NCBI GenBank assembly: GCA_027067955.1
Contig: JAMOUW010000045.1
Coordinates: 62,001 to 126,000, forward strand
Reading direction: 5' to 3'
DNA length: 64,000 nucleotides
Source: Thermaceae bacterium
Lineage (GTDB): Bacteria > Deinococcota > Deinococci > Deinococcales > Marinithermaceae
Within the stretch, counting starts at the first letter, position 1. The number at the start of each line of letters is the position of its first letter. Made by a program: the position numbers and the translations under genes. This document shows positions 1 through 64,000 of the stretch, in pieces. The notes beneath the pieces were generated by a model, which worked only from the letters and a program-made list of their open reading frames with translations, was not told the DNA's origin and ran no database searches.

Positions 1-1359
1 GCTGATCAGCTTCTTGTAGCTGATATAGGCCCAGCCGGGGCGCTGGTAGTTACGGCAGGACACGTGCCCGCCCCCGTGGTTGGCCACCAATCGCTCCCGC
101 TCGCGCTTTTCCAGGTCGTAGGCCCAAACTCCGGAGGCGGCCTCGCCGGATTCGGGATCGTAATGGCCGTAAGCCCCGGGGCCGCCGTTTTCGAACTGAA
201 CATAGATGTCCCGTCTGCCGTCGGCAGAAACGCAGATGTCGCCGTGGTTGGCCTTGTAGGCTAGCGTGTAGAGGTACTTCAGGTCGCGGTCGTACACCTC
301 GACCACCTTCTTACTGTCGGTGGCCACGCCGCTGCGCATGTCCGCGTATTTGTGTACCAGCACATACTTTCCGGTGGGGGTTATGCTCGCCCAGTCGAGC
401 TTGTCGTTCTTGTAGGTCTTGGTCAGGTAAAGCCTGTGCTCGGGCCCGTCAAAATCCTTGATGACGGCCCGGTCATGCTCCAGGTCGTACAGGATGAGGG
501 TGGCTATCTCGCTGGTGGAGTTTTCCTCGCGACGGCCGGTGAGGATGATGTAACGATCTTGGAAGTCCAGATTGCCCTCGTATTCCCCCAGCGTCATTCG
601 TTCGTACGCGCCGGGAATTTCGTAAAGTATCGTAATCTTGCCAGTTTCCACATCCTCGCGGGCCACGCAGTAATGACCCCTGTCCCCGCAGCGCTCGAGG
701 CCGATGCGCATATGCGGGTCGCTATGTGACCAGCGTTTGTACGAACTTACCCGGCGGACGCGCTCGAAATTATCCGCACGCACCAACCAGCGCCCGCCCA
801 GCACCAGCAACGTCTGGTCGCTGTTCCAGGCCTGGTCTTTGGGGTAATGGTGCACCGGGCTCTTCTCCCCATCCTTGACGACCGTTTTTTCGGCGTCGGT
901 GACACGGGTGATACGGGTAGCGAATTTCCCCCCCTCGTTTACCCACTCTCCCGGCTCCGGGCGGGGAACTGAGGTGTCGCCCTCGTATCCTTCGGTCTCC
1001 AGGTCCCCGTCCACGGTTAGCGTATCCGGGGGATAACGCAACCGGGGATCGGCGCGCACCAGCACGCGTCTCTCCACTCTGGCCCGATTGCCGCTGCGGT
1101 CGCTGGCGGTGTATTCGCGCCGGTACTCGCCCGCCAACCCCGTGTTCACCTCGCCGCTCGCCGTCACCGGAACCTCGCCGTCCCGATCGTCGATCGCATA
1201 AGCCCCCGGCTCCCGGTACGCCGCGCCCAGCACCACGGTCATCGGGTTATCGCCCTTCAAAACTATCTTCGGAGGGGTAACGTCAGCCCCGCTCCCCGAT
1301 CCCGCACAGGCCGCCAGCAACAGTGGCGCAAGCGACCATCTCAAAAGACGCCCGAACAT
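1..1359 (-). CDS. Lipoprotein with N-terminal DUF5011-like Ig domain (3' end truncated by window edge)
   Basis: Read by hand: ATG at 1357-1359 (minus), translation MFGRLLRWSLAPLLLAACAGSGSGADVTPPKIVLKGDNPMTVVLGAAYREPGAYAIDDRDG..., open through position 1 (453 codons). Lipobox LLAAC. Absent from the ORF track because it runs off the edge. Confidence 0.85.
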   Translation of the reverse strand, partial: MFGRLLRWSLAPLLLAACAGSGSGADVTPPKIVLKGDNPMTVVLGAAYREPGAYAIDDRDGEVPVTASGEVNTGLAGEYRREYTASDRSGNRARVERRVLVRADPRLRYPPDTLTVDGDLETEGYEGDTSVPRPEPGEWVNEGGKFATRITRVTDAEKTVVKDGEKSPVHHYPKDQAWNSDQTLLVLGGRWLVRADNFERVRRVSSYKRWSHSDPHMRIGLERCGDRGHYCVAREDVETGKITILYEIPGAYERMTLGEYEGNLDFQDRYIILTGRREENSTSEIATLILYDLEHDRAVIKDFDGPEHRLYLTKTYKNDKLDWASITPTGKYVLVHKYADMRSGVATDSKKVVEVYDRDLKYLYTLAYKANHGDICVSADGRRDIYVQFENGGPGAYGHYDPESGEAASGVWAYDLEKRERERLVANHGGGHVSCRNYQRPGWAYISYKKLIS

Positions 1360-1510
1360 CCTGCTCGCCTCCCTGTGACACCGCCGAAACTGCGACGGTC
1401 GCGTATACACTTAATTTACAAAATCACAGTTGCCGCGAGGGGGCAAAAGCGGTTCGTCCCAGCCTGAAACGGTCCGGAATTCCATCCCCGTATGGATGCG
1501 GCGGAAACCG

Positions 1511-2485
1511 TCAGTCGCTGGTGGGAAAGAGCGCTACCGTTCTGGCGTCAGCTCCGACGCTGCGACCGTGCTCGGTGAGGTCCGGATCCAGCAGGTCGAT
1601 CGCCACCATCCGCCCCGGACCTACCAGGTAAACGAACGCGTCGGGGGTTACCGCGGCGTCTACGAAGCTGCCGCTGCGGGGATCTTGCATGTTCTTGTTA
1701 AGCCGCAGCACGTAGGCGTCCTTACCCACTATCAACCAGCCGTCGGGAAGCGCCTGGATCCAGCGCAGGCCCGAAAGGTCGGGCTCCGAACCGTGTTCCG
1801 AGGGCTCGTCCTTGCTTCCCGCCTCCCACAGGTAAAGGCTGGTGGAAGAACTGAAGCCCGCCGCGATGCCCAGCAATTCGCCATTCCAGTCCGCCGACAA
1901 TGCCTCCAGGTCTTCGGGCAGGGTTACCTCGTGCCTGATCGGGTCGTCTGGAGGGTTGGGATACACGAGGGTGAAATCCTGCATTCCCGGTTGCAGGCGC
2001 ACCACACGATCATCCGGACCCAGCACATACACCGTGCCTTCCGGGTCGCCTTCGCGATCTACGGGCTTAAGAGCGGGTGCTGAAGCGCGTACCGTCCATA
2101 GCCCCAAATCCCCGCAGTTCACCAGTAAAGCCTGTTCGCCGGTGACGAGTTTGCCTGCGGCGCATTCCCCGCCCAGCTCCAGCTCTAAAGCGGGAGCGGC
2201 GGCGTCGGGAGCATGATCCTCCCGGCTCCCCTGCAAGGGGTAGGCGCGCAGATGGCTGGTTGTCAGCACCCACAGCCGCTTCTCTCCCACCAGCCGCGCC
2301 AGGTCCACTACAGTAACCCCGATGTCCCACGAGCCCAGCGGGTCGGCCTCGCCGGTGCCCGCGGGGTAGAACACTACCTTCTGCCCCTCGCCGACAGCCA
2401 GCAGTATCTTGAGCGGGGGTTCCTGCGTACCGGTGCAGCCCGCCAGGAACAAAAGCGGCAAAATTATCATCGCCAAACGCCTCAT
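1511..2485 (-). CDS. Putative lipoprotein, unknown function
   Basis: MRRLAMIILPLLFLAGCTG signal with lipobox; start overlaps the stop of the upstream LptD-like gene. Confidence 0.8.
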   Translation of the reverse strand: MRRLAMIILPLLFLAGCTGTQEPPLKILLAVGEGQKVVFYPAGTGEADPLGSWDIGVTVVDLARLVGEKRLWVLTTSHLRAYPLQGSREDHAPDAAAPALELELGGECAAGKLVTGEQALLVNCGDLGLWTVRASAPALKPVDREGDPEGTVYVLGPDDRVVRLQPGMQDFTLVYPNPPDDPIRHEVTLPEDLEALSADWNGELLGIAAGFSSSTSLYLWEAGSKDEPSEHGSEPDLSGLRWIQALPDGWLIVGKDAYVLRLNKNMQDPRSGSFVDAAVTPDAFVYLVGPGRMVAIDLLDPDLTEHGRSVGADARTVALFPTSD

Positions 2486-5088
2486 AACATTCCCTCCCAG
2501 GGGTAGTGGATACCGCTGTCATCGAACAGGAAGCGCGCGCTGTCGCTCCCGTAGATGAACGCCAGCCGCGCCGACGGCACGGCGGCGTCGAGGGTGAAAC
2601 GCATCGCCCAGCAGCAGCGGTCGAGGGTGACTACGAAACGGGGCTCCAGCGGCGGCCACCCCTCGGAAGTGCGCACTTCCTGGGTCACGAGCGTACTTAG
2701 GTAAAAACGGGTGCTCTTCTGAGGGCGCCAGGCGATGGTAAAACCAAAGTCCTTGAACGAAAACCGGCGGTCATCGGCAGAATAGCGTTCGAACTCGAAG
2801 CCACCCTGAACGCTTACTCCCGGCCAGTCGTCTCCCACTGGCCATAGGTCAATGCCCCCCTCAAAGGACGCTTCCTCCAGATAGATTTCTTCATCACCCG
2901 TTTCCGGCAAATGCCATTCCGCGGACGCCTCCCAGTTGCTCGCCAGATTCGAAAAGCTGGACCTCAGCCGCAGTGCGCCGGGACCGAAACGCCCCAAGTT
3001 GCCGTCCCAGCTTTCACTGAGAATCAAACGGTGCCCCCCGTAGCTGGCGGTAAAGGTGAAATCGTGATCGCGGTAGGCGTTGTCGGTGGCGTTGTCGGTG
3101 AGGAAGGAGGTGTGCTCGAAGCGCAGCGAAAACGCCCCCCACCCCGCCCCCAGCTCCCCGCTGAGGATCATGTTTTCGTGGTCGTAACTCTCCTTGAAGC
3201 TGTAGCGGGCGGATCCCGGCCGGAACTGAAACGAGCCCCTGGTTTCCAGCGGTTTTCCCTCGTTCAAATCGCGCCAGTGGGTAATGGCGATGTTGCCTCC
3301 GGGAAGCGCGTAGCTGGCGCGGAGCTGTAAATCATCATATTCTCCTTCCTGGTAGCGGTAGCCGGTCCGCGCACTGGCCGACAGATCGCCCAGACGCATA
3401 TTGATGGAGCCACTGGTGGTCTGGTGCAAACCCTTCTCGGGATCGTAGACATGATCAACATCCAGGTGCAGGGCAGGCACGCCCGCCGACATACCGAGGT
3501 CCAGCTCCCGGTACACCCCTTTCTCCAGGTCGCGGCCGCCGGATGCGGTAAAGGTGAGCCCGCGGAAGACGGTCCAGCGCGAATTGGCGCTCAAATCCAG
3601 CTTCCGCAGCGGACGCTGGTAGTCGCGGGCAAAAAACGCCTCCCCCTCGACCACCTGGCGCTCGAGCCGCACCTGGGCCTCAAAACCGCCCAGCCGCTGC
3701 CCTATGCTGCCCGTGGTGCTCCAATCCACCTGGCGCTCGGCGGTATCGTAGTACCAACCCTTGAAGCGGTTCTCTACTCTCACGTCCAAACCCTTCCAGA
3801 GCGGTTTAGGGTGGAATTCATCCAGGTGATCCACGAAGACGCGACCCGCCGAGGCCCACACACCGGCCGCCCGCGCAGAGCGGTTGAGCTCGTTGGTGCG
3901 GTCGATGTAGCCACCCATGTAGACGCTTCCCCTGATGCTGAAGCTCCCTTTTTTAACACCGCGAGTCCAGCGAAAAGCCACTTCCGGCAGCACCTGCGCC
4001 GCCGGCGACCCCGGCCGCACTAGGTCGAAGTAGGTTTGTATACGCAGCTCCACCCGCGGCTCGTCCCGGCCCAGCGAACGGCTGCTCAGCTTGAACTTTA
4101 AGCGCCCCGAGCTGTTGTTCTCGCGGCGCTCGAGGCTGAGATCGTGGCGCCAGCCGTCTTCTTTCAGCCGGTACTCGGCCCTGACGCCCCAGAGGGGACC
4201 TTTCTTCATGGAATCGGTTCGTTTCCATTTGAAGGCCAGAGACTGGTAATAGGGCAGGTCGCGCAATTTCTTGTCGCCCAAACGGTAGTCGGCCTGAACG
4301 TCGAGCGAGCCGTGTCTCTTTCCAACTTCGGGAGGCAGGTAAAGCGCCTTGTAGTGTTCGTAAGCCGCGCCCGCCCCCCAGTGGTCGAATCCGAACCCCC
4401 AGCCCCGGTTCTGAAACCAGCGCAACAGGGTGAAACCCAGCCCCCCGCGGGTTACGTAAGGCAGATCCGCAGCCACAGACCAGCCGTCGGTGGGATCGTT
4501 ACCAATCTCCAGCCTCGGCCGCCGCTCGGAAAAGTGCAGTAGCAGCAGCGGCCAGTAAAAGGTGGCCTCGCCCCCGGTGTAAACGGTAACGCCATAGGCG
4601 ATGAGCCGGTCTCCCGGATAGAGCAGCACCTTGCGGGCCTTGAAGCTGTAGTCGTAGGGGTCCTGACCGCAGCAGGCGCAGGGGGTAAACTCTCCCCGGG
4701 TCATCATTATCTGGCCCAGTACGCGGGTGGCCTCGGGCCCCCACAGGTCTATTTCGCCGCTCTTGATGTGCACCTCGAGCGCCTCCAGGCTATCTTCATC
4801 CAGGTACAGCTCCAGGTAGTCCGCTTCCGTCACCCGCCCTTCGGCGTCCCGGTAGTGAACGTCGCCTATGAGTACCAAACGGCGGCGCGAGCGGTCGTAC
4901 TCCACCCGCTTGGCGCGCACTTCCTCCCCCTTCTCAAGGACGAGGATCACCGGCTCGCCCACCAGAATTACCAGCTCGCTGTCACCGACCTTGCGCAACT
5001 CGAGCCGGTCAGCCTGGGTTACTTCGACCCTGCCCGCCAGCGCCAACCCGGTTATAAAAAAAATCAGGATCAGCCATGGCGGCCTCAC
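2482..5088 (-). CDS. LptD/OstA-like outer-membrane protein
   Basis: GTG start at 5086-5088 gives VRPPWLILIFFITGLALAGRVEVTQADRLELRK..., overlapping GTGA with the upstream permease stop. OstA-like N-domain followed by long beta-strand-rich C-terminus. The longer 950-aa ORF starts inside the upstream gene. Confidence 0.7.
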   Translation of the reverse strand: MRPPWLILIFFITGLALAGRVEVTQADRLELRKVGDSELVILVGEPVILVLEKGEEVRAKRVEYDRSRRRLVLIGDVHYRDAEGRVTEADYLELYLDEDSLEALEVHIKSGEIDLWGPEATRVLGQIMMTRGEFTPCACCGQDPYDYSFKARKVLLYPGDRLIAYGVTVYTGGEATFYWPLLLLHFSERRPRLEIGNDPTDGWSVAADLPYVTRGGLGFTLLRWFQNRGWGFGFDHWGAGAAYEHYKALYLPPEVGKRHGSLDVQADYRLGDKKLRDLPYYQSLAFKWKRTDSMKKGPLWGVRAEYRLKEDGWRHDLSLERRENNSSGRLKFKLSSRSLGRDEPRVELRIQTYFDLVRPGSPAAQVLPEVAFRWTRGVKKGSFSIRGSVYMGGYIDRTNELNRSARAAGVWASAGRVFVDHLDEFHPKPLWKGLDVRVENRFKGWYYDTAERQVDWSTTGSIGQRLGGFEAQVRLERQVVEGEAFFARDYQRPLRKLDLSANSRWTVFRGLTFTASGGRDLEKGVYRELDLGMSAGVPALHLDVDHVYDPEKGLHQTTSGSINMRLGDLSASARTGYRYQEGEYDDLQLRASYALPGGNIAITHWRDLNEGKPLETRGSFQFRPGSARYSFKESYDHENMILSGELGAGWGAFSLRFEHTSFLTDNATDNAYRDHDFTFTASYGGHRLILSESWDGNLGRFGPGALRLRSSFSNLASNWEASAEWHLPETGDEEIYLEEASFEGGIDLWPVGDDWPGVSVQGGFEFERYSADDRRFSFKDFGFTIAWRPQKSTRFYLSTLVTQEVRTSEGWPPLEPRFVVTLDRCCWAMRFTLDAAVPSARLAFIYGSDSARFLFDDSGIHYPWEGML

Positions 5089-6125
5089 CGTTTCCCCCCG
5101 AGCAGCAACACCCCGGCCACCATGACATAGAGAAAATCGGGGCCCCAGGCGGCAATCCAGGGCGCAAGCACCCCCTGCTCGCCCATGATCCGAAACACGC
5201 TCCAGGTGGCGTAGTAGAAGAAGGTAAGCGTCACCACGCCCACCATCCCCAGACTGCGGCTCCCGCCCAGCATCCAAAAAGCCAGCGCCACCGCGAAGAT
5301 CGCGAAAGCCACGCTGGCCGCAGGCTCGGCCCACTTCCGCCAGTAGGCGGTAGCCTCGGCATAGTAGGGACGGCCCATCTTCTTGTTCTCCACGATGCGC
5401 CGGCGCAGCTCGGCCAGCGACAGGTCGGACGGCTTCACCGGCGGGCGCACCGCCAGATCCTCCAGCGGCAAAATGCCCCGTTCGAATTCGGCTATCGTGC
5501 GCGGCCTGGAATCGTCAAAGGTGACGCGCATGCCGCCGTCGAGCACCAGCCGCCCCGGCTCGAAGCGCCCGCGTTTGGCGGTCAGCACCTCCTGCGTCGA
5601 TACCACCCGCACCTCGCTGAAATCCTGACCCTCTACCTGACCCACGTAGATGGTGCGCCCGTAGGCGTCGCGGAAAAAGGTTCCCGGCTGCAGGAGCGCG
5701 CGGGGTTTGGCCAGGATGGCCCGCCGCAGCACCTGATTGGCCTTTTGCAGCTCGCTAGGCACCCAGCTTTCCCCGGCAACGAAACCTGCCAGCGCCAGGA
5801 GCGCACCGAAACCAACGAGCACCGCCAGCACCCGCTCCCGGGGAATCCCCGAGGCCAGCAACACCTTGAGCTCCGAATCCTCGGCCATGCGGCTGAGCGC
5901 AAGCAGCAGAGAAAACAGGTAGGCTATCGGCAATCCCCGCACCAGCGCCTCGGGCACCCGGTGCGCCAGATACTGTCCGATCGAGAGGGGATCGGCCCCG
6001 CGCGCCAGCAGCGGAGCGAGAACTTCGAAGAGAACGCCGCCCAGGAGCAGGAGAACCACCACCGCCAGGCCCCCGAGCAGATACGAGCCCACTTCACGCA
6101 GAAGATAACGGCCCAGGGTGTTCAT
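5085..6125 (-). CDS. LptF/LptG family permease (YjgP/YjgQ)
   Basis: 346 aa, multi-TM MNTLGRYLLREVGSYLLGGLAVVVLLLLGG; paired with a second family member. Confidence 0.85.
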   Translation of the reverse strand: MNTLGRYLLREVGSYLLGGLAVVVLLLLGGVLFEVLAPLLARGADPLSIGQYLAHRVPEALVRGLPIAYLFSLLLALSRMAEDSELKVLLASGIPRERVLAVLVGFGALLALAGFVAGESWVPSELQKANQVLRRAILAKPRALLQPGTFFRDAYGRTIYVGQVEGQDFSEVRVVSTQEVLTAKRGRFEPGRLVLDGGMRVTFDDSRPRTIAEFERGILPLEDLAVRPPVKPSDLSLAELRRRIVENKKMGRPYYAEATAYWRKWAEPAASVAFAIFAVALAFWMLGGSRSLGMVGVVTLTFFYYATWSVFRIMGEQGVLAPWIAAWGPDFLYVMVAGVLLLGGKR

Positions 6126-7129
6126 ACGAGCCTCCGCGTGCCCAGAATCGCCAGCGCGAAGTAAACCACGTCGGCCAGCCAGGCCCCGTAAGGACCTATG
6201 ACCGAATAGTTGCTAAGCTGTGCCGCCAGCGTCCACAGCACGTAGTAACCGAAGATCAGCAGCACGACCGCCACGAACGCCCAGGCCGCCTCGCGCAGGG
6301 AAAGCCCGATGACCGCCGCCAACCAGGCAAGGGCTATCACCCCCACCGCGTCGGCGTGGCGCCGCTGCAGGGGGAAGCGCGCCGACGGATCCACCCGCGC
6401 CAGCTCGCGCAGCTCCTGCATCGGCAGCGATTCGTACGTGGTCTTCTTCTCGACGAAACGCGAGGGGAAGGGAAGCGGCACCTTTTCCCAAAACTCGGGA
6501 CGCTTCCCCGGAGCCGTCTTCCAGGCGCCCATGAGCACCCAGTTTGCATCTTTCCAGACCCCTTCCCTGGCGCTCCATACCGTGCCGTCCGGCGTTATCA
6601 CGCGCACATCGCGCAGGTTGCCGCTGCCGTCCCCGGTCGGGATGACGCGGCGGGCAAAGTACACCCCCAATCCCTGCGGTGCGTAGGAGGCATTGGAAAT
6701 CACGCCGCTGGGCGCGTTGCCGTAGTAGATCTCGTAAACGAGGTCGTTATAGCGATCGTTGGCTTCGGGCTTTATCCAACCCGCGTTGATCCAGGCTATG
6801 GCGGCTACGAACGTGGCCAGACCCAGCACCGGAGCAAGCAGGCGGATAGGAGCAATACCTGCGGCAAATACCGCCTTCAATTCGGAGTCGCGAATCCAGC
6901 GCGCCAGCGCCACCAGGACCGCAAAGACCAGGCCAAGCGGTAGCGCCACCCCCAGGGTGTAGGGCATACGGTACAGCACGAGCGCGCCGATGTCGGTCCA
7001 GCTCGTACTGCGGCTGAGGAACACCCCCGAGAGGGACGAGAGCAGGTCCGTGGTCACCAACCCGATGAAGAGCAGGGTTCCCAGCAGATAGGGCGTCAGG
7101 ATTTCGCGCAAAAGATAGCGCTTGAGCAC
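6122..7129 (-). CDS. LptF/LptG family permease (YjgP/YjgQ)
   Basis: 335 aa, MLKRYLLREILTPYLLGTLLFIGLVTTDLL; overlaps the next permease by 4 nt. Confidence 0.85.
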   Translation of the reverse strand: MLKRYLLREILTPYLLGTLLFIGLVTTDLLSSLSGVFLSRSTSWTDIGALVLYRMPYTLGVALPLGLVFAVLVALARWIRDSELKAVFAAGIAPIRLLAPVLGLATFVAAIAWINAGWIKPEANDRYNDLVYEIYYGNAPSGVISNASYAPQGLGVYFARRVIPTGDGSGNLRDVRVITPDGTVWSAREGVWKDANWVLMGAWKTAPGKRPEFWEKVPLPFPSRFVEKKTTYESLPMQELRELARVDPSARFPLQRRHADAVGVIALAWLAAVIGLSLREAAWAFVAVVLLIFGYYVLWTLAAQLSNYSVIGPYGAWLADVVYFALAILGTRRLV

Positions 7130-7171
7130 GAAAAAAATTATAGGCAGCCGGGGGATGAGAAAGCGACGGAA

Positions 7172-7202
7172 AATAAAAAGAAAAATGCGGGCCTGAGCCC
7201 GC
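7172..7202 (-). terminator. Rho-independent terminator downstream of tRNA-Arg
   Basis: Minus strand GCGGGC-TCAG-GCCCGC followed by ATTTTTCTTTTT. Confidence 0.8.
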
Positions 7203-7205
7203 AGG

Positions 7206-7282
7206 TGGTGCGCCCGGCAGGAATCGAACCTGCGGCCTAGCGCTTAGGAGGCGCTTGCTCTATCCAACTGAGCTACGGGCGC
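7206..7282 (-). tRNA. tRNA-Arg(CCT)
   Basis: Minus strand GCGCCCGTAGCTCAGTTGGATAGAGCAAGCGCCTCCTAAGCGCTAGGCCGCAGGTTCGAATCCTGCCGGGCGCACCA; 7-bp acceptor stem, anticodon CCT, encoded CCA. Confidence 0.95.
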
Positions 7283-7420
7283 CCGCAAACCAGATTCTAG
7301 CACGGCGGGCGCGCTATCCAATGCCACGCCCCGGCAAAGCGGCATCCGGCGGCGCGGCGCAAGGGCCGCCGCCGGCCGTGACCGTGCCGGAGATATCCAG
7401 GAGCGGATCGCAGAAGAGAG

Positions 7421-7444
7421 GAACGGGCCCTTGCGGGCCCGTTC
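7421..7444 (-). terminator. Hairpin downstream of tRNA-Pro, probable terminator
   Basis: Perfect inverted repeat GAACGGGCCC-TTGC-GGGCCCGTTC followed on minus strand by CTCTCTTCT. Confidence 0.6.
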
Positions 7445-7448
7445 CGGC

Positions 7449-7525
<77 letters not shown>

Positions 7526-7586
7526 CAGCGTCCCTTAGTTTAGCCGCGGGTAAAACCCTTGTCAATCGCGGTGAACGGGCGGCCGG

Positions 7587-8942
7587 CTAATTGAGCAGGC
7601 GGCCTTTGAGTACCAGCTCGCGGGCCCGGGCGGCGTAGCCGCGCAGGGTCTCGCGCCATTCGTCACCGGCCGCCAGGTAAGATAGCAGCCGTTCGGCCAG
7701 TTCCGCCACCTCACCGGGGTTGGGGTAGCCCGACTGGGCGAGAACGTCCACTATCATCTCGTGGGCAGTCACCCAGTCGTGGTCTCCCTCACGCGCCGCG
7801 GCCGCCGCGGCGCGGTAATGGACCAGCGCTTCGTCCCAGGCGCCCACGTCGTAGGCCCTGTTGCCCAAAATCAGATGTGCCGCGGGGACGGTCGCCAGCT
7901 CGAGCGCCTTGCGGGCGGCTTCGTCCGCGGCAGGCCCGTCCCCTAACCTGTAATACACCTCGGAAAGATCGGCCTGAGCCTGCGCCCGATGCGGATAGGT
8001 CGTGTCGCGCAGCACCTTGCGCAGGAGTGCTCCCGCCCGGATCAGGTCTCCCTGATCGAGTTCGAAGATCCCCCACTCGTGCCATACGTAGGGCATATCC
8101 GCCTCGCCGGCCCGGCTCTCGGCATCCCGGTAGGCGGCCCGCGCCGCTTCCACGCGCCCGAAACGCTGGTGCACCTGGGCGCGCACCAGCGCCGTGCCGT
8201 GGCTCAGTCCTGCGCCCGCAGCCTCCAGCCCCTCAGCCTGCACTATCTCCTCGGCAGCGCGCTCCGGGTTGCCCATGACGAGTTCGGTGCGCGCGCTGAG
8301 ATAGTGAAAGGTGGCGCGGTCGGAAAGCTCGCCTTCGGAAAGCAGGTTCGCCGCCTCCGCCAGACGCACGCGGGCACGACCGGGATTCTCGACCTCGAGC
8401 CACAGGGCGGCGGCGTCCAGCAGGCTCCAGAGGCGCTCCTTACCCAGAGATTCCAGCGATGCCCGCTCGTGCGCCTCGGCTGCGTCAGCGAACCTCCCCT
8501 CCGATTCGTGTATTCTTCCCAGCAGCGCCCAGGCGCGCGCCGCCAAGAACTCGGGCAGCTCGTTGGGATCGGGTAGCACCGCCTGCGCCGCCTGCAACTC
8601 CCCCTGATAGGCGAGCCCCTGGGCCACGTGGTACGCATCCCGCGGATCCCGGGCCGGCGGCGGCCCGCTCCGGTCCCCCCGAAGCGCCGCCAGCTCGAAA
8701 GCAAGCGCCCGGTAACGTTCTTCTCGAACCACGCGCGCATTACGAGCGCGCGCCCGCTCGAGCGCCTTCTGCCATGCCCCCGCCTCGGCCTCTCCGTAGA
8801 GGCTGTAGAACTCAGCTAGGTCAAGCAGCGCCTCCACTATGCTGGCGGTGGTGGCAAAGCGGCGCTCGGCCGCGGCAAGGAGGGCGTCGTGGGCGCTATC
8901 GTACTCGCCCAGATGCAACCATTCCTCGATACGAGGCTTCAC
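7587..8942 (-). CDS. TPR-repeat protein, unknown function
   Basis: Helical repeats (e.g. WHEWGIFELDQGDLIRAGALLRKVLRDTTYPHRAQAQADLSEVYYRLGDGPAADEAARKALELA). GTG start at 8940-8942 (VKPRIEEWLHLGEYD); the longer ORF is antisense to ftsH and rejected. Confidence 0.75.
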   Translation of the reverse strand: MKPRIEEWLHLGEYDSAHDALLAAAERRFATTASIVEALLDLAEFYSLYGEAEAGAWQKALERARARNARVVREERYRALAFELAALRGDRSGPPPARDPRDAYHVAQGLAYQGELQAAQAVLPDPNELPEFLAARAWALLGRIHESEGRFADAAEAHERASLESLGKERLWSLLDAAALWLEVENPGRARVRLAEAANLLSEGELSDRATFHYLSARTELVMGNPERAAEEIVQAEGLEAAGAGLSHGTALVRAQVHQRFGRVEAARAAYRDAESRAGEADMPYVWHEWGIFELDQGDLIRAGALLRKVLRDTTYPHRAQAQADLSEVYYRLGDGPAADEAARKALELATVPAAHLILGNRAYDVGAWDEALVHYRAAAAAAREGDHDWVTAHEMIVDVLAQSGYPNPGEVAELAERLLSYLAAGDEWRETLRGYAARARELVLKGRLLN

Positions 8943-9044
8943 GCTCAAAGCATAGCATGCGGATATCAAGCCCCCTCGGGACGTATCTTCGTAATAAACT
9001 GTTAGGGCTGAAGGGGCGCGGTGCGCCCGGAAGCGGAGGTAGAT

Positions 9045-10898
9045 TTGCCAAACCGGATCAACCCCTGGACGGTCGTCCTGCTCCTTATCTTTGGACTCTG
9101 GCTTTATTCGCTGATGGGCAGCACGGGGGCCGCCCCGTCGATCAGCTACGACACCTTCGTTCGCTTCGTAGCCGAAAACAAAGTAAGCAAAGCGCTCATC
9201 GCCGAAGACCGCATCACCGGTGAGTTCAAGAGTCCGGAACGGGTAACCAGCAAAGACAAGTTCATCACTACCAAACGCTTTCAGACCACGCCGCCGATAC
9301 CACAGGTTCCCGATCTGGATCTGCCGGCGTTGCTCAAGAAGCACAACGTAGAGTTCAGCTTCAAAACGACGTCCCCCTGGCTGCTGATCATCGCCAACTT
9401 CCTGCCGGTGCTGCTGCTGGTGGGGTTCTTCTGGTTCTTCTTTATGCGGGGGCCCGCAGGCGGCGGGGGCGGGGGCGTCATGCAGTTCGGCCAGTCGCGG
9501 GCCCGCATGTACGGCAAGGAAAGGCAGGTTTCCACCACCTTCAAGGACGTGGCCGGCCACGAAGAGGCCAAGCGCGAGCTCGTGGAGGTGGTCGATTTTC
9601 TCAAGCACCCGCAGAAATACCTGGCCATCGGGGCCGAGATTCCCAAGGGGGTGTTGCTGGTGGGGCCGCCGGGTACCGGCAAGACGCTGCTGGCGCGGGC
9701 CGTCGCCGGCGAAGCGGGGGTGCCCTTCTTTTCGGTGAGCGCCAGCGAGTTCATGGAGATGTTCGTGGGCGTCGGTGCCAGCCGCGTACGCACGCTCTTC
9801 GACGAGGCGCGCAAGAACGCCCCGGCGATCATCTTCATCGACGAAATAGACTCCATCGGCCGCAAGCGCGGAGCGGGCATCGGCGGCGGTCACGACGAGC
9901 GCGAACAGACACTCAACCAGATCCTGGCCGAGATGGACGGCTTTGAAAAAGACACCTCGGTCATCGTCATGGCGGCCACCAACCGCCCCGACATCCTCGA
10001 CCCCGCCCTCCTGCGCCCCGGCCGCTTCGACCGCAAGGTGGTGGTGGGGCTGCCCAGCCTGGAGGAGCGCAAAGAGATCCTCAGGGTGCACATGCGCGGC
10101 AAGCCCGTGGCCGACGACGTGGACGTCGCGGAGCTGGCGCAGATGACGCCCGGGTTCAGCGGCGCCGACCTGAAAAACCTGGTAAACGAAGCCGCGCTGC
10201 AGGCGGCGCGCGAAAACAGCGAGCGCATCCACAGGCAGCACTTCCTCACCGCGCTCGACAAGATCGTACTGGGGCTCGAGCGCGGCTCACTAAAACTATC
10301 GGACAAAGAAAAGCGCGCCATCGCTTATCACGAGGCCGGCCACGCAGTGGTCAGCGAGGTGCTGCCCGAAGCCGACAAAACCCAGAAGGTGTCGATCGTA
10401 CCCCGAGGCATGGCGCTGGGCGTGACCTGGCACCAGCCGGAGGAACGGGTGCTCGTTTCCTACGAACACCTGATGGACGAGCTTTCGGTGCTCATGGGCG
10501 GGCGGGCGGCCGAGGAAATCTTCACCGGCACCATAACCACCGGGGCCGCGGACGACTTCAAGCGGGCAACCGAAACCGCCAAGCGGATGGTGCTCGAGTG
10601 GGGCATGGGCGACCACTTCAAGCACATCGCCTGGGACGCGGGCATGGGTCCGGTGTTCCTGGGCGAGGAGATAGCGCGCCGCAAGGACTTTTCCGAGCGC
10701 ACCGCCGAGCTGGTGGACGAAGACGTACGCAAAATCCTCGACGCCGCCTACGCGCGTACCCGCGGAATACTCAACGAACACGACGCCGCGATGCACGCGA
10801 TCGCCGCCGAACTGCTGGAAAAAGAAACCATCCCCGGCGACCGGGTGCGCGAACTCCTGAAGAGCGAACCGCCCGCCAGCGAAGCCGCCGAAGCCTGA
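9045..10898 (+). CDS. ftsH: ATP-dependent zinc metalloprotease FtsH
   Basis: Walker A GPPGTGKT, Walker [17 protein letters not shown] zinc motif; TTG start at 9045 preceded by GGAGGT. Confidence 0.95.
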
Positions 10899-10910
10899 GC
10901 GGCACGACTC

Positions 10911-10940
10911 AAAACCGCCGCCCTTTGGGGCGGCGGTTTT
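10911..10940. terminator. Bidirectional terminator between ftsH and ankyrin gene
   Basis: AAAACCGCCGCCC-TTTG-GGGCGGCGGTTTT, perfect 13-bp arms with A/T tracts on both sides. Confidence 0.9.
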
Positions 10941-10957
10941 GCCGGCTCCGGCGAGCG

Positions 10958-12574
10958 TTAGCGCGCTTCGGGGTGCAGCCCGATGGGGTAAAGACCGAGC
11001 ACCAGATCGCTGGAGGCCAGCGCGGGGTTTTTGAGCAGCAGATTCCAGGGGTAGGCTCCGGCGGCGTCCTGCTGGGCCGGGTCGACGCCCAGATCGACGA
11101 GCACGGTAACGGTTTCTTCGTCCTCGCTGAAGCGGGCGGCAAGGTGTAGCGCGTTCCTGCCCAGTTTGCTGCGGGCGTGTACGTCGGCGCCCAGCTTCAC
11201 CAGCACCCGCGCGTTCGCCGCCTGACCGCCGGCGGCCGCGGCCAGGAAAGGGGTCCAGCCGTCGCCGTCACGGGCCTCGAGGTCGGAACCCAGCGCCGCC
11301 AGCACCCGCAACGCTGCTGGGTCGGGGTTCAGGCGCGCCGCCAGGTGCAGCGGCGTTTCGCCCGCGTAGCTGCGCGCGCGCACGCTCGGCCCCAGCCCGG
11401 CCCAGAAACGCAGGGCTTCCTCCGTCGCCGCAGCAGCAGCGCGGTGTAGCACCGACCAGCCCTGACGGTCGCGAGCATCCAGATCGGCTCCAGCTTCGGC
11501 CAGCGCCCGGGCACGGGCCCGAGCGCCCTCGTCCAGCTCGTCGCACCACCCGGCCAGCAGAAGCAGCGGGGTCGCGGCCCGGTCGTCGCGGGCGTTCACG
11601 TCGGCCCCGGCCCGTAGCAACGCCCGCACCATTTCCGGCGAACCCTCGGCGCTGGCGCCGTGCAAGGGGGTCCAGCCGTCAGCGTCGCGGGCGTTCGGAT
11701 CCGCCCCCCGGTCAAGCAGCAAGACGAGCACCTCCATGCGACCGCCCAGCCGGGCGGTAAGATGCAGCGGGGTCTCATTCGCGCCGGTACGGGATTCGAG
11801 GTCCGCCCCGGCGTCCAGGAGGACGCGCGCCACGTCCGCCGCGCCCTCGCCGACGTTGAACGCCGCCGCCGAATGCAAAGGGGTCCAGCCCTCGGCGTCG
11901 CGGAGACCGGGCTCGAGCCCGGCGTCCAGCAGCAGCTGGATCGCCTCCTCATCGGGAGCGCTGGCGGCGGCCAGGTGCAGTGCGGTGGTGCCGTCCGGAG
12001 CCGGCTTCAGGCTAGCTCCCGCTGCGAGCAGCACCTCCAGCTTGTCGGCCCGCCCCGAATCGGCGGCTGCCAGCAGCGGCGTCCAGCCGTCATCGTCGCG
12101 CGCCTCCAGGGGACTGCCCAGGGAAACCAGCTCCCGCATTACCGCCAGCTCGGGATTGAGCCGGGCGGCCAGGTGCAACGCTGTTTCCCCGGCCCCGTTT
12201 TTGGTTTCCAGGCCGGCGCCTGCCCTTACCAGGGCCGTCGCCACCCCGGGGTGGATATTGTGCTCGGCCGCGAGCAGCAGCGGAGTAAGTCCGTCGGCGC
12301 GGGGACGGTCGGGGTCGAGTACTCCGCCCTCGCGCAAACGGCGAATAAGCGCCTCCATGGTTACTGCATCCGCATAGAGCGCCGCGTAGTGCAGCGGGGT
12401 CATACCGGCTTCATCCACCGCCGATAGCAACGCGCCTTCTTCTATCAAGAGCTTCAGGCGCACCGGTGTCATTATTTTCCAGTACGCCTCGTCCAGCAGG
12501 CGGTACTCGGGGTTGGCGTTCGCCGCCAGCAGCAGGACAAAAAAAGCGAAGATTCGCGCAACGGGGTTCATCAC
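10958..12574 (-). CDS. Secreted ankyrin-repeat protein
   Basis: Many ANK units (DADGWTPLHGASAEGSPEMVRALLRAGADVNARD); N-terminal signal MMNPVARIFAFFVLLLAANA. Confidence 0.9.
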   Translation of the reverse strand: MMNPVARIFAFFVLLLAANANPEYRLLDEAYWKIMTPVRLKLLIEEGALLSAVDEAGMTPLHYAALYADAVTMEALIRRLREGGVLDPDRPRADGLTPLLLAAEHNIHPGVATALVRAGAGLETKNGAGETALHLAARLNPELAVMRELVSLGSPLEARDDDGWTPLLAAADSGRADKLEVLLAAGASLKPAPDGTTALHLAAASAPDEEAIQLLLDAGLEPGLRDAEGWTPLHSAAAFNVGEGAADVARVLLDAGADLESRTGANETPLHLTARLGGRMEVLVLLLDRGADPNARDADGWTPLHGASAEGSPEMVRALLRAGADVNARDDRAATPLLLLAGWCDELDEGARARARALAEAGADLDARDRQGWSVLHRAAAAATEEALRFWAGLGPSVRARSYAGETPLHLAARLNPDPAALRVLAALGSDLEARDGDGWTPFLAAAAGGQAANARVLVKLGADVHARSKLGRNALHLAARFSEDEETVTVLVDLGVDPAQQDAAGAYPWNLLLKNPALASSDLVLGLYPIGLHPEAR

Positions 12575-12686
12575 CGCACGCTATCACGCTCGCGGCCGCG
12601 AGCCGGTACGAAACCCGCAGCCGCCGGGATTTGGTCCTTCCGGTCATGCTCCACCATTCTTTTCGCCAGCTTGCGTACACTGAAGC

Positions 12687-13949
12687 ATGCGCCCCCTGGC
12701 TTTCGTGGTCATTCTCCTCGTCCTCGCGGTTTCCTGCTCCCCGCACAAGACCGCGCTGCCCGCCGTTTCCCGCCCGTTCCCCCAGCACGCAACTTATCCC
12801 GGACAGAAGGCAAGACCGGGCAGCTACAGCCAGTCACAGCTGGACGGGCATGTGCGCGCATTCTACCAGCGCTGGAAAGCCGACTACCTGCAGCCAGCCG
12901 GGCGCGACGCCGCTGGCCATCCCCTGTATCTGATCTCGCACTCCAGAAAGAAGCCGGGGGAAACCGTCAGCGAGGGGATGGGTTACGGAATGATCATCGC
13001 AGTCCACATGGCCGGGGCCGATCCGGCGGCGCGGGAGATATTCGATGGCCTCTACCGGTTCGCGCAAGCCCATCCGTCGGATATCGACCCCCGGTTGATG
13101 GGCTGGATCCAGCCGCCCGACGGCAATGGCAACGACTCGGCCTTCGATGGCGACGCCGACATCGCTTACGCCCTCTTGCTGGCCGACCGCCAGTGGGGCT
13201 CCGGCGGCGAGATAGACTACCTGGCCGCCGCCCGGGAAAGAATAGCCGCGATTGAAGAAAGCACCATCGGCCCCCACTCGCGCCTGCCCCTGCTGGGCGA
13301 CTGGGTGGAGCCGGCGGGCAACGAAGAAGACGAGCATAAGTACAACGAGTACACCCCCCGCCTCTCCGACTTCATGCCGGCTCACTTTCGCGTTTTCGCC
13401 CGCTACGGCAGCGCCGACCTCTGGAACGAGGTCGAAGAAGCGATGGAAACCGCGGTCCTTGGCCTGGAAGAAAACTACAGCCCCCGAACCGGCCTGATGC
13501 CCGACTTTGCCGAACCGGCCGGGTCCGGGCTTGGTTTTCCCCTCAAACCGGTCGGGCCCGATTTCCTCGAAGGCCCTCACGACGGCGACTACGACTACAA
13601 CGCCGGCCGCTACCCCTGGCGGGTGAGCACCGCGGTGCTGCTTTACGGCGACGGGTTTTGGCGGGAGCGGATGAACAAACTCAGCCACTGGGTCGAACGG
13701 GCCACCGGCGGCGACCCGCAAAAGCTAAACGCCGGTTATCACCTCGACGGTACACCCACCAAGGGGCAGAACTACTTCACCACCTTCTTCGCCGCCCCGC
13801 TGGCGACCGCCGCCATGACCCAGCCCAACCAGCAGGCCTGGCTCGACGCCCTCTACCAGGCCATCCACGACCGCCACGAAGACTACTACGAAGACTCGGT
13901 GACGCTGCTCAACCTGCTGTTGCTGAGCAACAACTACTGGGCTCCCTGA
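12687..13949 (+). CDS. Glycosyl hydrolase family 8 lipoprotein
   Basis: SVSCSP lipobox-like N-term; GH8-like motif DSAFDGDADIAYALLLADRQWG; EGMGYGMIIA. Confidence 0.8.
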   Translation: MRPLAFVVILLVLAVSCSPHKTALPAVSRPFPQHATYPGQKARPGSYSQSQLDGHVRAFYQRWKADYLQPAGRDAAGHPLYLISHSRKKPGETVSEGMGYGMIIAVHMAGADPAAREIFDGLYRFAQAHPSDIDPRLMGWIQPPDGNGNDSAFDGDADIAYALLLADRQWGSGGEIDYLAAARERIAAIEESTIGPHSRLPLLGDWVEPAGNEEDEHKYNEYTPRLSDFMPAHFRVFARYGSADLWNEVEEAMETAVLGLEENYSPRTGLMPDFAEPAGSGLGFPLKPVGPDFLEGPHDGDYDYNAGRYPWRVSTAVLLYGDGFWRERMNKLSHWVERATGGDPQKLNAGYHLDGTPTKGQNYFTTFFAAPLATAAMTQPNQQAWLDALYQAIHDRHEDYYEDSVTLLNLLLLSNNYWAP

Positions 13950-13971
13950 GCGACCCGGCGAAGCTCCGACC

Positions 13972-17829
<3,858 letters not shown>

Positions 17830-17833
<4 letters not shown>

Positions 17834-18486
17834 TCCCCCTCCCGCAAATCCACCCCGTTGAACCGCTGCTGGGCCGCCTGCAGTCCTTCCTGTTGCCACA
17901 CCCGCACCGCCGCGGCCGCGGTTTCGGCTACCTTTTCGGCCAGGGGCTGTTCTTCAGGGGAGAACTTCGAGAGCACCCAGCCGGCGGCGTCCCACCCCTC
18001 CGGCGGCCGCCCGATGCCCAGGCGCAGCCGGTCGAAGCGATCGGTGCCCAGCTGCTCGATGATCGAGCGAACACCCTTCTGGCCGCCGGCGCTGCCGCCG
18101 CGGCGCAGCCGCAGCCGCCCCAGCGGCAGGTCCATATCGTCGTGCACCACCAGCAAGCGTTCGGGGTCGATCTTGTAATAGCGCACAAAAGGAGCCACCA
18201 CCTCGCCGGAGGCGTTCATGAAGGTAGTAGGTTTCATGAGCCAGCCGCTGTTCCAGCGTGCGGTAAACGCCCGCCCCTGCTGCCTCCAGACGAGGCCTTC
18301 TTCACTAGCTATGCGGTCGACCACCCAAAACCCCAGGTTGTGCCGGGTCGCCGCGTAGCGGACGCCCGGGTTGCCCAGCCCGACCACCAGGAAACGTGCG
18401 CTCACGTCCGGGTCCCCCTCATCCAGCTCCACGTCGGGCCGCATCGCGAACCCCGCCAGCCACCGGCGAAATCTGTTCCAGTCCAC
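17830..18486 (-). CDS. pth: Peptidyl-tRNA hydrolase
   Basis: FLVVGLGNPGVRYAATRHNLGFWVVD; MKPTTFMNASGEVV; VVHDDMDLPLGRLRLRRGGSAGGQKGVRSI. Confidence 0.95.
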
Positions 18487-18543
18487 CCATCCAGTCTACG
18501 AAAACGGGGAGGCCGCGGCCTCCCCGTTGGAGCGGCAAACGGA

Positions 18544-19185
18544 CTACTCGGACTCTTCTTCCTCGTCCGCCTTGCCCCGCTTGATGAGTTCAGGCTCGAC
18601 CTCGAACTCTTCGCCCTCGGCGGCTTCGGCTTCGAGTTTGTCCACATCTTCAGGCGGAACCACGGTGGCCACGACCGACTCGGGATCCGTCAGCAGCTCT
18701 ACGCCCTCCGGCAGGGTCAGATCAGAGGCGTGAAGCGCATCGCCAATGCCAAGTTCAGAAACGTCCACCACGATATGGTCAGGGATGTTACGCGGCAGCA
18801 CGCGCACTTCCAGGTCGGTGACGGGCGTCGAAAGTACGCCGCCGAGCTTAACGCCCTTGGCCTCGCCCACGAACTTGAGGGTTACGTACATGTCCAGGGT
18901 CTGGCCCTTGGTGAGCACGTAAAAGTCGACGTGCTCCGGGCGGCGGCGGCGCTTGTTGAGCTGGACCGCGCGCACCACGGTGTCGACCGTTTCGCCGTCT
19001 TCCAGCTCCAGAGTGATCACGTGGTGAACCCCGGCACGGCGGAACACCCGGTCAAATTCGCCAAGATTGACGTAGAGTTTTTTGTTTACGTTTTTGTTGT
19101 ACATGATGCCGGGCAGTTTGCCCTCACGCCGCAGCACCCGGGGTTTCTCCGACTCACGGTAATAGGCTTTGAGTTTGTACTCCAT
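18544..19185 (-). CDS. rplY: 50S ribosomal protein L25/Ctc
   Basis: MEYKLKAYYRESEKPRVLRREGKLPGIMYNKNVNKKLYV; acidic C-terminal tail. Confidence 0.92.
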   Translation of the reverse strand: MEYKLKAYYRESEKPRVLRREGKLPGIMYNKNVNKKLYVNLGEFDRVFRRAGVHHVITLELEDGETVDTVVRAVQLNKRRRRPEHVDFYVLTKGQTLDMYVTLKFVGEAKGVKLGGVLSTPVTDLEVRVLPRNIPDHIVVDVSELGIGDALHASDLTLPEGVELLTDPESVVATVVPPEDVDKLEAEAAEGEEFEVEPELIKRGKADEEEESE

Positions 19186-19249
19186 GCTTCCTCCCAATGC
19201 CGCGTGCGTTTGCAGGCACACGGCGCCGGCACTCCGGCACGCAAACCCG

Positions 19250-19279
19250 ATTGTACGCGGACAGGGAGCCCGGGGTCAA
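19250..19279 (-). promoter_or_regulatory. Sigma-70-type promoter of rplY
   Basis: Minus strand TTGACC -18 nt- TACAAT. Confidence 0.65.
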
Positions 19280-19335
19280 CCGTCCGCTGCCAGGAAGCGG
19301 GACCGTCCCGCATCCCACAACCCGCCACCCACTTC

Positions 19336-20256
19336 CTAGATCAGCGCCGAAACCGACTGGTGCGTATGCACCGCCCGAATCGCCTGCGCCAGCAGCGGCG
19401 CAGTAGAGAGGATCTCGAACCCTTCCCCGGCGTCGAGGGCGATGGTGTCGGTAAAAACAACCCGCTCGATCCCCATGTGCGACAAATTGCTGCGCGCCGG
19501 CCCCACCAGGACGGGGTGGGTAGCCATGACGGTCATTTCGGGCCGCGCGCCCGAGGCTATCAGCGCTTCCACGCCACGGCGAATGGTACCGCCGGTGGAA
19601 ACGATGTCGTCGATGATGATGGGCCTGCGCCCCTCGACGTCGCCGATTACGTAGGTAACTTCCGTTTCCGTGGGGCCGGTGCGACGCTTGGCCAGCATGG
19701 CCATGGGCAGGCCCAGCAGGTTGGAAAGCCGCCGCGCCTCCTCGGCGCGGCCGGCGTCAGGGCTGACCACCACCGCATTTTCCTTGAGTCCCTCACGCTC
19801 GATGTACTCGGCGAAGAGGCGGACCGAGCGCAGGTGGTCCACGGGGATATTGAAGAAACCCTGAATCTGCGGAGCGTGCAGGTCGATGGCTATCACCCGG
19901 TGATAGCCAGCACGCTCAATCAGATCCGCAACCAGCTTGGCGCTTATGGGTTCACGGCCGACGCTTTGCTTGTCCTGGCGCGCATAGCCGAAGTAGGGCA
20001 CAACCGCGTTGATGCGCCCGGCGCTGGAACGCCTGAGCGCGTCGGCATAGAGCAACAGTTCCATTAGGTTTTCGTTCACCGGCGGCGCCGTCGGCTGAAT
20101 AACGTAAACGTCATTCCCGCGCACGCTCTCGCCCAGCTGCAAACGCACCTCGCCGTCGGGGAAGCGCTGCACCAGCGACTCCCCGAGCGGCAGCCCCAGA
20201 TAGCCGGCAATCTTCTCTGCCAGCGGCCGGTTGGCATTGCCCGAAAACAGCTTCAT
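19336..20256 (-). CDS. prs: Ribose-phosphate pyrophosphokinase
   Basis: MKLFSGNANRPLAEKIAGYLG, RQDK, DLHAPQIQGFF, PRPP loop IIIDDIVSTGGTI. Confidence 0.95.
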   Translation of the reverse strand: MKLFSGNANRPLAEKIAGYLGLPLGESLVQRFPDGEVRLQLGESVRGNDVYVIQPTAPPVNENLMELLLYADALRRSSAGRINAVVPYFGYARQDKQSVGREPISAKLVADLIERAGYHRVIAIDLHAPQIQGFFNIPVDHLRSVRLFAEYIEREGLKENAVVVSPDAGRAEEARRLSNLLGLPMAMLAKRRTGPTETEVTYVIGDVEGRRPIIIDDIVSTGGTIRRGVEALIASGARPEMTVMATHPVLVGPARSNLSHMGIERVVFTDTIALDAGEGFEILSTAPLLAQAIRAVHTHQSVSALI

Positions 20257-20280
20257 ACGCCCACCCCTTTTATTCCAATC

Positions 20281-20976
20281 TTAACCGTCGAGATGGGCCA
20301 GGGTGTCCTCGATCAACACCGCCAGTTTTTGGGAAACCTCCGCCAAAAACGCCTCGAAAGCCCCCGGGGCCGCCGCGTCGGCCGCATCGGTAACCGCCCG
20401 CACCAGCGCCATCGGCACCCCCAGCTTGCGCGCCGCCCAGAGCGCGGCCGCGCCCTCCATCTCCACCGCGTCGGCGCCAAAGGTCTCGCGGATCCAGCGC
20501 GCGGTTTCGGGGTCGGCCACGAACTTGTCGCCGCTAGCCACGCGGCCGCGCACGTGGTGGTAGCCAAGCCGCCGGGCGCTGGCGTGCAGCGCGCCCGCAA
20601 GGGCGGGGTCGGCGGGAATGAAGCGCTCGCCGCTGTCCAGCTCTCCCGGCTCGCGGCCCAGCGGGGTCAGGTCCATGTCCCACTGGACGGCGTCGTCGGC
20701 AATCAGCACGTCGCCGGTGGAAAGCCGGGGGCCCAGCGAACCAGCCACCCCCAGCCAGACGGCTCGCGAAGGGGAGAAGCGGGCCGCCGCCCAGCCCACC
20801 ACCGCGCCGGCCGCAGCCTTGCCGATGCCGCTTTCGAGCAAACGCACGTCATGCCCGCCAAGCCACCCAGAAAACACGGGCCAGGGACCGGTAATCTTCT
20901 CGGCGCGCTCCATCCGCGCCAGCACCGCCTCGGCTTCTTCGCCCTCGGCGGCCAGGAGCAGGATCGGCCCTTCCAC
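20281..20976 (-). CDS. mtnN: 5'-methylthioadenosine/S-adenosylhomocysteine nucleosidase family
   Basis: PNP_UDP family signatures GIGKAAAGAVVGW, VEMEGAAALWAARKLGVPMALVRAVTD; adjacent to luxS. Confidence 0.75.
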   Translation of the reverse strand: MEGPILLLAAEGEEAEAVLARMERAEKITGPWPVFSGWLGGHDVRLLESGIGKAAAGAVVGWAAARFSPSRAVWLGVAGSLGPRLSTGDVLIADDAVQWDMDLTPLGREPGELDSGERFIPADPALAGALHASARRLGYHHVRGRVASGDKFVADPETARWIRETFGADAVEMEGAAALWAARKLGVPMALVRAVTDAADAAAPGAFEAFLAEVSQKLAVLIEDTLAHLDG

Positions 20977-20977
20977 C

Positions 20978-21448
20978 TCAGCGCCCCTCTATAAGAATCG
21001 TCTCTTGCACGTGCAGGCCCTTCTCGAGCACGTGACGCGACCAGAACTTGGCCTCTTCCAGGTCGTGGTCGCGATAGTTGCCGCACTCCAGCGGGTTGGC
21101 CGCCGGCACCGGCCCTTCGTGGGCCACGATGTCGGCCAGAGCCTTAGCGAAGGCGTCCATGACCGCCTCGGCCTCCGGCTCGCCGATGATGACCGCGTAG
21201 AACCCGGTGCGGCAGCCCATCGGGCTCACGTCCACGATGCCCTCCAGGTGGTCGCGCATCTTCATGGCGAGCAGGTGCTCGAAGGTGTGCATCGCCCCGG
21301 TGCCAATGACCTCGCGGTTGGGCTGACCCACCCGCAGGTCCCACTTGCTGATCACCTCCCCACCGGGGGTGTATTTAAGGTCGGCCAGGCGCACATACGG
21401 CGCCTTAACTTTGGTGTGGTCTAAGTCGAAAGAGGCAACCTTGGCCAT
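20978..21448 (-). CDS. luxS: S-ribosylhomocysteine lyase LuxS
   Basis: MAKVASFDLDHTKVKAPYVR; HTFEHLLA zinc motif; MGCRTGFY; ECGNYRDHDL. Confidence 0.95.
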   Translation of the reverse strand: MAKVASFDLDHTKVKAPYVRLADLKYTPGGEVISKWDLRVGQPNREVIGTGAMHTFEHLLAMKMRDHLEGIVDVSPMGCRTGFYAVIIGEPEAEAVMDAFAKALADIVAHEGPVPAANPLECGNYRDHDLEEAKFWSRHVLEKGLHVQETILIEGR

Positions 21449-21454
21449 GGGTTT

Positions 21455-21460
21455 ATTGTA
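21455..21460 (-). promoter_or_regulatory. -10 box of luxS, leaderless arrangement
   Basis: Minus strand TACAAT followed by 6 nt (AAACCC) then ATG. Confidence 0.5.
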
Positions 21461-21591
21461 GTGGCGGTTTGAGTTTGCGATACACAAACGAAATCGCCGA
21501 CGGCCCATAAAGGACCACCTGGCCGCACCCGACCTTTGCCCAACTGCCGCCTATTCTCACGACAACTAAAATCGCCAGAAAACAATCCGCA

Positions 21592-22230
21592 TTATTCGGC
21601 CCTGACTATTCTCGCCAGTTCCTCAAGCTCCTCCCAGGTCAGGCCGTCCTTGTATAGCCCGTTGACGAGCCACAACCCGCTTTCTCGTATCTTCTTCTTG
21701 GGCGAAAACAAACCCAACCATTCAGGAGACGGTCCGCATTCGTCACACCACGAAACCGTAGAAATGATTTTTTCCTCCCACTTCAATCGCGTGTCTTTGT
21801 CGTTTACTTCAAATACTACAAACGTAAAGTTTTGCTGGATGATCGCTGTTACTTTCTCTTCGGTCTCGCGCAGTTTCTTCTCGTCAAGCAGCGGCAAATA
21901 CTGCTCTTTGGCCTTTTTAGACGTCAGGTCCCATTCCCATTGTTCCAAAAACGGATCGTTATCCCGGTACAAAATAGCTCGACCAATGTTCTTGCGGAAA
22001 ATACTTCGGTCTTTGTTTTCGTTCACGAAGTGCTGCTTCAAGCGGGAACGGAGCTGGTTGTCACCCTTATGCGTTCCCACCCTTACTATCCTATCGACCT
22101 CGTGAGCACGCTCCCCCTCTTCAAAAAGAACGTAAATGCCGTTCCGTGGAATCTCCACATCATCAAACGGAAACCTATGGCGCAGCAAACTATTGAATAA
22201 GTGGTGTAGTTGGTGACAAATCTCACTCAC
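21592..22230 (-). CDS. GIY-YIG-like nuclease domain protein
   Basis: GIYVLFEEGERAHEVDRIVRVGTHKGDNQLRSRLKQHF plus downstream RLKWEEKIISTV (candidate catalytic Glu). Confidence 0.6.
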   Translation of the reverse strand: MSEICHQLHHLFNSLLRHRFPFDDVEIPRNGIYVLFEEGERAHEVDRIVRVGTHKGDNQLRSRLKQHFVNENKDRSIFRKNIGRAILYRDNDPFLEQWEWDLTSKKAKEQYLPLLDEKKLRETEEKVTAIIQQNFTFVVFEVNDKDTRLKWEEKIISTVSWCDECGPSPEWLGLFSPKKKIRESGLWLVNGLYKDGLTWEELEELARIVRAE

Positions 22231-22642
22231 GCGCCGCCTTCTCCTTCAAAAACTGTAGTTGTTGACCTATTTTCAACCCCTCAAGCGGCACCTCATAAGA
22301 CCTCAAGTAAGGTAATAAATATTGACGGTACTTCTGCCCGGCTAATATCACGAAGTGGTCGTTTTCTAAGTCGGCATTTTCCCGCAGCTGCGAAACCACC
22401 CTAGCCGCCCACTCCTTCCTTTCGCTGGCGGACATTTCGTTGAGCGTGACGTCATAAGGATCGATTTCTTCATCCAAATGCACCAGCCCGTGCTTTGCCG
22501 ACAAAACAAAGATTTTTTGGGGCGAAAATTGCTGGGCGTACTTTAAGTTCATCCGGAATAGCGGACTTGTATACAAATCCCTGGCTTTTGCTCTATACGG
22601 CAGCTTCTTGCTTACGCACGAGATAAGAACTATTTTGTTCAC
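22223..22642 (-). CDS. DUF6884-like protein
   Basis: MNKIVLISCVSKKLPYRAKARDLYTSPLFRMNLKYAQ...FVLSAKHGLVHLDEEIDPYDVTL; overlaps the GIY-YIG-like gene by 8 nt. Confidence 0.65.
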   Translation of the reverse strand: MNKIVLISCVSKKLPYRAKARDLYTSPLFRMNLKYAQQFSPQKIFVLSAKHGLVHLDEEIDPYDVTLNEMSASERKEWAARVVSQLRENADLENDHFVILAGQKYRQYLLPYLRSYEVPLEGLKIGQQLQFLKEKAARE

Positions 22643-22907
22643 CCGACTCCCCCTTTAGTCCTAGCCTAGGCGACGGCAACCGGCTGCCAGCATATTGCGC
22701 TTGCTCTTACGCGAAGCTCAAGCCTCTTCCGACGCCCAGTTCGCCTTCTTAGACGTCTTTTATCGGTAGTATACCCCGCTGCTAAATAGCGTGTCAGTAT
22801 TCGCCCTTAGCACCCTATTAAGACTGGCAAACTGGGTAGAAAACGACTTTTCCAACCAAAGCCGTTTGGCCAACTCAGCCTGGCAAGCTACGAGATTGTT
22901 TTGCCGT

Positions 22908-23690
22908 CTATTTCACCAACACATGGAACGACTCTTCGGGGAACACCACCGAAACCTTACTCCCCGGCAGTAGCGCCTCGTCTTCTTTGGAGTCGTAAAC
23001 GACGACCGAGATTCGCTCGCCCTGAATGTCTATCTCGTACTCCATCGTCGCCCCCAGATAAACGCCGTGGATTACCTCGCCCTCAAAGCCCTGACGGTCA
23101 GCGGAGGCGTTTAGCCGCACGGTTTCGGGGCGCACCACCAGCAGAACTTCGCGGCCCGGGGTCAGGCCGGCCGCCGGGTTGGGCACCGAAACAGTCTTGT
23201 CAAAAACCTTGACCACGGCGTGGCTGTCGTGGCGCTCCGCCACCTGGCCTTCGATAAAGTTGGCCCGGCCGATAAAGTCGGCCACGAAAACCGAGGCCGG
23301 CCGCCGGTATATTTCGGTGGGCGACCCGATCTGCTCAATCCGACCGTCGTTCATAACAGCAATCCGGTCGGAAAGGCTCATTGCTTCCGCCTGGTCGTGG
23401 GTAACGTAAACGGTGGTAATCCCCAGCCGCTTTTGCAGGCTCCGTATCTCCAACCGCATCTGCTCGCGCAGTTTGGCGTCAAGGTTCGAAAGGGGCTCGT
23501 CGAAGAGCAGCACCTGCGGTTCCATTACCAGCGCCCGCGCCAGGGCTACGCGCTGCTGCTGTCCGCCCGATAGCTGGTGCGGCTTTCTGTCACCCATTCC
23601 TTCCAGGCCCATCATGGCCATTACCTTTTCGGTCCGCTCCTTGATCTAGCGCTTGCTCAGCTTCTGCACTTCCAGGCCGTAGGTGATGCT
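22908..23690 (-). pseudogene. Decayed ABC-transporter ATP-binding protein (sugar/polyamine/iron type)
   Basis: [53 protein letters not shown] present; Walker A half absent; in-frame TAG at 23646-23648 within [41 protein letters not shown]. Confidence 0.85.
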
Positions 23691-23726
23691 GACCAAAAAC
23701 GGGGATGGTCCCTGGTAAGCAGCCTG

Positions 23727-23915
23727 CTACTGTTCCTTGACGCCTAGAAGCTCGTCCAGCTCTCTTCGAACGGCCTCTCCATCGGCCAGGACTCCGGGCG
23801 CAAAATCGTGGGACTCCCAGAATGTGGCTTCCTCAGCACGAGATCGGAATCGACGGGGGATTTCTCGGGCACCTTTAATCAGCTTGCGCTTCAAGCCGCG
23901 CAAATTTGCAGGCAT
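23727..23915 (-). CDS. CopG-like antitoxin (orphan)
   Basis: MPANLRGLKRKLIKGAREIPRRFRSRAEEATFWESHDFAPGVLADGEAVRRELDELLGVKEQ; SD GGAGGTG 8 nt upstream of ATG. Confidence 0.6.
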   Translation of the reverse strand: MPANLRGLKRKLIKGAREIPRRFRSRAEEATFWESHDFAPGVLADGEAVRRELDELLGVKEQ

Positions 23916-24060
23916 TTTTGCCATCACCTCCATTTTACCACTCACCATCGTTTCCTGCGGCATAGCCTGCAACCGGCCTCGGAGCGCTCCCTGCGCGCAT
24001 GCGGGAATAGAACAAATACGGGCAAAAGAAGATTTGCCTCGATATTTCTGGTATTGAACC

Positions 24061-24336
24061 CTAAAGCTTGTCGATGGCCCTGTCAATCTCTTCAAGCAAC
24101 AGGGTGGCGTGAACGCTCAGGTGGGCGATACTGCCGTAAAGCTCACCCTCAATATCGGCACGGCCGGGGTCATTTTCCGGCATTGATTTTAGCCTGCGCA
24201 CCAAGCTGACGTAGATCTTCGCCTCGGCCGCAAGCTCCTCGATGAGAATGTTTTTCTCTACTCCGAGCGTGCTATCGATAGCTACCACTTTTTTGCCTAC
24301 GGCCGCTCCGCGTGTCTTTCGAACAGTCTTGGCCAT
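24061..24336 (-). CDS. Hypothetical small protein
   Basis: 91 aa with strong SD AAGGAGGTCCAAACC-ATG. Confidence 0.6.
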   Translation of the reverse strand: MAKTVRKTRGAAVGKKVVAIDSTLGVEKNILIEELAAEAKIYVSLVRRLKSMPENDPGRADIEGELYGSIAHLSVHATLLLEEIDRAIDKL

Positions 24337-24972
24337 GGTTTGGACCTCCTTCTTACGGCGCCGGGGCGCGCCCCTTCAACTTTTCCAACGCCCTCCCCTT
24401 CTAGCACCCCTCCCCGGAACTTGAAAGATCCTGCTTTGAAAACCTCGGACCCGCTTTAAAACCATTTTGTCTCGCTTTCGCATCCTCAACCTATCGGGCA
24501 GGCGAATCGCCCGGTTGGGCGCGCGAGAGAATGCCTCCTGGCAAAAACGTAAGTTGAGCGCAGCAGCGGACGGTTGTTGAGCCGGCGCCCGGCGGCGAAG
24601 TCAACAGGCGCAAAACAACCCCCAAAGCGCACCAAAAGTAGCGATCGGCCCCCTGGAGGGCCGCGCGTCCTGCGCCGGGGTATCGGGAACCCAGGCCCAC
24701 CCCGGTGGGTTTGGATGAATCATTGTACAACAATTCTACCAGCCGAATCGCCTTCGTACTTGGCTTTGGCCGAACAGCAAAACCGCGCCTGCAGGCTCGA
24801 GAACCGACAACGTCAAAACTTCACCGGCTGCGCCGGCTTCACGAGGCGCAAGGCGGACCACCCCGCACCATACGACGCTCCGCGCGCCACCTCGGACCAT
24901 CCCGGCGGCGGGCGGCGGAGCGCGCCCGTCTCGTCTGCTCCCCGCACCCCGCGCATGCGTCAGAATACGGTC

Positions 24973-25368
24973 ATGGACCTGCACCACGTGGGAATAGCCA
25001 CGGCCGACTTGAACGCAGCAATCAAACGCTACCTGCAACTCGGTTACACGATGGAGGCCCGGGAAACGCTGCCTACCCAGGGAGTTCACGCCGTGATGCT
25101 GCGCAGCGGTTCCAGCAGGCTCGAGCTGCTCGAGCCCGTCTCACCGGAAACGCCGGTAGGCCGCTTTCTGAAAAAGCGCGGAGCCGGCCTGCACCATCTG
25201 GCCTTTGCCACCCCCAACCTGCGGATCACTCTGGCTATGCTGGCAGACGATGGAGCACCGCTCATAGACAGCGAGCCGCGCACCGGATTTGGCGGCCATC
25301 TAGTTGCCTTCGTCCATCCCCGCTGGTACGGGGGCGTGCTGGTCGAGTTCGTCGAGGTAACCGGTTGA
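24973..25368 (+). CDS. VOC family protein, methylmalonyl-CoA epimerase-like
   Basis: MDLHHVGIATADLNAAIKRYLQLGY...LELLEPVSPETPVGRFLKKRGAGLHHLAF. Confidence 0.8.
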   Translation: MDLHHVGIATADLNAAIKRYLQLGYTMEARETLPTQGVHAVMLRSGSSRLELLEPVSPETPVGRFLKKRGAGLHHLAFATPNLRITLAMLADDGAPLIDSEPRTGFGGHLVAFVHPRWYGGVLVEFVEVTG

Positions 25369-25676
25369 AACACCTATACCGGTTTCTGGCTCTGGCCTGG
25401 GCGGCGATCATCTTCTATCTATCGAGCCAGCCGGGTTCACAGGTGGGAATTCCTCCGCCCTGGGACAAGCTGGCCCACTTCGGAGCCTATGCACTCCTTT
25501 CGCTCCTGCTCGTGAAAGGCGGCTTTTCAGCGCCCACGGCGGTGATTCTGGCTTCCCTATACGGGGCAGGCGACGAATGGCATCAGAGTTTCGTGCCAGG
25601 TCGCGATGCCAGCATCGGCGACGTTCTTGCAGACGCGGCGGGGGCGCTTTTCGCCGCCATAGGGTCTGCTCGTTAA
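25365..25676 (+). CDS. VanZ-like family protein
   Basis: TTG start overlapping previous stop; LAWAAIIFYLSSQPG...WDKLAHFGAYALLSLLL...DEWHQSFVPGRDASIGDVLADAAGALFA. Confidence 0.85.
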   Translation: MKHLYRFLALAWAAIIFYLSSQPGSQVGIPPPWDKLAHFGAYALLSLLLVKGGFSAPTAVILASLYGAGDEWHQSFVPGRDASIGDVLADAAGALFAAIGSAR

Positions 25677-25761
25677 ATGATCCGGTTTCCTTTTCGCTAT
25701 TGTACAGCACTCGAACTGTATTTTTTTACATCTTTTTAGCTATTTTTTGATAACATACATC

Positions 25762-27141
25762 ATGGACGATTTTGCGACTATTCAGCAGTCTCCACCCGAA
25801 GCAGCCACTTCACCCCCGGAAGCACAGTCAACCGGCGTATTTCCGGTAGTCGCCCCCCACCGCTCGAGCAGCCAGTCCTGGAAGGCGGCTCTAGCCCTGC
25901 TGCTCGCCGGCGGCACGCTGACCTCCTGCGGCCGCCTTGTCGGTGGCGGCAAAACCCCTGTTTACAGCGGACCCTTCGGGCGCCATGAAGCCACCCACCT
26001 GCTGCGCCGGGCCGCCGCCCGCGGAAACGCCAGTGAGGCCGACGAACTCGCCACCAAGGGACTCAAGGGAGCGGTCGAGTCCTTGCTGGAAACCCCGGAT
26101 CTGCCCACAGAAGAGGACCCCGGTTACTTCGGCAAGGAATTCACCCGCTACACCCACGAATGGGTAAACCACTGGCTGAATACCAGCACCCCCCTGGCCG
26201 AGCGTCTCACCCTCTTCTGGCACGGCCACTTCGTAACCGAAGCCTCCAAGACGAATTTCTGGAACACCTACCACAAAATAAACAAGTTGCGCGAGCTCAG
26301 TCTATCCACTTTCAAAGACCTGCTCTACATGATTGCCGCAGATCCGGCGATGCTCATATACCTCGACAACACCCTGAGCACCAAGAAGCACCCCAACGAG
26401 AACTGGGCTCGCGAACTCATGGAACTGTTCACTCTGGGTGAAGGGCATTACACCGAGGAAGACATCCAGGAAATAGCCCGGGCTTTCACCGGCTGGCGCG
26501 TCACCATCGATGCGGGGCGGCAATATCACTACTTCGACTTCTCGGCCAGGGACCATGACCCCGATCCCAAGACGGTGCTGGGGCACCGCGTTCACAGGAG
26601 GTACAATCCCATATTCGAAGGGTACGACGTACTGAATATTCTTCTAGGCATGCGCCAGACCTACCTCTACATCGGAGAAAAGTTGTTGCGCTTCTTCTTT
26701 CACCCCGAGCCCGGCCGTGAGATGATCGAAAAAGGAGCCGACGTACTCAAGGGCGGTACGGTACGCGATTTCCTGTACTGGCTCTTCACCCACCCCGATT
26801 TCTACAGTGACAAGGTGCGCAACGCGCTGGTCAAAAGCCCCATCGAGTACGCGGTGGGCATGCTCTACGCCGCCGGAAGGCGGGAAGTGGTGGACAAGCT
26901 ATTCTTCCGTATTAGAGACCTCGATCAGGACCCCTACAATCCCCCCGACGTATCCGGCTGGCCCCTGGCCAGTATGGAGTGGCTTTCCGACACCATGCTA
27001 ATTAACCGTCTCAAGTTCATAGGTATCGTTACCAACGATTCCAGCAGCGGAACGCCGCAGGCGCCGGTCGACTACTCGGTCTTCATGGACGGCGGCGTGG
27101 ATCCGCTCAGCTTGATTGCGCCGGAAGCGCAGCTGCTCTAG
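25762..27141 (+). CDS. DUF1800 domain-containing protein
   Basis: HEATHLLRRAAARG, LTLFWHGHFVTE, NENWARELMELFTLGEGHYTEEDIQEIARAFTGW, PPDVSGWP. Confidence 0.9.
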   Translation: MDDFATIQQSPPEAATSPPEAQSTGVFPVVAPHRSSSQSWKAALALLLAGGTLTSCGRLVGGGKTPVYSGPFGRHEATHLLRRAAARGNASEADELATKGLKGAVESLLETPDLPTEEDPGYFGKEFTRYTHEWVNHWLNTSTPLAERLTLFWHGHFVTEASKTNFWNTYHKINKLRELSLSTFKDLLYMIAADPAMLIYLDNTLSTKKHPNENWARELMELFTLGEGHYTEEDIQEIARAFTGWRVTIDAGRQYHYFDFSARDHDPDPKTVLGHRVHRRYNPIFEGYDVLNILLGMRQTYLYIGEKLLRFFFHPEPGREMIEKGADVLKGGTVRDFLYWLFTHPDFYSDKVRNALVKSPIEYAVGMLYAAGRREVVDKLFFRIRDLDQDPYNPPDVSGWPLASMEWLSDTMLINRLKFIGIVTNDSSSGTPQAPVDYSVFMDGGVDPLSLIAPEAQLL

Positions 27142-27150
27142 GAGGCTATT

Positions 27151-28365
27151 ATGAACCGTCGCAGTTTCATTAAACGCAGTCTATTCACCCTCGCCGCCGC
27201 CGGAGCGGCACCGTCACTCTTCGGCCGCACGGCTCTGGCCGCGGGCGGCAATGGCAAAATTCTGGTGGTTTATCACCTCTTCGGAGGCAACGACGTCCTC
27301 AACACCCTCATCACCACCGACGCCGACAAACGCCGCCTCTACGAGTCGTACCGCCCGGACATATTCATACCCGCCGCCGATACTATCGACCTGAAAGCCA
27401 CGGGAATGAGTCTGGGCATGCACCCCTCGCTCAAACCCCTGGTCGACGATTTGTGGAACAACGGTCAGCTAGCGCTGGTGAGCCAGGTGGGCTATCCCAA
27501 CCACAACCGCAGCCACTTCCTCTCCACCGCCATCTGGAACACCGGCGACCCCAACCGCCCCAGCAAGTCGGGGTGGCTTGGCCGCTTCATCGACGAGCAA
27601 AACGACCCCTATTGCGCCACTAACCTGGGCAACACCCTCCCGCGGGCCTTGCGCGGCGTGCACGCCACCGGCCTGAGCATCGGCAGCGTTGCCAGATACG
27701 GGTTCGGCCATGGCGCGTGGGAGAAGAAACTTCCGGAGGAAGTGCGCCGGCAGATAGCCCGGCAACGCAGCGGCACCGCCGAAGAGGTGCGCAGGGCTAT
27801 GGATCACATGCTGCGCAGCGTGAAAGAGGTTCGCGGTGCGATGGCAAAGCAGTACGCGCCCTCCACCACCTTCCCCCTCAACCGCTACGGAGCCCAGTTC
27901 GCGGATATAGCCCGCCTGATCAAATACGATTTTCCCTCCCAGGTCTACTACGCGGCCGGTGGTGGTTACGACACCCACGGCAAACAGGGCGGAAAAACGG
28001 GACGTCACGCCGACCTGCTCTCGCAGCTGGCGGGAGCTCTGGCCGCCTTCCGTAAGGAAATGATCGCTCAGGGCAAGTGGAACGACGTCCTGGTAATGAT
28101 CTTCAGCGAGTTCGGACGCCGGGTTAAACAGAACGCCTCGGCCGGCACCGATCACGGCAAGGGCGGGCTGCTGTTCTTCGCGGGTGGTGCTGTAAAAGGC
28201 GGCATATACGGCGAGGAACCGGAGCTGGACGAAAGCTCCTTCGATCACGGGGACCTGCCCGTAAAGATCGATTTCCGCAACGCCTACGCGGCGGCCGCCG
28301 GGTTCATTGGTGCAAACCCGGCGGATCTGGTGGGCTCCGGATTCAACCCCCTGCCCGTGATCTAG
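27151..28365 (+). CDS. DUF1501 domain-containing protein, Tat-type signal
   Basis: MNRRSFIKRSLFTLAAAGA twin-arginine-like signal; YHLFGGNDVLNTL, GGGYDTHGKQ, FSEFGRRVKQNASAGTDHGKGG. Confidence 0.9.
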   Translation: MNRRSFIKRSLFTLAAAGAAPSLFGRTALAAGGNGKILVVYHLFGGNDVLNTLITTDADKRRLYESYRPDIFIPAADTIDLKATGMSLGMHPSLKPLVDDLWNNGQLALVSQVGYPNHNRSHFLSTAIWNTGDPNRPSKSGWLGRFIDEQNDPYCATNLGNTLPRALRGVHATGLSIGSVARYGFGHGAWEKKLPEEVRRQIARQRSGTAEEVRRAMDHMLRSVKEVRGAMAKQYAPSTTFPLNRYGAQFADIARLIKYDFPSQVYYAAGGGYDTHGKQGGKTGRHADLLSQLAGALAAFRKEMIAQGKWNDVLVMIFSEFGRRVKQNASAGTDHGKGGLLFFAGGAVKGGIYGEEPELDESSFDHGDLPVKIDFRNAYAAAAGFIGANPADLVGSGFNPLPVI

Positions 28366-28384
28366 GCCGGCGGATCATACGATT

Positions 28385-28413
28385 ACCGCCCCGCACTCGC
28401 GCGGGGCGGTTTT
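28385..28413. terminator. Terminator between DUF1501 gene and ferredoxin
   Basis: ACCGCCCCGC-ACTC-GCGCGGGGCGGT followed by TTT. Confidence 0.8.
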
Positions 28414-28426
28414 CCTGTATCGGCGG

Positions 28427-28675
28427 TTACTTAAGACCGGCTAGTTTGTAGTTTAGGTCGATGAAGCTATTCCACTGCTCCGGTACGTCCTCTTCGGGGA
28501 AGATAGCCGAAACCGGGCAGGCGGGTACGCAAGCGCCACAGTCGATGCACTCTTCCGGGTGAATGTAGAGCATGTCGTACTCGGCGGGCGCCTCGTAGAT
28601 ACACTCGACGGGGCAGACCTCAACACAGGCCGTGTCCTTGACGCCAACACAGGGTTCGCAGATGATATGGGCCAT
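28427..28675 (-). CDS. 7Fe/8Fe ferredoxin
   Basis: MAHIICEPCVGVKDTACVEVCPVECIYE...CIDCGACVPACPVSAIF; SD AAAGGAGG upstream. Confidence 0.95.
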   Translation of the reverse strand: MAHIICEPCVGVKDTACVEVCPVECIYEAPAEYDMLYIHPEECIDCGACVPACPVSAIFPEEDVPEQWNSFIDLNYKLAGLK

Positions 28676-28749
28676 ACCGCACCTCCTTTCGGCGGCCCAC
28701 CACGGGCGCGCCTTAGTCCATTGTAAACGATGATCGCGAACGGGTAACC

Positions 28750-29301
28750 CTATACGGCCAGGCGGCCGAAACCCATGAGCTGGAAGAAATGCTCGCGCGT
28801 GATTGCCCCCAGCACCTCCCCGTCCTTGACCACGAAGACCACCGGGCTCTTCCAAAAGAGCGCGGACAGCTCGCTGACCGCCACCTCGGCGGGCACCACC
28901 GGCGCCCGCTCCCAGGGCACCATGCGATCTTCCAGACCGAGCACCCCCTGGGGCTCGCCGCCCTCGGTAAGTACCGATAGGCGCCCCTCGAACGACTCCA
29001 CCTGCTCGATGGTGGGCAGGCTGCGGGCTACCTTGCCAGCCGAGGGCGGGGCGACGATGCCCGCCGTCAGAAGCGTGGTGCAGGGAACCCGTACCGCGCG
29101 CTTGGCGGCCCAGAGACTAAAAGTAAAGACGAATAGAAATACGAAGCCCTCCAGTACGCCGCCCGGATTGAAACCCTCCCATCCAAAGCGGCCCTGTCCC
29201 TTCATCAGCAGATGCACCAGAAACGCCACCAGCAACCCCACGGCCAGGGCCGCCAGATAGGCTATCGCCCCCGCCCAGCGCAGCTCACGAACCGTTCGCA
29301 C
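28750..29301 (-). CDS. Membrane protein with CBS-like C-terminal domain
   Basis: GTG start; two TM segments then VFVVKDGEVLGAITREHFFQLM CBS-like motif. Confidence 0.55.
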   Translation of the reverse strand: MRTVRELRWAGAIAYLAALAVGLLVAFLVHLLMKGQGRFGWEGFNPGGVLEGFVFLFVFTFSLWAAKRAVRVPCTTLLTAGIVAPPSAGKVARSLPTIEQVESFEGRLSVLTEGGEPQGVLGLEDRMVPWERAPVVPAEVAVSELSALFWKSPVVFVVKDGEVLGAITREHFFQLMGFGRLAV

Positions 29302-30031
29302 GCTTTGCCTCCCCTTCGAACCAGCGGATGTCCTCCTCGCTGTCAGCGTCCACGCCCACTTCGGCATACCTGGTGACCAGGGCCCTCATGGGCACCCCCA
29401 AGAGCTGCTCGGCGCGCCTTTCCACGTCTTGGATGCTCAATCTGCCCAGCAGCAGCTTGAGCAGTATTCCCCAACCAACGGTGCGGGCCAGCGCCAGGGG
29501 CTTCTTGCGCAGGGCGACGATCCTCCGGGCCAGCGGAAGCGCCCGCTCAAAAAGCGATTTGTCGAGAAGGATCAGGTTGCCGCCGGTAAACACGCCCTCG
29601 CGAAGCCTCGCATAAGTGCGCCGCATCCCCGGCCAGCGTTCTTCCACGACTTCCCGGGGGATTACCGGGTACACCAGCGCCACCTCCGGCGCCCGTTCCA
29701 GCAGATCGCGCACGGCGGCGGGGGTTATGAAGGGGTTGTCGCCGCTGGCCACGACGACCCGGCGGCTACGCGTTTCAGTCAGGGCGGATTCCAGATTTCC
29801 CAGCATGCTGCCCTGGTCGGGTATCGCCACGTCGGGCGCCGGCTCGAGCCCCCGCAGGGGTATTGGACCCACGTAAATAATGCGGTTTATCTGCGACGTT
29901 GCACGCAAGGCCTCGAGGGTGTATTCGACCATGGGCCGGCCCCGCACCGGCACCAGCGTCTTGCTGGCGACACCGTAGCGTGCCGCCAGAGAATCATCCG
30001 CTGAACCGCCCGCAAGCACAATCGCGTCCAT
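29285..30031 (-). CDS. MobA-like nucleotidyltransferase
   Basis: MDAIVLAGGSADDSLAARYGVASKTLVPVRGRPMVEYTLEAL. Confidence 0.85.
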   Translation of the reverse strand: MDAIVLAGGSADDSLAARYGVASKTLVPVRGRPMVEYTLEALRATSQINRIIYVGPIPLRGLEPAPDVAIPDQGSMLGNLESALTETRSRRVVVASGDNPFITPAAVRDLLERAPEVALVYPVIPREVVEERWPGMRRTYARLREGVFTGGNLILLDKSLFERALPLARRIVALRKKPLALARTVGWGILLKLLLGRLSIQDVERRAEQLLGVPMRALVTRYAEVGVDADSEEDIRWFEGEAKRANGS

Positions 30032-30089
30032 CAAACTTACGATAACACCCCCGCCGCGCCCCGGGGCGCGGCGGGGGTGCAAAACGCAG

Positions 30090-31517
30090 CTAGCGAATGC
30101 GCTGCAGCTGCACTATCAGCTTGTGGTATCCGCCCGCATCGAGCCGCACGTTGTCCACGTACACCCGGTATCCGGGCGCTATGACCACCAGCTCGCGGAT
30201 CCCCGGAGAAACCTTCGCCGTCAGGCGGCCGTTTTTGGTCTTGCCCAGGAAGTAACCGTCGAGGAACACCTGGGCCTCGGCGTTGACGCTGAGATCGAGG
30301 GTCGCCTTGGACGACGCCAGGCGGGCGTGCAGGCGCGCCGTTTCCCCCGCGCGCAGGTGCACCCTGGCCTTGTAGCTGTTGTAGCCGTCTAAACGCACTT
30401 CCACGCTGTGCACGCCGGCGTCGAGCTCCAGCGCCAGGGGCGTACGCCCGCGGTAGCTGCCGTCCACGTACACCTCGGCGCCGTCGGGGGTGGAGGTGAC
30501 CTCCAGCGTACCCGTGCGCACCAACGCGATGAGGCGCGGGCTCAGGCGCGTGGTCTGCCCCGCCCGTATCTGCACCCGGGCGCGGTAGGGCTCGTAGCCT
30601 TCGAGGCGAAGTTCAACGTCATGAACGCCCTCGCCGAGAACCAGCTGCACTGGCGTGCGCCCCGAGAGCTCGCCATCAACATATACCTGGGCGCCCTGCG
30701 GCGAGGAATCCACGAACAGGCTGCCGTTGCGGGCTACCCGTACCAGACGCGGGCTCAGGCGCGTGGTCTGCCCCGCCCGTATCTGCACCCGGGCGCGGTA
30801 GGGCTCATAGCCGTCGAGACGGAGCTCTACCTCGTGGAGCCCGGCGCGCAGCCCGATGGCAAGCGGGGTGCGTCCACGGTAGGAACCGTCGACGTAAACC
30901 TTGGCACCGTCGGGGCTCGACTCGACCGAAAGCGTCCCGTTGCTAGGCGGGGGTGGAGGCGGGGGCGCATGCCGGCCCACGTAATAGCGGATGGCGGCGC
31001 TGGCCCACTCCCGGTTGGGTACCGGCCTGACAATTATAGATAGGCTCTTGGATAGGTTACGCAGCCCCCTGAGGTTGATGCTGCCGCTCTGCACGTCGGC
31101 GATCTCTCCCAGCGAGAGGGGGCGCAGCGACGCCAGCGCGAGTACGTAGTTCTCGCCCTCGGGGCCGGTAATCGTAAACTCGTAACGCGCACCCTTGGGA
31201 GGGAAAGTGCGAACCTGGCCCGCGCGCAGGCGGTTATTGCGGTCATAGTTGTTGGGCAGAATCAGGTCGATACTGCCGTCGGCATTTACGTTGAACAGGT
31301 AAACGTAGGCGTCACGGTTTACCTTTACGCTGATACGAATGGGTTCTCCGATCCTGTAAACGGCATTGCCGCTCCGGCCCGGATCCTTATCCACCCAAAC
31401 GACCACCGAGAGGTCGCCGGGAGTGGGGTTGACGATGATCCCCTGCGGCGAGATCGTCGCCTGGGCCATCGCCGCCCCGCTTAGCAAAAGGGCAAGCAGG
31501 AGTAACCATTTACGCAT
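30090..31517 (-). CDS. DUF4384-like/PEGA-repeat secreted protein
   Basis: Signal MRKWLLLLALLLSGAAMAQ; RNAVYRIGEPIRISVKVNRDAYVYLFNVNADGSIDLILPN; tandem PEGA units (SSPDGAKVYVDGSYRGRTPLAI). Confidence 0.85.
   Translation of the reverse strand: MRKWLLLLALLLSGAAMAQATISPQGIIVNPTPGDLSVVVWVDKDPGRSGNAVYRIGEPIRISVKVNRDAYVYLFNVNADGSIDLILPNNYDRNNRLRAGQVRTFPPKGARYEFTITGPEGENYVLALASLRPLSLGEIADVQSGSINLRGLRNLSKSLSIIVRPVPNREWASAAIRYYVGRHAPPPPPPPSNGTLSVESSPDGAKVYVDGSYRGRTPLAIGLRAGLHEVELRLDGYEPYRARVQIRAGQTTRLSPRLVRVARNGSLFVDSSPQGAQVYVDGELSGRTPVQLVLGEGVHDVELRLEGYEPYRARVQIRAGQTTRLSPRLIALVRTGTLEVTSTPDGAEVYVDGSYRGRTPLALELDAGVHSVEVRLDGYNSYKARVHLRAGETARLHARLASSKATLDLSVNAEAQVFLDGYFLGKTKNGRLTAKVSPGIRELVVIAPGYRVYVDNVRLDAGGYHKLIVQLQRIR
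30535..30593. repeat. 59-bp exact repeat, copy 1 (within PEGA gene)
   Basis: cgcgggctcaggcgcgtggtctgccccgcccgtatctgcacccgggcgcggtagggctc. Confidence 0.9.
30748..30806. repeat. 59-bp exact repeat, copy 2 (within PEGA gene)
   Basis: Identical to 30535-30593, offset 213 bp (one PEGA unit, 71 codons). Confidence 0.9.
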
Positions 31518-31558
31518 GAACTTCACCTCCACCTCCAGCCTACCCCGCTACCCCGCAG

Positions 31559-31579
31559 CAAGATGTAAACAAGATGTAA
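31559..31579 (-). promoter_or_regulatory. Direct repeat of 10-mer with 11-bp period upstream of PEGA gene
   Basis: Plus strand CAAGATGTAA-A-CAAGATGTAA, minus strand TTACATCTTG-T-TTACATCTTG. Confidence 0.65.
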
Positions 31580-31599
31580 TAAACTTTAACTTTGCCTTC

Positions 31600-32559
31600 C
31601 TAGCCAGCGGGCTCGATTTTTACCGCCCCCATCGCACGGAAGCGGCGGTACCTGTCCGCCAGCAGCTCCCCGGGACCCAGCGCTTCGAGCCCCTCCAGCT
31701 CCTCGGCCAGCGCCGCCTCCAGCTCGCGCAGGGCGCGGTCGGGGTGGCGGTGGGCTCCGCCCCCCGGCTCGGGCACCACCCGGTCGACCACGCCCAGCTC
31801 GCGCAGATCGTGGGCGGTAAGCTTGAGCGCTTCGGCCGCCTCCTCCGCCTGGGCCGCGTCCCGCCAGAGTATGGCCGCGCAGGACTCGGGGCTGATGACC
31901 GAATACCAGGCGTTCTCCATTATGAGAACGCGGTTTCCCACCCCGATGGCGAGCGCCCCGCCGGAACCGCCCTCGCCCAGAACCACCGCGATCGCGGGCA
32001 CCCTGAGCCGGCCCATGCGCTGAATCGACTGGGCAATCACCCACGCCTGGCCCCGCTCCTCGGCGGAAACGCCGGGGTAGGCACCCGGGGTGTCTATCAG
32101 ACTGACGAAGGGAAAACCGAAGCGGTCGGCCATATCCATCATGCGCATCGCCTTGCGGTAGCCCTCGGGATGCGGCATGCCAAAGTTGCGGTGAATGTTC
32201 TCCTTGGTGGTCTTGCCCTTCTGGTGGCCCACTACCACCACGCTCTTCCCCCGGAAACGGGCCAGCCCGGCGACAATGGCGGGGTCATCGGCAAAGGTGC
32301 GGTCGCCGTGGAGCTCGATGAAGTCGGCGAAGACCTTCTCTACGACGTCTAGGGTGGTGGGGCGTCCCGGTGCCCGCGCCAGCTGCACCCGCTGCCAGCG
32401 ACTGAGCCCGCCAAAGATTTCCTTTTGCAGCTTTTCGAGCTTTTGCTCAAGCAGGGCGATCTCGTCAGAGAGGTCAACGTCTTTGGAATCCGCGTACTCG
32501 CGCAGCTCGCGTATCCTCGCCTCGAGCTCGATGATGGGTTGTTCAAACTCAAGCGCCAT
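31600..32559 (-). CDS. accA: Acetyl-CoA carboxylase carboxyltransferase subunit alpha
   Basis: [21 protein letters not shown]...[32 protein letters not shown]. Confidence 0.95.
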
Positions 32560-33409
32560 CGTTCCGGACTCCTTCGGGATGCAGCAAACCCAGTATCTGC
32601 GCCAGCACCGCTTTAAGCTCGGAGCGCGGCGTAACCCGGTCGAGCATGCCGTGTTGCAACAAGAACTCGGAGCGCTGGAAACCTTCGGGCAGGTCCTGCC
32701 TGATCGTCTGCTTGATGACCCGGGGCCCGGCAAAGCCGATGAGCGCCCCTGGCTCGGCCAGAATCACGTCGGCGAGAGCCGCGAAGCTAGCGGTCACCCC
32801 GCCGGTGGTGGGGTCGGACATGATCGATACGTAGGGAAGGCGCTTCTCCCAAAGGCGGTCGAGCGCCATCGTGGTCTTCGCCATCTGCATCAGCGAGAGG
32901 GCCGCCTCCTGCATACGCGCCCCGCCCGATGCAGCCACTATCACCAGCGCCCGCCCCTCGGCGGCAGCCTGTTCCGCCCCGCGCGCGATCTCTTCGCCGA
33001 CCACCGACCCCATCGAGCCTCCGGCAAAGGCGTAGTCCATCGCCAGCAGCAGGGACGGCACCCCCCCGATGGTGCAGGTACCGCCGTATATGGCATCCGG
33101 GCGACCCGTTTTTTGCTGATACCGCGACAATCGCTCCGAATAGGGTTCGGTGTCACTAAAGCGCAGCGGATCCTGCGGGTGTACGCGCCCCGTGGTTTCG
33201 CTGAAGGTATCCTCGTCAGCCAGCATCTGCACCCGCTCCCGCACCCCCATGCGGAAGTGGTGGCCGCACTGCGGGCAGACCATGAAGTTTGCTTCCAGGT
33301 CCTTCTTGTATACCTGAGCTTCACAGGAAGGACACTTCAACCACAACTCGGGTACGTCGCGTCCGCCTCCCCGGGTCCGGCGACGGCGGAAAAGCCGGTC
33401 CAGGGCCAT
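32549..33409 (-). CDS. accD: Acetyl-CoA carboxylase carboxyltransferase subunit beta
   Basis: Four-Cys zinc motif [48 protein letters not shown]. Confidence 0.95.
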
Positions 33410-33840
33410 TAATCCTCCTTAGCGGGCGGTTTTCCCTTGGGCGTGGTGGCGTGGGCGTTGGGCGGCAGGGTCTTGCCGTCCCCGGTAACGCTGCGGCCAA
33501 CGAATGCAGCCCCGGCCTCGATGTCGAGCGCCTTGGCGACGACGTCGCCCTCCAGCCGGGCGCGTTTGGTGAGCGTCAGCTTGCCATCGGCGATGATCTT
33601 GGCGCGCACCTCGCCGTTTACCAGGATGTTGCGCGCCCGCACCTCTTCCCCCTCTATCTTTCCACCCGGGGCGATCTCCAGGTCGCCGTCCACCAGCAAC
33701 GAGCCGATGATAATGCCGTCTACCCTAACCGGCCCCTTGGCTTTCAGATCCCCGTGGATCTGGGCGCCCGAAGCGATGAAGGTAAGGGTCTGGGAAGAAC
33801 CACCTGATCTTGGTTGGGGGGTGGATTTGCGACCGAACAT
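33409..33840 (-). CDS. Bactofilin family protein
   Basis: [59 protein letters not shown] right-handed beta-helix pattern. Confidence 0.88.
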
Positions 33841-33850
33841 AGTCTGTAGT

Positions 33851-34783
33851 TTAACGGTTTGCGTAGCTGGGGGGCTCAAGGTAGGGGACCGGGTTCACCG
33901 CCCTACCCCAGATGAAAACCGAGTAGTGCACGTGGGGCCCGCTCGAGCGCCCGGTGCTGCCCACCTTGCCGATCAACCCGCCACGCTCAACCTTGTCGCC
34001 GCGCTTGACCAGGATCTTGGACATGTGGCCGTAAACGGTGCTGTAGCCGTATCCGTGGTCAATCTTGACGTAGCGCCCCAGAATGTTTGACCACCCGGCC
34101 TCGACCACCCGGCCGGGTGCGGTGGCGTAGATGGGGGTACCGTACCACGCGGGGAAATCCAGACCGTCGTGAAACTCATACCCCGGTCCGAAGGGGTTGC
34201 GGCGCGTACCGTAACCGGACACGATGTAAGTCTTTACCTTCAGAGGAATTCCTACGGGGCGCGCAGCTTCTTTGGCGAGGGTCTCCTTGAGCGCCGGCTC
34301 TACCTTGGCGTTGAGATCGGCCCGCAGCGCCTTGAGCCGCTCGGTGGTGAGAGCGTAGAGGTCTTCCGCCGACAGCAGGCGGCCGCCACCGCCCTGGCCG
34401 TCGTTGTTCGCGGCCTCGCTCTCCTCGGGAGCGGGCTCCATTTTAGGAAGCCCGGCCCGCTCGCGCAAACGGTTTATCTCGGCCTCGAGTACGTCGAGCT
34501 CCTCGAGAATTTCCACCGCCTTGCCCGCCAGGTTCTCGTTGCGGCTCCTCTCCGCCGCCAGTTCTAAAGCCAGATCCCGCGCCTGGGCGGCGAGGAGCTG
34601 CAGTTCCTGTTCGGTGTCATCCAAGAAGCTGGCCTTGTAATAGGCGTAGCTTCCGATTCCTACCCATATAAGCGAAAGCAAGCCGGCCAGCAGGAGCGCC
34701 AACGGGCGAAACGAAACCACCCGGGGCTCGCGGCCCGTTCGGGTGATAAGAATGGTGTAGCGCTCGCTTACCCGCCTTTTCAT
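33851..34783 (-). CDS. M23 family metallopeptidase
   Basis: SGYGTRRNPFGPGYEFHDGLDFPAWYGTPIYATAPGRVVEAG...GHMSKILVKRGDKV...GRSSGPHVHYSVF. Confidence 0.93.
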   Translation of the reverse strand: MKRRVSERYTILITRTGREPRVVSFRPLALLLAGLLSLIWVGIGSYAYYKASFLDDTEQELQLLAAQARDLALELAAERSRNENLAGKAVEILEELDVLEAEINRLRERAGLPKMEPAPEESEAANNDGQGGGGRLLSAEDLYALTTERLKALRADLNAKVEPALKETLAKEAARPVGIPLKVKTYIVSGYGTRRNPFGPGYEFHDGLDFPAWYGTPIYATAPGRVVEAGWSNILGRYVKIDHGYGYSTVYGHMSKILVKRGDKVERGGLIGKVGSTGRSSGPHVHYSVFIWGRAVNPVPYLEPPSYANR

Positions 34784-34828
34784 AACCGCACAATCGCCCC
34801 CGTGGCGCCGGGCTGTCAACACGAGGAA

Positions 34829-36112
34829 TCACGCCACTACCTCCAGGATCAGCTTGGGTGGCTCCGCGCGTCGTCCTATCCGGTAGGCGTCCTGCAATAA
34901 CCGCGACGATTCCTCGATTCCACGCCCCGCGCGATGAAATACCGTTGCTAGTATATCACCTTCATATACAGAATCGCCAACCTTCTTGAGAAGCCTGACG
35001 CCCACTCCGTGATCGATGGGTTCGCCCTTGCGCTCGCGTCCTCCGCCCAGGCGCAAAGCGGCCACGCCCACGCGGTACGCGTCCAGGCGCTCCACAACCC
35101 CCGACCTCTCAGCGCGCACTTCCAGTACATCGGGAGCCAGCTCCAGGCGCTCGGGCTCGTCAACTACGCGCGCATCGCCCCCCTGAGCGGCCACGAAGGC
35201 GCGGAGTTTGTCGAGCGCCCGGCCATCGCACAGTACCTGCTCGGCCAGTTCCGGGTCCTCCCCGGCGGCCTCCAGCGCTTCGCGCGCCAGCGCCAGCGAC
35301 AGCTCGGTGAGATCGCGCGGCCCCTCTCCCTGCAAGGTGACGATGGCCTCGCGCACCTCGATGGCGTTGCCCACCGCCTGCCCCAGCGGTTCGTCCATCT
35401 GACTCAACACCGCGCGCACGTCGCGCCCCGCGTGACGCCCGATCTCCACCATCAACCGGGCCAGCTCGCGGGCGTGCGCCAGATCCTTCATGAAAGCCCC
35501 GCTGCCCACCTTTACGTCCAGCGTGATTATGCGGGCCCCGGCCGCAAGCTTTTTCGACATGATCGAGCTGGCAATAAGCGGAATGGAGGGCACCGTGCCG
35601 GTAACGTCGCGCAGGGCGTACATCTTGCCATCCGCGGGCGCAAGATTCTTGGACTGGCCCGCTATCACCAGGCCCACCTCGCGGGCCTGCCGCATGAACT
35701 CTTCGTCGGTAAGCTCGGCCCGCCAGCCCGGAATGCTTTCGAGCTTGTCGATGGTACCACCGGTATGGGCAAGCCCGCGCCCGCTCATCTTGGCCACCAC
35801 CAGCCCCGCAGCCGCCAGTATGGGTGCGACCACCAGTGTCGTCTTATCGCCCACGCCGCCGGATGAATGCTTGTCCACCGTCTTACGGCCCAGCGGGGAA
35901 AGGTCGAGTACCTCACCCGAGCGAGCCATGGCCAGCGTCAACCCGGCGGTCTCACGGGGGTTCATACCCTGAAAGAAAACAGCCATCAACCAGGCGGCCA
36001 TCTGGTAGTCGGGGATCCTGCCCGCCACGTATTCCGCAATCCACTCCTGCAGCTCTGCTGCGGAATGCTCCCCGCCATCACGCTTTTTCTCGATGAAATT
36101 CACGGCGTGCAT
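34829..36112 (-). CDS. Thymidine/pyrimidine-nucleoside phosphorylase
   Basis: [25 protein letters not shown]...[25 protein letters not shown] family signature. Confidence 0.93.
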
Positions 36113-36119
36113 ACGGCTA

Positions 36120-36125
36120 AGCATA
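36120..36125 (-). promoter_or_regulatory. -10 box of nucleoside phosphorylase, leaderless arrangement
   Basis: Minus strand TATGCT, 7 nt, then ATG (36112). Confidence 0.5.
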
Positions 36126-36171
36126 GCCTCGCGTTTTGGGAAGCAACACCCCGAAATGGAGGGAGTGGGAC

Positions 36172-36190
36172 TTGTGACGCACTTGTGACG
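36172..36190 (+). promoter_or_regulatory. TTGTGACG tandem repeat (11-bp period), copy 1
   Basis: TTGTGACG-CAC-TTGTGACG. Confidence 0.8.
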
Positions 36191-36226
36191 CGGACCCGCT
36201 ACCAATGTTTATCGGAGGCACCCGTA

Positions 36227-36439
36227 ATGAGTAGCATTGCACTCCCCGCCCGCGTTCACGGTCCCCGGCGGCGCAAGCGTATCGCCGGACCGGAAGTCAG
36301 GGCGGCGCAGAGCTGCCTCGGCAAAAACAACCGCGCGGCAACCCGGGGGATACATAGAACATCCGGCATCGCAACGCACGGCAGGGAAGCCCTCATCACA
36401 CCGGGGCCGCCCGCAGCAACGGCCTTGCGCGTGGCTTGA
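36227..36439 (+). CDS. Candidate small ORF (70 aa)
   Basis: ATG preceded by GGAGG and sited downstream of the TTGTGACG element; sequence MSSIALPARVHGPRRRKRIAGPEVRAAQSCLG... has no recognised domain. Confidence 0.25.
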   Translation: MSSIALPARVHGPRRRKRIAGPEVRAAQSCLGKNNRAATRGIHRTSGIATHGREALITPGPPAATALRVA

Positions 36440-36454
36440 GCATGGAGGTAAATC

Positions 36455-37780
36455 ATGATCAGAAACATAAATTCAACCGCCTTACTGGTTACGGCGCTTG
36501 GGCTCCTGTGGCTGGCGGGGTGCAGCCAACCCCCGCAGGGAACCGAAGTGACGGTTCGCCTGTCGAGCCCCTGGGGGGTGCCGGCAACGGCAACGGTCGA
36601 CTACCAGGTGGGCGACGGCGAGTGGAAGCTGGCGACGCAAAAAGACTACGGCGTCTACGGCTTTACCGTCCCTCCGGGGGAGGTGCGCTACGGGGTGGCC
36701 GTCAACTGTATTCCCGTTGGCTTCGGGTTGGGGACTCTCGGCTGGGCCAACGTCTACCAGCTCACCCTCGACGATACGAAGGAACTGCAGGTGGCCTGCC
36801 TCAACCTCAGTGACCTGAGCACGACCGAGGTCAAGGTCAAAGCCCGCGCCGGAGGCGGGGACACCGGCTATGACCGGGCCTGGTACTACAGCGAACTGGA
36901 CGACGGCCGGAAGACCTTCCCCAACAACGCCACCCTGCTAAGCAAGGCGGAAGCGAACCGCGACGTTCTAATAGTGGCGTACGCCAGCGGCTCCAGCAAA
37001 TACAACCCGGGGCTCATCCGTCGTATCAAGTTTCTGCACAACCTCGACGCCTCCAGTACCCCTGTAGCACCCCTCGACGTAGAGCTGACCGCCGCGGATC
37101 AACCCACCACCCAGACCGTAGGCGCCTTCAGCAAACCCGGCTGGAGTGCCGCCGCCTCCTTTGGAGTCGGATTCGTTTCTTCTCAGGGACTGACCGTTCC
37201 CTTCACTGCAAGCGCCCCGGACGAGAACCCCGCCCTGGGTAGCGGCGATGAGGCAGGGGGCAGCTACTACAAAATTCCGAACACCCGCCCCGGAGACGTC
37301 TACTATGCCGAAGCCTCCGCCTGGGACGCCGCCCGAAACCACCTGGTGCATTTCTCCCAGGTGCTCGACTACGACGGTCCCCAGCTGAACATCGAGTTGC
37401 CCGCCCGAAAGTTCGATCCCGCCGTTAGCGCCGGTGCGCTGCCGGTTTTCACGGGGCTGGAATACAGCGACCCCGATCTGAAGGGCTACGCCTTTTCCAT
37501 CAACTTCAGCGGCTTCTGGGAGATGATAGTCGTTAGCAAGGCATGGCTGGATGCAAAAACGAGTTACGCTGTCCCTGACCTGAGCTCCGCTCCCGATTTC
37601 CGGGGGACGCGGCCGCTCAAGGGAGAAGAGCTGCGCTGGCGGGCGCTTGCGGTCATGGCCAACCATGAACTCGGGGAAATACTCACCGGCGACCCCCTGC
37701 CTCTCCCCAACCCGGTGCCGCGAACGCCCGGCTTGTGGATGAAGCTGGCCGTCAAACAGGGCAAGTTTACCGTGCCCTAA
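36455..37780 (+). CDS. Secreted lipoprotein, unknown function
   Basis: MIRNINSTALLVTALGLLWLAGCSQPP lipobox; SD GGAGG. Confidence 0.8.
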   Translation: MIRNINSTALLVTALGLLWLAGCSQPPQGTEVTVRLSSPWGVPATATVDYQVGDGEWKLATQKDYGVYGFTVPPGEVRYGVAVNCIPVGFGLGTLGWANVYQLTLDDTKELQVACLNLSDLSTTEVKVKARAGGGDTGYDRAWYYSELDDGRKTFPNNATLLSKAEANRDVLIVAYASGSSKYNPGLIRRIKFLHNLDASSTPVAPLDVELTAADQPTTQTVGAFSKPGWSAAASFGVGFVSSQGLTVPFTASAPDENPALGSGDEAGGSYYKIPNTRPGDVYYAEASAWDAARNHLVHFSQVLDYDGPQLNIELPARKFDPAVSAGALPVFTGLEYSDPDLKGYAFSINFSGFWEMIVVSKAWLDAKTSYAVPDLSSAPDFRGTRPLKGEELRWRALAVMANHELGEILTGDPLPLPNPVPRTPGLWMKLAVKQGKFTVP

Positions 37781-37796
37781 GTCCCCGCCCAAGATT

Positions 37797-37822
37797 CCGG
37801 GGCCGCATATATGCGGCCCCGG
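37797..37822. terminator. Terminator, perfect 26-bp palindrome
   Basis: CCGGGGCCGCATATATGCGGCCCCGG followed by TTTT. Confidence 0.85.
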
Positions 37823-37837
37823 TTTTCACGCATGCAT

Positions 37838-38761
<924 letters not shown>

Positions 38762-38795
38762 ACCAACCTCCCGCACTGATTGTAAGGCACGCGCG

Positions 38796-39890
38796 CTAGC
38801 TGCTGAGCCTGTGACCGGTCATCTGGGTGAGGAGCAGCTTGAATTCGTGCGGGCTGGTGGCGAAGTCCTGGGCATCCTCCAGGGAGATGACGCCATCGCT
38901 GTAGAGTTCTACCAGGTGCTGGTCGAAGGTGTGCATGCCCTGGACGTTGTCCTCCATCAACGCTTCCTTGATCTGCGGGGTCTTGTCCTCGTCCTTGATG
39001 TACTCGCGGATGAGGGGCGTGGCCAGGAGCATTTCGTGAGCCAGCGCCCTTCCCTGGCCATCCGCGCGCGGCATCAAGCGCTGCGAAATGATGCCCAGGA
39101 GCGACTCCGCCAGCAGGATGCGAATCTGCTGGTGCTCGTGCAGCGGGAAGAAGTCGATGATGCGGTTGATGGTGCGGATGGAGTCGAGGGTGTGCAGGGT
39201 CGAGAAGACCAGGTGACCCGTCTGGGCTGCGGTGATTGCGGCTTCCACGGTTTCCCGGTCACGCATCTCACCGATCAGGATTACGTCCGGGTCCTGTCGC
39301 ATGGAGTACTTGAGGCCCGTCTGGAAAGAGTCGGTATCCAAGCCGACCTCGCGCTGCACCACCAGGCTCTTCTTGTTCTTGTGCAGATACTCGATCGGGT
39401 CTTCGATGGAAATTATGTGCTTCGGAAAATTGGTGTTGATGTAGTCGATGAGGGCGGCCAGCGTGGTGGACTTACCCGATCCCGTGGGGCCGGTGACCAG
39501 CACCAAACCGCGCTCCTTGTTGCCGAAGTGCTCCATCGTTGCCCGCGGCAGGCCCAGAGCCTCGAAACTGGGGATGGCGTCGGAAATGACGCGCATAACC
39601 AGCCCCATTTCGCCGCGCTGACGCAGCAGGTTACAGCGGAAACGCGCGACCCCGGGAATCGTGTACGCGAAATCCATTTCCTTCTGGTACTCGAACATCT
39701 CCCACTGTTCAGGCGTGAGAATTACCTTAACTATTTTCTCGATCTCTTTGGGACCTAGTTCTCTGGGGCTAAATACCTTAAGCTTGCCATCAATACGAAT
39801 CGTCGGTGGCGCTCCCACCTGTAGATGGATGTCTGAGGCGCGCTGTGCCACCATTGCTTTTATCATCTCTATGATCGTCACGGAATCCAA
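38796..39890 (-). CDS. pilT: Type IV pilus retraction ATPase PilT
   Basis: GPTGSGKSTTLAALIDYIN, HIISIEDPIEYLH, AAQTGHLVFSTLHT. Confidence 0.92.
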   Translation of the reverse strand: MDSVTIIEMIKAMVAQRASDIHLQVGAPPTIRIDGKLKVFSPRELGPKEIEKIVKVILTPEQWEMFEYQKEMDFAYTIPGVARFRCNLLRQRGEMGLVMRVISDAIPSFEALGLPRATMEHFGNKERGLVLVTGPTGSGKSTTLAALIDYINTNFPKHIISIEDPIEYLHKNKKSLVVQREVGLDTDSFQTGLKYSMRQDPDVILIGEMRDRETVEAAITAAQTGHLVFSTLHTLDSIRTINRIIDFFPLHEHQQIRILLAESLLGIISQRLMPRADGQGRALAHEMLLATPLIREYIKDEDKTPQIKEALMEDNVQGMHTFDQHLVELYSDGVISLEDAQDFATSPHEFKLLLTQMTGHRLSS

Positions 39891-40708
39891 ACCTCCATAT
39901 TGTCAATTAATCGTACCGCAGGAAAGCGACCGGCGACAATGCCCCTCGCTCCGGGTACCCATTCCTGTAAAGGCTCGAGCGTCTCGGGATGCACCACCGC
40001 AAGATACTCAGGCTCGAACTCGGGAACTTCGGCCAGCACTTTCTCACCCATTACGCGCGCCTGCTCCGGTGAAGCCCCACCGGCGGCCGCCTCGCGAACC
40101 GCGCGCAAAGCCCGGTACAGAACGTTCGCCCGCGGCCGCAGCTCCGGGGTGAGGTAGACGTTGCGGCTCGAGCGCGCCAGCCCGTCGGGCTCGCGTATTG
40201 TCGGTACCGGCACGATCTCCACGCCTAGGTTCAGGTCCTCCGTGAAGCGCCGCACCACCTGCAGCTGCTGGTAGTCTTTTTCGCCAAAATAGGCCCTGTC
40301 CGGACGAACCAGGCCGAACAGCTTGGTCACCACGGTGGCCACGCCATCGAAGTGGCCGGGGCGACGTTCCCCTTCCCAGCGCTCGGTAAGCGGCCCGGCG
40401 ACCCGTACCGAGGTGGCGTAACCGGGTGGGTACATCCGCTCCGGGTCGGGGTGGAAGATCCAGTCGGCGCCCGCTTCTTCGGCCAGGGCGGCATCGCGCT
40501 CCAGGTCGCGCGGGTAGGTATCGTAGTCCTCGCCGGCGCCGAACTGCAGGGGGTTCACAAAAATGGAAACCACCGTTTCGGCGCTGCCGGCTACGGCGCG
40601 GCGGATCAGCTCGATATGCCCTTCGTGCAGGAAACCCATCGTCGGCACCAGCGCCCGGGGGCGGGGTCCGTCCAGCGGGATTTCTGCAGGATCGCGAACG
40701 ATCTTCAC
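39878..40708 (-). CDS. panC: Pantothenate synthetase
   Basis: GTG start VKIVRDPAEI; VPTMGFLHEGHIELIRRA; FVNPLQFGAGEDYDTYPRD; YFGEKDYQQL; SSRNVYL. Confidence 0.95.
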   Translation of the reverse strand: MKIVRDPAEIPLDGPRPRALVPTMGFLHEGHIELIRRAVAGSAETVVSIFVNPLQFGAGEDYDTYPRDLERDAALAEEAGADWIFHPDPERMYPPGYATSVRVAGPLTERWEGERRPGHFDGVATVVTKLFGLVRPDRAYFGEKDYQQLQVVRRFTEDLNLGVEIVPVPTIREPDGLARSSRNVYLTPELRPRANVLYRALRAVREAAAGGASPEQARVMGEKVLAEVPEFEPEYLAVVHPETLEPLQEWVPGARGIVAGRFPAVRLIDNMEVWIP

Positions 40709-40902
40709 GAAAGTCAGTATATTCTCAAAGCCACGCAGCAGTATTAGCACTGGATGATACGCGTCCCCGGGAAATTTTTGGATACACAGACACACACCCG
40801 CGCAGTATTCAGGACAGAAAAGGAAAAACCCGCCGCAACAACACGCTTCGGCAACAAACGCCCTCCATCCGGTGATGCGTCGCCGGGGCTGCTCTTATAG
40901 AT

Positions 40903-43989
<3,087 letters not shown>

Positions 43990-44043
43990 CCTGTAGCCCG
44001 TGGCTTGTGGCCTGTAGGTGGCGCTCCCTCTACAAGCTACGAA
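43990..44043. repeat. Heptanucleotide-repeat hairpin element A
   Basis: CCTGTAG CCCGTGG CTTGTGG CCTGTAG ... CTACAAG CTACGAA between convergent genes. Confidence 0.75.
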
Positions 44044-44339
44044 CCGAGCTTCTCCTCCACCGCCCGCACCTTGGCCGCCAGCCGGCCCAAGGGGCCGGTG
44101 CGGACGTCGAACTTGGCGGCGGCGTAAATGCGATTGCAGTCTTCCGCTAACGCCGCGTAGGCCTGGTTCAAAAGCTCGGTCGCCGCGGCCATCGTTTCGG
44201 TTTCGACTATCGTGCCCATCGCCGTTAGCTGGTAGGGGTGGCCGCTTTCTTTGACAAGGCGAATCACCCGGGCCACGTAGGCGCTCACGCTCTCGCCCTT
44301 GTCGGTGGGGAATATGGCGAACTCCATTAGAACCGACAC
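44037..44339 (-). CDS. MTH1187/YqgV-like (DUF77) thiamine-binding family protein
   Basis: MSVLMEFAIFPTDKGESVSAYVARVIRLVKESGHPYQLTAMGTIVE. Confidence 0.85.
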   Translation of the reverse strand: MSVLMEFAIFPTDKGESVSAYVARVIRLVKESGHPYQLTAMGTIVETETMAAATELLNQAYAALAEDCNRIYAAAKFDVRTGPLGRLAAKVRAVEEKLGS

Positions 44340-44348
44340 ACCGGCCTC

Positions 44349-44579
44349 CTAGTCTTCGAAGAGTGCGTCGAAGGCGCTTTTGGCCCCCTTGGGGGTGGCG
44401 CGGCGGTAGAGCTCGCCCTTTTGCTCGAGCTTGCCCTCGGCCAGCAGGGCCGCGAGCGCCCTTTGCAGCTCCAGCCGCGAAAGCTCCTCGCCCGACTCGT
44501 CGAGCCAGCGGATTATCTCGCGCTCCCCCGCCCAGCCCAGCTTTTCGACCGCGGTTAGCACCCAGCCCTTGGCGTCCAT
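44349..44579 (-). CDS. Hypothetical protein, winged-helix-like
   Basis: 76 aa MDAKGWVLTAVEKLGWAGEREIIRWLDESGEELSRLELQRALAALLAEGKLEQ. Confidence 0.5.
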   Translation of the reverse strand: MDAKGWVLTAVEKLGWAGEREIIRWLDESGEELSRLELQRALAALLAEGKLEQKGELYRRATPKGAKSAFDALFED

Positions 44580-44641
44580 ACTTTTATTCTAGGCGTAGTG
44601 CTCGACCCGCGATCGCGGTCACCGGAAACGCTCAGCAAACT

Positions 44642-44669
44642 ATGCCACTTGGCATGATAGACTTGGCAT
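44642..44669 (+). promoter_or_regulatory. Candidate autoregulatory operator/promoter of Xre-RES
   Basis: ATGCCA-CT-TGGCAT palindrome plus second ACTTGGCAT half-site 14 bp downstream; TAGACT -10 6 nt before ATG. Confidence 0.6.
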
Positions 44670-45047
44670 ATGACAATATCGATGAGCGAGCGGGCCATCA
44701 ACGCGGTTAAGCAGGGCCTCCCCTACGCGGAGTTCGAAGACCTTAGGGGGCGGCTCGGGGTCTCGGCGACTGCGCTGGCCGCGGCGATAAGCATTAGCGA
44801 GCGCACCCTGGCGCGGCGCAAGAAAGAGGGCCGCTTCAAGCCCGACGAGTCGGACCGCCTGCACCGCATCGTCCGCCTCTACCGGCGCGCCGTGGAGGTG
44901 CTCGGCGAAGACGCGGCGGCGGAGTGGCTGACCACGCCCAAGCGCTTTTTGGGCGGTAAGACGCCGCTCGAGTTCGCCGATACCGAGATCGGGGCCTACG
45001 AGATCGACCAGGCCCTGGGCCGGCTGGAGCACGGGGTCTTCGCTTGA
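44670..45047 (+). CDS. Xre/MbcA/ParS-type (DUF2384) antitoxin
   Basis: LRGRLGVSATALAAAISISERTLARRKKEGRFKPDESDRLHRIVRLYRRAVEVLGEDAAAEWLTTPKRFLGGKTPLEFADTEIGAYEIDQALGRLEHGVFA. Confidence 0.9.
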   Translation: MTISMSERAINAVKQGLPYAEFEDLRGRLGVSATALAAAISISERTLARRKKEGRFKPDESDRLHRIVRLYRRAVEVLGEDAAAEWLTTPKRFLGGKTPLEFADTEIGAYEIDQALGRLEHGVFA

Positions 45048-45490
45048 GGCTGCGCGCCTGGAGGTTGGTTCACGCCCGCTGGGCCAGTAGCGCCCTCTCG
45101 GGCGAGGGAGCCAGCCGCTACCCCGGCCGCTGGAACCGCGCCGGCGAGCCGGTGGTCTACCTGGCCAGCTCGCTGGCACTGGCGGTTTTGGAAACCCGGG
45201 TGCACCTGGAAGCGACCCACATCCAGCAACCTTACGTGGCGCTCGAGTACGAGCTGCCCGGCAAAATCGAGCGCGCTGGTGAGCTGCCGCAAGACTGGCG
45301 CGAAGACGTCGAATATACCCGCAGCCTCGGCAGCCGCTGGTTGCAAAGCGGCACTTCGGCCGTCCTCCAGGTTCCCAGCGCGGTCGTGCCGGTCGAGCCC
45401 ATCTACCTGCTCAACCCGCGTCATGCTGAGGCGGAGAATGTCAGGTTGCTACGTCAACTGAAGTTCACCTGGGACGAACGGCTGTTTTGA
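45044..45490 (+). CDS. RES-domain toxin (NAD+-degrading family)
   Basis: LRAWRLVHARWASSALSGEGASRYPGRWNRAGEPVVYLASSLALAVLETRVH; overlaps antitoxin by 4 nt (TTGA). Confidence 0.9.
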   Translation: MRLRAWRLVHARWASSALSGEGASRYPGRWNRAGEPVVYLASSLALAVLETRVHLEATHIQQPYVALEYELPGKIERAGELPQDWREDVEYTRSLGSRWLQSGTSAVLQVPSAVVPVEPIYLLNPRHAEAENVRLLRQLKFTWDERLF

Positions 45491-45531
45491 GAGCGCGGCG
45501 GCGGACGTTTCGCCGCCGCGCCTGACGGGGT

Positions 45532-47265
45532 TCAGTTGTAGCGCTCGCTTTGCAGCCGCCACAGCTCGGCGTACTCGCCGCCCCTGGCCAAAAGCTCGTC
45601 GTGGCCGCCCGACTCGACCAGCCGGCCCGACTTGAAGACGAAAATGCGCCCCGCGCCGCGCACCGAGGCCAGGCGGTGGCTCACCAAGAGCGCCGTGCGC
45701 CCCCGGGCCAGCTCGGCAAATCGGCCGAAGAGCGCCGCCTCGCTGCGCGGGTCGAGGGCGGCGGTGGGCTCGTCGAAGACGAGCAGGTCGGCCTTGCGGT
45801 AGAAGGCCCGCGCCAGCGCCACCTTCTGCCACTCGCCGCCCGAAAGCTCGGTGCCGCCAAAGGCCTTGCCGAGCAGGGTGGCCGGGCCCGCCGGCAGCTT
45901 GCGCGCCAGCTCCGCCGCGCCCGCCTGCGTCAGCGCCGGTTCGATGGGCGCTTGCGAATCAAGGTCGGCGATGCGGACGTTTTCCTCGAGGCTGAGCGCG
46001 TAGCGCCCGAAGCTCTGGAAAACGACCGAGACCCGCCGCCGCCAGGCGGCGAGGTCGAGCTCGCGCAGGTCCACCCCGTCCACCAGAATCCGCCCCTCGC
46101 TGGGGTCGTAGTAGCGCAGAAGCAGCTTGACCAGCGTGGTCTTGCCGGCGCCGTTCTCGCCCACCAGCGCCGACAGAACGCCGGGCTCGAGCCTGAGCGA
46201 GACGCGCTCGAGCGCCGCCCGCCCGTCGGGATAGCTAAAGGAAACGTCTTCGAAGACCATCTCGGGCGGTCCGGGCTCCAGACGAAGCCGGCCGCCGGCG
46301 ATGCGCGGTTTGGTTTTCAGAAAGGCCCGCAGCTCGTCCATGTAATAAAGCGAGCGCTCGAGCATTCCCAGCGCGTCTACCAGCAGCACCAGCTCGGCCT
46401 GCAGCCGCTGCAGCGCCGCAGTCACCTCGACCACGCCGCCGACGCCCACGCCGCCCTTCAGCACGCTCCAGAACGTCCACCCCAGCCCCAGGGCACTAGG
46501 TAGAAAGTAAACGCCGGACACCGCCACTTCGCGCCGCCGCACAGCCCGGCCGCGCGCGTGCAATACGCGAAAGTTGCGCTCATAAAAGCGCGTCCAGAAG
46601 CCACCGCTGGCGAACAGCCGCGTTTCCGCCGCCAGCTCGGGGCTAAGCGCCACCCCGGTGGCGTAGTCCATGCGCCGCGCCTCGGGGCTGGTGCCGACGA
46701 CCGTCTCCCAGACGAGCCGCTGCAAGCGCACCCCGGCGAGGGCGTAGGGCAGCGTCGAGAGCAGCAGCGCCGGCGGGTAGACCCAGCCCCAGCGGGCCAC
46801 CAACGCCAGCAGCGGCAGCGCCGTCAAGCCCGCGAGCAGCACCTGGCCCAGGAAGATGGAAAGGTTCATCGGCGCGTAGCTGGCCTCGCGCCGCAGCCGC
46901 TCGACCCGCTCGTAAAACTCGGCGTTTTCGAAGGGCTCGAGCCCCTCGAAGGCGTTCATTTTCTCCATCAGCGCCAGGTTGACCCGGGCGGTGAGTTGCT
47001 CGTTGAGGTTGCCCTCCACCATGCCCGCAAGCGGGCCCAAAAGCCGCTCGGCGAGCAGCGCCCCCAGCCAGACGCCGCCCCAACGGGCGAGCGCCGCGCC
47101 GTCGCCAGCCGCGGCGGCCGCGGCCAGCTGCCCCACCGCCAGCACCACCGCCGCGGGCACCAACGCCCGTAGAAAAAGCAAACCCCAAAACCCCAGCGCC
47201 AGCGCCGGAGCAGCGCGCAGGATGAAACCCAGCGCAAAAACTATGCTTTGCAAACGAGAAAGCAT
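45532..47265 (-). CDS. ABC transporter ATP-binding/permease protein
   Basis: Walker A GENGAGKTTLVKL, LSGGEWQKVALARAFYRKADLLVFDEPTAALDPRSE; N-terminal TM domain. Confidence 0.92.
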   Translation of the reverse strand: MLSRLQSIVFALGFILRAAPALALGFWGLLFLRALVPAAVVLAVGQLAAAAAAGDGAALARWGGVWLGALLAERLLGPLAGMVEGNLNEQLTARVNLALMEKMNAFEGLEPFENAEFYERVERLRREASYAPMNLSIFLGQVLLAGLTALPLLALVARWGWVYPPALLLSTLPYALAGVRLQRLVWETVVGTSPEARRMDYATGVALSPELAAETRLFASGGFWTRFYERNFRVLHARGRAVRRREVAVSGVYFLPSALGLGWTFWSVLKGGVGVGGVVEVTAALQRLQAELVLLVDALGMLERSLYYMDELRAFLKTKPRIAGGRLRLEPGPPEMVFEDVSFSYPDGRAALERVSLRLEPGVLSALVGENGAGKTTLVKLLLRYYDPSEGRILVDGVDLRELDLAAWRRRVSVVFQSFGRYALSLEENVRIADLDSQAPIEPALTQAGAAELARKLPAGPATLLGKAFGGTELSGGEWQKVALARAFYRKADLLVFDEPTAALDPRSEAALFGRFAELARGRTALLVSHRLASVRGAGRIFVFKSGRLVESGGHDELLARGGEYAELWRLQSERYN

Positions 47266-47697
47266 AACGCCTCCTTTTCGTGTCCGTGAACGAATAGTCC
47301 GAACCTCACGCCCGCCGGGGGGCGCGCCGATGAAAAAGGAGGCGCTTAAAGCATCATCTTGTTCGTATTCTAGGAAGCCTGGCCCGCCGCGTCAATGAAA
47401 GGAAGATAAGGAAACCATGGACTCTTGATCCATCTCATGGCGGATATATTTCAAACCGGCGCTTGGACCCACCTCAAGGCAAACGGCACGATGAGTTGAA
47501 CCTCGACCTGTTGGCATTCTGGGTTATTTATAGTTAGGCTGTGAACAATTATATAGTGCCAGCCTGCTTTTTCGTGGCCACTAGTGACGGGCTTTGCCAG
47601 CTTAGCTACACTAGATCATATAAAACTGCAACTCCCCTGACCGCATGTTCATATTGGGTTGCATCATAGCTCACATAAGGGAATGATAGGAGGGGCA

Positions 47698-49710
47698 ATG
47701 GCGAAAAAGGACAAACCTGCATCCGAATGGGGGCCCGACAACCCACACCCGCTCTCACGCGTCAAGACAGAGCTTATCTGGGAAGGCAAATACGATGAAT
47801 ACGGCAACCGCCGACCCATCAAACTGCCAACCTCACCACTGCCCTTGCAACGTGTCGAAACGATTGACGAACCGCGTGACCGAGAGAAAGCCAGCCAACC
47901 CGGCCTTTTTGACGAAGACTCATTCCACAAAAAAGCTCACCGCGACAATTGGCGAAACAGACTTATTTGGGGCGACAACAAGCTCGTAATGCATGCACTC
48001 CGGAAGGAGTTCCGTGGCCAGGTTGACCTGATCTATATTGACCCGCCCTTTGACGTAGGCGCAGATTTCACAATGCAAGTTCAGTTGGGCGACGGAAGGG
48101 AGGAAGTAGAAAAAGAGCAATCCATTTTAGAGGCCGTAGCCTATCGGGACACTTGGGGGAAGGGGACCGATTCTTATTTGCATATGATGTATGAACGTTT
48201 AATTTTAATGCGTGAATTGCTTAGTGAAAAGGGAGCTATTTACGTACACTGTGATTGGCGAATAAGTTCTTTGCTTCGCAATTTATTGGATGATATTTTT
48301 GGTTATGAACATTTTCTTAACCATATTGTTTGGGTATACGGATCTAGTGCTCGGGGAGCCAAAGCAGTCGCTAGACAATTTGCACGCAATCATGATGATA
48401 TTTTTTATTATCGAAAGTCTAACGCGCATCAGTTCAACGGCGATGTAATACTACGACTCTATACCCCCCAGGAAGCCAGAAAGGCAGGGTTTCGCCAAGA
48501 TGAAAAAGGTCGATGGTTTAAAACTGCTCCTAAGGGTGATTATACTGACAAGAGTATTGCACAGCTTCGTAAAGAAGGAAGAATATATGTAACTCGAACT
48601 GGAAAAATAAGAATAAAATATTTTTTAGACTATAAAAACGGTATGGTCGTTGAAAAAGTGCCGGTAGGGGATGCATGGCCTGATATTCCTGATGCAATGC
48701 ACTTACCACGACACGAGAAAACAGGCTACGATACCCAAAAACCAGAGGCGCTGTTGGAGCGCATTATTAAAGCGTCTTCAAACGAAGGGGACCTAGTAGC
48801 AGATTTTTTTTCCGGTAGCGGCACCACCTTAGCGGCGGCAGAAAAACTGGGTCGTCGGTGGATTGGTGTTGACTTGGGGCGCTACGCAATTCACACTAGT
48901 CGAAAACGTTTGATTCAAGTACAACGTGAGTTGTACGCAAAGGGCCAGCCCTATCGCTCTTTTGACGTTTACAATTTAGGACGCTATGAACGGCAGTGGT
49001 GGCAGATTGAACGACTAAAAGGCGCGGACGATGAGCACCGTCGAATAGTGCTGGCATTTTATAAGGCGACTCAATTGGAAAATTCCCCGCACCCTCTGCT
49101 CCACGGCAAGAAGGGGCGCGCTTACGTGCATGTAGACCAGATTGACAGCATATTTACCTTTGATGAACTGCGCGCCGTAGCCGAGGCTACGCGTGCAGTA
49201 GGCGGGCGGGAACTGCACTGCTTAGCATGGGAATTCGAGATGGAGCTAAGCCGCAAGAAAGAGGCTATCGAGGCAGAAAACGATTTAATCATCCGCTTGA
49301 AGTACATTCCCCGCGAAATCATGGAACCCAACCGCACGGAAGTGCAATTCTTCGAAGCCGGCGCGCTAGAGGCCCACCCAGTCGTAAAAGGCGGCAAAGT
49401 GGACGTAGAACTGGTACATTTCATGCCCGCTCTGGCCGAAGCGCCGGAAAAGGAGCTGGAAGCGCTGCGTGAACGGGCGGTGAAATCGCCATTCGACTTC
49501 ATCGACTTTTGGGCGGTAGACTTTGACTATTCACCAGAAAAACCCTTCGAGCACCACTGGCAAGACTTCCGCACACGTAAGGATCGTTCGCTCAAAACAC
49601 GCAGCGACTTGGGTTGGCAGTACAACGCTCCAGGTAAACACCAGATTGCCGTCAAAGTAATTGATGTCTTCGGTGTAGATACCACCGTTGTGTTAGACGT
49701 GGAGGTTTAG
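47698..49710 (+). CDS. Site-specific DNA methyltransferase, type III Mod-like (beta class)
   Basis: LIYIDPPFDVGADF (DPPF) precedes LVADFFSGSGTTLAAAEKLGRRWIGVD; SD AGGAGG upstream of ATG. Confidence 0.92.
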   Translation: MAKKDKPASEWGPDNPHPLSRVKTELIWEGKYDEYGNRRPIKLPTSPLPLQRVETIDEPRDREKASQPGLFDEDSFHKKAHRDNWRNRLIWGDNKLVMHALRKEFRGQVDLIYIDPPFDVGADFTMQVQLGDGREEVEKEQSILEAVAYRDTWGKGTDSYLHMMYERLILMRELLSEKGAIYVHCDWRISSLLRNLLDDIFGYEHFLNHIVWVYGSSARGAKAVARQFARNHDDIFYYRKSNAHQFNGDVILRLYTPQEARKAGFRQDEKGRWFKTAPKGDYTDKSIAQLRKEGRIYVTRTGKIRIKYFLDYKNGMVVEKVPVGDAWPDIPDAMHLPRHEKTGYDTQKPEALLERIIKASSNEGDLVADFFSGSGTTLAAAEKLGRRWIGVDLGRYAIHTSRKRLIQVQRELYAKGQPYRSFDVYNLGRYERQWWQIERLKGADDEHRRIVLAFYKATQLENSPHPLLHGKKGRAYVHVDQIDSIFTFDELRAVAEATRAVGGRELHCLAWEFEMELSRKKEAIEAENDLIIRLKYIPREIMEPNRTEVQFFEAGALEAHPVVKGGKVDVELVHFMPALAEAPEKELEALRERAVKSPFDFIDFWAVDFDYSPEKPFEHHWQDFRTRKDRSLKTRSDLGWQYNAPGKHQIAVKVIDVFGVDTTVVLDVEV

Positions 49711-49712
49711 CC

Positions 49713-52700
49713 ATGCCTTTTGAGGTCACCGAAAGAAACGCTTCGGCCTTGGAACCGCTCTTCAGGCCATGGGAAGAGCCTGCGCTGCACCGTCTGCCCA
49801 ACCCGGAACGCGGCAAGCCAGCCATTGTTGCCCCCGGGCGGCGTCCAAGCAAGGTGCCGCTAGTGCGCAGTATCCGCGCCGAGGTAGACGCATGGCGACG
49901 TGGTGGCTATGCGGGCGTCAGCGAAACTTCACGCACTCTGCTCAACTACTGGTTTCACAGCGAACACCTTGTCGAAGACGATTCCGGCGAGCCGGTTCCT
50001 TTTCACTATCACTGGGCGCAGCGTGAATCTATAGAAACGTTTATTTATCTTTATGAATTGCGTCGCGTGCGTAATGTGGCCGAACTGCTTTTCGAGTTTG
50101 GTGACGACCAACTAGCTGACTTAGCTCTGGGCATCCCTCCAGAGGAAGATCGGTGGGGGAAATACTGCGCTAAAATTGCCACCGGCGCAGGCAAAACCAA
50201 GATTATGACCTTAGCTATTGTCTGGAGTTATTTTCACAGCCTTTATGAACCAGACTCCGACTTGGCGCGGCACTTCGTGGTGATCGCACCCAATCTGACT
50301 GTTTATGAGCGCTTGAAGGACGACTTCGAAAATGCTGCCATCTTCCACAAAGACCCCCTCATCCCCGAGGAATGGCGCGGCGACTTTCAAGTTGAGGTAG
50401 TGCTGCAAGACGAACCAGGTGGAACGGCTACCACCGGCGCCATCTATTTGACGAATATACATCGTCTATACCCAAACCGGGACGACCAGCAGGACGATGG
50501 TGGCGAAGTAATTTCATCCATATTTGGCCCACCAGTTACGCGTGGCCGAGCTCTGGATACTGGCGAGGATTTGCGACAGCGCATCACTGCGCACCCCCGC
50601 CTGATGGTGCTCAACGACGAGGCTCATCACCTACACGATCCCGACCTGGCTTGGAACCGAGCTATTGAAGCCTTACACGACGAAAGCTTGAATCGTGGCA
50701 ACAAAGGACTGAGCTTGCAGCTCGATTTTACAGCTACCCCAAAGCACAATGACGGCACGCTCTTCCGTCATATAGTGGTTGACTTTCCCCTGGGCGAGGC
50801 TGTCGATGCAGGTATTGTCAAAGTTCCCGTATTGGGCGAGTCGGAAGAGCTCGTCGTGCATGGCGACAAAAAGGCACCGGCTCATGAGCGCTACGCCATG
50901 CACCTACAGCTGGGCTATCAGCGCTACGCTAAAACTTATGAAGAATTGGGCAAAGTTCGGAAGCCAATTTTGTTTGTAATGACGGAAGATGCACAGTCGG
51001 CTGACGAAATTGCAGACTATTTGGATAGCGATGCTTTCCCCTTGCTCAAGGGGCGTGTGCTCAACATTCACACTCGTTTGAAGGGTCGTGTTAAAAAAGT
51101 ACAACGCGGCGGACGTGAATTCAAAGAATTTATAGAAAACGAAACGTCGATGAAGCCTGAGGATTTGCGTGCCTTGCGTGAAATGTCCCGCGAACTTGAC
51201 AGCCCCGACAGCAAGTTTCGTTGCGTAGTTTCGGTATTGATGCTGCGTGAAGGCTGGGACGTGCGCAACGTAACGACCATTGTGCCGCTACGGCCTTATT
51301 CGGCTAAGTCGGGGATACTGCCGGAGCAAACCTTGGGCAGAGGTTTACGCCGAATGTTTCCGCTGGGTGAAACGCCAGAGATGGTCACTGTTATCGAACA
51401 CCCCGCCTTTCGTAAGCTCTACGAAGACGAGCTGGCGCAGGAAGGGCTGGACATTGCCGTTTTACCCGTTCGCGAAGCTTTCAAACAGACGGTTACTATT
51501 TATGTAGATGATAAAAATAAGCCGGTTGAAGACTTAGACATAGAAATTCCCCTCATCTCTGAAGCCATAGAAACCACCAATGAATTGCAGGAACTTACCT
51601 TTGACGAAGTAAAGGATTATTTTAAGGCCAAGTACGACCCCTTGCCTATCGGCAATAAGAAAGAAGGACCAATCGAATACCAAGAGCGCCACATGTTCAC
51701 CAGTGAGGTTGTGGCGACGATGAAGTTGGACGCCGGGCTATTGAACAATGCTTGGTCGGCACCTGCATATTTCGCCAAGATGCTAGGGCAGGCCTGCCAC
51801 ATCAGCAACTCGCATCAGGTTCTAGCGCCCCTAATAGAGAGATTCATTGCTGAAGTTCTGTTTGAGCGCCCCGTAGACTTGTTCAGCGGCGAGGTAGACC
51901 ATAGAATGCGTGACCTAGACGTTTCAGAGCATATCCGTGCCACGTTCACGCCACTAATTCTCTCGAAAACGGTCTATACACAAAAGCGCGAGCGCATAAG
52001 TCGCGGGCGTAAAATCTCAGCCTGGAAACCCTACCAAGCAACCAGCAATGACAAGCGTCCGGCACTACCGGCTGAACGCACTATGTTTAATCTTGTTCCC
52101 TGCGATAACGATTTTGAGCAAGTTTTCACTGACTTCTTAGACATAGCACAGGACGTGGCTGCCTTTGCTAAAAACGCCGGGCCACAGAAATTGACTATTG
52201 ACTATCTCAAGGCTGACGGTCATCGAGGTTTATACGTGCCGGATTTTATTGTGCGCACAAAAAGCGGCGATCATTATTTAGTCGAACTTAAGGGGCGGCA
52301 AGACGAATCTGTGCCGCTAAAAGCCGCTGCTGGCGTTGAATGGTGTAAGGCGGCGTCAACCAAGAAAATCAAATGGCATTATCTTTTTGTTCCATATCAC
52401 CTCTTCCAGCAAAGCGCGGTTGCGAACATCGACGAACTGGCGCGCGCATGCGAACCATCACTTAAGGTGCTTCTCCAGGAAGTTAAAACAAAGCAGCCAA
52501 CGCTGCCTTTCGAAGAAGCCACTGCCCACAGTCACGCAGAAGAAGTATTCCGTAAAACATTGCGAGACGCCGGAGTCGATCAGCCACCTGCCGAAATCGA
52601 GGACGTAATGCGCCAGGCCGTACTCCTTTTAGACTACGCCGTTCGCTCTCGTTTGCCCAATTATGCACACGCCTTCCAGCCTTTGCTCCGCCCCCTGGAC

Positions 52701-53135
52701 GAATACGCGTTGCGCATCCTTGAAAATCACATCAAACCCAAAATTCCCCCCAGGAAGCAAGATGAATATAATTTTTTCAATCCCCCCCTCGATGGCTTGT
52801 CTCAACGAGAAGCGCGACTACTTGAAAAAAACCAACGCTACTTACGTAATAATTTAGTTTTTGGTCGCTCTATTCAAAGGTTAGGAACGTTACTTATGTG
52901 CTTAGATTATGCACAAAAAGGTGAACAAGGTATAGACGGTATTTGGCGAGTCGTGGAGCAATCCTTTTCCGCCCCGCAATTTGGTGAACTCTACCAATGC
53001 CTAAGTCAAGTCAATGAATTTCGCAATACTTATGTAGCACATGTGGAAGTTACTTTGACAGATGAGAACAAGGCATGGGAAGCTATGAAAACATGGCTGG
53101 CTTGCATAAATAGATTATACGCGCTTGCTGCGTAA
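49713..53135 (+). CDS. DEAD/DEAH helicase-type restriction endonuclease (type III Res-like)
   Basis: Walker A KIATGAGKTKIM, LNDEAHH box, EQTLGRGLRRM, C-terminal LYVPDFIVRTKSGDHYLVELKGRQ (PD-ExK). Confidence 0.9.
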   Translation: MPFEVTERNASALEPLFRPWEEPALHRLPNPERGKPAIVAPGRRPSKVPLVRSIRAEVDAWRRGGYAGVSETSRTLLNYWFHSEHLVEDDSGEPVPFHYHWAQRESIETFIYLYELRRVRNVAELLFEFGDDQLADLALGIPPEEDRWGKYCAKIATGAGKTKIMTLAIVWSYFHSLYEPDSDLARHFVVIAPNLTVYERLKDDFENAAIFHKDPLIPEEWRGDFQVEVVLQDEPGGTATTGAIYLTNIHRLYPNRDDQQDDGGEVISSIFGPPVTRGRALDTGEDLRQRITAHPRLMVLNDEAHHLHDPDLAWNRAIEALHDESLNRGNKGLSLQLDFTATPKHNDGTLFRHIVVDFPLGEAVDAGIVKVPVLGESEELVVHGDKKAPAHERYAMHLQLGYQRYAKTYEELGKVRKPILFVMTEDAQSADEIADYLDSDAFPLLKGRVLNIHTRLKGRVKKVQRGGREFKEFIENETSMKPEDLRALREMSRELDSPDSKFRCVVSVLMLREGWDVRNVTTIVPLRPYSAKSGILPEQTLGRGLRRMFPLGETPEMVTVIEHPAFRKLYEDELAQEGLDIAVLPVREAFKQTVTIYVDDKNKPVEDLDIEIPLISEAIETTNELQELTFDEVKDYFKAKYDPLPIGNKKEGPIEYQERHMFTSEVVATMKLDAGLLNNAWSAPAYFAKMLGQACHISNSHQVLAPLIERFIAEVLFERPVDLFSGEVDHRMRDLDVSEHIRATFTPLILSKTVYTQKRERISRGRKISAWKPYQATSNDKRPALPAERTMFNLVPCDNDFEQVFTDFLDIAQDVAAFAKNAGPQKLTIDYLKADGHRGLYVPDFIVRTKSGDHYLVELKGRQDESVPLKAAAGVEWCKAASTKKIKWHYLFVPYHLFQQSAVANIDELARACEPSLKVLLQEVKTKQPTLPFEEATAHSHAEEVFRKTLRDAGVDQPPAEIEDVMRQAVLLLDYAVRSRLPNYAHAFQPLLRPLDEYALRILENHIKPKIPPRKQDEYNFFNPPLDGLSQREARLLEKNQRYLRNNLVFGRSIQRLGTLLMCLDYAQKGEQGIDGIWRVVEQSFSAPQFGELYQCLSQVNEFRNTYVAHVEVTLTDENKAWEAMKTWLACINRLYALAA

Positions 53136-53216
53136 AAATAAAAAGATTGCTTCGGCATAGTCAGCGATGAGCACGTTTCCTTTGGCAAATTGTCGTTAAA
53201 GTAAATAAATATGCTT

Positions 53217-53852
53217 TTATATATCAGATATAACTAAACCGTAGCCAGCAACCAAATCAAGTTGGAGTGGGCCCACGGCAACATTCCGCAACCCATGCCC
53301 ACTCCCCAGTGGCAGCTCGGCGTCTTCCAATTCCCAGCGGCCGCCGCGGATGGTCAGGCCCTCCAGGTCGGCGAGCGGCACCACGCTAAAGGGCGTGCCC
53401 GGTTCCAGATCCAGCTCGAGCCCCGGCGGCACCAGCGCAAAGGCCCAGGTGGGGCCGCTGGTAACCGCCGTGCGCACGCCCTGACGGGCCAGGCGAACGG
53501 CCAGCATCAGGTTGCCCAGCTCGTGGTCGAGCTCGCCGCCGAGGCCGCCGGCAAAGAGCAGGCTCTTTGGCTCGGCTTTTAGCGCCGCTTGAACCGCCAG
53601 TTCGGCGTCGGTGGCGTCTTTGTCGCGCGGGTACTCCATCCGCGGCAGGTGGGCCCAGCGGGTCAGGTCTTCCAGGTTGACCGAGTCGAAGTCGCCCACC
53701 CAGAGCGCCGGCTCCACCCCCAGCGCCTCGGCGTGGCGCACCCCGCCGTCGGCGGCGATGACCAGCCGCGCCCTGCCGGCCGCTTCGACCAGCTCGGGCG
53801 TGGCCTCGAGCGGCCCGCCGAGCAATACCAGCACGTCGGGGGCAAACTTCAC
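53217..53852 (-). CDS. Thiamine diphosphokinase
   Basis: LVIAADGGVRHAEALGVEPALWVGDFDSV; YPRDKDATDAELAVQAAL; GGLGGELDHELGNLML. Confidence 0.93.
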   Translation of the reverse strand: MKFAPDVLVLLGGPLEATPELVEAAGRARLVIAADGGVRHAEALGVEPALWVGDFDSVNLEDLTRWAHLPRMEYPRDKDATDAELAVQAALKAEPKSLLFAGGLGGELDHELGNLMLAVRLARQGVRTAVTSGPTWAFALVPPGLELDLEPGTPFSVVPLADLEGLTIRGGRWELEDAELPLGSGHGLRNVAVGPLQLDLVAGYGLVISDI

Positions 53853-54811
53853 GGCCGCACCTCCACCACCCGCGCCGGGTCAATCGTAAGGCGCAGACTG
53901 GCGCCCTCGGCCGGCGCCTCGGCCGCCGGGCCTTCCCAGTAGAGCCGTACCCCGCGCGCCTCCAGCCAAACGCCCACCCGCGGCCCGTAAAAGAGCCACT
54001 CGGCCGCGCGGGCCTCAATCTCCCCCGCGCCCGGGCGCAGCGCCCCGGGCAGCAGCACCAGCGGCCCGCCGACCAGGCCCAGGGCCGCGGCTTCCTCGGG
54101 CGCGAGCACGTTCTTGTGGCCCAAGAACCGCGCCGTCCAGACGTCGGCCGGCCACTCGAAGACCGCCTCGGGCGCGCCCTGCTGCATCAGCCGGCCGTTT
54201 TTGACGATGGCCACCCGCTGCGAGAGAACGAAGGCCTCGGTCTGGTCGTGGGTCACGAAAACGGCGGTCACCTTTTCGCCTTCTAGCACCCGGCGCAGCT
54301 CGAGCATTAGCCGCTCGCGCAGCCGCAGGTCGAGCGCCCCCAATGGTTCGTCGAGCAGCAAGACCTCGGGCTCCGGAGCCAGCGCCCGCGCCAGCGCCAC
54401 CCGCTGCCGCTCGCCGCCGGAGAGCTGATCCGGCTTCTTACGGGCGTGGGCCTCGAGGCCCATCCTGGCCAGCAGCTCGCCCACCCGCCGGCGGATGCGC
54501 GCCCGCTCCCAGCCGCGCTCCTCGAGGCCAAAGGCGACGTTCTTCTCGACCGTCAGGTGGGGAAAGAGGGCGTAGTCCTGAAAGACGAAGCCCACCCCGC
54601 GCCGCTCCGGCGGCAGGTCGGTCACGTCGCGCCCGCCGAGGAAGATCCGGCCGGCGCTCGGCCGCTCCAGCCCGGCGGCCACCCGCAGCGCGCTCGACTT
54701 GCCCGAGCCGCTGGGGCCCAGGAGGGCTAGCGTCTCGCCCCGGGCCACCTCCAGGTCTAGCCGCAGCTCGAAGCCCGGATAGCGCACCACCACGTTTCGC
54801 CACGCCAGCAC
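53849..54811 (-). CDS. Thiamine ABC transporter ATP-binding protein
   Basis: [53 protein letters not shown]; linked to riboswitch operon. Confidence 0.88.
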   Translation of the reverse strand: MLAWRNVVVRYPGFELRLDLEVARGETLALLGPSGSGKSSALRVAAGLERPSAGRIFLGGRDVTDLPPERRGVGFVFQDYALFPHLTVEKNVAFGLEERGWERARIRRRVGELLARMGLEAHARKKPDQLSGGERQRVALARALAPEPEVLLLDEPLGALDLRLRERLMLELRRVLEGEKVTAVFVTHDQTEAFVLSQRVAIVKNGRLMQQGAPEAVFEWPADVWTARFLGHKNVLAPEEAAALGLVGGPLVLLPGALRPGAGEIEARAAEWLFYGPRVGVWLEARGVRLYWEGPAAEAPAEGASLRLTIDPARVVEVRP

Positions 54812-56353
54812 CTAACCCACCTCCCCGCCGCGGCCCAGCCCCCAAAAGACCCCGCCGGCCAGCAGCCCCAGCACGACGGCCAGCGCCATCGCCTCCTGGT
54901 AGTTCACGATACCCGGCTTGCCCAGCCGCTCGTAGATGGCCACCGTCAGGGTGGCCCACTCGGGCCGCGCCAGCACCAGCGTCGCCCCGAACTCGCCGAT
55001 GGTGACCGCCGCCGCCAGCGCCGCCGCCGCGCCCAGAGCCGGGCGCAAGAGCGGCAGCTCCACCCGCCAAAGCACCCGGGCCGGCCCGGCCCCCAACGTG
55101 CGCGCCGCCTCCGCCAGGCCCGGCGGCAGCCGGCGCATGGCCGCCAGCACGGTGCGGGCGAAGAGCGGGTAGGCAATAAGGGCGTAGGCCATCACCAAAA
55201 GCACCAGCGAGGCCCTGAGGCCCGGATAGGCCAGCAGGTAGCCGACCGCCAGGCTGACCGGGCTGACCAGCAGCGGCAGGAAGCCCAGCAGGTCGAGTGT
55301 GCGGGCTCCCTTCCAGACGCCGTAGGCGTAGGCGAAACCCAGCGGCGCGGCAACGAGGAGCGCCAGCAGGGTAAAGCGCAGGGTGTTGTAAATGGCCTGA
55401 GCGGCGCTGGGGGCAAAGTAGCTGGCCTGCGGCCGGGCGAGCGCCGCCCAGCCGGCCAGGCTGAAGCCTTCGGGGCCCCAGAAGCTCCTCAGCACCAGCG
55501 TCCACAGCGGCGCGTAGAGCAGCGCAAAAAAGCCGGCCACCAGCGCGAAGGCCACCCAGCCGCGCGCCCCGCCGAGCCGCGGCGGCGGGGCCGCGGCGGC
55601 GGTGCGCACCGCCAGCCGCCGCTGGGCGTAGAGGTAGCCCAGGCTCACCAGCGCCAGCACCGCGGTCTGCACTAGTATCAGCGCCGCCGCCTCGCCGAAG
55701 GCCAGCCGCTGCAAGAGGGCGCGGTAGATTTCTACCTCCAGCGTCGCGTAACGCGGCCCGCCCAAAATGAGCGGCAGGCCGAAGCTCGAGAAGCTGTAGA
55801 CGAAGGTCAGCCCCGCGCCGGCGGCCAGCGCCCCGGCCGCGAGCGGCAGCTCGACCCGCCAGAAGCTGCGCCAGGAACCGGCCCCCAGCGTGCGGGCCGC
55901 CTCCACCAGCCGGCCGCTGCCGCCCAGAACGCCCAGCACCAGCCGCAGCGTCATCCCCAGGTTGTAAAGCAGGCTGCCCCAGAAGAGGATCCAGGGCGTC
56001 TCGCTCAGGTCGAGGCCCAAAAGCCCCCGCGGCCCCGCCCAGGCCAAGAGGCCGGTGGCCACCACCAGCGTCGGCAGCACGAAGGGAACCATGGAAAGCG
56101 CCACCAGCGCGTCGCGGCCGGGAAAGCGGTAGCGCAGCAGGTAGACCAGCGGCACGGCGAAAAAGACGACCAGGAGGCTCGAGCCGGCCCCAAACGCCAG
56201 GCTCCAGCCGAGCCGGCCGCGCAGGTACGAATCGGCCAGCACCGCGCTCAGGCCGTACTCGACCCCGCGGCCGATTACCAGCCCCAACGGCCAGAAGAGC
56301 GCCACGGCCAAAAAAGCCAGGACGAGGAGGGTGGCGGGGCGGGAAGGGCGCAT
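54812..56353 (-). CDS. thiP: Thiamine ABC transporter permease (ThiP-like, fused double permease)
   Basis: 513 aa with two BPD_transp modules (EAARTLGAGSWRSFWRVELP and EAARTLGAGPARVLWRVELP). Confidence 0.88.
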   Translation of the reverse strand: MRPSRPATLLVLAFLAVALFWPLGLVIGRGVEYGLSAVLADSYLRGRLGWSLAFGAGSSLLVVFFAVPLVYLLRYRFPGRDALVALSMVPFVLPTLVVATGLLAWAGPRGLLGLDLSETPWILFWGSLLYNLGMTLRLVLGVLGGSGRLVEAARTLGAGSWRSFWRVELPLAAGALAAGAGLTFVYSFSSFGLPLILGGPRYATLEVEIYRALLQRLAFGEAAALILVQTAVLALVSLGYLYAQRRLAVRTAAAAPPPRLGGARGWVAFALVAGFFALLYAPLWTLVLRSFWGPEGFSLAGWAALARPQASYFAPSAAQAIYNTLRFTLLALLVAAPLGFAYAYGVWKGARTLDLLGFLPLLVSPVSLAVGYLLAYPGLRASLVLLVMAYALIAYPLFARTVLAAMRRLPPGLAEAARTLGAGPARVLWRVELPLLRPALGAAAALAAAVTIGEFGATLVLARPEWATLTVAIYERLGKPGIVNYQEAMALAVVLGLLAGGVFWGLGRGGEVG

Positions 56354-56362
56354 CAGCAGTAC

Positions 56363-56459
56363 CTAGTACGTAGTACGGGGTGTGTGGGAAAGGAGGCCCG
56401 TGGCTTGTGGCCTGTGGCCTGTGGTTTTCCACGAGCCACAAGCTACGAGCTACAGGCTA
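56363..56459. repeat. Heptanucleotide-repeat element B
   Basis: TACCTAG TACGTAG TACGGGG ... CCCGTGG CTTGTGG CCTGTGG CCTGTGG TTTT CCACGAG CCACAAG CTACGAG CTACAGG CTA. Confidence 0.75.
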
Positions 56460-57500
56460 TTTCCTCCTGGAAATGACCTCTTCCGCGCTTTGCCCGCGAA
56501 CGACGACCGCCTCCCACTCGCTTATCCAGCGCTCGCGGTTCTTGGCGATGGTTTCCGGGCTCAGCTCGGCCGGGTGCAGCGGTCGCTCGGCGAACTTGAA
56601 GACGTCGGGCAATGCCGCGTCGCGCCGCACCGGCCAGACCCACATGTTGAGCGGAATGTCTTCCTGTACCGGCTTGGAGAGCAGCCAGTCGACGAACTTT
56701 TCGGCGGCGGCGCGATGCTTGGTTCCCTTGAGGATGCCCACGAACTCGACCTGCAAGAAGCTCGCCCCCGGCCAGAGCAGGTTGCCGGTGGGCGGCTGGC
56801 TGTACCTGCCTTCCGAGAAGTAGACCTCGGCCGCCGGGCTGGTGGTGTAGCTGACCACCAGCGGGCGGTCGCCGCCGTAGCGGGTGAAGTGGGCGAAGTA
56901 GGCCTCGCTCCAGCCCGGGGCCACCTTGACGCCGCCGTCGCGCAGCGCCTGCCAGAACTTCAGGTAGCCGTCCTCGCCCAGCGAGGCGACCGTGGCCAGC
57001 AAGAAGGCCAGCCCCGGCGAGCTGGTGGCCGGGTTTTCGATGGCCAGCAGCTTGGCGTACTCGGGTTTGGCCAGGTCGTCCCAGCTTTGCGGCAAAGGCT
57101 TGCCTTTGAAGTAGTCCTTGTCGTAGTTGATCGCCACGTAGCCGTAGTCGACCGGCAGCGCGGTTAGCGTCGGGTCGAGCAAAAAGCGGCTCTGCAGCTG
57201 GGCAATGGCCGGGGTCGAGTAGCGCTCCAGAATGCCCGCCGCCAGCGCCCGCGAGAGAAAGGTGTTGTCGATGCCGTAGATGACGTCGGCAATCGGCGCG
57301 CCCTTGCTGAGAATCGCCTTGTTGAGCGTCTCGCCGGCGTCGCCGCCCTCGATGAAGCGCAGCTTGATGCCGGTTTCTTGCTCAAAGCTGGCGATGACGT
57401 CTTTGGAAAGCGCGAAGCTCGAGTGCGTCAGTACCGTCAGCGTTTCCGCCAGCGACAAACTGAAGACCAGGGGAACGATGATTAGCAGTTTCTTTAACAT
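56457..57500 (-). CDS. thiB: Thiamine ABC transporter substrate-binding protein
   Basis: Signal MLKKLLIIVPLVFSLSLAETLTVLTHSSFALSKDVIASFEQETGIKLRFIEGGDAGETLNKAI; downstream of TPP riboswitch. Confidence 0.92.
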   Translation of the reverse strand: MLKKLLIIVPLVFSLSLAETLTVLTHSSFALSKDVIASFEQETGIKLRFIEGGDAGETLNKAILSKGAPIADVIYGIDNTFLSRALAAGILERYSTPAIAQLQSRFLLDPTLTALPVDYGYVAINYDKDYFKGKPLPQSWDDLAKPEYAKLLAIENPATSSPGLAFLLATVASLGEDGYLKFWQALRDGGVKVAPGWSEAYFAHFTRYGGDRPLVVSYTTSPAAEVYFSEGRYSQPPTGNLLWPGASFLQVEFVGILKGTKHRAAAEKFVDWLLSKPVQEDIPLNMWVWPVRRDAALPDVFKFAERPLHPAELSPETIAKNRERWISEWEAVVVRGQSAEEVISRRK

Positions 57501-57547
57501 AAAACCCCTCCTTGTCACGCGGGAGGGGGAAGGATGGGGCCTGCTGC

Positions 57548-57627
57548 CCGTCACCTTCCCTACGCCGGCATTACCCGGTTCAGGTTCCAAGGGTGTCTCT
57601 CAGCCCGGTGGGCACCCCCGGTGACGG
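57548..57627 (-). ncRNA. TPP (THI-box) riboswitch
   Basis: Minus strand CCGTCACCGGGGGTGCCCACCGGGCTGAGAGACACCCTTGGAACCTGAACCGGGTAATGCCGGCGTAGGGAAGGTGACGG; 8-bp P1 CCGTCACC/GGTGACGG. Confidence 0.95.
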
Positions 57628-57644
57628 TATCAGTATAGCGTTCT

Positions 57645-57663
57645 TTGTGACGGGGTTGTGACG
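57645..57663 (+). promoter_or_regulatory. TTGTGACG tandem repeat (11-bp period), copy 2
   Basis: TTGTGACG-GGG-TTGTGACG. Confidence 0.8.
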
Positions 57664-57694
57664 CGACAGCAGCATCATGAATACGGAGGTCAAA

Positions 57695-58660
57695 ATGCAC
57701 AATCCCAGACTGCTAAACCCGGTATGGGTAGCGTTGCTGCTCATGTTCCCGGGGGCGGGCTGCTCTCCGCCGCCGAAACCCGACACAACCCCACCCAGGG
57801 TACTCGCCACCGTGCCCGCAGACGGACAGCGCGGCGTGCTGCGGGACGCGCAGCTCGTGGTGCGCTTCAGCGAGCCCATGGACCCCGACTGCAGCGAGGC
57901 CGCGTACGGCTCGAGCAGCGCCGGGCTGCGGCCGAACGAGGTCAGCTTCCACTGGGACGATCCCGCCACCATGCGCATCATCCCCGGTGATTATCTGACC
58001 TACAGCCCGGACGCCAACGACAAAACATACACCTTCGTCATCAAAGAAACGGCCTGCGACGAAGCCGGAAATACCATGGCCTCTTCACACACCACCCGCT
58101 TCTACGTCCTGCGGAAACTCGCGGGGGTGATTAAAAGCCAGGGAGCGCTCGACGGCTACGTTTTTAAAGCGGGCCGCATAGACACCGGCGGGCGCGATCT
58201 GGGTGCAGGAGACGGGCCGAATGGCGAGTGCGCCCGGGCATTCCTCTCCTTCGACCTCTCCGAACTGAACCCCGACCCGGTCGAGGTTCGAAGCGCACGG
58301 CTACTCTTCAAGGTCCGCCACATCACGGGCAACCCCGCCGCCGACCTGGGAGCGCTGCTGGTGGAACACGTCCACTATGGTCCGCAACTTACCTCCCAGG
58401 CGTTCAATCTCGGGACGCTCTCTCCCCAACAACCCTGCTCCCTTTCAAACCTGACCGGCCCCTGGCTGTCTTGCTGGAAAGGCGTGGAAGTGCAGGACGA
58501 CGTGGCGCACTGGTTAGAGCGCCGGGGCATGGTTCAATTCCGGTTGCGCTTTAGTCGCGATACCGATGGCGACGCCGCCGAAGACTCGGCTATGTTCTAC
58601 TCGGGCGACGCCGCCGATTCCGAGCGGCCGTTTCTGGAGGTGGTGTATTATGCACCCTGA
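57695..58660 (+). CDS. Secreted lipoprotein with Big/Ig-like N-terminal domain
   Basis: Lipobox PGAGC; DTTPPRVLATVPADGQRGVLRDAQLVVRFSEPMD; SD GGAGG. Confidence 0.8.
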   Translation: MHNPRLLNPVWVALLLMFPGAGCSPPPKPDTTPPRVLATVPADGQRGVLRDAQLVVRFSEPMDPDCSEAAYGSSSAGLRPNEVSFHWDDPATMRIIPGDYLTYSPDANDKTYTFVIKETACDEAGNTMASSHTTRFYVLRKLAGVIKSQGALDGYVFKAGRIDTGGRDLGAGDGPNGECARAFLSFDLSELNPDPVEVRSARLLFKVRHITGNPAADLGALLVEHVHYGPQLTSQAFNLGTLSPQQPCSLSNLTGPWLSCWKGVEVQDDVAHWLERRGMVQFRLRFSRDTDGDAAEDSAMFYSGDAADSERPFLEVVYYAP

Positions 58661-58767
58661 CCCCCACCTGATACCAGGCACGGGCTACTCGCGGCCTGTC
58701 CATCAACCGTCGGGATCCGGCGTATACTGCACTCCCCAAACCTGGTGTCACCGGAACCATCCAAACC

Positions 58768-59676
58768 TCAGCCAATAAAGCCTTTAACCTCGCCTTTTCG
58801 CGGCAGCGACGGCTGCGCCCCCGGCCGCGTGGCCGCTAGCGCTCCGGCGGCGCTACCGTACTTGAGGGCGGCGGCAAAGGGTTCGCCCGCGGCCAGCGCC
58901 GCGGCCAGCCCGCCCACGAAGGCGTCACCGGCGGCGGTGGTGTCGACCGCCTGCACCTCGAAGGCCGGCAGGTAGCCCTCGCCCTCGGCTCCGGCCCAGA
59001 CCAGACCGCGCGCGCCCAGGGTGATGACGACCACCGGCACCCGCTGCGCCAGCTCACGCGCCAGCGCCAGCGCTTCTTCCATGCTTTCCGGTTCGTCAGA
59101 GCCGGCCACCCGGGCCGCCTCGAACTCGTTGACGACCAGCACGTCGAGTTTCCGTAAGAGGTCTGCTGGCAGCTCTTGCGCCGGAGCGGCGTTGAGCAGC
59201 ACCCGCGCCCCCGCCTCCCGGCCCAGCACCGCAGCCCGCCGGACCGTCTCGAGCGGCGTTTCCAGCTGCAAGACGACCACCTTGGCGTTTGCAAACTGAG
59301 TGGGATTCAGGTCCTCCGGCCGCAGGCGGGCGTTGGCCCCCGGGGAAACGATGATGGCGTTCTGGCCGTCTTCGCTCACGCTAATCAGGGCCACGCCGGT
59401 GGGCGCTTCTATCGCGGCCACGTCCGCGGCCTCGATGCCCTCGGCTTCCAGGCCGCGCTTCAGCTCGGCGCCGTAGGCGTCGGCCCCGACGCGGCCGACC
59501 ATGCGCACACGCGCGCCCAGGCGCGCCGCGGCCACCGCCTGGTTGGCCCCCTTACCCCCGGGAAAGCGCTGCAGGTCGCCGCCGATGATTGTTTCGCCGG
59601 GTTTCGGGTGGCGCGCCACCGGCACCACCAGGTCCATGTTGAGGCTGCCTGCTACGACTATATCGCCAACCTTCAT
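58768..59676 (-). CDS. rbsK: Ribokinase (PfkB family)
   Basis: VVAGSLNMDLVVPVARHPKPGETIIGGDLQRFPGGKGANQAVAAARLG; VDTTAAGDAFVGGLA. Confidence 0.93.
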   Translation of the reverse strand: MKVGDIVVAGSLNMDLVVPVARHPKPGETIIGGDLQRFPGGKGANQAVAAARLGARVRMVGRVGADAYGAELKRGLEAEGIEAADVAAIEAPTGVALISVSEDGQNAIIVSPGANARLRPEDLNPTQFANAKVVVLQLETPLETVRRAAVLGREAGARVLLNAAPAQELPADLLRKLDVLVVNEFEAARVAGSDEPESMEEALALARELAQRVPVVVITLGARGLVWAGAEGEGYLPAFEVQAVDTTAAGDAFVGGLAAALAAGEPFAAALKYGSAAGALAATRPGAQPSLPRKGEVKGFIG

Positions 59677-59710
59677 GACCCCATGCTACGGCCGGCGGGC
59701 GTTCGGTGTT

Positions 59711-60193
59711 TCAGGCGCCGCCAGCCTCTCTGCTTATCCGCGCCTGACAATCGGGGCAGACGCCTTGTAGCTCTATGTGAATATCGTCTACCTTCCACTC
59801 GGGAAGCACCGGTTCCTCATCGGCAAACAGCGCCCGGGGTCGCACTTCTTCCAGCGGTCCCTCGACGTCTACGTCGATCATACGTCCGCAGATCTTGCAC
59901 ACCAGGTGATGGTGCGGAGCGGTGTTGGCGTCGTAGCGGGTCTGCCCGTCGGGACCGACGAAGCGTGATATCAGCCCAACTTCGGCCAATTTGGACAGGT
60001 TCTGGTACAATGTCGCGATTGAAAATGGTTTTCCATGTTCGCGCAGGGCCTCGAGCATCTCCTCGGGGGTGTAGTGTTCCCGGGTATCGTAGAGAAGCTC
60101 GAGAATGCGACAGCGCGCCTCGGTGGCCCGGAGTTGCTTTTGTTCAATGAGTTGTGTCAGCTGCTCGTGGTTGCATGCCATAATCACACCCAT
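59711..60193 (-). CDS. Fur family transcriptional regulator
   Basis: RILELLYDTREHYTPEEMLEALREHGKPFSIATLYQNLSKLAEVGLISRF; HHHLVCKICG; C-terminal CPDC. Confidence 0.92.
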   Translation of the reverse strand: MGVIMACNHEQLTQLIEQKQLRATEARCRILELLYDTREHYTPEEMLEALREHGKPFSIATLYQNLSKLAEVGLISRFVGPDGQTRYDANTAPHHHLVCKICGRMIDVDVEGPLEEVRPRALFADEEPVLPEWKVDDIHIELQGVCPDCQARISREAGGA

Positions 60194-60197
60194 TATG
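60179..60197. promoter_or_regulatory. Fur-family operator candidate over fur start
   Basis: CATAAT-CACACCC-ATTATG, perfect 6-7-6 inverted repeat. Confidence 0.6.
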
Positions 60198-60209
60198 ACA
60201 AAAGAGGGG

Positions 60210-60236
60210 GCCCTTATTGCAAGCCCCCTCCACGGT
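60210..60236 (-). terminator. Hairpin between ferritin-like gene and fur (terminator/attenuator)
   Basis: GAGGGGGC ... GCCCCCTC inverted repeat in the 51-bp gap; weak T-tract. Confidence 0.5.
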
Positions 60237-60244
60237 TCTGGCGG

Positions 60245-60673
60245 CTATTCAGGAAAACCGTCCAGCAGCTTTGCAACTTCTTCCTTATGCTGCGTTTCGT
60301 CCACGATCATCTCGTGTAGCTGCGCAACCAGTGCCAGCTCGCCCAGCTCTTCGGCCTGGGCCATGCGCCGGGCGTAACGGGCGATGGTTTCGGTTTCGGC
60401 GGCGAGGACCGCTTCCAGCATCGCCCGGGCGCCGGTAGCCTGCGGTACCGGCTGCGGTTCCACGACCGGTACCCCGCCGAGCGCGGAAATCTTGTCGGCC
60501 AGCAGCTGGGCGTGCTTCAATTCGTCTGCCGCCTCCTCCAAAAAGAAAGCCCGTAACGCCGGACGGTGCGGGCCCGCCACCTCGGCGGCATAGGTGGTGT
60601 AGGCGATTACCGCCTGATATTCGCGTGCCAGGTCTTGATTGAGTCCGTTTATCAGTTCTTGTTTGCTATCCAT
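60245..60673 (-). CDS. Ferritin-like (bacterioferritin/rubrerythrin-type) protein
   Basis: LNQDLAREYQAVIAYTTYAAEVAGPHRPALRAFFLEEAADELKHAQLLADKI...IVDETQHKEEVAKLL. Confidence 0.88.
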   Translation of the reverse strand: MDSKQELINGLNQDLAREYQAVIAYTTYAAEVAGPHRPALRAFFLEEAADELKHAQLLADKISALGGVPVVEPQPVPQATGARAMLEAVLAAETETIARYARRMAQAEELGELALVAQLHEMIVDETQHKEEVAKLLDGFPE

Positions 60674-60692
60674 ACTCGTCACCTCGGACATA

Positions 60693-60721
60693 AGCATAAT
60701 GGTAATGACTATGCTTGTCAA
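60693..60721 (-). promoter_or_regulatory. Promoter with embedded Fur-type operator for ferritin-like gene
   Basis: Minus TTGACA -17- TATGCT; spacer/-10 contain CATAAT-GGTAATG-ACTATG (60695-60713). Confidence 0.8.
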
Positions 60722-60836
60722 TACTCAGTACCCGGCTTTACGCACCGCCTGTAGTGCCGCCGGGACGTGCGCGCCGTATTTCCCAACACGGTTCCGGCGC
60801 CGGAGGATGGCGGAAGAAAGCGCCGCGGTGGAAAAC

Positions 60837-61295
60837 TCAGCGAAGCGTCAAGCCCACTCTGAAGCCAAGGAATGGCTCGGTCGTCAGGGGAATGAAGATT
60901 ATCCGCTGTCCCAGCTGCAACTCCGCAAAAATACCTGCGCTTTTCATGTCGGCGAAAAAGGCCTCAAGCCCCAGCAACGCGTGCCCGTTAACCTCGGGGT
61001 TAGCCCGCAACAAACTCCCGCTTGCACCCGCGCCCGCATAGTAGGTCAGGTCGGCGGTTTTGCTATCGGAATATACGGTTCCAGAAGCCAGGATCAGGTC
61101 CAGTGAAACAGCGACCGAGTAGCGCCTCTGCTCGCCCCCCTCGGGCGCCAGCCCCACGCTCACGCGCCAGCCATCGGGGGTAACGAAGTGGATCCCGAAA
61201 ACTTCCGGCCAGCCGGCGTACAGGCCTGCTCCCCCGCGCGCCGCGGCGGAGCCCAGCAAAACGACAACCCCCAAGAATACGGCAACCCACTTCAT
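60837..61295 (-). CDS. Hypothetical secreted/outer-membrane protein
   Basis: Signal MKWVAVFLGVVVLLGSAAA; beta-rich YSVAVSLDLILASGTVY...LGFRVGLTLR. Confidence 0.65.
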   Translation of the reverse strand: MKWVAVFLGVVVLLGSAAARGGAGLYAGWPEVFGIHFVTPDGWRVSVGLAPEGGEQRRYSVAVSLDLILASGTVYSDSKTADLTYYAGAGASGSLLRANPEVNGHALLGLEAFFADMKSAGIFAELQLGQRIIFIPLTTEPFLGFRVGLTLR

Positions 61296-61339
61296 CGCAA
61301 ACTCTTTCCACTGCTATTCTACAACCCGGAAAGGCGGCT

Positions 61340-61358
61340 TTGTGACGCCTTTGTGACG
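61340..61358 (+). promoter_or_regulatory. TTGTGACG tandem repeat (11-bp period), copy 3
   Basis: TTGTGACG-CCT-TTGTGACG. Confidence 0.8.
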
Positions 61359-61393
61359 CTGGCTTAAATACCATGCAATGGGAGGTGAAAACC

Positions 61394-61537
61394 ATGCGCA
61401 GGCTGCTGTTACTGCTGGCGCTGTTGATGGCGCTCGTGGCCTGCGGGGGTGCAACCACTTCCGGCTGTCCTAATCCCGCCAAATTCGACAATCCCAAATG
61501 CGCCTTCGACAACCCGGCCACGCTGTTCGGCCCTTAG
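61394..61537 (+). CDS. Small lipoprotein (47 aa)
   Basis: Below the ORF-track cutoff. SD GGAGGTG; MRRLLLLLALLMALVACGGATTSGCPNPAKFDNPKCAFDNPATLFGP, lipobox LVAC. Confidence 0.75.
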   Translation: MRRLLLLLALLMALVACGGATTSGCPNPAKFDNPKCAFDNPATLFGP

Positions 61538-61571
61538 GCAAAGGTTTCCGGGTACTCCAGGAGGTTGAAGC

Positions 61572-62081
61572 ATGTTCGGCAATGCCAAGTCCTTCATGCT
61601 GGGCGTCTTCGTCACGGCTCTCGGTCTGTGGGCCCTGGCGGTGGTAGTGCCCAATACGTTCCAGAGCGGCGACGTGGTGAGCTCGTCCAAGGTCAACGAG
61701 AACTTCCGGGCTCTGGCGGATGCGGTTACCGCGCTCGAGGCCAAGCTCTCGCAGGTTTCGGAAGCGCAAAAGGCCCTGCCTTCGCAGAACGGCACCTTTG
61801 CATACCTGCGCGTTGCCGCCGACGGCAGCACCGTCGCACCGTTCAACCCCAGCGGCGGATCCATAACCGTCGAGAAAACGGGTGACGGCGAGTACGAGAT
61901 CACCTTCGAGAACCTCGACCTGCACAACGCCATGCTGCTCACGACTACCTTCAGCGGTTTCAACGAGCTGTGTCGTGCCACGCGCATAGGCAGCAGCGCC
62001 AGTGTAGCCCGGGTGACCTGCATCGACACAAAAACGCAGACCGCCGCCGACGCCAGCTTCTACATGGCCGTCATAAAGTAA
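61572..62081 (+). CDS. Hypothetical exported/anchored protein
   Basis: SD AGGAGG; single N-terminal TM MFGNAKSFMLGVFVTALGLWALAVVVPNTFQSGDVVSSSKVNENFRALADAVTALE. Confidence 0.75.
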   Translation: MFGNAKSFMLGVFVTALGLWALAVVVPNTFQSGDVVSSSKVNENFRALADAVTALEAKLSQVSEAQKALPSQNGTFAYLRVAADGSTVAPFNPSGGSITVEKTGDGEYEITFENLDLHNAMLLTTTFSGFNELCRATRIGSSASVARVTCIDTKTQTAADASFYMAVIK

Positions 62082-62097
62082 GCGGGCTCCCTTCGAA

Positions 62098-62126
62098 CCC
62101 CGGGGCTTCCTGCCCCGGGGCTTTTT
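62098..62126 (+). terminator. Rho-independent terminator
   Basis: CCCCGGGGC-TTCCT-GCCCCGGGG followed by CTTTTT. Confidence 0.85.
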
Positions 62127-63411
62127 AGACCGCCAGCCGCGCGCGCCAGTACCCCCACCCCAGCGTGGCCGCCCGCACCAGGTTGATCAGGATCATCCCC
62201 CACCAAACGCCTGCCAGGCCCCAGCCCATGGGTACTACCAGCAGCATCTCGAGCGCGCCCACGACCGCCGCTAGCAGCATCGCCGCCGCCAGAAAGCGAA
62301 ACTGTTCGGCGGCCATGAATATGCCGTCCCAAACGAAGACCAGGGCGTTGAGCGGCTGCGAGGCCCAGATGAGCGGCCAGATGGAGGCCAGCGCCGCCAG
62401 CACCGCCGCGTCACTGGTGAAGATGCGCGGCACCAGGTCGCGGCCAAGGACGAGCAAGGCTGCTATCAGCACCCCAACTATCAGCCCCCAGAAGAGCAGC
62501 CGGTCGGCCACCACCCGCGCCCGCGCCGGGTCCTCGCCGCGGTAGCGGGCGACCAGCGCCTGAGCAGCAATCGCCAGCGCATCGACCGACATGGCGATGA
62601 AGAACCAGATCTGCCAGGCCACCTGGTGGGCGGCGACCGCCACCGTGCCCACCCGGGCGGCCACCGCCGCCGCCAGGGTGATCGCCGCCACCAGGCTGAA
62701 GGTGCGCACCAGCAGCTCGCCCCCCACCTTCAAGAAGGGCAGCAGCGGGGCAAAGCCGGGCCAGGGCCGCACCGCGCCCAGGCGGCGCAGGTTGAGGTAG
62801 AACCAGACCGCGCCGGCGCTCTGCGCCAGCACGCTGGCCAGCGCCGCGCCCATCAGCCCCATTCCCAGCGGGAAGATGAAGAGGTAGTCGAGCACCACGT
62901 TGGCGGCGTTGACCCAGAAAGCGACCCAGAAGGGGGTGCGGGTATCTTGCAGACCGCGGTAGATGCCGTGGGCGGCCATCAGCCAGAGGATGGCCAGACC
63001 GGCCAGCGCCCTGAGCCGCAGATAGTCGAGCGCCAGCGGGTAGACCGCGCCCTTCGCACCCATCAGCCGCACCAGCCAGGGAGCCAGCAGCTCGAGGGTT
63101 AGCGTGGCCAGCAAGCCCGAAATCAGCGCCAGCCAGAGCGCGTGCCCGGCCTGCTCCAGCGCCGCCTCCCTCCCGGCGGCGCCCAGTGAGCGGGCCACCC
63201 GCGGCGTAGTGGCGTAGGAGAGAAAGTTAAAAACCACGAAAAAGAGCGCCAGCAAAGCGGTGGTAATACCCAAAGCGGCCAGCGGCTCGGCCCCCAGCCG
63301 GCCGACGAAGGCGGTGTCGGTCATGCTGACGATTGGCTCGACCGCCAGCGCCCCCAAAGCCGGCAGCGCCAGGCGGACTATTTCGCGGTCGAGCTGGCCC
63401 AGCCGTATCAA
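62125..63411 (-). CDS. MATE family efflux transporter
   Basis: LIRLGQLDREIVRLALPALGALAVEPIVSMTDTAFVGRLGAEPLAALGI; TTG start with GGAGG upstream. Confidence 0.92.
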   Translation of the reverse strand: MIRLGQLDREIVRLALPALGALAVEPIVSMTDTAFVGRLGAEPLAALGITTALLALFFVVFNFLSYATTPRVARSLGAAGREAALEQAGHALWLALISGLLATLTLELLAPWLVRLMGAKGAVYPLALDYLRLRALAGLAILWLMAAHGIYRGLQDTRTPFWVAFWVNAANVVLDYLFIFPLGMGLMGAALASVLAQSAGAVWFYLNLRRLGAVRPWPGFAPLLPFLKVGGELLVRTFSLVAAITLAAAVAARVGTVAVAAHQVAWQIWFFIAMSVDALAIAAQALVARYRGEDPARARVVADRLLFWGLIVGVLIAALLVLGRDLVPRIFTSDAAVLAALASIWPLIWASQPLNALVFVWDGIFMAAEQFRFLAAAMLLAAVVGALEMLLVVPMGWGLAGVWWGMILINLVRAATLGWGYWRARLAV

Positions 63412-63803
63412 ACCGGTTCCTCCGCCAGGTCGTGAATTTCGGGGTGTTCCCGCAAGGCATCCCCGACCAGCCCCGCCAACCGCTCGAAGCTGTTGTGCCA
63501 CACCGAACCGGCCAGCAGCCCGCGCAGGCCGCGGCGGGTCTTGAGGAAGACGACAAAGTTATCCGGCTCGTCAGTTACCGCTCCGCAACCCATCCAGAAG
63601 CGGCGGCCCTCGAAGCGCAGTTCCAGCCGCCAGCCCCAGTCTTCGGCCGCCGGTTGGTTGACCGCCACCCCGCGGCCGGCCAGCGCTTCGGAAAGATAGG
63701 AGCACAACTTACGACCGCCCAGCCCGGGGTTGACCGTTTCCGCCTCGTCAGCCTCCAGCGGAAAGGCGCTCGAGGCAAAAGACCAGACCCGCTCGAGGCT
63801 CAC
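63408..63803 (-). CDS. Hypothetical protein
   Basis: 131 aa, GTG start overlapping ispE stop. Confidence 0.6.
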   Translation of the reverse strand: MSLERVWSFASSAFPLEADEAETVNPGLGGRKLCSYLSEALAGRGVAVNQPAAEDWGWRLELRFEGRRFWMGCGAVTDEPDNFVVFLKTRRGLRGLLAGSVWHNSFERLAGLVGDALREHPEIHDLAEEPV

Positions 63804-64000
63804 CCGTCCTCCCCGGCGATCAGCGAAACCGCCCTGGTCAAGAACCCCGGGTAGCGCCGCGCCAGAGAGCCGGCGTACTGCTCGGCTTTGGCCCGGCTTT
63901 CGACCGGGGCAAAAAGGGCGCTGCCGCTGCCGCTCATCAGGGCCCCGGCCAGCCCGTGCCCCTCGAGCAGCCGCTTCAGGTCGGCCAGCGGCGGGTAGGC
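63800..64000 (-). CDS. ispE: 4-diphosphocytidyl-2-C-methyl-D-erythritol kinase, C-terminal part (truncated by window edge)
   Basis: Read by hand: AYPPLADLKRLLEGHGLAGALMSGSGSALFAPVESRAKAEQYAGSLARRYPGFLTRAVSLIAGEDG*; GHMP motif LMSGSGSALFA. Confidence 0.8.
   Translation of the reverse strand, partial: AYPPLADLKRLLEGHGLAGALMSGSGSALFAPVESRAKAEQYAGSLARRYPGFLTRAVSLIAGEDG

Follow-up and report, generated by a model that had tools for sequence, protein, structure and literature searches.

A PDC-M57 gene pair at a luxS-side defence hotspot encodes a DUF6884 protein and a putative GIY-YIG nuclease and may form a base-sensing defence module

The analysed window, a stretch of 64,000 nucleotides from a Thermaceae bacterium, contains two small overlapping genes on the minus strand, gene A followed by gene B (Table 1). 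In the overlap (GTGAGTGA), which was read from the sequence, the TGA stop of A falls within the start region of B (GTG). Both open reading frames and the 8-nt overlap were found as described in an earlier sequence-only reading of this DNA. That reading had also placed the pair beside a pseudogene and an orphan antitoxin, a description that was partly borne out. The ORF at 22908-23621 (-) encodes a MalK/UgpC-type ABC ATPase that lacks the N-terminal ~130 aa of the congener homologue (L123:1421-2515), and is likely a pseudogene fragment. The putative antitoxin ORF at 23727-24095 (-) matched CopG in Pfam only weakly (E = 0.034), and a toxin partner was not evident. An Rfam search near the pair gave no match.

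Table 1. Genes, motifs and other features of the locus (nucleotide positions in the window; motif positions in amino acid residues).
Feature	Position	Strand	Description
Gene A (PDC-M57A)	22223..22642	-	DUF6884 protein, 139 aa, GTG start, predicted YaaA-like fold
Gene B (PDC-M57B)	21592..22230	-	putative divergent GIY-YIG nuclease, 212 aa, GTG start
A/B overlap GTGAGTGA	22223..22230	-	8 nt
luxS	20978..21508	-	conserved hotspot anchor, outside the system; Pfam LuxS E = 2.4e-51
Block that is not homologous to any of five congener luxS loci	21467..22907	.	holds the pair, low GC
Protein A motifs	C9/K13; 47-52		CxxxK; LSAKHG
Protein B motifs	31-33; 49-52; R63/H67; E152		GIY; VRVG; R-x3-H; putative catalytic Glu

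Both proteins gave full-length matches to PADLOC families. Protein A matched PDC-M57A with E = 3.4e-63 (profile residues 1-135 of 138), and B, adjoining A, matched PDC-M57B with E = 1.8e-100 (profile residues 1-209 of 211). The two families are catalogued together in PADLOC-DB 2.0.0 (2023) as one candidate defence system, PDC-M57, and the window pair is a member of this catalogued candidate kind. Because this entry already covers both genes, the earlier description of the pair as an undescribed system was rejected. A literature search for PDC-M57 found no paper and no experimental report, and most PDCs are without experimental validation according to a 2026 survey (PMC12988326).

Next to the pair lies luxS, which was present in all six genomes of the genus. 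In a blastn comparison of the window with five congeners, the luxS side aligned at 80-88% and the alignments ended at 21461-21468, and homology of the right flank started at about 22979, being placed elsewhere in G005. The GC content was 47.8% for the pair in comparison to 63.2% for the window. Because of this low GC content and its absence from the congeners, the pair looks recently gained. Other genes were found 5' of luxS in the sister species: a WYL regulator, Cas3, Cse1 and Cse2 in G002 (type I-E; L115:4508-10223), Cas3, Cas5d and Csd1 in G005 (type I-C; L118:76-4763), and a ClC channel gene in G001 and G003. The site 5' of luxS is a defence hotspot of the genus, where the immune system differs from one sister species to another. 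The accessory setting suggested in the sequence-only reading was borne out. CRISPR-like repeats were not detected within the hotspot of the window. In G003 one type I-E-like CRISPR repeat (GGTTCATCCCCGCATGCGCGGGGAAAACC) was observed between luxS and the ClC channel gene (L116:1299-1327), possibly as a remnant of a lost CRISPR-Cas locus.

Protein A matched the Pfam family DUF6884 (PF21818) over its full length with E = 5.4e-51 and 172.7 bits (cut-off 30), in agreement with its earlier description as DUF6884-like. C9, K13, L47-S48-A49 and G52 were invariant in all aligned partner A proteins as well as in the stand-alone homologues. The AlphaFold2 model of A had a pLDDT of 93.3, and the best PDB match in Foldseek was E. 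coli YaaA (5caj, probability 1.00, TM 0.62). By its sequence and its predicted structure, A is a DUF6884 protein of the YaaA fold with intact CxxxK and LSAxxG motifs. These motifs have been described for DUF6884 by the Pfam authors, together with a positively charged cleft that is also present in YaaA (PMC11701544). In the same work the B. subtilis member YfjM was among the interactors of DNA lesions (abasic and ribo), and its AlphaFold3 model shows a flipped base (PMC11701544). YaaA co-purifies with dsDNA (PMC4834066).

The sequence of protein B is divergent, and its matches to Pfam GIY-YIG were sub-threshold (E 0.17-0.21; 12.3 bits vs cut-offs of 22.6 and 22.4 for PF01541 and PF20815). An alignment of the B family (17 homologues) had 15 invariant columns, among them G31 and Y33 of GIY, R50 and G52 of VRVG at the YIG position, R63 and H67, and E152. 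The last of these is the possible catalytic Glu that had been pointed out earlier in LKWEEKII. With hhalign the B family matched two GIY_YIG_2 members over 123 columns (E = 5e-7, probability 92%), and RLxQH and S..R..G stretches were common to B and these two proteins. A UvrC-like identity of B was ruled out because hhalign gave no match to a UvrC-dominated GIY-YIG set. The AlphaFold2 model of B (pLDDT 94.5, pTM 0.90) had a beta-beta-alpha-alpha...beta-alpha order, with strands 31-42 (GIY) and 45-52 (VRVG) followed by helix 60-68 (R63/H67) and more helices, and then by strand 135-141, the third, and helix 145-160, which bears E152. This is the order of elements in GIY-YIG domains. R.Eco29kI took ranks 1 and 3 in Foldseek against the PDB, which is weak as a sole line of evidence because of the E-values (0.31 and 2.2) and the low TM-score (0.27). 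A PDB sequence search with B gave no meaningful match. Based on the invariant residues, the profile match and the predicted fold, we assign B to the GIY-YIG nucleases, as a divergent member close to GIY_YIG_2 in which the putative catalytic residue set is intact, as its earlier naming as GIY-YIG-like had anticipated.

The coupling of both genes that was proposed in the sequence-only reading was recovered across genomes, plasmids and viral contigs, with A adjacent or fused to B, in either order, in 25 of the 29 B loci. In most loci A was found before B, and in four it was found after B (L003, L024, L026, L046). In four others A was fused to the N terminus of B (L004, L009, L044, L048), with A being weak in L048, and in L022 the A-like gene was partial and on the opposite strand. 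Four of the 29 B loci were without an A match. Among these, L017 had a divergent DUF6884 gene just upstream of B and L006 a decayed one, and in L021 and L042 no DUF6884 gene was seen by B. The distances among A proteins correlated with those among B proteins in 21 pairs (Mantel r = 0.49, 0 of 10,000 permutations). Both the domain similarities and the co-occurrence were found, and the earlier claim was not refuted.

The association was lopsided, as A is common without B and B is rare without A. Without B, A was found on 119 plasmids and in 132 phages, and it therefore has roles outside defence pairs; a single-protein query with A against viral contigs gave no match. On the Burkholderia ambifaria plasmid pBMC401 (L126:4001-5628), an HNH endonuclease gene was observed directly after a DUF6884 gene, which may be the reader-plus-nuclease arrangement again, built with another type of nuclease. 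Homologues of B were rare and patchy, being present in 5 of 111 genomes of the phylum of the window and in 11 of 397 of another phylum. With the window protein as query, no close B homologues were found in plasmids, phages or IMG/VR; an alignment query for B found 14 viral contigs. B homologues were also present on haloarchaeal plasmids, beside DNA-metabolism genes. On two Haloarcula plasmids (L028, L031) the B homologues have no A next to them; a DUF955 or ArdC-like gene, an HNH endonuclease gene and DUF6610 genes lie nearby. In L028 a DUF6884-like gene was observed ~2 kb from the B homologue.

The neighbours of B homologues included a NB-ARC/NACHT STAND protein (L062), a Mrr_cat endonuclease (L055) and a NERD-UvrD helicase (L060), and in L057 GmrSD_N and an Eco57I-type RM enzyme were found on opposite sides of the A/B pair. 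Integrases flank some loci (L056). At E<1e-10, 62 PADLOC families were matched in 69 flanking ORFs in comparison to 11, mostly generic, in 69 control ORFs taken from other parts of these genomes, a coarse comparison with one small control sample of lengths unmatched to the flank ORFs and with related models counted more than once. By this coarse measure, restriction families and further defence families were over-represented in the flanks of homologous pairs. Judged by eye, the closest PDC-M57 relative (L005) is flanked on each side by toxin-antitoxin genes, PIN/RHH-like at 5571-6237 and BrnT/BrnA-like at 8780-9234.

A defence role of some kind, as had been suggested from the sequence, is probable for the pair; the PADLOC candidate entry, the location of homologous pairs in defence islands and the CRISPR-Cas systems at the same site all point to it. 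Our more specific proposal has about an even chance of being right. In this proposal the two genes make up a small DNA-targeting module for defence that was acquired horizontally, in which A would be the sensor of abnormal or modified bases and B would cut, like type IV restriction. Type IV enzymes that join GIY-YIG to a domain for sensing modifications are well established (CMoRE, PMC12923530; wH-GIY-YIG, PMC11037411), and because of the analogy to these enzymes A is proposed as the base reader and B as the cutter. A would bind DNA and probably flip a base into the CxxxK/LSAxxG pocket, thereby licensing or directing B, the predicted GIY-YIG endonuclease, which would cut DNA with an abnormal or modified base. 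The two proteins would presumably form a physical complex and act together against phages in the manner of a type IV (modification-dependent) restriction enzyme made of two polypeptides. Modification-dependent restriction would be a sensible reading given the kinship of A with DpdC and YaaA and the known GIY-YIG type IV enzymes. No methyltransferase gene is present within the pair.

The pair could also serve mobile elements in DNA repair or DNA metabolism. A would then recognise lesions like YfjM and B would incise nearby, as a mini excision-repair pair for which the accessory location is incidental. UvrC employs a GIY-YIG domain, and the interaction of YfjM with abasic and ribo lesions and the haloarchaeal B genes that lie on plasmids beside DNA-metabolism genes would fit such a role. 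However, B is nearer GIY_YIG_2 than UvrC, the rare and patchy distribution is typical of defence rather than repair, as are the defence-gene neighbours and the CRISPR hotspot, and we consider repair unlikely. A toxin-antitoxin or abortive infection function, with B as a toxic nuclease (of DNA or RNA) that is checked by A and released on infection, seems no more probable than repair. Two small overlapping genes would suit it, as would the BrnT/PIN-like genes beside the L005 pair. Against this, the four natural A-B fusions and the swapped order are ill-suited to a labile antitoxin, A retains putative active-site residues that are unexpected for a mere inhibitor, and B persists without A in L006, L021 and L042.

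As a narrower form of the restriction proposal, A may recognise or act on 7-deazaguanine-type or other hypermodified phage bases and B cut, so that PDC-M57 would give immunity to 7-deazaguanine-modified phages. We regard this as quite unlikely. The reader A would then come from the same family as base-making enzymes (DpdC, the phiFN37 homologue), an idea to which we give the same low credence. The best phage homologue of A, with 48% identity, was found in Fusobacterium phage phiFN37. There the DUF6884 gene stands alone, with a queuine tRNA-ribosyltransferase-type (DNA-TGT-like) gene, matching phrog_887 with E = 4e-46, on one side and a Vut_1 transporter gene annotated for queuosine precursor on the other (L032:3715-6024), and with a ParB-like gene upstream. 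These genes likely form a cassette for 7-deazaguanine DNA modification in which DUF6884 is a DpdC-like member, but it is a lead and no more because it is one cassette, seen in near-identical contigs only. A possible 7-deazaguanine link of A draws on DpdC kinship and this one phage cassette.

The same kinship can be read the other way, as a restriction-modification-like system in which A would modify a base of the host DNA and B would cut unmodified DNA. A weakly matched the PADLOC DpdC models (2.2e-6), DUF6884 was reported in DpdC with GATOR-GC (PMC11888242), and the conversion of dPreQ0 to dADG in DNA is a hydrolysis by DpdC (PMC12839542). However, no DNA transglycosylase was seen beside any examined pair, and the phrog_887 profile of the phage-type transglycosylase matched none of 16 host genomes in a search without a positive control match, so that absence is not proven. 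Because no modification gene was found, the strict restriction-modification or Dpd-type reading was downgraded and is very unlikely. A homing or mobile-element maintenance endonuclease without an immune role, which the integrases and the haloarchaeal plasmids could suggest, is extremely improbable, as the genes are not within introns or inteins, both genes are conserved together and the neighbours are defence genes.

If the proposed base sensing and cutting is true, the catalogued two-gene candidate PDC-M57 gains a concrete testable mechanism, and DUF6884, which is present on many plasmids, in phages and in B. subtilis and has no settled function, gains a testable base-reading role. The natural A-B fusions can serve directly as single-protein constructs, and at the luxS-side hotspot the pair trades places with CRISPR-Cas. 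To what was catalogued for PDC-M57 this analysis adds the fusions and the swapped gene orders, the assignment of B to GIY_YIG_2, the hotspot at which CRISPR-Cas and the pair replace each other, and the deazaguanine-type cassette in a phage.

In comparison to the PADLOC entry, which is without description or mechanism, the window pair has the same adjacent arrangement and no feature sets it apart. YfjM of B. subtilis and YaaA of E. coli share the fold and motifs of A, and have DNA-binding evidence, but no nuclease partner is described for them in the cited papers, whereas A has B. DpdC, from the Dpd system for 7-deazaguanine modification of DNA, also has a DUF6884/YaaA-related domain; it is an enzyme of ~310 aa that is encoded along with DpdA in a Dpd cluster of several genes, whereas A has 139 aa and is paired with the putative nuclease B, and the phrog_887 search of the host genomes found no DpdA. 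The GIY-YIG type II restriction enzyme R.Eco29kI was the best, though weak, PDB fold match of B, but the A/B pair is without a methyltransferase gene. The 6mA-dependent wH-GIY-YIG type IV enzymes Ahi29725I and Apa233I combine a reader with GIY-YIG, but the reader is a winged helix for 6mA and not DUF6884 (PMC11037411). CMoRE (PD-T4-3), a single-protein type IV restriction enzyme, similarly joins a GIY-YIG nuclease to a DNA-modification reader; its reader domain is without known homologues and senses 5hmC/5ghmC (PMC12923530), whereas the partner in the PDC-M57 pair is a DUF6884 protein, encoded by a separate gene or as an N-terminal fusion.

Follow-up and report, generated by a model that had tools for sequence, protein, structure and literature searches.

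Introduction

Pho boxes, the sites of PhoB/OmpR regulators, are 11-bp direct repeats that lie near the -10 element and are recognized by an OmpR-type winged helix. The operators of SARP regulators are direct repeats as well, with a period of 11 or 22 bp. Most of what is known of SARPs concerns the activation of antibiotic clusters in Streptomyces; in the thermophile analyzed here, a member of the family seems to control a dispersed surface-lipoprotein regulon. In the cryo-EM structure of AfsR, two SARP protomers are placed side by side on 11-bp repeats spanning positions -40 to -30 and -29 to -19, and the protein contacts the first 8 bp of each repeat but not the last 3 (PMC10936776). AfsR engages region 4 of the sigma factor instead of the normal -35 recognition; in SARP operators, the 3' repeat is ∼8 bp from the -10 element and the box overlaps the -35 region (PMC10936776).

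Three copies of a direct-repeat box in the window

The window, which is the whole stretch of 64,000 nucleotides analyzed, belongs to genome G000 (1.94 Mb, 78% complete). For comparison, we searched 112 genomes of the phylum, including the six genomes of group g1, whose genus we took as Oceanithermus, and those of the sister genus g2. The first-pass annotation had listed three exact tandem pairs of the octamer TTGTGACG on the plus strand; all three were confirmed, with the same positions and the same spacers (Table 1). All of them are intergenic. When up to three mismatches were allowed, the window yielded the same three boxes and nothing more, whereas shuffled sequences gave 0.32 on average and none of them reached three.

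Table 1. Boxes, candidate -10 elements and genes in the window, together with the linked regulator locus of the same genome
Feature	Location	Strand	Details
SARP-type box copy 1	36172..36190	+	TTGTGACG-CAC-TTGTGACG, exact match
SARP-type box copy 2	57645..57663	+	TTGTGACG-GGG-TTGTGACG, exact match
SARP-type box copy 3	61340..61358	+	TTGTGACG-CCT-TTGTGACG, exact match
Candidate -10, TACCAA, imperfect	36200..36205	+	9 nt past box 1; in line with the -10 column of the 50-site alignment
Candidate -10, CATCAT, imperfect	57673..57678	+	9 nt past box 2; fits the -10 column
Candidate -10, TACCAT	61369..61374	+	10 nt past box 3; fits the -10 column
Short ORF, 70 aa	36227..36439	+	36 nt after box 1 (usual distance)
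Lipoprotein, 441 aa	36455..37780	+	starts 264 nt after box 1
Lipoprotein with Big_5 Ig-like domain, 321 aa	57695..58660	+	31 nt after box 2
Tiny lipoprotein, 47 aa	61394..61537	+	35 nt after box 3
Exported-looking protein, 169 aa	61572..62081	+	3' of the tiny lipoprotein
SARP gene, own genome	G000:C79:26195-29419	-	found in BTAD census
Box at the 3' end of the SARP gene	G000:C79:26176-26194	-	exact pair

It had also been proposed that each box precedes a lipoprotein or a small gene. This holds for the boxes at 57645 and 61340, but not in the same way for the box at 36172, where the lipoprotein is distant and the nearest ORF is a short one. That ORF (36227) lacks a lipobox, and none of the loci searched contains a relative; it could be a leader, or a gene in decay. 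The lipoprotein at 36455 is homologous to several lipoproteins located directly behind boxes in other genomes. The lipoprotein at 57695 shares ∼60% identity with relatives behind boxes in G002 and G003. The tiny lipoprotein at 61394 has relatives behind boxes in G001 and G002, and in G064 after the SARP gene and a box with TAACG half-sites; its pairing with the 169-aa protein is kept in G001 and G002 and partly in G064. Not every lipoprotein gene of the window carries a box: those at 1511-2485 (minus) and 12687-13949 (plus) lack one, and the element thus marks only part of the lipoproteins.

On the minus strand, divergent from box 3, one 152-aa exported protein is encoded at 60837-61295. Its place next to this box is conserved in G001 and G002; in Meiothermus-like genomes, a protein resembling it occurs after TAACG boxes (L236, L261 and L275).

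Distribution and promoter anatomy of the box

G000 contains 10 exact pairs, seven forward and three reverse. The single octamer occurs 30 times in this genome, with 20 occurrences within pairs and 10 unpaired, compared to 22 occurrences of the reversed control octamer; because the octamers are mostly paired and the unpaired ones are fewer than the control, TTGTGACG is used as a pair. Among the 112 phylum genomes, exact pairs were found 46 times in the six g1 genomes, once in G006 (g2) and never in the other 105, and the reversed control pair was found in none. One-mismatch matches in G017 and G029 were set aside, as we estimated that ∼4 would be expected by chance over 61 genomes. Tabulation of the genes downstream of the genome-wide matches showed that lipoproteins dominate. 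Instead of being placed at random and unconserved, the motif is kept across the genus in front of lipoproteins. The TTGTGACG pair is a real promoter element, almost confined to Oceanithermus.

To describe the box, 50 g1 sites were aligned. All sites have the 8+3+8 layout of a direct repeat with an 11-bp period; the octamer bases are almost invariant and the three spacer bases are variable. One pyrimidine precedes the first octamer in 47 of the 50 sites. A TAnnnT sequence starts 9 or 10 nt past the second octamer in 33 of the 50 sites (0.48 expected). If TAnnnT starting 9 nt past the box is placed at -12 to -7, the octamers occupy -40 to -33 and -29 to -22. At the 50 sites, no -35 element is visible at the normal spacing, the best match to TTGACA being at most 3/6; this is as expected for activator dependence. 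The start codons mostly lie 31-37 nt past the box and have a GGAGG-like site ahead of them.

In G003 (L066:3630-3659), the box is preceded at one period by a third, imperfect repeat unit (TGGTGGCG), a layout also seen in three-repeat SARP operators.

Lipoproteins are enriched behind the boxes

Lipoproteins were called with a heuristic lipobox caller. Among the callable genes directly behind boxes, 32 out of 40 encode lipoproteins; for the remaining genes of these loci, the figure is 17 of 496 (odds ratio 113, p ∼1e-31). The box-linked lipoproteins include FG-GAP-repeat, Ig-like (Big_5), beta-propeller (DUF5122) and beta-helix-like proteins, and several have no Pfam match. Taken together, the distribution, the anatomy and this enrichment support the earlier description of the motif as a conserved direct-repeat regulatory site, with repeats one helical turn apart, that marks a lipoprotein regulon.

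A large AfsR/SARP-type gene ends within the box

As found in the BTAD census, each of the six g1 genomes has one gene for a ∼1,080-aa AfsR/SARP-type protein (putative HTH, then BTAD-AAA-TPR) that ends in the box; in G001, the gene is at G001:C2:811603-814839. TTG TGA within the first octamer of the box supplies the gene's final sense codon and its stop codon, at the same position in 6/6 genomes. Scanning of the genome contigs with the SARP returned one locus only. The protein contains a BTAD domain (PF03704, 6.5e-17), and the SARP part is followed by nucleotide-binding (AAA_16, 1.8e-16) and TPR (TPR_12, 5.5e-18) domains. In Pfam, it matches no receiver domain (Response_reg), and its N-terminal HTH is not matched by Trans_reg_C. 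The SARP-domain profile, however, matched EmbR (2FEZ, 7e-13) and AfsR (8HVR, 5e-11; also 8K60) over nearly the full length, covering both HTH and BTAD. The AlphaFold model of the N-terminus, built from a single sequence, has a poor HTH; with this low-confidence model as query, Foldseek ranked AfsR and EmbR first. In our reading of the alignment, the base-contacting R92 of AfsR corresponds to one invariant Arg of this SARP family, and T88 to one invariant Gln.

In the recognition helix, g1 has ARHRLRQELYRL where the others have RRNLRQ. As a determinant of the half-site, this difference is a lead only; since g2 has both GTGACG and GTAACG, it does not track the half-site cleanly.

The box is very probably the operator of this large activator, which is encoded elsewhere in the genome, outside the window. 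The octamer-N3 units are located at the same positions as the AfsR repeats, and on this ground we propose a SARP dimer on the box and activator-dependent promoters. Each octamer would be occupied by one of two adjoining SARP protomers, immediately 5' of a -10 element that lacks a -35 counterpart; the pair would recruit RNA polymerase with the housekeeping sigma factor to the surface-lipoprotein promoters. The box in the SARP stop codon would drive a ∼61-aa protein and, in some species, the lipoprotein that follows. Direct binding of the SARP to the box, and activation rather than repression, are what the sequences lead us to infer; control of the SARP is presumably exerted via its ATPase and TPR part.

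The small protein behind the regulator

Directly behind the SARP gene and its box, all six g1 genomes have one ORF of ∼61 aa, predicted to be leaderless; in G000 and G005, the next gene is a lipoprotein. The ORF is also present behind the corresponding box in four g2 genomes, and Meiothermus-like genomes as well as G029 encode relatives of the protein after TAACG boxes. The protein has no Pfam or NCBIfam match. AlphaFold suggested a beta-beta-beta-alpha fold (pLDDT 77), and the model has no significant match in the PDB. As a guess, the protein could be a feedback partner of the SARP.

Regulator and half-sites co-diverge beyond the genus

Regulator and site co-occur and co-diverge across genera. 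Full-length orthologues of the SARP were found in g2, in G018, which belongs to another family, and in g12, g23 and g24, three groups that we read as Meiothermus-like; the identities are 43% for g2, 40% for G018 and 35-37% for the last three. Many orthologue genes of g2, G018 and the Meiothermus-like groups have 11-bp direct repeats and a -10 element at or shortly after their 3' end. The half-sites at these genes are GTAACG or GTGACG in g2 and TATAACG-like in g12 and g24. The g2 sites are typically CGGTGACG-N3-CGGTGACG and mostly precede the same kinds of lipoprotein.

Counts of the sites follow the regulator. In g2, the four genomes with an orthologue have 9 (G006), 7 (G009), 9 (G010) and 6 (G011) GTRACG-N5-GTRACG sites, as raw counts that ignore kinship; in the four family genomes where no full-length orthologue was detected, the numbers are 1 (G012), 0 (G008), 1 (G013) and 1 (G007). 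Some of the genomes compared here and in g12 are incomplete. Similarly, 14 genomes of g12 with an orthologue have 4-14 TAACG-N6-TAACG-N9/10-TAnnnT sites each (raw counts, kinship ignored), and four g12 genomes without an orthologue have one TAACG site each, in all cases before the same aminotransferase-like gene. The genes downstream of TAACG boxes in Meiothermus-like genomes are not lipoproteins alone.

In Meiothermus-like genomes, TAACG-N6-TAACG precedes a DegT-like aminotransferase gene even in those that lack a SARP orthologue (L231, L233, L234, L238, L240, L260 and L276); probably another regulator uses this site. G093 (family f3) has 13 TAACG-N6-TAACG-N9/10-TAnnnT sites without a close SARP orthologue, and a related system may be present there.

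Alternative explanations for the box

Several copies of the box are present in each genome, as would also be seen for a dispersed repeat (mobile-element ends or recent duplications) with no regulatory role. Such an origin has next to no probability, because the recurrence is limited to the octamers, the -10 element and the ribosome-binding site while flanks and spacers differ, the copies share orientation and distance to the start codons, and the reversed control is zero. The same comparison of flanks and spacers bears out the view of the first-pass annotation that invariant octamers with varying spacers reflect conserved structure, not duplication. Direct repeats serve other regulator families too, and the box could be the operator for a repressor or for another direct-repeat binder such as LytTR, not for a SARP activator. 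We regard this as highly improbable, given that the promoters lack a -35 element, as activator dependence predicts, and that linkage and co-divergence favor the SARP. LytTR proteins were not found in box-bearing G000, G001 and G003 (two of these incomplete), and LytTR was rejected as the binder by this distribution.

An OmpR/PhoB-family response regulator had been proposed as the binder in the first-pass annotation, and 11-bp direct repeats replacing the -35 element do fit Pho boxes. In a census and tree of OmpR-domain proteins covering 14 family genomes, only one of nine clades, RR2 (229 aa, beside a TPR-repeat histidine kinase), was present in all six g1 genomes and in 0/8 others, and RR2 was at first our favored candidate. 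It was demoted after the BTAD census and the comparison with g2: no box adjoins RR2, physical linkage is with the SARP gene instead, and g2, which has no RR2, nevertheless possesses this lipoprotein regulon and a related box. Binding by RR2 is therefore very unlikely. As the DNA-binding domain of SARPs is of the OmpR type, the structural intuition behind the proposal was nevertheless close. Against the assignment of all boxes to a single SARP, the genomes contain further BTAD proteins that could share them, and two of these adjoin one-mismatch boxes. The boxes might thus serve several SARP paralogues, for example a second BTAD protein acting on the tiny-lipoprotein promoter in G001 and G002, where its genes are divergent from one-mismatch boxes (G001:C2:1984737 and G002:C9:108025); Meiothermus-like genomes likewise encode several BTAD proteins, and the genes behind their TAACG boxes are varied. 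We consider such sharing rather unlikely, since the second BTAD protein is found in G001 and G002 only, whereas all six genomes have exact boxes, and the SARP alone was seen in G004 and G005. A single large SARP remains our preferred regulator.

Two of the loci compared have features of their own. The second large BTAD regulator, divergent from a one-mismatch tiny-lipoprotein box, is located in L060 (G001:C2:1977000-1992000) and L053 (G002:C9:101000-113206), and is possibly a paralogous controller of that promoter. RR2 belongs to one genus-specific signalling cluster beside a LolA-like gene (L160:2957-9640 in G001; L131 and L132 in G000). With domain names as read from the sequences, the cluster comprises RR1, a histidine kinase (periplasmic-type part and TPR), RR2, and DUF4388-like, MglA-like GTPase, Roadblock-like and protoglobin-like proteins. 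The RR2 cluster is present twice in G000, at ∼96% identity (G000:C42:23397-24071 and G000:C57:2323-2994), which may be due to strain mixing in the metagenome assembly rather than to true duplication.

Discussion

Both the site and the regulator are of a known kind, namely a SARP operator and a large SARP. In the freely accessible papers searched, we found no SARP lipoprotein regulon in this lineage, no case of this regulator family switching on surface lipoproteins, no stop-codon operator, no co-diverging half-sites and no description of the small protein family. Tentatively, and with the odds somewhat against it, the system may be a SARP switch dedicated to remodelling of the lipoprotein surface in Thermales-type bacteria, in which the stop-codon operator drives one ∼60-aa partner that feeds back, and regulator and operator have co-diverged from a common ancestor.

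The genomes provide a natural series, in which one orthologous activator is paired with at least three half-sites (TTGTGACG, CGGTGACG and TATAACG); SARP specificity is therefore directly dissectable. The regulon also offers an initial way into the function of dozens of surface lipoproteins that lack annotation, and of the small protein family behind the activator, which is predicted to answer to it.

Among the described systems, a close parallel is AfsR of Streptomyces coelicolor (PDB 8HVR and 8K60) on the afs box at the promoter of afsS. AfsR has the same BTAD, nucleotide-binding and TPR parts, and an HTH whose counterpart here is putative; its box has the same geometry, 8 bp plus 3 free bp, twice, from -40 and -29, with no good -35 element; and, like here, the target promoter is close to the regulator gene. 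Different from AfsR, which serves antibiotic control, the present system belongs to a Deinococcota thermophile and covers a dispersed lipoprotein regulon, its half-site is TTGTGACG with diverged versions, and its operator lies inside the stop codon of the regulator with the small protein directly behind. PimR and other SARP-LAL operators of Streptomyces share the 11-bp period (heptamers with 4-bp spacers) and a large SARP with an ATP-binding part; PimR differs in its single target gene, in a main operator that does not overlap the -35 region and in the half-site CGGCAAG (PMC5930380). EmbR of Mycobacterium tuberculosis (PDB 2FEZ) is the best structural relative by profile (E 7e-13) and shares BTAD and probably the HTH, but it has one FHA domain in place of the ATPase and TPR parts. 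Compared to the PhoB/OmpR systems, no response regulator tracks the box across genera, and the linked regulator has no receiver domain.
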